A stretch of DNA of 37,302 nt, from NCBI GenBank assembly GCA_015057055.1, contig SVFE01000024.1:1-37302 (forward strand), written 5' to 3'. A model generated the notes under the pieces. That model was not told the origin of the DNA and ran no database searches. It saw nothing but the letters and a program-made list of their open reading frames with translations. Positions 1-37,302 of the stretch are shown here, piece after piece (position 1 is the stretch's first letter; every line of letters begins with the position of its first letter). Both the position numbers and the translations under genes were made by a program. The stretch comes from Lachnospiraceae bacterium. GTDB taxonomy: Bacteria; Bacillota; Clostridia; Lachnospirales; Lachnospiraceae.

Positions 1-1805
1 GGATTTTTTACACCGTTAATTTCATTGCTCACACGTTGTGTAAGGGTTAAATTGGACATAATCAACGAAGCATTGGCAATGGATTCCACACCGTATGCAC
101 CATAATCCGAATACCCTACCGCATGAGCAAACAACTCTCCATAGGGATAATGACGAATCTCTTCCCCCTGTGCATCAAGAATAGTTTCCGCCAGCACCTC
201 GCCTTCATTTCCGTATATCGTTCCACGCATGGTATTTGCCGCCAATATTTCCAAACGCTTACCGTTATAGGAATTACTTATGACTTCGTCTTTTTTCACA
301 AACATAAAATAAACAATATTAACAATCATCGCGATAAAAAAAGCCAGAAAAACAGCAATAATAATTCCTACAGCTGTTCTTTGGCGTTTCTTTTCCTGAA
401 ACGCTTTTTCAAGAAGAAGTTCTTCTTCCGACAATTCCGTAGTAAATTCTTCGCCGGCATTGTCCTCATCAGTATTTCCTTTAGCCGTTACCAAAACATC
501 CTTCTTTTCCGCTCCCTGAACCAAGGAGATTCCGACTAAAATCGCGAAAGTCAGGACCGTAGCCATACCGGAACTTCCTCCGTTACTAACCAGCGGCAAT
601 GTAACCCCGGTTAGGGGAATCAGGCCGGTCCCGCCACCTATGGTAAGCACAGTCTGTGCCCCAAGGGAAGATGCCAGGCCCACTGCAACGATTTTCCAAA
701 AAGAATCATTTAGTTTAAATGCTGTTTTTAAAACTTCTGCAATACAAATAAAATACGCACAGATAAGGAATATTGCAAAAATCGCTCCCAGTTCCTCTGC
801 AATTGCCGAAAAAATAAAGTCCTCTTCCACAAAAGGAATGGTATCCGGTCTTCCTTTGCCGATACCCATGCCCAGCCAGCCACCGGTACCGATACCAAAA
901 AGCGACTGGGTCAACTGATATCCTGTGTTATCCAAATCCGACCAAGGATCCAGCCACACCGCAATTCTGGTCTGCACATGCGAAAATAAACGGCCTGCAA
1001 TCAGAGCCGCAATACAACCGCCGCCAATTCCAAGCACATAATAGCGTTTTCTTCCCGTTGCAACATAAAGCATACCGATATACATTACATAAAAAATCAG
1101 TGCACTTCCCAAATCTTTGGAAACTACAAGAAGCAATACGTAAATTGCGGCTGCAAATGTCGCCGGGATAACCTTTCCAATGCGGGGTTTTTTATATAGT
1201 AAAGCGCCGATGAAAAAGGCAAAAATAATCTTAACAAATTCTGAGGGCTGAAATGTCATACCCAAAATTTCAAAGGATAATTTGGACCCGTATACCGTAT
1301 CTCCAAAGGCAAAAACAACATACAATGCCAAAATGCCGACGCTGCCGTAGAGCACGGAAAAATGTTTCCAAAATTTAATCTTTTTTATCCAAAATGGAAT
1401 TACAAAAAACAATACCAGCGAAACAATCAGTATATACAATTGTCTTTCTGCTTTCGACGGCACTAATCTGGTCAGAATAAGACAACCGATTGCCAACAGA
1501 AGACACATATGATTTACCAGAGCCTTGTTACAACGCGGATATAAAAAGAACGTAATCCGATTTACAACAAAAACAACGGCAATCTGCAGAAAATAATGAA
1601 ACAAGTGACTTAAATCTTCATTGATTACATAAAGACTGCTAAGGCCAAGTACCTGAATCAGCAAGATATAAATATACTGCCGTATATGTGCCCCGCTCCG
1701 TTTCTCCCAAAAGGGAAATAGAAGCATCGCAAAAGACTCCAGAACATAACATCCCAGAGAAGAAATCATTATATACTTTGCGATTTCCGTAAACAATAAA
1801 TTCAT
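1..1805 (-). CDS. SEDS glycosyltransferase (RodA/FtsW type) fused to a class B penicillin-binding protein, 3' end outside window
   Basis: The frame is open from the ATG at 1805 to the window edge, about 601 codons with no stop; I checked it codon by codon. Residues 1-428 are a many-helix membrane protein with SEDS landmarks: FQPSEF, DLGSAL at 231-236, and the DFIF motif with its conserved Asp at 329. A Glu/Lys-rich linker covers about 429-480 and a single transmembrane helix 481-503. The start of a penicillin-binding protein follows: RGTIYGNEGEVLAE near 527-540, YPYGELFAHAVGYSDYG, and GVESIANASL near 572-581. SEDS proteins polymerise glycan strands and class B PBPs cross-link them, normally as two separate proteins. 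I see no stop and no credible restart (no ATG with a ribosome site) in the linker. The start abuts the stop of the upstream U32 gene (TAAATG), so translation is probably coupled. The transpeptidase domain itself lies outside the window. Confidence 0.88.
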   Translation of the reverse strand, partial: MNLLFTEIAKYIMISSLGCYVLESFAMLLFPFWEKRSGAHIRQYIYILLIQVLGLSSLYVINEDLSHLFHYFLQIAVVFVVNRITFFLYPRCNKALVNHMCLLLAIGCLILTRLVPSKAERQLYILIVSLVLFFVIPFWIKKIKFWKHFSVLYGSVGILALYVVFAFGDTVYGSKLSFEILGMTFQPSEFVKIIFAFFIGALLYKKPRIGKVIPATFAAAIYVLLLVVSKDLGSALIFYVMYIGMLYVATGRKRYYVLGIGGGCIAALIAGRLFSHVQTRIAVWLDPWSDLDNTGYQLTQSLFGIGTGGWLGMGIGKGRPDTIPFVEEDFIFSAIAEELGAIFAIFLICAYFICIAEVLKTAFKLNDSFWKIVAVGLASSLGAQTVLTIGGGTGLIPLTGVTLPLVSNGGSSGMATVLTFAILVGISLVQGAEKKDVLVTAKGNTDEDNAGEEFTTELSEEELLLEKAFQEKKRQRTAVGIIIAVFLAFFIAMIVNIVYFMFVKKDEVISNSYNGKRLEILAANTMRGTIYGNEGEVLAETILDAQGEEIRHYPYGELFAHAVGYSDYGAYGVESIANASLIMSNLTLTQRVSNEINGVKN

Positions 1806-3947
1806 TTATTCTACCCCGCGGCGTAAATGGCCTTTGGTAACCTCCCCTTTACAGGAAAAAGAGGTTAAAATTTCTTTTGCTTCCGCTTCTGACTCCACCG
1901 AGAATTCCATTCGAAAAGCTGCAGCAATTTTTCTTAAACGTTCTGTATCCTGTAACAGCGACAAGGGAACACAATTATACATGGTATTTGTACACAATGT
2001 ATGGTCTAATTGTATCACAAACCGATGATTCATCTCATCTTTAATAATGGCAGTATTCTTACTTTTATTGCATTTTTCCGCGGTTTTGGCAATGCAATTG
2101 GCCGAATACATCACCGGAATATAACCATAAATAACCATCTCCCGCTGTTTCGAAAACCGGCTGCCTTGCAGTTCTTTTTCATTCCATTCATAGCTTACGG
2201 TATATCTGCCGGCATTTTTCAATACAAATTCCTCCGTAAATCGGTTAAACACATAAACACCGTTATCCGTTACAATTTGTTCGGCATCAAAATATTCCTT
2301 CGCAATACCGAGCGCATCTAAGGAGGCGCAATAAATTTTTTCCGGCCTAAGCCGTTGCTTTGCTACTTCCAGTTTTTTTATTATTCCCTCGCGATAGCAT
2401 TCCCGCACCACTTCCGGCATTCGGATAAAAATCGGAATCCCTTTATCCGCAGCCTTATCCGTCGCAAACCGTTCATAGCTCATTAGCGGTAAAATTATGC
2501 CACCGATACCTGACCCGGCTTGCGGATTCTGCATTATCTCATTAAAATTTGCAAAAACAGCGTTGTATTGCTCCGGCGTTTTCACACCGATAATAAGTTC
2601 CGGTGTTTTATTCAATGCAAAATCCGAAAAAGAATTCTTTGAAAAAACGGTTTCCCAATCCGCCCCAGGCATCTGTCTACGCTTTAAAAGCTTATCTTCC
2701 AAAGCCGTAAGGGCAGTTCTTCTGATTTCATTTAACACCGATACCGGCACAAAAGATTCTTCATCCGTATAGACATCGCAAACAGATACTTGAAACAAAG
2801 TGTTTCCCGTTTTTTGCATTTGTTTTAAAATATCTTCCGTCAAAAGCGCTTTTTTCTGCGCTGTTTCTGCATAAGCCCCTTCGATAAGCACTTCTTTGTC
2901 TTCACAGGAAACACAAACGCTAATGGGCGCACCGGCATAAACGGACACCGACATAACAATGTCTTTCTTCCTCTTTGTATCAATATATTGCTCCGTAATT
3001 TCCTGCTGCAGCTCCTCTGACATACTTTTATAAGAAGGACTTGTGACGGAAATCATATCTTTTCCGTTGTATTGGTTCCCGTATCCTTCCTGAATCTCAC
3101 TTCGAATATAAATATTCTTCAGCCGATCCAAATCTTCCGGTAAAATTTCACACTTTCCTTCCGCCATACGTTCCAGATATTTTCTATAAATAGCGGTAAC
3201 CCCGGCACTATAAGCGGGATTTTTCATCCTGCCTTCGATTTTTAATGAATCGACGCCGGCGTTCACAAGTCCGTCAAGAGCAGTCAAAAGACACATATCT
3301 TTCATGCTGAGAAAATAACCTTTTTTTCCATTTTCCGCCGTATATTCTTTTCTGCAAGGGCCTGCACATCGGCCGCGATTTCCGCTTCGTCCGCCTGCCA
3401 TACTGCTCAAAAGGCATTTTCCGGAATAGGAATAGCACATTGCCCCATGGATAAAACACTCCAATTCCAGCCCCGCTTTTTTTAAATTACGAATTTCCTC
3501 AATGGAAAGTTCTCTCCCGGGCACCACTCTACTTACGCCGTAGTTTTTTAAAAATTCAACACCATTCTTAGACAAAACAGCCATTTGTGTACTGGCATGA
3601 ATTTCCATTTCCGGATAAAACTGATGAAGCAAAGACAAAAGCCCTAAATCCTGCACAATTACGGCATCCAGCCCCGCTTCATAAAGAGGCTGCAGCATTT
3701 TTACAGCATCTTTAATTTCTCTGTCTTTCAAAAGGGTATTCAGCGCAAGATATACTTTCCGATTCCAAAAGTGGGCATAGGAAATGACCTGTACAATCTC
3801 TTCTGTTGTAAGATTTTTCGCATAAGCTCTTGCAGAAAATGAAGGCGCACCAAGATATACCGCGTCTGCACCGGCATTAATTGCACCAATTGCACTCTTT
3901 AATTCTCCGGCCGGAGCCAATAATTCCGGCATTTTCCTTTTGCTCAT
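1806..3947 (-). CDS. U32 family peptidase (RlhA/YegQ-like, long form)
   Basis: This 713-residue protein begins with the family signature MPELLAPAGELKSAIGAINA, followed by GADAVYLGAPSFSAR. The conserved cysteine cluster is present (FIHGAMC, YSGKC, GRC, AGPCRKEY). The long C-terminal half is typical of the clostridial form with a DUF3656-like part. E. coli RlhA, of the same superfamily, is needed for 5-hydroxycytidine in 23S rRNA, and others act as collagenase-like peptidases; which applies here cannot be told. The frame extends upstream to a GTG at 3980, but the ATG at 3947 sits behind GGAAAGGGAAGC and matches the family start, so I chose it. The gene lies between zapA and the SEDS-PBP gene, and its TAA directly precedes the SEDS-PBP ATG. 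Confidence 0.9.
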   Translation of the reverse strand: MSKRKMPELLAPAGELKSAIGAINAGADAVYLGAPSFSARAYAKNLTTEEIVQVISYAHFWNRKVYLALNTLLKDREIKDAVKMLQPLYEAGLDAVIVQDLGLLSLLHQFYPEMEIHASTQMAVLSKNGVEFLKNYGVSRVVPGRELSIEEIRNLKKAGLELECFIHGAMCYSYSGKCLLSSMAGGRSGNRGRCAGPCRKEYTAENGKKGYFLSMKDMCLLTALDGLVNAGVDSLKIEGRMKNPAYSAGVTAIYRKYLERMAEGKCEILPEDLDRLKNIYIRSEIQEGYGNQYNGKDMISVTSPSYKSMSEELQQEITEQYIDTKRKKDIVMSVSVYAGAPISVCVSCEDKEVLIEGAYAETAQKKALLTEDILKQMQKTGNTLFQVSVCDVYTDEESFVPVSVLNEIRRTALTALEDKLLKRRQMPGADWETVFSKNSFSDFALNKTPELIIGVKTPEQYNAVFANFNEIMQNPQAGSGIGGIILPLMSYERFATDKAADKGIPIFIRMPEVVRECYREGIIKKLEVAKQRLRPEKIYCASLDALGIAKEYFDAEQIVTDNGVYVFNRFTEEFVLKNAGRYTVSYEWNEKELQGSRFSKQREMVIYGYIPVMYSANCIAKTAEKCNKSKNTAIIKDEMNHRFVIQLDHTLCTNTMYNCVPLSLLQDTERLRKIAAAFRMEFSVESEAEAKEILTSFSCKGEVTKGHLRRGVE

Positions 3948-3995
3948 CCGCTTCCCTTTCCAGTACTTCACATGGAACACTTTTTCCTAAAATAT

Positions 3996-4023
3996 AAGGT
4001 TACCAGCACCCGCCGGTAACCTT
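3996..4023 (-). terminator. Stem-loop between zapA and the U32 gene
   Basis: A perfect 9-bp inverted repeat (AAGGTTACC / GGTAACCTT) with a 10-base loop lies just after zapA on the minus strand. It is followed by the A/T-rich TATATTTTAGG rather than a clean U run. It could be a weak terminator or attenuator that lowers expression of the downstream U32 and SEDS-PBP genes. Confidence 0.5.
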
Positions 4024-4048
4024 GAATAAAATTTCTTCTGTTTTGAGT

Positions 4049-4456
4049 CTATTTCTTTTTCTCTTTTAATTCCGTCTCAAGCTGCACAATCTTTTTTGCA
4101 TTTTCATGCAATTCTTCCTGTGCAAGTTTCAACTTTTCCTTGGTTGTCTCAATCAACATATCTTTGTTGATTACGTCATGCTTCATATCATAAAGTTCAT
4201 TTTGCTTCGTTGCCAATTCTTCTTCCAGCTCTTCCAGTTGCTTTTTCACTTTATAATAATCATCCGCAATATTAATCTCAATCAAACGATGCTGAATATC
4301 TTTGTTGGCATGACGAAAGGCAGCCATTTTATTATACTCTGCAATTTTATTATTAATATAGGATGCAACTTTCTGCAGATACTCCTCACTCTCGTAACCG
4401 CTTAACGTAAGAACCTTTCCGTCAATTACAACCTGTACATCTGTTTTTTCTGTCAT
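4049..4456 (-). CDS. zapA: Cell division protein ZapA
   Basis: This 135-residue protein has the ZapA N-terminal domain (VQVVIDGKVLTLSGYESEEY, then a helix with VASYINNKIAEY). A long heptad-rich coiled coil follows from about residue 60 (KKQLEELEEELATKQNEL) to a lysine-rich end. ZapA binds FtsZ polymers in the cytoplasm and promotes bundling at the Z-ring. The protein is somewhat longer than E. coli ZapA because of the extended coiled coil, as is common in Clostridia. It follows ruvB by 48 bases and has its own promoter-like sequence reaching into the end of ruvB. Its neighbours downstream include a cell-wall synthase, which fits a division role. Confidence 0.87.
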   Translation of the reverse strand: MTEKTDVQVVIDGKVLTLSGYESEEYLQKVASYINNKIAEYNKMAAFRHANKDIQHRLIEINIADDYYKVKKQLEELEEELATKQNELYDMKHDVINKDMLIETTKEKLKLAQEELHENAKKIVQLETELKEKKK

Positions 4457-4503
4457 AAAAAACCTTGCCTTTCCGCCTACTTTTCCCCTTTCGGCCTATG
4501 GTC

Positions 4504-4533
4504 ATTATACTTCATCCTCGGTAGTCTTTTCAA
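4504..4533 (-). promoter_or_regulatory. Candidate sigma-A promoter for zapA, inside the ruvB 3' end
   Basis: On the minus strand TTGAAA (4528-4533) and a perfect TATAAT (4504-4509) are separated by 18 bases. They overlap the last codons and stop of ruvB. This would allow zapA, the U32 gene and the SEDS-PBP gene to be transcribed independently of ruvAB. Confidence 0.5.
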
Positions 4534-5515
4534 GCCCTAAATGATGATAGGCGTGCATCGTCGCAACCCGGCCCCTCATGGTCCTGTTTATAAAACCGTT
4601 TTTTATCAGATACGGTTCATAAACATCCTCAATTGTACCGGAATCCTCCCCGATGGAAGCCGCCAACGTTTCCAGGCCCACCGGACCACCACCGTATTTT
4701 TCAATAATCGTAAGCAAAATATTACGGTCCATATGATCCAGACCGTATTTATCTACTTCCATCAAATCAAGAGCATAATCTGCAACTTTATCCGTAATAA
4801 CACCATCAAACTTTATCTCTGCAAAATCTCTTACACGCTTCAGCAAACGATTGGCCAATCTAGGGGTGCCACGGCTTCTTCTTGCCATTTCATATGCCCC
4901 TTCCTGTTCAATATTTACATTTAATTTGTGGGCAGAATTCACAATAATGGTCTTTAATTCTTCTTCACTGTAAAATTCCATCCGTTGAATCATTCCAAAT
5001 CGATCTCGCAGCGGTGCCGTTAATAAACCCGCCCTGGTGGTCGCACCGATAAGGGTAAACTTTGGCAAATCCAGACGGATGGACTTTGCGCCGGCACCTT
5101 TGCCAATCATAATATCAATGGCAAAATCTTCCATTGCCGGATACAATACCTCTTCCACCTGACGATTCAGACGATGTATTTCGTCAATAAACAAAATATC
5201 GCCCTCCTCCAAATTATTTAAAATGGCGGCCAACTCTCCCGGCTTTTCAATTGCCGGTCCGCTGGTAATCTTAATATTCACGCCCATTTCATTAGCTATA
5301 ATATTCGAAAGAGTGGTTTTTCCAAGGCCGGGAGGTCCATACAACAAAACATGATCCAAGGGCTCTCCCCTTTTCTTGGCCGCTTCTATAAATATCAACA
5401 AATTCTCCTTGATTTTCTGCTGTCCGATATAATCCTTCAAGAACTTCGGTCTTAAGGAATTTTCAATTGTTACATCTTCCTCGGTAAAGGAAGTTTCTAT
5501 CAATCGTTTTGCCAT
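4505..5515 (-). CDS. ruvB: Holliday junction branch migration ATPase RuvB
   Basis: This 336-residue AAA+ ATPase is full length for the family. It shows Walker A ([18 protein letters not shown]), Walker B ([12 protein letters not shown]), the sensor region [12 protein letters not shown] with the arginine-finger stretch APLRDRFG, and the C-terminal winged helix ([20 protein letters not shown]). Hexameric RuvB drives branch migration of Holliday junctions together with RuvA. The ATG at 5515 has AGGAG ahead of it. It lies 20 bases after ruvA, so the pair is co-transcribed. No ruvC is seen nearby, as expected for Firmicutes, which use RecU for junction resolution. Confidence 0.97.
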
Positions 5516-5535
5516 GGTATTCTCCTAAAACGAAT

Positions 5536-6138
5536 TTACAAGTATTTCAGTGATAATTTTAACAGTTTTTCCGAATCCGCAGTTTCTCCTGCCGTGCTTC
5601 TTGCTTTACTTACCGCACTTTTTGCTTCCCGCATGCCGTAGCCGAGTGCAACCAACGCCAGTACAGTTTCGTCCGCATCCGTATCATTTGCATCAACACT
5701 CTTTGCCAAAACAGGGCCGCCGGAAAACGCATCTTCCGCGTCCACTTTATCCTTTAAATCTATAATGACTCGTTCTGCCGTTTTCGCGCCGATACCGGGA
5801 GCCTTTGCAATTTTCTTGGAATCTCCGGATACAATTGCCAAAATAACATCCTGCACGGATAAAACCGACAAAATGGAAAGTCCGCCTTTGGGTCCGATCC
5901 CGCTGACACCAATCAGTTTTTTAAACAAATCCAATTCTTCGCGGCTGAGAAACCCAAACAAAAGCATGGCATCTTCCCGAACATTCGTATAGGTATACAC
6001 TTTTATTTCATCTCCAAGTGGCGGCAAAAAACCAAAGCGCCCCGGAGACATCAAAATGTTATAGCCGATTCCGCCGGCTTCCACCACAATTTTATCCGAA
6101 CCGATTTCTTCCAAGGTTCCTTTTATATATGCATACAT
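5536..6138 (-). CDS. ruvA: Holliday junction DNA helicase subunit RuvA
   Basis: This 200-residue protein begins MYAYIKGTLEEIGSDKIVVE, the OB-fold domain of RuvA. Two helix-hairpin-helix motifs follow (FKKLIGVSGIGPKGGLSIL and IAKAPGIGAKTAERVIIDL), then an acidic flexible linker and the C-terminal RuvB-binding domain (ETVLALVALGYGMREAKSAV). RuvA tetramers hold the four-way junction and load RuvB. The ATG is preceded by GGAG at a suitable distance. It is immediately upstream of ruvB and follows the Gx-family membrane protein gene. Confidence 0.96.
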   Translation of the reverse strand: MYAYIKGTLEEIGSDKIVVEAGGIGYNILMSPGRFGFLPPLGDEIKVYTYTNVREDAMLLFGFLSREELDLFKKLIGVSGIGPKGGLSILSVLSVQDVILAIVSGDSKKIAKAPGIGAKTAERVIIDLKDKVDAEDAFSGGPVLAKSVDANDTDADETVLALVALGYGMREAKSAVSKARSTAGETADSEKLLKLSLKYL

Positions 6139-6167
6139 TTTAAAACTCCATTCTGTTTTTAAATAGA

Positions 6168-6692
6168 TTAGAAATAAAATTTACGAATTCCCTTCTTTAT
6201 GCGGGGCAAAGTCATTTGAACGAGAAGTCCAATCAAAATCCCGGCTGCAAGTCCTGCAATCATTAAAAAGGGCAGATAATAAAACAATGCAGGGGAAGGA
6301 AGCACAATATAAGCCGCCGTAAACTGCCCGATATTATGCATTACTCCGCCACCGGCACTGACTCCAACCACAGAAAAACGTTCGCTTTTCTTTAAGAAAA
6401 ACATCAGTGGAATGCACAAACAAACACCGCAGAGGCTGTACAAAACCATGGAATAATTCGAAAATAAAGCACCAATGATAAGTACACGCAGAATACTCAG
6501 CGCATAAGCCCATTTTGCAGAATACAAATACAAAACAAGTACTATAATAAAATTTGCCAGTCCCAGCTTAATCCCCGGTATCCCAAACGAAAACGGAATG
6601 AGCATTTCCAAATACCCCATTAAAACGGCAAGGGCAAGAAGCAGGGAAAACTCAGCTGTTTTCTTAATATTTTTATTGGATAATGACATCAT
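6168..6692 (-). CDS. Gx transporter family membrane protein (heptaprenyl diphosphate synthase component I-like)
   Basis: This roughly 174-residue, highly hydrophobic protein has about five membrane segments. It matches the Gx transporter / Hpre_diP_synt_I family: FGIPGIKLGLANFIIVLVLYL, then RVLIIGALFSNYSMVLYSL and a glycine-rich SAGGGVMHNIGQFTAAY. Family members resemble ECF-type substrate-binding membrane components, but the substrate is unknown. The frame opens at 6710. The ATGs at 6692 and 6689 follow GGAGAAGATT, so I chose 6692. The start overlaps the end of the NusG domain II gene, and these two families are regularly adjacent in Clostridia, which supports both calls. Confidence 0.82.
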   Translation of the reverse strand: MMSLSNKNIKKTAEFSLLLALAVLMGYLEMLIPFSFGIPGIKLGLANFIIVLVLYLYSAKWAYALSILRVLIIGALFSNYSMVLYSLCGVCLCIPLMFFLKKSERFSVVGVSAGGGVMHNIGQFTAAYIVLPSPALFYYLPFLMIAGLAAGILIGLLVQMTLPRIKKGIRKFYF

Positions 6693-7041
6693 AATCTTCT
6701 CCATTTGCACTGCGAAGCGTTATTACAAGCCGATGCGGAATACATACAATACTTTCGCCGGCCGCGGAGATTGCTCCGGTTTTTACACACACTCCGGTAG
6801 GGCAATCCGCTTCCCTTACGCAAACCGTACCGTTTTCAATCACAATCAAATTGGTTCCGCCGCCGTAAGAAACCGGCAAAGTCACCTCCTCCGTTAGGGG
6901 AAGGGTAGCAAAAGTCCGGCCATCCAGCGAAATCTCGGCATACAGATTACCTTCGTCTTTTTTTCCGCATATCAGCATTATAAAAATTGCGGCAGCCAAA
7001 AATAAAACCACCGCAATTAAAATCCAATCAGCCTTTTTCAT
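6673..7041 (-). CDS. NusG domain II-containing membrane-anchored protein
   Basis: This 122-residue protein starts with an N-terminal membrane anchor (residues about 6-25, [20 protein letters not shown]). An extracytoplasmic domain follows with the NusG_II pattern: [20 protein letters not shown], then a Gly/Ala stretch and [13 protein letters not shown]. Four cysteines are present in the conserved block. The biochemical role of the family is unknown. It overlaps leuD by 14 bases at its start and the Gx gene by about 20 bases at its end, so all are probably translated from one message. Confidence 0.82.
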
Positions 7042-7516
7042 TGATATAATTTATCAAACCTTCCGCAGCAATAATTTTCTGCATAAATTCAGGAAATGCC
7101 TGACCTTCAAAGCTCTTATTCAATGTTTTATCCACAATAATACCGGAATCAAAATCAATTTCCACTTCGTCTCCGGCCTGAATCTCTTTCGCCGCCTCCG
7201 GACATTCGATGATGGGAAGCCCGATATTAATTGCATTACGATAGAAAATTCTGGCAAAGGTATCCGCAATCACACAGCTTACGCCGGATGCTTTAATGGC
7301 AATGGGTGCATGTTCTCTGGAGGAACCGCAACCAAAATTCTTATTCGCAACAATAATGTCACCCTTTTTTACGTTTTTTACAAAGTCTGCATCAATATCT
7401 TCCATGCAGTGCTGTGCCAATTCTGCCGGGTCGGAAGAATTCAGGTATCTTGCAGGAATGATAACATCCGTATCTACATTATCTCCGTATTTAAAAACTG
7501 TTCCACATGCTTTCAT
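7028..7516 (-). CDS. leuD: 3-isopropylmalate dehydratase small subunit
   Basis: This 162-residue protein is the swivel domain of isopropylmalate isomerase, of the short archaeal/clostridial class. It shows [34 protein letters not shown] and [19 protein letters not shown]. With LeuC it converts 2-isopropylmalate to 3-isopropylmalate in leucine synthesis. An ATG at 7525 is in frame, but AGAAAGGATG overlaps it, so the ATG at 7516 is the better start. It directly follows leuC. Its 3' end overlaps the NusG domain II gene. Confidence 0.95.
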
Positions 7517-7530
7517 AATTTTCATCCTTT

Positions 7531-8787
7531 CTACGCTTCCGGTCCGGAAATTTTACCGGTAATTGCACTTGCCGCCGCAACCGCAGGGCTGGCAAGATAA
7601 ATTTCACTGTTAACATGTCCCATACGGCCTACGAAGTTACGGTTTGTCGTAGAAACGCACTTCTCGCCTTCTGCCAAAATACCCATATACCCGCCAAGGC
7701 AAGGACCACAGGTAGGAGTACTTACAACAGCACCCGCTTCAATAAAGATTTTCAAGAGGCCCTCTTCCATCGCCTGGAGATAAATTTTTTGCGTTGCAGG
7801 AATAATGATACAACGCATTCCGGGCGCAACGTGCTTTCCTTCCAAAATCTTAGCGGCAATACGCATATCATCGATTCGACCGTTTGTACAGGAACCGATT
7901 ACAACCTGATCAATGGCAATATCACCCACTTCATCAATGGTTTTCGTATTTTCCGGCAAATGAGGGAATGCTACCGTAGGTTTCAATTTATCCAGTTCAA
8001 TGGTATAAACTTCATCGTAAACTGCGTCTTCATCCGCTTCATATACCTTGTATTCTCTGCTGGTGTGTTCCTTCAAATATGCAATTGTTTTATCGTCCAC
8101 CGGGAAAATACCATTCTTTCCGCCGGCTTCAATAGCCATATTGGCAATCGTAAATCGATCATCCATGGTAAGATGTGCAATACCGTCTCCGACAAATTCC
8201 ATGGATTTGTAGAGGGCCCCATCCACACCAATCATACCGATAATATGCAAAATAATATCTTTTCCGCTAATCCAGGGAGCAGGCTTTCCTGTCAAAACAA
8301 ATTTCAGTGCAGAAGGCACTTTAAACCATGCTTTACCCGTTGCCATACCGGCTGCCATATCCGTACTGCCGATACCGGTGGAAAATGCACCTACCGCACC
8401 GTATGTACATGTATGGGAATCTGCACCAATAATAACGTCACCAGGCACCGTAAGACCTTTTTCCGGCAAAAGTGCGTGTTCAATACCCATTTCACCCACT
8501 TCAAAATAGTTTGTAATTTCATTTTTTCTCGCAAACTGTCTTACACATTTGCAATGTTCTGCTGATTTAATATCCTTATTCGGAACAAAATGATCCGGTA
8601 CTAAGGCAATCTTGTCCTTATGGAAAACTCCTTCGGTTTTCATTTTTTCCATTTCCTTAATTGCAACCGGACTGGTTATATCATTACCCAGCACCAAATC
8701 CAAATCTGCTTCAATCAGCTGACCGGCTTTAACCTCTTTAAGTCCTGCATGTGCTGCAAGAATTTTTTGTGTCATTGTCATTCCCAT
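7531..8787 (-). CDS. leuC: 3-isopropylmalate dehydratase large subunit
   Basis: This 418-residue member of the aconitase superfamily belongs to the short LeuC class found in Archaea and Clostridia. It begins [15 protein letters not shown]. The 4Fe-4S ligand cysteines are visible in [25 protein letters not shown] and [11 protein letters not shown]. It forms isopropylmalate isomerase with LeuD, which follows after a few bases. The start has CGGAGG ahead. The leucine genes leuA and leuB are not in the window. Confidence 0.97.
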
Positions 8788-8845
8788 GCTAACTATCCTC
8801 CGTTTTTTCTATCGCTTTCTATCATATCACACAAACACATAAAAA

Positions 8846-10048
8846 TCATCCGTTTTTCATGCTCTGCTGAATTCTGTTTAAACGACGGTTCAATTTCTCC
8901 GCGCTTTCCGTAAAACTATCCATCTCCATACACTGTTTTTCCCCCAATAACTGCAGTTCATAGAGACTACCGGAAAACTCAGATACAAAATTTCTGACAT
9001 CCCTGATAGAATCCATTGCATATTTCATCTGAACATTTAATTCCGATAACTTCTCCTTAGTGGTTCCGAAACTATCTGCTGCTTCTTCCTGTCGTTCCTC
9101 GCAAAACGAAGCCTGATCCAGGGCAAGTTTCGTCGAATTCTTGCAACGAATAACCAAAATTGAGATTTCATCCGTTTTTTCAATCATCTTGGCAGCCAAA
9201 TCCTTGATATCCTCTAATGCCCCGCGGTTACTTTGCGGAAAAATACCGCCTCTGGCAATATCCAGGGAAGCATTCACGGAATACAGGTTAATCTGAGATG
9301 CAATGCTTTGCACGGCGGTTATTTCCGTAAACAGATTTTCTATTAAATCCGTAGTTTCCGAAAGCATATTGCCCAAAACCAAATACGCATCCTTTGTATT
9401 GGAAAAATCTTCTCTGGTATCCTCCGTAGAAAAGCGAATATCCTTCAAGGATTTATCCAGGGCCTGCTCCGCACTGTGCAAATCATCTTGACTTTTCTTG
9501 ACTTTCGCCTCCGAAGCGATCATTTCACCGATTTTTTCAACATTTTTGCGCAATTGAGTCTTTATGTCAACGCTTCTTCTACTCAAAAAAGCAGAATTAT
9601 CCGCGCACTTATCCAAAGAAATATCATATTCCTGCATATTTTGTCTGGACTCCTCGTAGAAATCCTCAAGACTGCCTTTCGCTGATTCCAATTCTTCCGA
9701 CAAAATCTGCATCTTTTCCATTTGGCTTTTCAGTCCGTTGGCAAATTCCAATATGTCGTCTTCTTCACCGTAAATGCGAATTTTATCCTCCATCAGAGCG
9801 TGGGCAATCTGGTCTAAGGGTTCAAACATACGCTCAATTCTTCGGGACATATACCAGACACAAACGGCATACATCAAAAGATATAAAAAGAACATCCCGA
9901 TGGCCTTAAGATAATACATCTCCGTTTCCGGTTCGGTAATAAAGAGCAAAACAGCACTGGCAATATAGATAATCAAAAAAGCGATACCGAATCCGACGCA
10001 AATCAGCTGGTTTATATTTGTCGCAAAGGATAATTTTTTCCCCTCCAT
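8846..10048 (-). CDS. Methyl-accepting chemotaxis protein-like membrane protein with a degenerate signalling tip
   Basis: This 400-residue protein has two membrane helices near the N-terminus (about 14-38 and 47-66) with almost nothing between them, so there is no extracellular sensor domain. A HAMP-like stretch (RRIERMFEPLDQIAHALMED) and a long coiled coil follow. The segment IASQINLYSVNASLDIAR matches the chemoreceptor hairpin tip (consensus I..QTNLLALNAAIEAARAGE). However, the conserved AIEAARAGE.GRGFAVVA region is replaced by SLDIARGGIFPQSNRGALED, so normal CheA/CheW docking is doubtful. A TTG at 10087 is in frame, but AGGAGG lies just ahead of the ATG at 10048. The stop of the RS-rich gene is 28 bases upstream, so the two are likely co-transcribed. 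No che or flagellar genes are in the window. Confidence 0.72.
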   Translation of the reverse strand: MEGKKLSFATNINQLICVGFGIAFLIIYIASAVLLFITEPETEMYYLKAIGMFFLYLLMYAVCVWYMSRRIERMFEPLDQIAHALMEDKIRIYGEEDDILEFANGLKSQMEKMQILSEELESAKGSLEDFYEESRQNMQEYDISLDKCADNSAFLSRRSVDIKTQLRKNVEKIGEMIASEAKVKKSQDDLHSAEQALDKSLKDIRFSTEDTREDFSNTKDAYLVLGNMLSETTDLIENLFTEITAVQSIASQINLYSVNASLDIARGGIFPQSNRGALEDIKDLAAKMIEKTDEISILVIRCKNSTKLALDQASFCEERQEEAADSFGTTKEKLSELNVQMKYAMDSIRDVRNFVSEFSGSLYELQLLGEKQCMEMDSFTESAEKLNRRLNRIQQSMKNG

Positions 10049-10076
10049 ACTGCCAATCCTCCTAAAAAAGCTTTGG

Positions 10077-11177
10077 TTAATCGTCAATCAAACTTTCATA
10101 CGTTGTATACCAGAAATAATCAGGTACGTCTTTTACGATTTCCCACTCGCCGTCATCCACTTCCACATACCACGCTTCTTCCAAACGGTCATATTCCAAC
10201 CATCCGGATTCTTCGTAATCTGATGAGAAATCTTCATACCAATATTGGAACTGGGGCGTATCGATTTCATTGTTGTACCAGAAAAAGCATTCCGTTGCAT
10301 TGTCATAATAACATTCGTATTCCTCAGACCAAACGCAGTAACGTTCAATCTCCGGCACATAGACCCGCTCCCCGAACAGTTCTGTGTTGCTTTCCGTATC
10401 CCCGAAATCAATTTCCGTAGAGTACGAATAAGAAAAAGAATCCTCATCATCACCGCTTGCCAAATCCATAACCCCAACAAAGATAACAAAAATAAGCGGG
10501 ATTACAAATTGTGAAAAAATCGTTAGTCCAAAAATGGCAATAATAACGGTTGCTATGGTTTTTTGTTTCCTTCTGTCGACGGCACCGCTTGTAAAATCAT
10601 CCGTCAAAACCGTGTAATCCACATTATCCGGAATGATATTATCCAGTGGTAAATCCGCTCCGCAACTGGTGCATTGAAACTCTTTTACTCCGGATTCATT
10701 ACCAAGCACAGACGAAACATCCACTGCGACATTCGTTCCGCAATATCTGCAGGCACAAAAGGTTGGAGAGGGTTGTTCCTTTATATCCACGCTGGAATAA
10801 TAGGTTCCGTTTTCATCATAATATCCCGCATTATACAACGTGCCGGAAGCATCCATAAAACTACTGTCATAGTAATAATAATCATGTTTTAAGCAATGAT
10901 AAACACTTCTTGCGCCGCGATACCCTCTGGGGGACGGTGCTGCGGATGCATCCCGCATCGGGCGTCGGTTTTTATAGGCAAAACTGCTTTCGTTAAATCC
11001 GGAATAACCACCGCCGTAATATCCACCGGAAGAACGCGAACTCCGGTAAGAGCGCGAAGAATGAGATGAACGTGAATGACTGCTTCGGCTCCGACTGCTA
11101 CTCCTGCTGCTGCTGCGACTACGGCTACTGCTGCGGCTTCGACTGTGTGAACTGCTTGATTTTCTTCCCGGCGGCAT
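10077..11177 (-). CDS. Membrane protein with Arg/Ser-rich N-terminal tail and zinc ribbon, function unknown
   Basis: I do not recognise this 366-residue protein. Residues 5-50 are only Ser, Arg, His, Lys and Tyr in RS-type repeats, followed by a Gly/Tyr patch (GGYYGGGYSGF). A middle domain contains YHCLKHDYYYYD and a zinc-ribbon pattern, C143-x2-C146 and C169-x2-C172. Basic residues RRKQK precede one or two tightly spaced membrane helices (about 207-237). The C-terminal part is strongly acidic and rich in Tyr and Trp (CVWSEEYECYYD, GWLEYDRLEEAWYVEVDDG). Charge distribution suggests the RS tail and zinc ribbon are cytoplasmic and the acidic part outside. The frame opens at 11228, but GGGAGGAAAAGG sits before the ATG at 11177. 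Ser and Arg codons in the tail are highly mixed, which argues for selection on the protein rather than DNA slippage. Confidence 0.75.
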   Translation of the reverse strand: MPPGRKSSSSHSRSRSSSRSRSSSRSSSRSRSSHSRSSHSSRSYRSSRSSGGYYGGGYSGFNESSFAYKNRRPMRDASAAPSPRGYRGARSVYHCLKHDYYYYDSSFMDASGTLYNAGYYDENGTYYSSVDIKEQPSPTFCACRYCGTNVAVDVSSVLGNESGVKEFQCTSCGADLPLDNIIPDNVDYTVLTDDFTSGAVDRRKQKTIATVIIAIFGLTIFSQFVIPLIFVIFVGVMDLASGDDEDSFSYSYSTEIDFGDTESNTELFGERVYVPEIERYCVWSEEYECYYDNATECFFWYNNEIDTPQFQYWYEDFSSDYEESGWLEYDRLEEAWYVEVDDGEWEIVKDVPDYFWYTTYESLIDD

Positions 11178-11221
11178 ATCCTTTTCCTCCCAAATACCAC
11201 AAATACTCTGATACAAAGAAA

Positions 11222-11237
11222 CCGGCAAAACTGCCGG
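11222..11237 (-). terminator. Terminator after ilvC
   Basis: On the minus strand CCGGCA and TGCCGG form a 6-bp GC-rich stem around a GTTT loop, followed by the T-rich TTTCTTTGT. It lies 34 bases past the ilvC stop and just ahead of the RS-rich gene, separating amino-acid genes from that unit. Confidence 0.6.
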
Positions 11238-11270
11238 CCTCTCTGGTTTATTTAAAATTTCATTTCCGAA

Positions 11271-12290
<1,020 letters not shown>

Positions 12291-12353
12291 TTATTTCCTC
12301 CTAGAAATGTTATGTATCTAACTTAAAAGGTTTTCCTTAAAGTTCAATAAAAA

Positions 12354-12857
12354 TTAGTCATCCAGCCAGACAACATCTTTGATGCCTCTGGACAAGCCGG
12401 TAATACCCGTACGGGCAAGTTCCATGATCGTATATCCATCCAACAAACCAAGGAAAGCATCAATCTTGGACTGGTTACCGGTAAGTTCAATAATCAGACT
12501 CTCTTTGCCTACATCCACAATGTTTGCTCTAAACACATTGGAAATGGCAATAACACCTTCGCGGTTTTCGGAATTTACTTCCAACTTAATCAGACAAAGT
12601 TCTCGATAAACCGAATCATCCGGGTCAAGAACCTTCACTGCCCGAACATCAATCAGTTTTTCTACCTGCTTCTCAATCTGGTCCAAAATCTCGTCATCTC
12701 CGGAAGCCACAATAGTTATTCTGTGATACCGAAGATCCGCCGTAGGCCCTGCAGTAATACTTTCAATGTTATATCCGCGTCTGGAAAACAATCCGGAAAT
12801 CCGGCTGAGAACACCCGCCGTATTATCTACCAAAAGCTGAAATACTTTTTTATTCAT
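12354..12857 (-). CDS. ilvN: Acetolactate synthase regulatory (small) subunit, copy 1
   Basis: This 167-residue protein has an N-terminal ACT domain (KVFQLLVDNTAGVLSRISGLF, then RRGYNIESIT) and the C-terminal ALS_ss_C domain (RELCLIKLEVNSENREGVIAI, ITGLSRG). It has the standard length for IlvN/IlvH. The family binds valine and activates or feedback-inhibits the large subunit. A strong promoter-like sequence lies directly upstream, so this copy and ilvC may form a unit separate from ilvB and copy 2. It is clearly divergent from copy 2, so this is not a recent duplication. Confidence 0.93.
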   Translation of the reverse strand: MNKKVFQLLVDNTAGVLSRISGLFSRRGYNIESITAGPTADLRYHRITIVASGDDEILDQIEKQVEKLIDVRAVKVLDPDDSVYRELCLIKLEVNSENREGVIAISNVFRANIVDVGKESLIIELTGNQSKIDAFLGLLDGYTIMELARTGITGLSRGIKDVVWLDD

Positions 12858-12899
12858 AGTAAAAACTCATACCTTTCTTTCGCAATTCCACCAAAAAAT

Positions 12900-12928
12900 A
12901 TATTAGCAATAATCCCTTTAAAAGTCAA
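12900..12928 (-). promoter_or_regulatory. Candidate promoter for ilvN copy 1 and ilvC
   Basis: On the minus strand TTGACT (12923-12928), a 17-base spacer ending in TGC, and TAATAT (12900-12905) fit a sigma-A promoter with a TG extension near the -10. It lies in the 88-base gap between the two regulatory-subunit genes. Confidence 0.55.
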
Positions 12929-12945
12929 TATTTTCGGGAAAGGCA

Positions 12946-13431
12946 TTATTCCGCTTCCATACATTTCGAAAGGGCCAAAGTTCCGGTTCTTGCAACTTCT
13001 ACGATACTGACCTGAGCAAGCATGCTGAGCATCAGTTTGATTTTCTCCGGTGTATCACAAATCTGAATCATCATCATGTTTTTGGACATATCTACGATTT
13101 CCGCCTTCATCACTTCACAGGTCTCCATAATGTCCCGACGATTGGATTTATTATACTTCACCTTAACCAGCATCAATTCCCGGCTTACCGCCTGATGCGA
13201 TTCAAATGTTTTGATTTTGATGACATCCAGTTTTTTATTTAACTGCTTTTCTATCTGCTCCAACGTCTGTTTGGTACCACTGCTGACAATGGTCATGCAG
13301 GATACCTGGGCATCGTCGGTTTCCCCAACCGCAAGGGAATCAATATTAAAACATCTTCTGGAAAACAATCCGGCCACTTTACACAGTACACCGGAACGGT
13401 TTTCAACCAAAACGGAAAAAATTCTGTTCAT
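12946..13431 (-). CDS. Acetolactate synthase regulatory (small) subunit, copy 2
   Basis: This 161-residue protein has the same ACT plus ALS_ss_C layout as the neighbouring copy (RIFSVLVENRSGVLCKVAGLF, RRCFNIDSLAVGETDD, RELMLVKVKYNKSNRRDIMET). The sequence differs strongly: it has extra Cys and Met residues and ends LALSKCMEAE. It lies 15 bases after ilvB with GGAAGG ahead of the ATG, so it is the small subunit co-transcribed with the large subunit. It may pair with IlvB while copy 1 modulates it differently, but that is inference. Confidence 0.9.
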   Translation of the reverse strand: MNRIFSVLVENRSGVLCKVAGLFSRRCFNIDSLAVGETDDAQVSCMTIVSSGTKQTLEQIEKQLNKKLDVIKIKTFESHQAVSRELMLVKVKYNKSNRRDIMETCEVMKAEIVDMSKNMMMIQICDTPEKIKLMLSMLAQVSIVEVARTGTLALSKCMEAE

Positions 13432-13446
13432 CTCTATACACCTTCC

Positions 13447-15060
13447 TTATACCAAATCCATCGGGTCAATCAGACATTCCATCAAATACGCCTCGTCATT
13501 TTTCAGGAATTTCTTAATCCCGGCCTTATAATCATCCATATTTTCAATTCGGATAAATTTCATGTCATAGGCTTTGGCAATATGTTCCAAATCCGGGCTT
13601 CCGCTAAGATCCACCACGGAATAGTTATCTTTATAAGTAAAATGCTGATATTGACGAACCATTCCGAGATAATTATTCTTTAAAACAATAATTTTTACAG
13701 GGATATCATGTTGCCGCATGGTTGCCAGTTCCATCATGGACATCTGGAAAGAACCGTCGCCGCAAACCGCAACAACCTGTCTATTCGGACAACCAACCTT
13801 TGCTCCCATAGCCGCAGGAATGGAATATCCCATGGTTCCCATACCGCCGGAAGTCAAAAATCTTCCCTGCTTTACCACATGGTATTTGCAGGACCAAATC
13901 TGGTTCTGACCAACATCCGCTACATAAACCGCATCGTCTTCCATTTGCGCGGAAAGTTCGCGAATAAACTCTGCCGGATCCACAAAATCTTTGTTGGGCG
14001 TCCGCACAATCTGCATAGACGTACGATATTCGTTCAAGGTACGAATCCAGTCGTCATAGATTCCGTCCACTTCATATTCCAAAAAGTCCTCAAAAATACT
14101 TTTGGCATCACCGACAATGGGAATAGTGGGGCCGGCATTTTTGCCGATTTCCGCAGGGTCCACATCAATATGAACCAATACTTTGCCGTTGGTAATGGTA
14201 TCTGGCTGATTTACCGCACGGTCCGCCACTCTCGCACCAATCATCATTATAAGGTCCGCTTCTTTCATGGCACGGTTAGCGCAGGGCGCTCCGTTATTAC
14301 CCACCATACCGTAGTACAGTGGATGCTCCGAAGGCAATGTACTGATTCCCATCATGGTAGAAACCACCGGAATCTGGTATTCTTCCACAAATTCCCGCAG
14401 TTCTTTGGCAGCATCACTCAAAATCACGCCGCCTCCCACACAAATCAAGGGCCTGGTGGCTTTCTCCAGTTCCTTTACCACCTTCTTAATCTGCAAGGTA
14501 TTTCCTTTTACGGTAGGCTTATAGGTACGAAGTTTTACACTTTCCGGATATTCAAACCCCCGAATTTCCCGGTTTTGAATATCAATAGGCACATCAATCA
14601 AAACAGGTCCTTTACGGCCTGTACGTGCGATATGAAACGCCTCTTTAAAGACACGGGGAATCTCTTTTACATCTTTAATCAGATAACTGTATTTAACAAA
14701 AGACTCCGTTGCCCCCGTAATATCTGCTTCCTGAAACACATCAGAACCAATCAGTTCGGAATTGACCTGTCCCGTAATACATACCAAAGGAATACTATCC
14801 GCAAATGCGGTTGCAATACCGGTAATCAAATTGGTTGCGCCGGGACCGCTGGTCACCGCACACACACCTACTTCACCGGTCACCCTGGCCATACCGCTGG
14901 CAGCATGTGCCGCATTTTGCTCTGTACGAATCAAAATACTGCGAATATCGGAATCCAAAATACTGTTGTAAAAAGGACAAATCGCTACTCCGGGATATCC
15001 GTATACTACTTTTACATTTTCCTCTTCAAGACATTTCACAATGGCATCTGCGCCGTTCAT
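13447..15060 (-). CDS. ilvB: Acetolactate synthase large (catalytic) subunit
   Basis: This 537-residue thiamine-diphosphate enzyme is slightly shorter than the usual 550-590. It has the catalytic glutamate in RTEQNAAHAASG (Glu47), the FAD-region motif GSDVFQEADITGATE, and the ThDP/Mg motif GDGSFQMSMMELATM ending in LKNN. It condenses two pyruvates to acetolactate, or pyruvate with 2-ketobutyrate, committing carbon to branched-chain amino acids. GAGGTG precedes the ATG. The upstream 100 bases hold a clear promoter but no long leader, so T-box or peptide attenuation is not apparent. Confidence 0.97.
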   Translation of the reverse strand: MNGADAIVKCLEEENVKVVYGYPGVAICPFYNSILDSDIRSILIRTEQNAAHAASGMARVTGEVGVCAVTSGPGATNLITGIATAFADSIPLVCITGQVNSELIGSDVFQEADITGATESFVKYSYLIKDVKEIPRVFKEAFHIARTGRKGPVLIDVPIDIQNREIRGFEYPESVKLRTYKPTVKGNTLQIKKVVKELEKATRPLICVGGGVILSDAAKELREFVEEYQIPVVSTMMGISTLPSEHPLYYGMVGNNGAPCANRAMKEADLIMMIGARVADRAVNQPDTITNGKVLVHIDVDPAEIGKNAGPTIPIVGDAKSIFEDFLEYEVDGIYDDWIRTLNEYRTSMQIVRTPNKDFVDPAEFIRELSAQMEDDAVYVADVGQNQIWSCKYHVVKQGRFLTSGGMGTMGYSIPAAMGAKVGCPNRQVVAVCGDGSFQMSMMELATMRQHDIPVKIIVLKNNYLGMVRQYQHFTYKDNYSVVDLSGSPDLEHIAKAYDMKFIRIENMDDYKAGIKKFLKNDEAYLMECLIDPMDLV

Positions 15061-15085
15061 AATTTCACCTCGTAAAAATTTAATA

Positions 15086-15124
15086 ACTATACAAAACTAT
15101 ACAACAAGACACGCTTTTTTGCAA
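15086..15124 (-). promoter_or_regulatory. Candidate ilvB promoter with a duplicated ACTATACAA element
   Basis: On the minus strand TTGCAA (15119-15124), a 17-base spacer and TATAGT (15096-15101) form a sigma-A-like promoter. The plus-strand word ACTATACAA occurs at 15086-15094 and again at 15096-15104, a 10-base period, and the second copy contains the -10. This could be a duplicated -10 or a tandem regulator site. Confidence 0.5.
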
Positions 15125-15140
15125 CGAAGTTATGTTATCC

Positions 15141-15169
15141 TTGAAAAAAAATGTAAAGTATGGTAATTT
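15141..15169 (+). promoter_or_regulatory. Candidate promoter for the lipoprotein gene
   Basis: TTGAAA at 15141-15146 and TAATTT at 15164-15169 are 17 bases apart. The -10 is only a partial match. The in-frame ATG at 15160 would overlap this promoter, which supports the downstream start at 15229. Confidence 0.35.
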
Positions 15170-15228
15170 TTTTTAAGAAACTGAGAACACTATTCTTAAA
15201 AGAGGAAAACATCGGAGAAAAATCAGAT

Positions 15229-15714
15229 ATGAAAAAAGCGAAAATTAAGACCCCCCTGCTTTATGCCCTGCTCCTTAGCCTTATTGCAGGATGCCTTTGC
15301 GGTTGCGGCCCCAAAAGCGAATTAGAAATATACAAAGAAAACATGCAAGCTTTTTACGATTCGGTAAATGCCACTGCTACGGCCATCAATTCCATTGATG
15401 CATCCGGCGAAAATGCAGCCACCGAACTTTTGGCAAAACTGGATGAGATGAACACTGCTTTTAATACCATGGCGGAATATACCGTGCCGGAAGAATTTTC
15501 TTCCGTGGAAACTCTGGCAGACAATGCCGCTGCCCGGATGAATGAAGCAGTACTTCTCTATCATCAGGCGCTGGGCGAGAGCACTTACGACAACAATATT
15601 GCTTCCCAGGCCAAGGCCAAATATGACGAGGCCATGACCAACATTCAGTACATGGGACAGCTTTTGATGGGACAGATTCCCGAAGGTGACGGCGTCACCG
15701 TTACATACGAATAA
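15229..15714 (+). CDS. Small secreted lipoprotein, function unknown
   Basis: This 161-residue protein begins MKKAKIKTPLLYALLLS and continues LIAGCLCGCG. That is a basic start, hydrophobic core and lipobox (LIAG followed by Cys) for lipidation and anchoring outside the membrane. The mature part is helical and Ala-rich (NATATAINSIDASGENAATELL, EVLADNAAARMNEAVLLYHQAL-like spacing) with no recognised catalytic motif. The frame opens at 15160, but that start would lie within the promoter and add a non-signal leader. A GGAG lies 11 bases before the chosen ATG. It is transcribed divergently from ilvB and ends in a bidirectional hairpin. Confidence 0.75.
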   Translation: MKKAKIKTPLLYALLLSLIAGCLCGCGPKSELEIYKENMQAFYDSVNATATAINSIDASGENAATELLAKLDEMNTAFNTMAEYTVPEEFSSVETLADNAAARMNEAVLLYHQALGESTYDNNIASQAKAKYDEAMTNIQYMGQLLMGQIPEGDGVTVTYE

Positions 15715-15734
15715 CAAATCCTAATGCAACAAAC

Positions 15735-15763
15735 AAGACCGCTTGGAAAATCCAAACGGTCTT
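15735..15763. terminator. Bidirectional hairpin between convergent genes
   Basis: AAGACCG and CGGTCTT pair over 7 bp, then after one mismatch TTGGA and TCCAA pair over 5 bp around a 3-base loop. T-rich sequence follows on both strands. It lies between the lipoprotein gene (plus) and the CmpB-like gene (minus) and probably ends both transcripts. Confidence 0.65.
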
Positions 15764-15790
15764 ATAATTTCTATCAGTTCTTTTTATGCC

Positions 15791-16675
15791 CTATTCATTT
15801 GCAGTTTCCTTTAGCGGGTCCTCAATCGCAATGTCCTCATCCGGTTCAAATTCATCAAACTCTTCTTCCTCTTTTCCCCAGCGAAAAACCTTTCCCTTCT
15901 TTTCCACCGCTTCCTTCATCTTATCCAAAAGGTCCGAATACTGCGTGGATTTGAAAGAAGGATATACTTTCAAATACTTTGTTTCCAGTTCAACAAATCG
16001 TTTGTTAATTCCTTTAATTTTAACAACCAGACCCTTACTCTTCTCCACAATAAGAAAACGATTAAAATACTCTGCCTTGGCATTGATTTTGTCAAATGAT
16101 TTATCAATATACTGATCCAGCGAATCATAGATTTCTTTGCACTTCCGGTTCAGATTGCGCATCCCGATTACAGTAAAAACCGCGTCAATCAAAAAGATGG
16201 TCCAGCATACAATACAGGCATTTAATCTGGCCGTTTCGGAAATACGGTTCATCCAAATCATGGTAAAAGGATGCAGCGCTTTGACCAAAAACAAAATTGC
16301 AAAACCAAAAAATGCTCCCGATACCACACTGATTCTTCCGTCAATATTCAACGGAAAATAACTGTAATCCCAATATCTTGCATGAAACAATTTTTCCAGC
16401 GTCCAGGACGTAACATATTCAATTGCGCAGCAGGTCAAGCCTGCAATTAAGACAATTTTCATCGGACTTGTAACGTCACTGAGCAGATACAAATTCAAAA
16501 CAGCCACCACCGAATAAATGGGCAAATACGGCCCCACAAAGCATCCGCGGTTCATAAATTTCCCCTGCTCAATTAAAGAAAAAATCGTCGATTCATAAAA
16601 CCATCCGATAAAGCTGTAAAACATCATAACACAGGTCAGGGTCGGAAAATCCATCCCTGCAAATGTAAAACCCAT
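15791..16675 (-). CDS. CmpB-family putative ABC transporter membrane protein
   Basis: This 294-residue protein has about five membrane segments in the first 180 residues. It carries family-typical motifs: FYSFIGWFYESTIFSL, NRGCFVGPYLPIYSVVAVL and EYVTSWTLEKLFHARYWDYS, with NIDGRISVVSGAFFGFA. It matches the ABC_trans_CmpB family (PF06541), common in Clostridia and poorly characterised. The C-terminal 110 residues form a charged, probably cytoplasmic, coiled and acidic tail (EEEEFDEFEPDEDIAIEDP). GGAGGGAG precedes the ATG. No ABC ATPase is adjacent, so the transporter label is uncertain. Confidence 0.8.
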   Translation of the reverse strand: MGFTFAGMDFPTLTCVMMFYSFIGWFYESTIFSLIEQGKFMNRGCFVGPYLPIYSVVAVLNLYLLSDVTSPMKIVLIAGLTCCAIEYVTSWTLEKLFHARYWDYSYFPLNIDGRISVVSGAFFGFAILFLVKALHPFTMIWMNRISETARLNACIVCWTIFLIDAVFTVIGMRNLNRKCKEIYDSLDQYIDKSFDKINAKAEYFNRFLIVEKSKGLVVKIKGINKRFVELETKYLKVYPSFKSTQYSDLLDKMKEAVEKKGKVFRWGKEEEEFDEFEPDEDIAIEDPLKETANE

Positions 16676-16722
16676 AATTCTCCCTCCAAATTGTTCTTAT
16701 GGAATCCTCTTTTGTAAATTAA

Positions 16723-17190
16723 CTATCCGATTCTGGTCTCTAATGTTTCCCGAAGGGCACATAATTTGTCCGCAAGACATAAAATGGCGCCTTCTCTTGA
16801 ACGGGGCGGAACCGGCGTAAGAGGAAACATATGATGTTTAATCATATCACGTTCCGTTTCACTTAGAACAAAATCTTTGGAAGCTTCTGACAAAGCCGTC
16901 CCGGGATGAGTAAAACCGTGAATACTGTTTCTGGGAATTTTCTCATGCCAATCATACAAAAAATAATCATGTAAAAGCGCTCCCCGAATCAGTGCCTCTT
17001 CATTAACGGAAATGCCGAACCGATGGGATATGTAATAAGCCGTCTGTGCCACATTGATGCAATGGGTCCGTACAGAAGTATTTCCGTGCTGTATAAACTT
17101 TCTGCTTTCATCAAAGCGCGAAGAACGTCTTGTACTTTCTAAAACGCTTCTGAATTTTCGCATTTTTCTCTCTGGTAATTTGCGTATCAT
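16723..17190 (-). CDS. HD-domain phosphohydrolase
   Basis: This 155-residue HD-domain protein has the metal-binding set His43 (RTHCINVAQTAYY), His74-Asp75 (LLHDYFLYDWH), His119-His120 (IKHHMFPL) and Asp141 (CLADKLCAL). Small HD proteins of this kind hydrolyse phosphate esters or nucleotides; the substrate is not evident. A second in-frame ATG ten codons downstream is possible. It follows an unknown gene by 15 bases, so the two are likely co-transcribed, and lies upstream of the CmpB-like gene. Confidence 0.85.
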   Translation of the reverse strand: MIRKLPERKMRKFRSVLESTRRSSRFDESRKFIQHGNTSVRTHCINVAQTAYYISHRFGISVNEEALIRGALLHDYFLYDWHEKIPRNSIHGFTHPGTALSEASKDFVLSETERDMIKHHMFPLTPVPPRSREGAILCLADKLCALRETLETRIG

Positions 17191-17205
17191 TGCCGCTGAC
17201 TTCTC

Positions 17206-17823
17206 CTATTCCAAAAACTCAAGTTCCATTTCTTTTAATTCATCTTTCAGCACTTGCATCGACCGGTGAAAGTTTTCCTGTCCGGCAACGTCCCCGCATT
17301 CTCCGGTGCTGTATTTTGCAAGAATATACTCCGCCGCATCGAAAAGTTGCAGATAAAAAGCGCTCATTCGTCCCGGGTTTTCCACTCCCATTCTACGATA
17401 AAACGCACCGGAATATTCCTGGGCCATCTGATCAAACCGGCAAAGCACCCCATACGCCTGATACAGTTCCGACGTACTTTCGCCGTTCTTCATACGCTCG
17501 TTCCAATCTTGTGTTGCCGCCAAAAACTCATCTCTATCCAAAAGAAAAATTTCCCGGTTCCAATCGCTTACAAAATCATACATTACGTCAAACAGCCCCT
17601 GCTTTGTATCCGCCGATTTGCAAGTTGTTACAAAACGAACCGATATTCCGATAAAGAGTTCTTTCAACAAAACTTCTCCAAAGGAAACGTTTCCTTCCGG
17701 TACAATATAACCGTCTTTTTGGACTTTTAACAAGTAGCCGGAAAGGGCCTTAATGCACCGCATCAAACTGCATCTGACTTCCTCGGCACCGGAATGGTTT
17801 TTATAAAAATCCGTTGGTTTCAT
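17206..17823 (-). CDS. Unrecognised soluble protein, 205 residues
   Basis: I do not recognise this gene. The protein appears soluble and mainly helical, with no membrane segment, signal peptide or metal-binding cluster. It is rich in aromatic and charged residues (SDWNREIFLLDRDEFLAATQ, YQAYGVLCRFDQMAQEYSG) and ends in an acidic helix (LKDELKEMELEFLE). The frame opens at 17853, but GGAGGAAAT directly precedes the ATG at 17823, which begins MKPTDFYKNHSG. It sits between a Dabb-domain gene (10 bases upstream) and the HD phosphohydrolase, probably in one operon. Codon use looks like that of its neighbours. Confidence 0.7.
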   Translation of the reverse strand: MKPTDFYKNHSGAEEVRCSLMRCIKALSGYLLKVQKDGYIVPEGNVSFGEVLLKELFIGISVRFVTTCKSADTKQGLFDVMYDFVSDWNREIFLLDRDEFLAATQDWNERMKNGESTSELYQAYGVLCRFDQMAQEYSGAFYRRMGVENPGRMSAFYLQLFDAAEYILAKYSTGECGDVAGQENFHRSMQVLKDELKEMELEFLE

Positions 17824-17833
17824 ATTTCCTCCG

Positions 17834-18142
17834 TCAGGGAACTTCAAAATCAATGCATGCTCTGGCTTCTCTTACTTTTTTAATAAAACCGCCAAACTCC
17901 ACATGCTTAGGATGTACCTGGTAGGCATTCAGTCCCTCCATATCATCAAACATACAGATAAGCGCAAAATCATAATTTGTACCATCCGCATCCTTTGCAT
18001 TGGTTACAACCTGCATACCTTTCATCGTCTCAATCGGCGGAAGTAATTCACCGGCCAAATCACATGCCATTTTAAGGTTTTCTTCTTTGCTTCTGCCATC
18101 CGCTTCCTCTGAAAATTTAAACATTACAATATGCTGAATCAT
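17834..18142 (-). CDS. Dabb (stress-responsive A/B barrel) domain protein
   Basis: This 102-residue protein matches the Dabb family: it starts MIQHIVMFKF, has a central helix and DFALICMFDDMEGLNAYQVH, and ends near HPKHVEFGGFIKKV. These small proteins form dimeric alpha-beta barrels; in plants they respond to stress, and in bacteria the role is mostly unknown. TTAGGAGG lies ahead of the ATG, and a strong extended -10 promoter lies about 25 bases upstream. It is the first gene of a probable operon with the unknown protein and the HD hydrolase. Confidence 0.85.
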   Translation of the reverse strand: MIQHIVMFKFSEEADGRSKEENLKMACDLAGELLPPIETMKGMQVVTNAKDADGTNYDFALICMFDDMEGLNAYQVHPKHVEFGGFIKKVREARACIDFEVP

Positions 18143-18165
18143 AAAAAACCTCCTAAGTCGCGCTT

Positions 18166-18194
18166 ATTATATCATACTTTATTTTCACCGTCTA
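18166..18194 (-). promoter_or_regulatory. Extended -10 promoter for the Dabb-gene operon
   Basis: On the minus strand TAGACG (18189-18194), 17 bases, then TGATATAAT with a perfect TATAAT at 18166-18171. The -35 box reaches into the end of the methyltransferase gene. Confidence 0.55.
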
Positions 18195-18983
18195 TTCTTT
18201 CAAAAGAATATCCACCGTATGGGCAGCAGCGCCGATTAAATCACTCCGTTCTGCCGCCGCGGTCTGATACTGCACAAAAAATTCGAATTCTTCACCGGTC
18301 ATTGCTTTTAATGCCGGCCGAATGTAGTTGGCCGGTCCGTCCGGCGATAAAATCGTCAGCCGTTTTAAGTCTGTCTGTTCGTTAAGATAGTCAATATCTT
18401 CGATTCTTACATAATCATACAAATCTTCCTCTTTGCTGATGCAATGAAAATCTGCATCAATCCGGCCTTGTTCCAGACAATCCTTCAAATGCCCTTCCCG
18501 AAAAGCATAAGATATCAAGCCGTATTCATTCATACAATAAGCCACCATGATAATGCCACCAGGAGCGGTAACTCTTTTGGCTTCCGAAAGGGCCCGGATC
18601 TTATCTTCTTTGGTAAACAAATGATACATCGGACCAAACAGTAGGGTTAAATCAAAATAATCCGACGGATACTTTTTTAAATCCAGCGCATTGCCCTGTC
18701 TTGCCCGGACCTTATCGGACTTTGCCTTCATCCGTGATAAATTGTGCTTTACCAGTTCCAGGGCATGCACTTCATATCCGGCATCCGCCAGCGGCACTGC
18801 GTACCTTCCGGTTCCGGCACCGATATCAAAAATCCGGATCTGCTCCGCCGCCTTCTTTTCCTTGATTTTTTTTAGCATTTTTTCAATGTAATGCATGGTT
18901 ACGCGATATTCCACCTGTCCATGCCTGGAATCAAACCGCTTCTCTTCGTTAAATTTATTGTAATAATCAATTAAATACGACAC
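18192..18983 (-). CDS. Class I SAM-dependent methyltransferase
   Basis: This 263-residue protein has the SAM-binding motif I IFDIGAGTGRYAVPLA (about residues 51-66), an acidic motif II position (VHALELVKHNL), QGNALDL, and motif IV/post-I YFDLTLLFGPMYHL. It carries the PF13649/PF08241 fold; the substrate is unknown. The start is a GTG at 18983 with GAGGAAG seven bases ahead; the next in-frame ATG would remove 29 residues. It is transcribed divergently from the LacI-GGDEF gene. Confidence 0.87.
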   Translation of the reverse strand: MSYLIDYYNKFNEEKRFDSRHGQVEYRVTMHYIEKMLKKIKEKKAAEQIRIFDIGAGTGRYAVPLADAGYEVHALELVKHNLSRMKAKSDKVRARQGNALDLKKYPSDYFDLTLLFGPMYHLFTKEDKIRALSEAKRVTAPGGIIMVAYCMNEYGLISYAFREGHLKDCLEQGRIDADFHCISKEEDLYDYVRIEDIDYLNEQTDLKRLTILSPDGPANYIRPALKAMTGEEFEFFVQYQTAAAERSDLIGAAAHTVDILLKE

Positions 18984-19038
18984 TTGTCTTCCTCGTAATT
19001 TGTCTTTTTTGTTATCATCTTATGAACATTTTATTCAT

Positions 19039-19067
19039 TTGTCAAACAGTAAATTTAATGGTAAAAT
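19039..19067 (+). promoter_or_regulatory. Candidate promoter for the LacI-like/GGDEF gene
   Basis: TTGTCA at 19039-19044 and TAAAAT at 19062-19067, exactly 17 bases apart, make a good sigma-A promoter. The predicted transcription start near 19074 is about 7 bases before a 20-base palindrome. Confidence 0.55.
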
Positions 19068-19080
19068 TGTACATAATTAT

Positions 19081-19100
19081 AGGTTCTGATTTTGGAACCT
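19081..19100. promoter_or_regulatory. 20-base palindrome at the transcript start, possible operator or 5' hairpin
   Basis: AGGTTC and GAACCT form a perfect 6-bp inverted repeat around 8 bases, just downstream of the predicted start of transcription. The position suits a roadblock operator or an RNA hairpin. No binding protein is identified. Confidence 0.45.
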
Positions 19101-19136
19101 AATTTTTCTATTGTGTTTTCTTATCGGGAGGATATT

Positions 19137-21050
19137 ATGAGCCGCAAAATCATCGGTTTAATTACCGCTTTTCCGGAATCCATCAGTGCACAACGTATTT
19201 TTGACGGAATATTTTCGCAGTGCAACAAATACGGATATGATGTTGCTGTTTTTTCTACGTTGGAGATGACCTGCAACCAGCAAAAAAACTTTTTGGAAGG
19301 CGAATTGCGCATATATGATTTGATTAATTATGACCGTTTGGACGCCGTTATTGTGGATACCGCGTCTCTTCGAAACGGCAACGTCACGGAAGTTGCCGAC
19401 ATGATTCTTCAGGATTTAGAGAAAAATTGTACCAAACCGGTATTTTCCGTCGGAGAAAAGTTGGGAGACTATCCCCTTTACTGTGTCAGTGACCGAGCCA
19501 TTTTCCGGGAAGTCACCGCCCATGTTCTGGATATACATCAATGCAATAAAATTTATTTTTTGACCGGTGCTAAGGAAAACAGAGTCTCCTACGACCGCCT
19601 TGCCGGATTTACGGATGAAATGAAAGAACGCGGCATCCCGGTCGATGATAACCAAATCTTTTGGGGGGATTTTTGGTATACCGGTGGCAAAAAAATGGCA
19701 GATAAAATTACAAGCGGTGAGGTTGAAATGCCGGAGGCTGTAATCTGCGCCAGCGACCATATGGCCATCGGCCTGGTAAATCACCTTGTTCAAAACGGAA
19801 TCCGTGTCCCGGAAGACATCATTGTAACCGGTTTTGATGCAACGCAGGAAGCCGCCATCAATGATATTGCCGTTACCAGTTTCGAGCCCGATTTTTCTGA
19901 AACCATGGTTGAAGTTGTCAATCAAATCCGAAGAAGTATCGAACCGGAAAAGGAAGTCTATCCTTATCAGTACGCCAAGCAAAGTCATCTTCGCGTAGGC
20001 GGAAGCTGCGGATGTCCTTACGAGCACGAATACATTGCCAAAAAATTCCGCAATTCCTTGTACTGTCCCAACCATGACTACACCTCTGAACAGGACAGTT
20101 ATGATATCGGAACCTTATTAGAAAGCAACATGGTGGAATATTTGTGCGACAACCGTTCTATTGAAGATTTTAAATTTGAGATTGTTAAATTAATTTATTT
20201 GTTAAAACCCTATTCGGAATTCTATCTGTGTTTGGACCAAAATTGGTTAAATCCGGACTATTGTTGCGTAAACGGCTATCCGGAAAACATCGATGTGGAA
20301 ATATACATGAATCATGCCAAAAATACCGGCTACTATCCCAACAAAACCTTTGCTACCAAAGAGATTCTTCCTGAACTTGGTAGCGACGACCATGAACCCT
20401 CTGTTTACTATTTTATGCCTGTTCATTTTATCGAAAAAAGCATGGGCTATGCCGTACTTCGAAGACCCTTAAGTTCCAAACATTATCCCAATTTCCTTTT
20501 GCGTAAATGGGTAAAAAATATCAACTGCGCCTTGGAAATCAACCGTACCCAGCATCGTCTTCTGTCCCTTTCCACGAAGGACGGAATGACCGGTGTTTAT
20601 AACCGAAGGGGGATGGAACTTAAACTGGATCATATGCTTGCAAATGCAGCTCCTACCGACAGTATGCTGGCCTTTGTCATTGATATGGACAATTTGAAGC
20701 TGTTAAACGATACTTTCGGTCACGTAGACGGCGACTATGGAATCAAAGCGGTTTGCAGTGCTGCTATGTCTATCACAAAAGAAAACGAATTGTGCGTTCG
20801 CGCCGGCGGCGACGAATTTTATGTCATCGGTGTGGGGAATTATTCCGTATCGGATGCCTCGCAACGTATTCTTGATTTTGAAGCCGCGATTCAAAAAATC
20901 AATAACCAAAACGATAAACCCTATACATTATCCGCCAGCATCGGAAGCGCCTGCATTCCTCTTAGCAGCGGTATGAATGCCATGGGAATCATCAAAATTG
21001 CAGACGCAAAAATGTACGAAAATAAAGTGCAGAAAAAAACTGTGATTTAA
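19137..21050 (+). CDS. Diguanylate cyclase with an N-terminal LacI-type ligand-binding domain
   Basis: This 637-residue protein lacks a signal peptide, membrane helix and HTH. Residues 1-290 resemble the sugar-binding core of LacI/GalR regulators: KIIGLITAFPESISAQRIFDG, then AVICASDHMAIGLVNHLV and VPEDIIVTGFDATQEAAIND. A Cys-bearing link (GGSCGCPYEHEY) and a middle region of about 170 residues follow. The C-terminal GGDEF domain has DGMTGVYNRRGMELKL, DMDNLKLLNDTFGHVDGDYG and the intact GGDEF motif at 557-561, so it probably makes cyclic di-GMP. A frame start at 19092 exists, but GGGAGG lies ahead of the ATG at 19137. It probably senses an intracellular ligand and sets c-di-GMP output; the ligand is unknown. 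Confidence 0.88.
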   Translation: MSRKIIGLITAFPESISAQRIFDGIFSQCNKYGYDVAVFSTLEMTCNQQKNFLEGELRIYDLINYDRLDAVIVDTASLRNGNVTEVADMILQDLEKNCTKPVFSVGEKLGDYPLYCVSDRAIFREVTAHVLDIHQCNKIYFLTGAKENRVSYDRLAGFTDEMKERGIPVDDNQIFWGDFWYTGGKKMADKITSGEVEMPEAVICASDHMAIGLVNHLVQNGIRVPEDIIVTGFDATQEAAINDIAVTSFEPDFSETMVEVVNQIRRSIEPEKEVYPYQYAKQSHLRVGGSCGCPYEHEYIAKKFRNSLYCPNHDYTSEQDSYDIGTLLESNMVEYLCDNRSIEDFKFEIVKLIYLLKPYSEFYLCLDQNWLNPDYCCVNGYPENIDVEIYMNHAKNTGYYPNKTFATKEILPELGSDDHEPSVYYFMPVHFIEKSMGYAVLRRPLSSKHYPNFLLRKWVKNINCALEINRTQHRLLSLSTKDGMTGVYNRRGMELKLDHMLANAAPTDSMLAFVIDMDNLKLLNDTFGHVDGDYGIKAVCSAAMSITKENELCVRAGGDEFYVIGVGNYSVSDASQRILDFEAAIQKINNQNDKPYTLSASIGSACIPLSSGMNAMGIIKIADAKMYENKVQKKTVI

Positions 21051-21076
21051 TTACAAAGAATGAATTTTAACAAAAA

Positions 21077-21127
21077 AACACCTGCTATGAATGTTCTTCA
21101 AAAAGAGTTCACGGCAGGCGTTTTTTT
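21077..21127. terminator. Bidirectional terminator between the GGDEF gene and enolase
   Basis: AACACCTGC and GCAGGCGTT pair as outer arms around a partly complementary interior, with a T7 run on the plus strand and an A7 run (T7 on the minus strand) on the other side. It lies between convergent genes. On the minus strand the single mismatch becomes a G-T pair. Confidence 0.75.
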
Positions 21128-21134
21128 ATTTTTA

Positions 21135-22618
<1,484 letters not shown>

Positions 22619-22629
22619 TCATAAAATCC

Positions 22630-23640
22630 TTAGAATTTACCAGCCTTAGCTGCTTCTTCGATAGAAACGGCTACCGCTACGGTCATACCAACCATGGGGT
22701 TGTTACCTGCACCGATAAGACCCATCATTTCTACGTGAGCCGGTACGGAAGAGGAACCTGCAAACTGAGCGTCAGAGTGCATACGTCCAAGTGTATCTGT
22801 CATACCGTAGGAAGCGGGACCTGCAGCCATGTTGTCCGGGTGAAGTGTACGTCCTGTACCACCACCGGAAGCAACAGAGAAGTATTTCTTACCCTGTTCG
22901 ATACATTCTTTTTTGTAAGTACCTGCAACAGGATGCTGGAATCTGGTAGGGTTCGTAGAGTTACCTGTGATGGAAACGTCTACACCTTCTTTGTGCATGA
23001 TTGCTACACCTTCGCAAACATCGTTTGCACCGTAGCAGTTAACTTCTGCACGAAGACCTTCAGAGTAAGATTTACGGGAAACTTCCTTGACTGTGTTTGT
23101 ATAAGGATCGTATTCTGTTTCTACAAATGTGAAACCGTTGATACGGGAAATAATCTGTGCTGCATCTTTTCCAAGACCGTTAAGAATTACACGAAGTTTC
23201 TTTGTACGAACCTTGTTTGCTTTTTCTGCGATACCGATAGCACCTTCTGCAGCTGCAAAAGATTCATGTCCTGCAAGGAAGCAGAAGCATTCGGTTTCTT
23301 CTTCCAAAAGCATTTTACCAAGGTTACCGTGTCCAAGACCAACCTTACGTGTATCTGCTACAGAACCGGGAATACAGAAAGCCTGAAGACCTTCACCGAT
23401 TGCTGCTGCAGCGTCAGCTGCTCTCTTGCAACCTTTCTTAATAGCGATTGCTGCACCTACTGTGTATGCCCAGCATGCATTTTCAAAACAGATGGGCTGA
23501 ATGCCTTTGATCATGTCATACACATTAAGTCCTGCATCTTTTGTAATCTTCTCAGCTTCTTCAATGGAAGAGATTCCATACTCACCGAGAACTTTATTGA
23601 TTGTATCTATTCTTCTTTCATATGATTCAAATAAAGCCAT
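22630..23640 (-). CDS. GGGtGRT-family protein, function unknown
   Basis: This 336-residue protein matches the conserved GGGtGRT protein family, named after its motif, seen here as GGGTGRT at residues 259-265 (FSVASGGGTGRTLHPDNMA). It contains nine cysteines, several in pairs (C51/C56, C118/C120, C202/C209), and glycine-rich helical stretches such as CWAYTVGAAIAIKKGC and GHESFAAAEGAIGIAE. No catalytic family is recognised. AGGAGG lies ahead of the ATG. It is 15 bases after a NifU/IscU-like gene, so the two form an operon ended by a strong hairpin. The codon choice is regular and resembles that of ilvC and asd here, which suggests high expression. A metal, redox or Fe-S related role is an inference from the partner and the cysteines. 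Confidence 0.85.
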   Translation of the reverse strand: MALFESYERRIDTINKVLGEYGISSIEEAEKITKDAGLNVYDMIKGIQPICFENACWAYTVGAAIAIKKGCKRAADAAAAIGEGLQAFCIPGSVADTRKVGLGHGNLGKMLLEEETECFCFLAGHESFAAAEGAIGIAEKANKVRTKKLRVILNGLGKDAAQIISRINGFTFVETEYDPYTNTVKEVSRKSYSEGLRAEVNCYGANDVCEGVAIMHKEGVDVSITGNSTNPTRFQHPVAGTYKKECIEQGKKYFSVASGGGTGRTLHPDNMAAGPASYGMTDTLGRMHSDAQFAGSSSVPAHVEMMGLIGAGNNPMVGMTVAVAVSIEEAAKAGKF

Positions 23641-23655
23641 GTTATTGTCTCCTCC

Positions 23656-24360
23656 TTATTTTACTTCTTTGTCTGTTCTGGGGTCGATAATCTTAACTGC
23701 ATCAGCCACACGACCATACTGTCCGCTTGCTTTTTCGTAAGCTGTGTTGGGGTCATCACCCTTCTTGATGAAGTCAGTCATCTTACCAAGGCTGACAAAT
23801 TTATAACCGATAATCTGATCATCTGCGTCAAGTGCGATACCTGTTACATAACCTTCTGCCATTTCAAGATATCTGGGTCCTTTCTGAAGGGTACCGTACA
23901 TAGTACCAACCTGGCTTCTAAGTCCTTTACCAAGGTCTTCAAGACCTGCACCAACGGGAAGTCCTTCTTCAGAGAAAGCACTCTGGGAACGACCATAAAC
24001 GATCTGAAGGAACAATTCTCTCATAGCTGTGTTGATAGCATCACAAACAAGGTCTGTGTTCAATGCTTCCATTACAGTAAGGCCGGGAAGAATTTCAGAT
24101 GCCATAGCAGCTGAATGAGTCATACCGGAGCAACCGATGGTTTCAACGAGTGCTTCCTGGATGATACCTTCCTTAACATTTAATGTAAGCTTACAAGCTC
24201 CCTGCTGAGGTGCACACCAGCCGATACCGTGTGTAAGACCGGATATGTCCTTAACTTCTTTAACTTTTACCCATTTTGCCTCTTCGGGGATGGGTGCTGC
24301 ACCATGGTGAACACCCTGTGCAACTTTACACATTTCCTGAACTTCCTTAGAAATAATCAT
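23656..24360 (-). CDS. NifU/IscU-like iron-sulfur scaffold-type protein
   Basis: Residues 43-92 of this 234-residue protein align by eye with the NifU N-terminal/IscU fold: THGIGWCAPQQGACKLTL, then VETIGCSGMTHSAAMASEIL. Cys56, Cys77 and Cys106 sit at roughly the positions of the three IscU ligand cysteines, with Cys49 extra. The C-terminal 120 residues extend beyond IscU, and no IscS-type desulfurase is near. Genes of this type are usually annotated as iron-sulfur cluster assembly scaffold-like proteins. A TTG at 24378 is in frame, but GGAG precedes the ATG at 24360. It is the first gene of the pair with the GGGtGRT protein. Confidence 0.75.
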   Translation of the reverse strand: MIISKEVQEMCKVAQGVHHGAAPIPEEAKWVKVKEVKDISGLTHGIGWCAPQQGACKLTLNVKEGIIQEALVETIGCSGMTHSAAMASEILPGLTVMEALNTDLVCDAINTAMRELFLQIVYGRSQSAFSEEGLPVGAGLEDLGKGLRSQVGTMYGTLQKGPRYLEMAEGYVTGIALDADDQIIGYKFVSLGKMTDFIKKGDDPNTAYEKASGQYGRVADAVKIIDPRTDKEVK

Positions 24361-24429
24361 GTGTAGTTCTCCTTTCAATGATATAAAATTTTTAACATCC
24401 CGTCGTTATACGACAAAATGTTACGCTTA

Positions 24430-24449
24430 CTAAATTGTACGCCATTTAG
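24430..24449. promoter_or_regulatory. Inverted repeat with a -10-like box upstream of the NifU-like/GGGtGRT operon
   Basis: CTAAAT and ATTTAG form a 6-bp inverted repeat with 8 bases between. On the minus strand it holds TACAAT, a good -10, but no good -35 lies 17 bases upstream. It could be a regulator site over a weak or activated promoter. Confidence 0.35.
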
Positions 24450-24485
24450 ACTGTCTTATATTTTCGCATATTATGTCGAAAAAAT

Positions 24486-25154
24486 CTAGTCTTTTTTTGC
24501 AACTACCTTGCCGTCTTTTTTGAAAATGGATTTTTCGGGAATCACGCCGCGAACACAACTGGTGGGATAGATATTGGAATTTCGTCCTACCACCGTACCG
24601 GGATTCAATACACTGTTGCATCCTACTTCCACAAAATCCCCCAGCATGGCGCCGAATTTCTTCATTCCGGTTTCGATATTTTCCTCTGCATCCTTCACAA
24701 CCACCAAGGTTTTGTCACTTTTTACATTGGATGTGATGGAACCGGCTCCCATGTGGGATTTGTATCCCAGGATACTGTCCCCTACGTAATTGTAGTGGGG
24801 CACCTGCACGTTATTAAAGAGAATTACGTTTTTCAATTCGGTGGAATTCCCTACTACGGAATTCTTACCGACGATGGCATTGCCTCTGACAAAGGCGCAA
24901 TGTCTGATTTCCGCATTTTCGTCCACAATCAAAGGACCGTTGAGACATGCGGTCGGCGCCACTTTGGCACTTTTGGCAATCCAGATGTTGTCGCCTTTCT
25001 TTTCATACACTTCCGGGTCCAAAGTATTGCCCAGTTCCATGATAAAGGCACTTATCTTAGGTAAAAGCTCCCACGGATAGGTTGCACCTTCAAAAAGGTC
25101 TGCAGCGATGGTCTCGCTTAAGTCATAGAGATTTGCAATTTTTGCATTTTCCAT
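24486..25154 (-). CDS. Left-handed beta-helix (hexapeptide repeat) protein, GlmU C-terminus-like
   Basis: Residues about 60-205 of this 222-residue protein show hexapeptide repeats of the left-handed beta-helix (IAKSAKVAPTACLNGPLIV, RGNAIVGKNSVVGNSTELKN, VGCNSVLNPGTVVGRNSNIY). The layout SYVGDS-like and GYKSHMGAGSITSNVKSD resembles the acetyltransferase half of GlmU. The N-terminal 55 residues are helical. No nucleotidyltransferase domain is present. It may be a sugar-nucleotide acyltransferase or pyrophosphorylase-related protein; databases often call these UDP-N-acetylglucosamine pyrophosphorylase. GGGAGAAG lies before the ATG. It is 21 bases downstream of topB. Confidence 0.78.
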   Translation of the reverse strand: MENAKIANLYDLSETIAADLFEGATYPWELLPKISAFIMELGNTLDPEVYEKKGDNIWIAKSAKVAPTACLNGPLIVDENAEIRHCAFVRGNAIVGKNSVVGNSTELKNVILFNNVQVPHYNYVGDSILGYKSHMGAGSITSNVKSDKTLVVVKDAEENIETGMKKFGAMLGDFVEVGCNSVLNPGTVVGRNSNIYPTSCVRGVIPEKSIFKKDGKVVAKKD

Positions 25155-25175
25155 AGTTTTCTTCTCCCTTATAGA

Positions 25176-27194
25176 TTATTTTTTATAGTATTTCGCTGCT
25201 CTGTCGAAGCAGGAATACAACATGGATTGGTTTTGCAGCCCTTTTACATTGTTGGTGTGTTTGGCCACAAAGTCGGTAAGTTTCGTGATGTATTCTTCCT
25301 CCGTAATCGTACCGCCGGCTACCCCGGTCAACCCCTTTTCCCAGCTGGCGGTCAGCATGGGATTCAGTAGGGAACGGATGGAATTATTTACCACGTCATA
25401 CACCATTTCGCCCTGAAGCGTAGGCGTTATCACCTGGGTCTTTTTGTTCAAGGATAAATATTTAATATTAAAAAGCTTCGTCAAAATACCTGCCCTGGTT
25501 GCGGAGGTTCCGATACCGCTTCCCTTAATCTGGGCACGAAGTTCTTCATTTTCGATCAGCTGTCCGGCATTTTCCATGGCAAGAATCATGCTACCGGAGT
25601 TGTAACGCTTTGGCGGTGAGGTTTCACCTTCTTTGATATCAATGCCTTCGCAGGGAATCGGCGTTCCTTTCTTCAAGGAGGCCAGCACCGTCAGGAATTC
25701 CTCGCTGCATCCGATTTCATCCTGACCTTCTTCTTTCGCCCCTTCCTCGTTTTTCCCTTTCTCCTTGGCGAAGGAATTGTTCATGACCTTCAGATAACCT
25801 TCCTCTGCCAGCACTTTAAAATTGGACAAAAAAGTCTCGCCCTTAATGTCAATGGTCAATGTCACCTTCTGGTACACGGCCGGCGGATAAAATATCGCAA
25901 GGAAACGCCGCACAATAATTTCGTATACCTTTTGCGCCGTAGGCGATAAGGAATTTAAGGCACCAAAGCCCTGTCCTGTCGGGATGATTGCGTAATGGTC
26001 CGTAATCTGCTTGTCATTGACATAACGGCTCTTGGCAATATTCTTATAGCAGCCCGAAGATAAAATTTCTTCAGCAAATTCCCTGGCATAGGGATAGTTC
26101 TTCAGACCCCCGATATTTTTTCCGATTTCCTTTGCCACCGCAGTGGATAACACACGGGCATCGGTTCGAGGGTACGTCGTCAGTTTCTTTTCATAAAGTT
26201 CCTGGGCAATCCGGAGGGTTTCATCCGGATTTATCTTAAATATTTTAGCGCATTCATTCTGAAGTTCTGCCAGATTGTAAAGCAAGGGCGCATTTTTCTT
26301 CTCTGCCTTCTTTTCCGCCTTCTTCAGCACGGATGGAATGGGCTCGGACAGGGGCGTTGTAAGCTCTCGCACCAAATTCTCCGCATCTTCCAACTTGGAA
26401 AATCCGTTCTCCTTGTATAGCAAGGGAGATTCGAAATAGCGACTTCCTTCCACCGCCTTCCATTCGCCCTGTACCTTGGCTCCTTCAATCTTAAAATTTC
26501 CGATGAGGCGATAAAAGGGCGTCTTTACAAAATCACGGATTTCCCGCTCTCTTGCCACTACCATACCCAGCACACAGGTCATAACACGGCCAACAGATAT
26601 GACACCCTTGTCAGCCTTTAGATAATTTTTTACAAATCCGCCATATTTCAAGGTCAGAACGCGGGAAAAATTGATACCCATCAAATAATCTTCCTGGGCC
26701 CGCAGATAGGCTGCAGCGCACAAATCATCGTACTCCGACAAATCCTTTGCTTCCCGGATTCCGCGGAGAATCTCTTCCTCGGTCTGGGAGTCAATCCACA
26801 CACGCTTCCGCTCTTTCCCCGTAACGCCGGACTGCTGTTCCACCAGACGGTAGATGTATTCTCCTTCCCGCCCGGAGTCGGTGCAGACATAAATCGTCGT
26901 CACATCCTCCCTATTCAAAAGTCCGCTGACAATATTAAACTGCTTTGCCACGCCGGGGATTACCTCATACTTAAATTCCTTTGGAATAAAAGGAATCGTA
27001 TCAAAACTCCAGCGTTTGAGCTCCGGCCGGTAGACCTCCGGATAACTCATCGTCACCAAATGACCCACGCACCAGGTAATCACCGCTTCCTCCGACTCCA
27101 TGTAGCCGTCCTTCGCAGCTGTATTCAATTTTAAAGCCTTTGCAAATTCCTTCGCAACGGAAGGTTTTTCCGCAATATAAAGGGATTTTCCCAT
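25176..27194 (-). CDS. topB: DNA topoisomerase III
   Basis: This 672-residue type IA topoisomerase has the Toprim domain (LYIAEKPSVAKEFAKAL, CTDSGREGEYIYRL), the SVGRVMTCVLGMV region, and the active-site tyrosine Tyr341 in TTYPRTDARVLS. It also has the GTSATRAGIL and YLSLNKKTQVITPT motifs. It lacks C-terminal zinc fingers. It relaxes and decatenates single-stranded regions of DNA during replication and recombination. GGAGAAGG precedes the ATG at 27194. It lies downstream of a DUF234-type ATPase and upstream of the hexapeptide gene. Confidence 0.95.
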   Translation of the reverse strand: MGKSLYIAEKPSVAKEFAKALKLNTAAKDGYMESEEAVITWCVGHLVTMSYPEVYRPELKRWSFDTIPFIPKEFKYEVIPGVAKQFNIVSGLLNREDVTTIYVCTDSGREGEYIYRLVEQQSGVTGKERKRVWIDSQTEEEILRGIREAKDLSEYDDLCAAAYLRAQEDYLMGINFSRVLTLKYGGFVKNYLKADKGVISVGRVMTCVLGMVVAREREIRDFVKTPFYRLIGNFKIEGAKVQGEWKAVEGSRYFESPLLYKENGFSKLEDAENLVRELTTPLSEPIPSVLKKAEKKAEKKNAPLLYNLAELQNECAKIFKINPDETLRIAQELYEKKLTTYPRTDARVLSTAVAKEIGKNIGGLKNYPYAREFAEEILSSGCYKNIAKSRYVNDKQITDHYAIIPTGQGFGALNSLSPTAQKVYEIIVRRFLAIFYPPAVYQKVTLTIDIKGETFLSNFKVLAEEGYLKVMNNSFAKEKGKNEEGAKEEGQDEIGCSEEFLTVLASLKKGTPIPCEGIDIKEGETSPPKRYNSGSMILAMENAGQLIENEELRAQIKGSGIGTSATRAGILTKLFNIKYLSLNKKTQVITPTLQGEMVYDVVNNSIRSLLNPMLTASWEKGLTGVAGGTITEEEYITKLTDFVAKHTNNVKGLQNQSMLYSCFDRAAKYYKK

Positions 27195-27232
27195 ACCTTC
27201 TCCGTTTCCGCATTTGGTTATTATAACTGTCT

Positions 27233-28579
27233 TTATAACTGATTGATATCAACCAGTTCGATATTTCCCACTTCTTCGGCCTGTACCATAAGTTCCTGTT
27301 CAAAAGAACCGGCCGAAAATACCATCACATAGTCCGGGGTCAGCCTTGCTTTTTTGGCCACCTCAATGCAACGGGTAAAATCCTGCAAATCAAAGCATTC
27401 TTTTTTCCAATTGCAATAGCACAGGATATTGTCCCAGTCTTCGTTTTGCATTACGATATCGATGGTCCCGTCTTTTCCGACCCATTCTCCCACGCTGACG
27501 GGACGAATGGGAAGTTTATCCTTTTGCTGCAGCAAATCCAAATATTCCATGCAGATTTTCTTGAAACTCTGCTCATGAAGCTCCCCAAGGAACGGTGCCA
27601 CATAGGTTTCATAAAAGGCTGCCGGTGTTTTGGCAGTAAGCTCGCTGTAGTTTGCAAACATAAATTTAAAATAGAAAAGCAAAAAGGAATGGCTGATGCG
27701 GTAGACGCCCTTCTTGGCATTCATTGAACTTGCATTGTCAAAAGAAAATACCTTCTCCACCAATTCCAGCTGCATTAAATTCTTGATATAAACACTGATT
27801 TTCGCCCGGGAAAAACCGGTATGCAAATGCAAATCGTTAAGTTTGTTCTTCCCTTCCGCAAGGCAGGACAAAATCGTACAATACACATTCACGTCCCGAA
27901 GTTCACCGGTTATAATCTGCATCCCTTCTTCAAACAAAGCCGAATCCGGGTGCAAAATGCATCGCTTGATATTCTCCTCCAGGGATAATTTGTCGGAAAA
28001 ACGAGCCCAATAAGCCGGGATTCCGCCCAAAATACTATACACTTCCATACAGTCTCTGGTGGAAAAATTCTTAAAATACGCCACGCAATCCATAAATCGA
28101 AGCTGTGGAACCTTAAAGAAACCGCTGATTCCAAGAGCCAATGAACCGATTTTGGATACCAGGGTATTTTCCACGAAGCTAATGGAGGACGATGCCAAAA
28201 GCACCATATATTCGTTCCCTGCACTTTTCAAAAATGTGATCAGGGACGTCATAAATTCCGGTGCATACTTTACGATATTTTGGAATTCATCGATAATCAG
28301 CACCCGTTTTCCAAAAGCCCTTCCTTCGTCAATCGATTCAAAAATTTCTCCAAACGAAGAAAGGCCCGTTTTCCCAAGGTCCCTCTGCCAAAAATAGATC
28401 TGCTGAGGGCCGGAACAGGGACGGGCATTGTAATATACGCAATCCTTTTCGGACGCAAAACGGAACATAAGGGAGGTTTTACCCACTCCCTTATGTCCGT
28501 ACATCACGAAAATCTGATTTCCGCTTTTTTTATAATTTTCTTCCAGATAATCTAATTCTTTTTTTCTTCCTACAAACAT
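27233..28579 (-). CDS. AAA-family ATPase (ATPase_2 type) with DUF234-like C-terminus
   Basis: This 448-residue protein has Walker A GHKGVGKTS (residues 28-36) and Walker B VLIIDEFQNIVKY. A winged-helix middle (NKLNDLHLHTGFSRAKISVYI) and a C-terminal domain of about 100 residues follow. That domain resembles DUF234, which carries a PD-(D/E)xK-like fold with consensus EID...ECKW. Here the acidic position is kept (GTIDIVM), but the ExK part reads CYCNWKK, so nuclease activity is doubtful. The family is widespread in Archaea and anaerobic bacteria and its role is unsettled. It lies between asd and topB, and its start follows asd by 18 bases. Confidence 0.85.
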   Translation of the reverse strand: MFVGRKKELDYLEENYKKSGNQIFVMYGHKGVGKTSLMFRFASEKDCVYYNARPCSGPQQIYFWQRDLGKTGLSSFGEIFESIDEGRAFGKRVLIIDEFQNIVKYAPEFMTSLITFLKSAGNEYMVLLASSSISFVENTLVSKIGSLALGISGFFKVPQLRFMDCVAYFKNFSTRDCMEVYSILGGIPAYWARFSDKLSLEENIKRCILHPDSALFEEGMQIITGELRDVNVYCTILSCLAEGKNKLNDLHLHTGFSRAKISVYIKNLMQLELVEKVFSFDNASSMNAKKGVYRISHSFLLFYFKFMFANYSELTAKTPAAFYETYVAPFLGELHEQSFKKICMEYLDLLQQKDKLPIRPVSVGEWVGKDGTIDIVMQNEDWDNILCYCNWKKECFDLQDFTRCIEVAKKARLTPDYVMVFSAGSFEQELMVQAEEVGNIELVDINQL

Positions 28580-28597
28580 GAATTCACCTGTCGGTAT

Positions 28598-29683
28598 TTA
28601 TTTCTTGGTAATGTATCCCTGTGCTTTCAAAAGTTCTGCGCAAAGAACGGCCCCACCTGCCGCACCACGTACGGTATTGTGGGAAAGACCGACAAATTTC
28701 CAGTCATATACAGAGTCTTCACGGATACGTCCGACGCTGACACCCATACCGTTTTCGTAGTTTACATCAAGGTTAACCTGGGGTCTGTTGTCCTCTTCCA
28801 AATACTGGATAAACTGCTTGGGAGCAGAAGGAAGCTGCAATTCCTGAGGAACACCTTTAAAGTTAACCAGCTTTTCAATGAGCTGTTCTTTGGTGGGCTG
28901 TTTACGGAATTTTACAAATACTGCTGCGGTGTGTCCGTTCAATACGGGTACACGGATACACTGACAAGTAATTACGGGAGAAGTTGCGGGTTCAATCACG
29001 CCGTCTTTGATTTCACCCCAGATTCTAAGGGGTTCTTTTTCACTCTTCTCTTCTTCGCCGCCGATGTAAGGAATGATATTTTCTACCATTTCCGGCCAAT
29101 CCTTGAAGGTCTTTCCTGCACCGGAAATTGCCTGGTATGTGGTAGCAACTACTTCGTAGGGTTCAAACTCTTTCCATGCGGTAAGTACCGGAGCGTAGCT
29201 CTGGATGGAGCAGTTAGGTTTTACTGCAACGAAACCTCTTGTGGTTCCCAGTCTCTTCTTCTGGAATTCGATCACTTCCATGTGCTGCGGATTAATCTCG
29301 GGAACTACCATGGGAACGTCGGGCGTCCAACGGTGTGCGCTGTTGTTACTTACGACCGGTGTTTCGGTCTTAGCATACGCTTCTTCAATGGCTTTGATTT
29401 CGTCCTTTGTCATATCTACGGCAGAGAATACGAAATCTACTTCTGCTGCTACTTTTTCTACTTCGTTTACGTTCATAACAACGATATTTTTCACTGCTTC
29501 CGGCATGGGAGTTGTCATTTTCCAACGTCCGCCTACTGCTTCCTCGTATGTCTTTCCTGCGGAACGGGGGCTGGCTGCGATGGTTGTAACTTCAAACCAA
29601 GGATGATTTTCCAATAAAGAAATAAATCTCTGTCCTACCATTCCGGTACCGCCAAGGATACCAACTTTCAATTTTTCACTCAT
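28598..29683 (-). CDS. asd: Aspartate-semialdehyde dehydrogenase
   Basis: This 361-residue enzyme belongs to the archaeal/fungal-like class of Asd. It shows the NADP site VGILGGTGMVGQRFISLL, SNNSAHRW, catalytic Cys158 in VKPNCSIQSYAP, and the histidine region IRVPVLNGHTAAVF. It reduces aspartyl phosphate to the semialdehyde for lysine, threonine and methionine synthesis and, through diaminopimelate, cell wall. Its ATG overlaps the argH stop by 4 bases, and its ribosome site lies within the last argH codons, so translation is coupled. Confidence 0.96.
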   Translation of the reverse strand: MSEKLKVGILGGTGMVGQRFISLLENHPWFEVTTIAASPRSAGKTYEEAVGGRWKMTTPMPEAVKNIVVMNVNEVEKVAAEVDFVFSAVDMTKDEIKAIEEAYAKTETPVVSNNSAHRWTPDVPMVVPEINPQHMEVIEFQKKRLGTTRGFVAVKPNCSIQSYAPVLTAWKEFEPYEVVATTYQAISGAGKTFKDWPEMVENIIPYIGGEEEKSEKEPLRIWGEIKDGVIEPATSPVITCQCIRVPVLNGHTAAVFVKFRKQPTKEQLIEKLVNFKGVPQELQLPSAPKQFIQYLEEDNRPQVNLDVNYENGMGVSVGRIREDSVYDWKFVGLSHNTVRGAAGGAVLCAELLKAQGYITKK

Positions 29684-31101
29684 AATATATCTCCTCCTAA
29701 ATTATAATTCTCTTTTGCAAAAAACGGCTCTTTCAGGTACTTTTCGTAATTCTCCAGTACTTTCTTCATGGCCTCCGGCGCAGGCCCGCCGATGGTAAGA
29801 CGCTTCTCTACACAGGTCTTCATGGAAACCGCATCATAAACGTCTTCCTCAAAAACATCGCTGATTTCCTTCAGTTCTTCGATGGTCATCTCGTCGATGC
29901 TCTTACCCTTTTCCAGACAGGTAAGTACCAGTCGCCCGATTACGCTGTGGGCATCCCTAAATGGCATGCCGCGTTTTACCAGATAATCCGCTGCATCCGT
30001 GGCATTGGTAAAACCTTTGTTGGCGCTGTCCTTCATCACGTCTTTTCTAAACTTCATGGTATCTACCATCTGCATAAACATGGTAATACACTCTTTTACG
30101 GTATCGATGGCATCAAAGGCGCCTTCCTTATCCTCCTGCATATCTTTATTATATGCAAGGGGAATGCCCTTCATGGTAGTTAAAATCGCCATTAAATGTC
30201 CGTACACCCGTCCGGTTTTACCCCGGACAAGTTCTGCAATGTCGGGATTCTTCTTCTGGGGCATAATGCTGCTTCCGGTAGAATACGCATCGTCAATCTC
30301 TACAAAACCGTATTCGTTGGAGTTCCACAAAATCACTTCCTCCGAAAAGCGGGACAAATGCATCATCACCGTAGATAACGCCGCCATGAGTTCAATCACA
30401 TAATCCCGGTCCGATACGGAATCCATGCTGTTAAAGGTGGGCATTTCAAAGCCGAGCATGGACGCGGTATAGCTCCGATCCAGCGGATAAGTGGTGCCGG
30501 CCAAAGCGCCTGCCCCAAGAGGGCATGTATTCATACGCTGATAAATGTCCTTCATCCGGGAACGGTCTCTTCGAAGCATCTCAAAATAAGCGCCAAGATG
30601 ATGCGCCAGCGTCACCGGCTGGGCTTTTTGCAAATGGGTAAAGCCCGGCATAAACGTATCCAAATTCTCTTCCATCACGCGGTATAAGATTTTCTGAAAT
30701 TCGTACAAAAGGGAATCAATTTCCAAAATCTCACTGCGCACATAAAGCTTCATATCCAATGCCACCTGATCGTTTCGGCTGCGTCCGGTGTGAAGTTTCT
30801 TCCCGGCGTCCCCGATTCGCTGAATCAGATTGGCTTCCACAAAGCTGTGAATATCTTCATATTCGTCCGTAATTTCCAAACTGCCGTTTTCCACATCATC
30901 CCGGATGGAACGAAGCCCTTTTACAATGGCATCCTTCTCTTCCAGGGTAATAATCCCCTGCTTCTCCAGCATAATGGAATGGGCAATGCTTCCTTCGATA
31001 TCCTGCAGATACAGTCTCTTGTCGAAATCAATGGAGGCATTAAACAAATACACATTACGGTCTGTTTCCTTGGTAAATCTACCGCCCCATAACTGAGCCA
31101 T
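29680..31101 (-). CDS. argH: Argininosuccinate lyase
   Basis: This 473-residue protein has the fumarase/aspartase-superfamily signature GSSIMPQKKNPDIAEL, with MAQLWGGRFTKETD at the N-terminus, TGRSRNDQVALDMKLY and the conserved FTHLQKAQPVTLAHHL. It splits argininosuccinate into arginine and fumarate. argG is not in the window. The ATG at 31101 has AGGAAAGG-like sequence ahead. It has its own strong promoter and forms an overlapping pair with asd. Confidence 0.97.
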   Translation of the reverse strand: MAQLWGGRFTKETDRNVYLFNASIDFDKRLYLQDIEGSIAHSIMLEKQGIITLEEKDAIVKGLRSIRDDVENGSLEITDEYEDIHSFVEANLIQRIGDAGKKLHTGRSRNDQVALDMKLYVRSEILEIDSLLYEFQKILYRVMEENLDTFMPGFTHLQKAQPVTLAHHLGAYFEMLRRDRSRMKDIYQRMNTCPLGAGALAGTTYPLDRSYTASMLGFEMPTFNSMDSVSDRDYVIELMAALSTVMMHLSRFSEEVILWNSNEYGFVEIDDAYSTGSSIMPQKKNPDIAELVRGKTGRVYGHLMAILTTMKGIPLAYNKDMQEDKEGAFDAIDTVKECITMFMQMVDTMKFRKDVMKDSANKGFTNATDAADYLVKRGMPFRDAHSVIGRLVLTCLEKGKSIDEMTIEELKEISDVFEEDVYDAVSMKTCVEKRLTIGGPAPEAMKKVLENYEKYLKEPFFAKENYNLGGDIL

Positions 31102-31143
31102 AGTTTCTACCTGCCTTTCCTTAGTTTATAAAATCCGGATTTA

Positions 31144-31172
31144 ATCGTACCACACGAATCTATTTTTTTCAA
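31144..31172 (-). promoter_or_regulatory. Promoter for argH-asd
   Basis: On the minus strand TTGAAA (31167-31172), 17 bases, and TACGAT (31144-31149), about 43 bases upstream of the argH start. Confidence 0.6.
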
Positions 31173-31199
31173 TAAGTAATGTAATCGGGATATGTCATA

Positions 31200-31232
31200 C
31201 TGTGACAAAAACCGGGAACGTCGGTGCCACAG
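31200..31232 (-). terminator. Possible weak terminator after the ROK gene
   Basis: Nested inverted repeats (outer CTGTG/CACAG, inner ACCG/CGGT) are followed by TTTTTG on the minus strand, within 75 bases of the ROK stop. The stems are short, so this is only a possibility. Confidence 0.3.
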
Positions 31233-31270
31233 ATTTATGTCTCATTTTTCGCATGGCAGCAATCACATCA

Positions 31271-32206
31271 TTACAAAAGAAGTCCCGCTGCGCCGATGAT
31301 GCCGGCATCGTTTCCGCCGCTTGCCTTTTTAATCCTTGCAACCAGCGCTTTATCGCCGCCAAATGCGTATTTCTCCGCAAACGCATTCAGCTTATCTTCC
31401 ATCAAATCAAAGCTTTCACAAACGCCGCCGCCAAGATAAATTACGTCCGGGCGGAAGATGTTAATGACATTGACAATGCCCTCTCCCAAGGCATCCAGAT
31501 ACGCATCAAATACGGTGATGGCGCCGCTGTCGCCCTTTCGCACCGCATCGGTTATGGTCTTTCCGTTTAAATCGTTCTTGTCCGCCAGAATTGCCAGCTC
31601 AGAGTCCGGATAAAGGGCCGCCGCTTCCCGGGCGCTCTCTATAAGCGCCGTCGCCGAAGCATAACTCTCCAGGCATCCTCTTCGTCCACAGGAACAAAGT
31701 CGTCCGCCGCTTCGAATCACCATGTGCCCAAGCTCCGCGCCGCCCGGATTGTCTCCCGGGTATAATTTGCCTCCGCTGATAATCCCGCTTCCAACGCCGG
31801 TACCCAAGGTCAAAAGAACGGCGCTGCCGCTTTTTTCTTTATCCGAAAGCATTTCGCCAAGGGCTGCGCAGTTTGCATCGTTGGAAACCTTTACCGCGCA
31901 TCCGAAGCGCTGCGTAAATGCACCGGCAAGGTCCACATTTTCCCAGTTGAAGTTGTTTGAATAAAGGACGCGCCCCGTATGGTCATCCACGGTGCCGGGA
32001 CTTCCGATGCCGATTCCCTGCAAAGAAGCCGCTCCTCCTTGCATCTCATCCAAAAGGGCTCCGACAAGCCCCAGCATATTTTCTATAACCCCTGCCGGAC
32101 CCTTTTTCACCTCGGTGGGCACCGCTTTTTTCACCACAATTTCATTGGCGTCATTTACGATTCCACCTTTAATAAAGGTTCCGCCCAAATCGATTCCAAT
32201 CCGCAT
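31271..32206 (-). CDS. ROK-family sugar kinase (glucokinase-like)
   Basis: This 311-residue protein begins MRIGIDLGGTFIKGGIV, the ATP-binding motif. It contains GIGIGSPGTVD, a phosphotransfer region NDANCAALGE, and the ROK zinc motif GHMVIRSGGRLCSCGRRGC followed by LES. It has no HTH, so it is an enzyme, probably a glucokinase. The frame opens at 32233, but AAAGGAG precedes the ATG at 32206. It lies downstream of the cytoplasmic alpha-amylase and probably phosphorylates the glucose released from stored or imported glucans. Confidence 0.92.
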   Translation of the reverse strand: MRIGIDLGGTFIKGGIVNDANEIVVKKAVPTEVKKGPAGVIENMLGLVGALLDEMQGGAASLQGIGIGSPGTVDDHTGRVLYSNNFNWENVDLAGAFTQRFGCAVKVSNDANCAALGEMLSDKEKSGSAVLLTLGTGVGSGIISGGKLYPGDNPGGAELGHMVIRSGGRLCSCGRRGCLESYASATALIESAREAAALYPDSELAILADKNDLNGKTITDAVRKGDSGAITVFDAYLDALGEGIVNVINIFRPDVIYLGGGVCESFDLMEDKLNAFAEKYAFGGDKALVARIKKASGGNDAGIIGAAGLLL

Positions 32207-32244
32207 CCCGTTCTCCTTTCGCATGTAAAGCACTTTTTGAAAAA

Positions 32245-33720
32245 TTATATATTAATCCGAAGATATTCGTAGGTTGTCTCCGGCACCCAGACGGATACAC
32301 TACCGCCGTCGCAGGAAAATTCACCCCAGCCGTTGGCATCAATCAGCACCTTTTCCGTTTGGTTTCCCACACAGTCGCAGAAAACCTGACCGCTGAATTT
32401 CCGGCTAAGGTGCATCCGTTTTCTGCCGCCTGCACCGTCGCTGCAAAGCAGTGCCAGCCCGGAGCCTTCCATTTCTTCCTCGCCTTTCCGTACAAACCCG
32501 ACTACATTAGCATCATCAAAATAATCCACCTGCTCCCCGTAGGCATACAGTTCCCTCAGTTTAAGCAAAAGCGGCAGTTCCGTAACCGGGCCGATATTTT
32601 TCGCCGGGATTCCGTAATAGTCTCCGTAGAATACGCAAGGGAGCCCTGCTTTTTGCAGCAATATAATCGAATAGGCAATCGGTTTAAACCATGCTTCTAC
32701 AAAGGATTCCAGGGACTGTCCCGGCTGGGTATCATGATTATCCACGAACGTAACCGCGCGGTGGGCCTTTTCTTCCGCCAGGGAATTGGCCAGTAAATAA
32801 CGCATATCAAACCGGCCCTGCTCCTTGGAGGCATTGTAAAAATTAAAATGCAGCGGAACATCAAATAAAGACACTGCGCCCTCCGTCATTTCGATATAAT
32901 GAAGAAGCCTTTGCAAATCCGAATGCCAGTATTCTCCGATAAAATGAAGGTCCTCCTCCGGGAATGCTTCCTTCATTGCCCTTGTCCATTTCCTGTAAAA
33001 ATCTGCATTCATGTGTTTTACTGCGTCCAGACGAAACCCGTTCATCCCGACCTTTTCCAGGTACCACTTGCCCCATTCAACCAAACGGGCGTAAACCTCC
33101 GGATGGTCCAAATCCACATCGGCTCCCATCAGGTAGTCAAAATTCCCTTTTTCCTTGTCGGTCTTGCCGTCCCAGGTCTTGCCCTCAAACAGAAAAATGC
33201 CTCGTTTTTTCCTTATTTCATCCCAGTCCGTACCGGTAAACATCGTTGCATCCCAGGTATCTTCGTTGTATTTGCCGCCTCTTCCCGGAAAGAGAAATTT
33301 CGTCCATACACCGACATTGTACGCCTCTCCCAGCGCCACGCCACGGTTGTTTTCCGCGTATTCCGTTGCCTTTACCTCTTCCCATTCATCCGCACCCATG
33401 CGATGATTCAATACCACATCCGCATATACCCGGATTCCCTGTTTTTTAAGGCTCCTCACCGCTTCAATGTATTCCCCGGCGCTGCCGTATTTGGTCTCTA
33501 CGGAACCTTTCTGGTCAAATTCTCCAAGGTCATAGATATCATAGACGCCGTAGCCCACATCTTCCCTGCCACGCATCCCTTTATAAGCAGGCGGAAGCCA
33601 TACGCCGGTAATTCCCGCCTCTTTCAAATCCTTCGCTTTTGCCTTGCAGCGCTTCCAATGAAGCCCGTCAGAGGGCATATCCCATTCAAAATACTGCATC
33701 AATGTTTCGTTCTTTTTCAA
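32245..33720 (-). CDS. Cytoplasmic alpha-amylase (GH13)
   Basis: This 491-residue enzyme shows the family start ETLMQYFEWDMPSDGLHW, region I DVVLNHRMGADE, nucleophile Asp232 in GFRLDAVKH, acid/base Glu263 in FIGEYWHSDL, and Asp330 in TFVDNHDTQPG. A short C-terminal beta domain follows. There is no signal peptide, so it acts inside the cell on alpha-1,4-glucans such as glycogen or imported maltodextrins. It resembles the AmyA-type intracellular amylases (GH13 subfamily 5). The start is a TTG at 33720 with AGGAG seven bases ahead; the next in-frame ATG is Met8. The ROK kinase follows 38 bases downstream. Confidence 0.95.
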   Translation of the reverse strand: MKKNETLMQYFEWDMPSDGLHWKRCKAKAKDLKEAGITGVWLPPAYKGMRGREDVGYGVYDIYDLGEFDQKGSVETKYGSAGEYIEAVRSLKKQGIRVYADVVLNHRMGADEWEEVKATEYAENNRGVALGEAYNVGVWTKFLFPGRGGKYNEDTWDATMFTGTDWDEIRKKRGIFLFEGKTWDGKTDKEKGNFDYLMGADVDLDHPEVYARLVEWGKWYLEKVGMNGFRLDAVKHMNADFYRKWTRAMKEAFPEEDLHFIGEYWHSDLQRLLHYIEMTEGAVSLFDVPLHFNFYNASKEQGRFDMRYLLANSLAEEKAHRAVTFVDNHDTQPGQSLESFVEAWFKPIAYSIILLQKAGLPCVFYGDYYGIPAKNIGPVTELPLLLKLRELYAYGEQVDYFDDANVVGFVRKGEEEMEGSGLALLCSDGAGGRKRMHLSRKFSGQVFCDCVGNQTEKVLIDANGWGEFSCDGGSVSVWVPETTYEYLRINI

Positions 33721-33791
33721 ATTCCCACTCCTGTCTTTTGGTAAAATCGATAAGGAAAATCCTTTCCTTGCCCCAATTTCTTTCCACAGAA

Positions 33792-33819
33792 ATTATAATA
33801 CGAAGCGGCCCAAATGCAA
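33792..33819 (-). promoter_or_regulatory. Promoter for the alpha-amylase/ROK operon
   Basis: On the minus strand TTGCAT (33814-33819), 16 bases, and a perfect TATAAT (33792-33797), about 70 bases upstream of the TTG start. Confidence 0.6.
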
Positions 33820-33843
33820 AGATATTCCGCAAAAGATTTTCAG

Positions 33844-33872
33844 TTGAAAGGCCTGGCATTTTCCGCTACAAT
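33844..33872 (+). promoter_or_regulatory. Promoter for the ABC-F gene
   Basis: TTGAAA (33844-33849), 17 bases, TACAAT (33867-33872), about 70 bases upstream of the ABC-F start. It is divergent from the amylase promoter, with the -35 boxes about 25 bases apart, so a regulator could affect both. Confidence 0.6.
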
Positions 33873-33941
33873 AAACGAAGCAATGGTTTGCAATTGACCG
33901 AATTTGCAGCCAACAAATCCATATTATATGAGGCGAAACAA

Positions 33942-35495
33942 ATGAGTATTTTAAATGTAGAACACTTATCCCACGGTTTTGGCGACCGTGCGATTTTTAA
34001 CGACGTATCCTTCCGCCTGTTAAAGGGCGAACACATCGGGCTGATTGGGGCCAACGGCGAAGGAAAATCCACCTTTATGAGCATTATCACCAATAAAATG
34101 ATGCCGGATGAAGGGAAGATTGAATGGGCAAAGAATGTCCGTGTGGGGTATCTGGACCAGCATACGGTGCTGGAAAAGGGGCAGACCATGCGGGATGTCC
34201 TCTCTTCTGCCTTTGACTTTTTGTTTGAAATGGAAGCCCAGATGAATGAAATCTGCGACAAGATGGGAGACGCTTCCGAAGAAGAACTGGAAGTCTATAT
34301 GGAGGAGCTTGGCACCATCCAGGACCTTCTTACCATGCATGATTTTTATATGATTGATTCCAAAGTGGAGGAAGTGGCAAGGGCTCTTGGGCTTTTGGAC
34401 CTTGGCCTTGACCGGGACGTAACGGATTTAAGCGGTGGCCAGCGTACCAAGCTTTTACTTGGCAAACTCTTACTGGCAAAGCCGGATATTTTGCTCTTGG
34501 ACGAGCCCACCAACTATCTGGACGCAGAGCACATTGCCTGGCTGAAGCGCTACTTAATTGATTATGAAAATGCATTTATCCTGATTTCCCACGATATTCC
34601 CTTCTTAAACAGCGTGGTGAATCTCATTTACCATATGAACGACCAGAGTCTTACCCGCTATGTAGGGGACTATGATAAATTCCAGGAAGCCTATGCCATG
34701 AAGCAGCGACAGCTGGAAGCGGCTTATAATAAGCAGCAAAAGGAAATCGCGGATTTAAAGGATTTCGTTGCCAGAAACAAGGCAAGGGTGGCTACCCGAA
34801 ATATGGCCATGGCAAGACAGAAGAAATTGGACAAAATGGATGTGATTGAGCTTTCGGCAGAAAAGCCAAAGCCCGAGTTTCATTTCAAAGAAGCCAGAAC
34901 CCCCAGCCGCTTTTTGTTTGAGGCCAAAGATATCGTCATCGGCTACGACGAGCCTCTCTCCCACTCCATCGACTTTACCATGGAACGGGGCGAGAAAATC
35001 GTGCTCACCGGCTCCAACGGAATCGGAAAAACCACACTACTTAAGAGTATTTTGGGCTTAATCCCCACGTTGAAGGGAAAGGTTGACCTTGGGGAAAATC
35101 TGGCCATCGGCTATTTTGAGCAGGAAATGAGCGGTAAAATCGAAACCACCTGTCTGGAAGAAATCTGGGAAGAATTCCCCGGCATGAGCCAGTACGAGGT
35201 GCGCTCCGCTCTCGCCAAATGCGGTCTTACCACCAAGCACATCGAAAGCAAGGTGAAGGTCCTTAGCGGCGGCGAACAGGCCAAAGTCCGGCTCTGCAAG
35301 CTGATTAACCGGGAGAGCAATCTGCTGGTTTTGGACGAGCCCACCAACCACCTTGACGTGGATGCCAAGGAAGAATTGAAACGTGCTTTGCAAGCCTATA
35401 AAGGCAGCATTTTGATGGTTTGCCATGAGCCGGAATTTTATGACGGACTGGCAACGTCTGTGAAGGATTGCACGAAATGGACGACGAAGCTGTAA
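33942..35495 (+). CDS. ABC-F family ATPase (ribosome-associated type)
   Basis: This 517-residue protein has two ABC domains and no membrane segments. The first has Walker A GANGEGKST, signature LSGGQRTKLLLGKLLLAKP and Walker B LLLDEPTNYLDAEH. A linker of about 70 residues follows (YNKQQKEIADLKDFVARNKARV). The second has Walker A GSNGIGKTT, signature LSGGEQAKVRLCKL and LDEPTNHLD. The length and arrangement fit ABC-F proteins such as YbiT/YkpA. These bind ribosomes and affect translation or antibiotic resistance; which role applies is not clear. The frame is open from 33639, but the ATG at 33942 has GAGG ahead and matches the family start MSILNVEHLS. Confidence 0.92.
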   Translation: MSILNVEHLSHGFGDRAIFNDVSFRLLKGEHIGLIGANGEGKSTFMSIITNKMMPDEGKIEWAKNVRVGYLDQHTVLEKGQTMRDVLSSAFDFLFEMEAQMNEICDKMGDASEEELEVYMEELGTIQDLLTMHDFYMIDSKVEEVARALGLLDLGLDRDVTDLSGGQRTKLLLGKLLLAKPDILLLDEPTNYLDAEHIAWLKRYLIDYENAFILISHDIPFLNSVVNLIYHMNDQSLTRYVGDYDKFQEAYAMKQRQLEAAYNKQQKEIADLKDFVARNKARVATRNMAMARQKKLDKMDVIELSAEKPKPEFHFKEARTPSRFLFEAKDIVIGYDEPLSHSIDFTMERGEKIVLTGSNGIGKTTLLKSILGLIPTLKGKVDLGENLAIGYFEQEMSGKIETTCLEEIWEEFPGMSQYEVRSALAKCGLTTKHIESKVKVLSGGEQAKVRLCKLINRESNLLVLDEPTNHLDVDAKEELKRALQAYKGSILMVCHEPEFYDGLATSVKDCTKWTTKL

Positions 35496-35515
35496 CCATT
35501 TTGGTCGCAAATGGA

Positions 35516-35544
35516 TTGGACCGAATTGTTTTCTATTTTATAAC
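35516..35544 (+). promoter_or_regulatory. Possible promoter for the GH26 gene
   Basis: TTGGAC (35516-35521), 17 bases, TATAAC (35539-35544), just after the ABC-F stop. A small inverted repeat CTTAT/ATAAG lies a few bases downstream. Confidence 0.4.
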
Positions 35545-35596
35545 TTATTTATAAGGGTTTATAAACGAACAATAACAAAGACAGGTACAGAACGCT

Positions 35597-36559
35597 ATGA
35601 TTAAGAAACCTTGTAACCCAAACGCCATACCGGAAGTAGGGGCGGTACTTAACTACCTCGCTTCCATGGAAGGAAAAAAGATATTGACCGGGCAGCATAC
35701 CCAGAGCCGTCCCCAGGAAGAGCTGGTAAAGATTCATGAAAAGACCGGCACTTATCCTGCCGTCATCGGCTTTGAACTGCTCTCCTATTCGCCAAATATT
35801 GATTATGACAATGCGGATGAAGAATGTCTGGCGGAGGTGTATGAAGCCAGAGGCACCCTGGAGCAGGCCTACGAATGGGCCGAAAAAGGGGCACTACTCA
35901 CCTTTACCTGGCACTGGTTTTCGCCGCTCTACGGGGAAAGTAAGTCCTTTTATACGGAGCATACTGCTTTTGACCCGGAGAAGGTGCTGACGGAAGGCAC
36001 GCCGGAACGGGAAGCCTTTTATTCTGATTTGGATAAGATGGCAGAGCTCCTAAAAGGATTCCTGGCAAAACGGATTCCGATTTTGTGGCGTCCTTTTCAT
36101 GAGTCCGAAGGGAAATGGTTCTGGTGGGGTTCGAAGGGCCCGGAAGTGGCGGCAAAGCTTTACCGTCTGATGTATGACTACTTTACCGTGGTGCATGAAT
36201 TGCATCATTTGATTTGGGTTTGGAACTGCCCGCTGCCGGAAGGGTATGTGGGCGATGATGTGTGTGATATTATCTCCCGGGACTTGTACGCCGAGGCGCA
36301 CAGCCGGACGAACTACCGAAAAGAATACGATGAACTGCGGAAAATTACTTCTACTGACAAAGGCGCAGCCCTTGGGGAAATCGGCATCCTGCCGGATCCG
36401 GAAATGCTCATGGCTGACCCTGTGCCCTGGCTTTGGTACATGACCTGGAGTCACGATTTTTGCCTGACAGAGGACTTTAATACCTACGATGCTTTGAAAA
36501 AGTTATACCAAAGCGACGCCTTTGTGACGCTGGATCGATTGCCGAAGGGGCTGTGGTAG
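35597..36559 (+). CDS. GH26 family beta-mannanase-like glycoside hydrolase, cytoplasmic
   Basis: This 320-residue protein shows GH26 hallmarks: acid/base Glu169 in LWRPFHESEGKWFWWG and nucleophile Glu261 in AALGEIGILPD, with FTWHWFSPLY and LIWVWNCP around the active site. The spacing between the two glutamates (92) suits the family. GH26 enzymes cleave beta-1,4-mannan and related glycans, usually outside the cell. This one has no signal peptide and would act inside, on imported oligosaccharides. The ribosome site before the ATG at 35597 is weak (GACAGG at about 12 bases). The stop is 1 base from the convergent tyrosine phosphatase gene. Confidence 0.88.
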   Translation: MIKKPCNPNAIPEVGAVLNYLASMEGKKILTGQHTQSRPQEELVKIHEKTGTYPAVIGFELLSYSPNIDYDNADEECLAEVYEARGTLEQAYEWAEKGALLTFTWHWFSPLYGESKSFYTEHTAFDPEKVLTEGTPEREAFYSDLDKMAELLKGFLAKRIPILWRPFHESEGKWFWWGSKGPEVAAKLYRLMYDYFTVVHELHHLIWVWNCPLPEGYVGDDVCDIISRDLYAEAHSRTNYRKEYDELRKITSTDKGAALGEIGILPDPEMLMADPVPWLWYMTWSHDFCLTEDFNTYDALKKLYQSDAFVTLDRLPKGLW

Positions 36560-36560
36560 G

Positions 36561-37025
36561 TTATATTACCCCCTCTCTTTCCAGCTTCTGCAAAAATCCT
36601 TCGCAGCCGGCCACGATGTCCCGGTAAGTTACCTCAAAATTCCCGGTGTACCAGGGATCTGCCACGTCGTCCCGGCTTCCTGCATACTCCATCATAAGCG
36701 TTACCATGGAGAACAATTCGTCCCCAAACTCCCTGCGGATGTTCCGGAGATTGTTGGCATCCATGGCAATCAAATAATCAAACTTGTCAAAATCCGCACG
36801 GATTAACTTTCGTGCCGTCTTACCGTCGCAGCGGATGCCGTGCTTTGCCAGTTCCCTTCTCGCCGGCGGATACACCGGATTCCCGATTTCCTCATAGCTG
36901 GTAGCCGCCGACTCCACGTAAAACCGCTCGGACAAGTGGCGTGCACTAAGCATGTCTTTAAATATAAATTCCGCCATAGGGGAACGGCAGATGTTGCCGT
37001 GGCAGATAAAGAGTATTTTTATCAT
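36561..37025 (-). CDS. Low-molecular-weight protein-tyrosine phosphatase
   Basis: This 154-residue protein has the active-site P-loop CHGNICRS (C-x5-R, Cys8 and Arg14) and the general acid Asp123 in DPWYTG, typical of the LMW-PTP family. These enzymes remove phosphate from tyrosine, in bacteria often on kinases of capsule synthesis. The frame reaches back to 37223, but that part is not conserved, and the ATG at 37025 begins the family-typical MIKILFICHGNICRSPMAEF. An AAAGGAG lies 12 bases ahead, a little far. No kinase or capsule gene is near. Confidence 0.93.
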   Translation of the reverse strand: MIKILFICHGNICRSPMAEFIFKDMLSARHLSERFYVESAATSYEEIGNPVYPPARRELAKHGIRCDGKTARKLIRADFDKFDYLIAMDANNLRNIRREFGDELFSMVTLMMEYAGSRDDVADPWYTGNFEVTYRDIVAGCEGFLQKLEREGVI

Positions 37026-37119
37026 AGTAATTGTTTGCTCCTTTTTGCCCGAAAATGCCCAGTTTTGCGGGATATTCCGGGTATTTGTTTTAACTTTTAT
37101 TTGTATGTCAACTAGGCAA

Positions 37120-37128
37120 ATTATAGCA
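37120..37128 (-). promoter_or_regulatory. Extended -10 promoter for the tyrosine phosphatase gene
   Basis: On the minus strand TGCTATAAT, a TG-extended perfect -10, at 37120-37128, about 95 bases upstream of the ATG. No clear -35 was seen. A perfect TTGACA lies closer to the gene but lacks a matching -10. Confidence 0.4.
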
Positions 37129-37179
37129 TATTTTTGCAAGTTGTGACTAGGTGTTAGTAGTAAAAATGGTAGTAAATAT

Positions 37180-37302
37180 TTAGCTATTGCTATCGGTTCC
37201 TGCGGGCGCACTATCGGCCGCATCGAACGAGGCGAAAGAAATGCCCTCCCTTGAACTCGCTCTCAGACTTTCCGCCTATCTTGGAATACCAGTTGAAGAG
37301 CT
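37180..37302 (+). pseudogene. Frame-shifted, N-terminally truncated HTH (Cro/CI-type) regulator fragment
   Basis: From 37180 the plus strand reads LAIAIGSCGRTIGRIERGERN and then hits TGA at 37252. Skipping one base at about 37240-37243 restores PSLELALRLSAYLGIPVEEL, the normal end of an XRE-type HTH domain. Upstream, the frame has a TGA within about 40 bases of 37180 and no ATG or ribosome site, so the first helices are missing. Either a single-base insertion broke a remnant gene, or the sequence has an error. The fragment continues past the window edge. Confidence 0.5.

Follow-up and report, generated by a model that had tools for sequence, protein, structure and literature searches.

The closest described relatives of the locus reported here are SEDS-class B penicillin-binding protein (bPBP) peptidoglycan synthases, in particular RodA-PBP2 (MrdB-MrdA), for which the role of the E. 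coli RodA residue Asp262 has been described (PMC10449877, PMC6207328). The present locus shares with RodA-PBP2 the SEDS fold, the catalytic Asp and the class B PBP motifs. The natural RodA-PBP2 genes are separate, but engineered fusions are active: lipid II polymerisation and bocillin binding are reported for SEDS-PBP fusions (PMC10449877), and a RodA-PBP2 fusion largely restores rod shape (PMC6207328). A natural fusion in a single open reading frame (ORF) has also been mentioned by Nygaard et al. 2023 (PMC10449877), who refer to the genome paper on Rhodococcus sp. RHA1; this fusion, which like the one described here has SEDS and PBP in one ORF, is known to us by that statement alone. The single-ORF kind is already known, as the preliminary description of our locus had allowed in hedging that SEDS-PBP fusions may exist elsewhere. 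The distribution of such genes in the Lachnospiraceae and their repeated fusion or fission were not found in our searches of open-access papers.

Class A PBPs also combine polymerase and transpeptidase in one chain, but their polymerase is a GT51 domain, whereas here it is a SEDS protein. The PBP half finds its best sequence and fold matches in Mycobacterium tuberculosis PbpA and the PbpA-like PBPs of Eggerthella and Atopobium (3un7, 4mnr and 4n1x), with which it has the PBP_dimer_2 domain in common. These chains were solved as PBPs alone and, among the matches listed, are 25-30% identical to a model of a relative (L097; see below). The actinobacterial RodA-PbpA pair, which also has a PbpA-type PBP, lies in a neighbourhood with kinase and FHA genes, whereas our locus has ruvAB, zapA and a U32 peptidase gene as neighbours.

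One reading frame over two contigs

The stretch of DNA analysed (37,302 bp; the window) is the complete contig C76 of a 2.23 Mb Lachnospiraceae genome in 104 contigs. The fusion lies at its left end and has the following parts:

3..1805, minus strand: SEDS-PBP fusion ORF, 601 aa in the window, ATG start, the rest on contig C97
516..1805, minus strand: SEDS part, aa 1-430 (Pfam SEDS match, aa 119-427; catalytic Asp, aa 329)
378..515, minus strand: charged linker, aa 431-476
321..377, minus strand: membrane helix opening the PBP part, aa 477-495, hydropathy peak 2.91
12..227, minus strand: PBP_dimer_2 dimerisation domain (Pfam), aa 527-598, complete on C97

From 1805 to 3 on the minus strand the frame is free of stops as far as the edge shared by window and contig, giving a single ORF of 601 aa; the preliminary description had likewise found no stop there. 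Over the linker, the other two frames of the same strand contain 5 and 6 stops, so the open fusion frame is not an effect of composition. The SEDS domain (PF01098) scores 209.3 bits against a curated cut-off of 26.4, and PBP_dimer_2 (aa 527-598) scores 29.2 bits against 27. Hydropathy places about 13 helices ahead of the linker, in comparison with ten in E. coli RodA (PMC10449877), followed by a single strong helix at aa 477-495. Alignment to RodA chains identifies aa 329 as the SEDS catalytic Asp, with Ala at the equivalent site in 6bas and 6pl6. The SEDS part scores below the NCBIfam equivalog cut-offs (in brackets) for ftsW (213.2; 337.5), rodA (178.8; 336.7) and spoVE (158.3; 448.8), and the PBP half scores 282 bits with NCBIfam PBP2, under its cut-off of 455.

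The missing half is found on contig C97 (4470 bp) of the same genome, which overlaps positions 1-867 of the window (867 bp) at 97.46% identity, a level that points to strain variation inside the assembly. C97 carries the frame onward through the entire transpeptidase domain (PF00905, 180.2 bits) to a stop ending at 1888, and the summed length of the protein over C76 and C97 is about 941 aa. Extension to the 3' end, proposed as a check in the preliminary description, thereby supplies in frame the transpeptidase motifs STFK, SCN and KTG (residues 369, 425 and 570 of the C97 protein). The complete PBP_dimer_2 domain scores 35.8 bits against 27, as expected of a PbpA-type protein, and SxxK, SxN and KTG follow the membrane helix as in a class B PBP; GT51 was absent from Pfam scans of the window ORF and the C97 protein. 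In the source genome the full-length gene is present only across the two contigs and on no single one, and the genome holds no second PBP of this type at E <= 1e-85. With the Pfam domains present and the transpeptidase motifs intact, the claimed in-frame joining of SEDS protein and class B PBP is confirmed: both domains lie in one uninterrupted frame over two contigs.

Fused and separate pairs among relatives

A single frame runs through the junction in 24 of 34 genomes of the genus, so that close relatives, which might all have had separate genes, largely share the fusion. The gene is whole in 21 of these; in the other three it ends at a contig edge within the PBP (G008), has an in-frame TAG inside the SEDS part (G021) or loses its frame within the PBP (G022, with N letters at that point in its named record, L103). 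The two halves are separate in nine of the 34 (G002, G003, G004, G005, G009, G020, G026, G027 and G034), among which G002 has them on two contigs and G020 was called separate because its SEDS frame closes shortly before the end of a contig; the ortholog search gave none in G016. Several same-genus separate loci (L044, L045, L050, L067, L068 and L075) have long SEDS frames (597-719 aa) with extra C-terminal tails, and Pfam scans of L044 and L045 gave SEDS only.

Across 150 genomes sampled from the family, this PBP is present in 137 (E <= 1e-85) and shares a frame with SEDS in seven, namely the window's genome and six others that were fetched and confirmed; another seven, retrieved because their PBP frames are long, proved separate. 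Across 291 genomes sampled from the class, G276 is, among the matches listed, the sole full PBP match outside the family in a long frame, and N letters in its linker keep it from counting as a firm fusion. One of the 16 fetched order-level loci having both halves (G038) shares a junction frame, and it was likewise set aside, as its frame breaks within the PBP. Other candidate fusion frames turned out to be separate pairs (G098, G177, G192 and G231) or frames of less than 500 aa (G265, G341, G372, G380, G438, G452 and G470). The family, class and order counts make the separate pair the rule. Fused loci do make up 55 of 80 named loci, but these are the best 80 of 575 candidates in order of similarity to a fused query, and the proportion was not taken as a sign that fusion is common. 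The titles of these 80 are mostly Lachnospiraceae or its genera, and the fused loci include two records not labelled as metagenome-assembled genomes (MAGs), NC2008 and A4. Relatives of the fusion were not found on viral contigs.

The separate pairs differ in how their frames are arranged. In the tree set, which has 97 rows with separate genes, the PBP of these rows lies in frame +1 relative to SEDS in 70, in the same frame in 17 and in the third frame in 10. A single in-frame stop divides 12 of the 25 separate loci within the best 80 of 575 (L102, L104, L127, L144, L145, L149, L152, L154, L156, L158, L162 and L164); as this stop may be TAG, TGA or TAA, there is no shared recoding signal. In another group (L165-L167, L169, L171-L173, L175 and L176, near 5256-5420) the PBP frame opens 94-142 nt before the SEDS stop in a different frame, with candidate PBP starts inside the overlap, so that one DNA stretch may encode both cytoplasmic tails.

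A tree of the two domains with the linker omitted (200 starting rows, of which 14 were dropped for short domains and 25 as near-duplicates, leaving 161) needs 15 fused/separate changes. For 55 rows hand-picked from these and enriched in fused genes, IQ-TREE gives 14 changes, 12 of them forced by well-supported branches; both trees come from quick searches with no mixture model, and many deep forks are open. Shuffling the labels on the 55-row set gives a mean of about 18 changes, and clustering of the fused/separate label is weak, with counts as low in 21 and 9 of 500 shuffles. Strongly supported neighbours of opposite state include L105/L104, L135/L197, L237/L214, and L141 and L137 versus L196. 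Since the count of changes does not depend on the root, it does not tell fusions from fissions. The trait is patchy, and judging from these trees Lachnospiraceae relatives appear to have joined or split the SEDS/PBP pair many times. Such repeated interchange suggests that the pair can work without being fused.

The linker and the coupling of the two halves

Both the C-terminus of SEDS proteins and the N-terminus of class B PBPs are cytoplasmic, so a short cytoplasmic tether is enough to join them. Between the matched domains of 64 fused rows, the linkers measure 21-112 aa (median 52) and no shared sequence was found across them, so that the conservation proposed as a check in the preliminary description is missing. 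Its description of the linker as acidic stands for the window gene (13 D/E and 8 K/R in a 54-aa linker stretch) and its near relatives but does not extend to other fused lineages, which have neutral or net basic linkers; over all fused lineages the net charge runs from strongly acidic to basic. Variable, unconserved linkers fit a passive tether. An AlphaFold model of the relative L097, built with 47 aligned sequences (mean pLDDT 85.3, pTM 0.75), is weakest at 322-329, at 443-448 in the linker and at 876-879, and its best listed fold matches are PbpA-like PBPs.

We consider it probable that one polypeptide performs both jobs of a SEDS-bPBP peptidoglycan synthase, and that fusion fixes a 1:1 pair and is otherwise close to neutral. 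In the proposed model, the SEDS half would polymerise lipid II within the membrane; its cytoplasmic C-terminus would lead through the unconserved linker into the PBP membrane helix, which could pack on the SEDS part as in RodA-PBP2, and the outer PbpA-type domain would then crosslink the new strand. The fold matches to PbpA-like PBPs, together with the active engineered fusions, make ordinary SEDS-bPBP synthesis in one chain the most likely activity. The fusion would set the 1:1 pair, a reasonable expectation for a single chain, and stand in for the two neighbouring genes retained by most relatives; the repeated changes of state would fit near neutrality in other respects.

Alternatively, the fusion may be adaptive and alter the stoichiometry or regulation of the synthase, e.g. 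with the charged linker acting as a sensor. The many independent-looking changes of state and the acidic linkers in the window's genus are in keeping with this, but neither sequence nor charge of the linker is kept across lineages and close relatives show both states, and we regard an adaptive role as unlikely. Similarly improbable, in our view, is that the ORF is fused and still yields two working proteins, by cleavage of the linker or from an extra PBP start inside it. The linker is unconserved, an engineered RodA-PBP2 fusion shows minor cleavage (PMC6207328), and, where the preliminary description had seen no restart codon with a ribosome site, codon 438 is a TTG with AAGGA 4 nt upstream. 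Such matches are no commoner in fused linkers than in controls, however: an in-frame start with a ribosome site occurs in 20 of 62 fused linkers versus 438 of 1240 control windows inside the PBP, no excess that would indicate retained internal starts, and in 28 of 50 separate pairs. Finally, although the genome is fragmented (104 contigs) and a contig break falls within the gene, it is extremely improbable that an assembly or sequencing artefact deleted a stop between two genes, because the diverged contigs C76 and C97 agree over the junction, with 21 codons differing in their overlap, 18 silently and 3 with a change of amino acid (dN/dS ~0.05, NG86), and because many relatives, including the non-MAG-labelled records NC2008 and A4, have the same single frame. 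The linker lies within this overlap and behaves as coding sequence, though the linker-only numbers are small; with the low dN/dS and the single frame across the junction in 24 of the 34 genomes of the genus, the fusion is not a frame error, and the frameshift or missed stop that might have explained it was not seen.

Gene neighbourhood and cellular role

The fusion gene is preceded by a row of genes on the same strand:

1806..3980, minus strand: U32 peptidase gene, directly upstream, its stop abutting the fusion ATG
4049..4456, minus strand: zapA, cell division protein
4505..5515, minus strand: ruvB, with matches in many relatives
5536..6138, minus strand: ruvA, with matches wherever a relative's locus extends that far

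Among the 73 named relatives whose sequence extends 2500 bases or more upstream of the locus, all 73 have zapA there and 72 have the U32 gene. At window positions 1803-1808 the U32 stop abuts the fusion ATG, and the ribosome-site match upstream is just 3 nt, an arrangement that suggests translational coupling. Downstream of the fusion, C97 encodes a CheX-like protein and a response regulator (L011:1978-3243), which have matches in 17 and 18 of 67 relatives, respectively.

The genome holds other SEDS genes, one on C9 near two PBPs and one on C70, the nearest to RodA, near one PBP; their products are also under the ftsW, rodA and spoVE cut-offs. Contig C93 encodes a 434-aa protein (L005:1492-2796) whose C-terminal part weakly resembles SEDS (51 bits) and whose N-terminus is different. 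Spo0A was found in the genome, and SpoIIE below the cut-off only. In sporulating Firmicutes, the SEDS and bPBP genes of the dcw cluster are reported as likely for sporulation; in some Clostridia the pattern is mixed, and many Clostridia seem to be without FtsW-FtsI (PMC10693644). If the dcw pair is likely for sporulation and FtsW-FtsI is seemingly absent, the zapA-linked third synthase becomes a candidate for vegetative division, and, given zapA next to the locus and the SEDS genes elsewhere in the genome, we infer a role in vegetative growth or division. More tentatively, and with some doubt, Lachnospiraceae may possess a third SEDS-bPBP synthase, independent of dcw and encoded in the conserved row of ruvAB, zapA and U32, that serves as their main vegetative division or growth synthase, an obligate pair merged and resplit about a dozen times whose linker need only hold the halves together.

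For the question of how tightly the SEDS polymerase and the class B PBP must be coupled, natural single-chain and closely related split versions, including ones from genomes not labelled as metagenomic, allow the two arrangements to be compared directly. Structural work and inhibitor screens may also benefit, as a single chain may be easier to purify. Conservation of the neighbouring zapA is a pointer to a third, little-studied synthase in bacteria whose dcw pair is reported as likely for sporulation (PMC10693644), and, if the proposed history is true, the fused and split clades of the family would be a natural experiment on polymerase-transpeptidase coupling.
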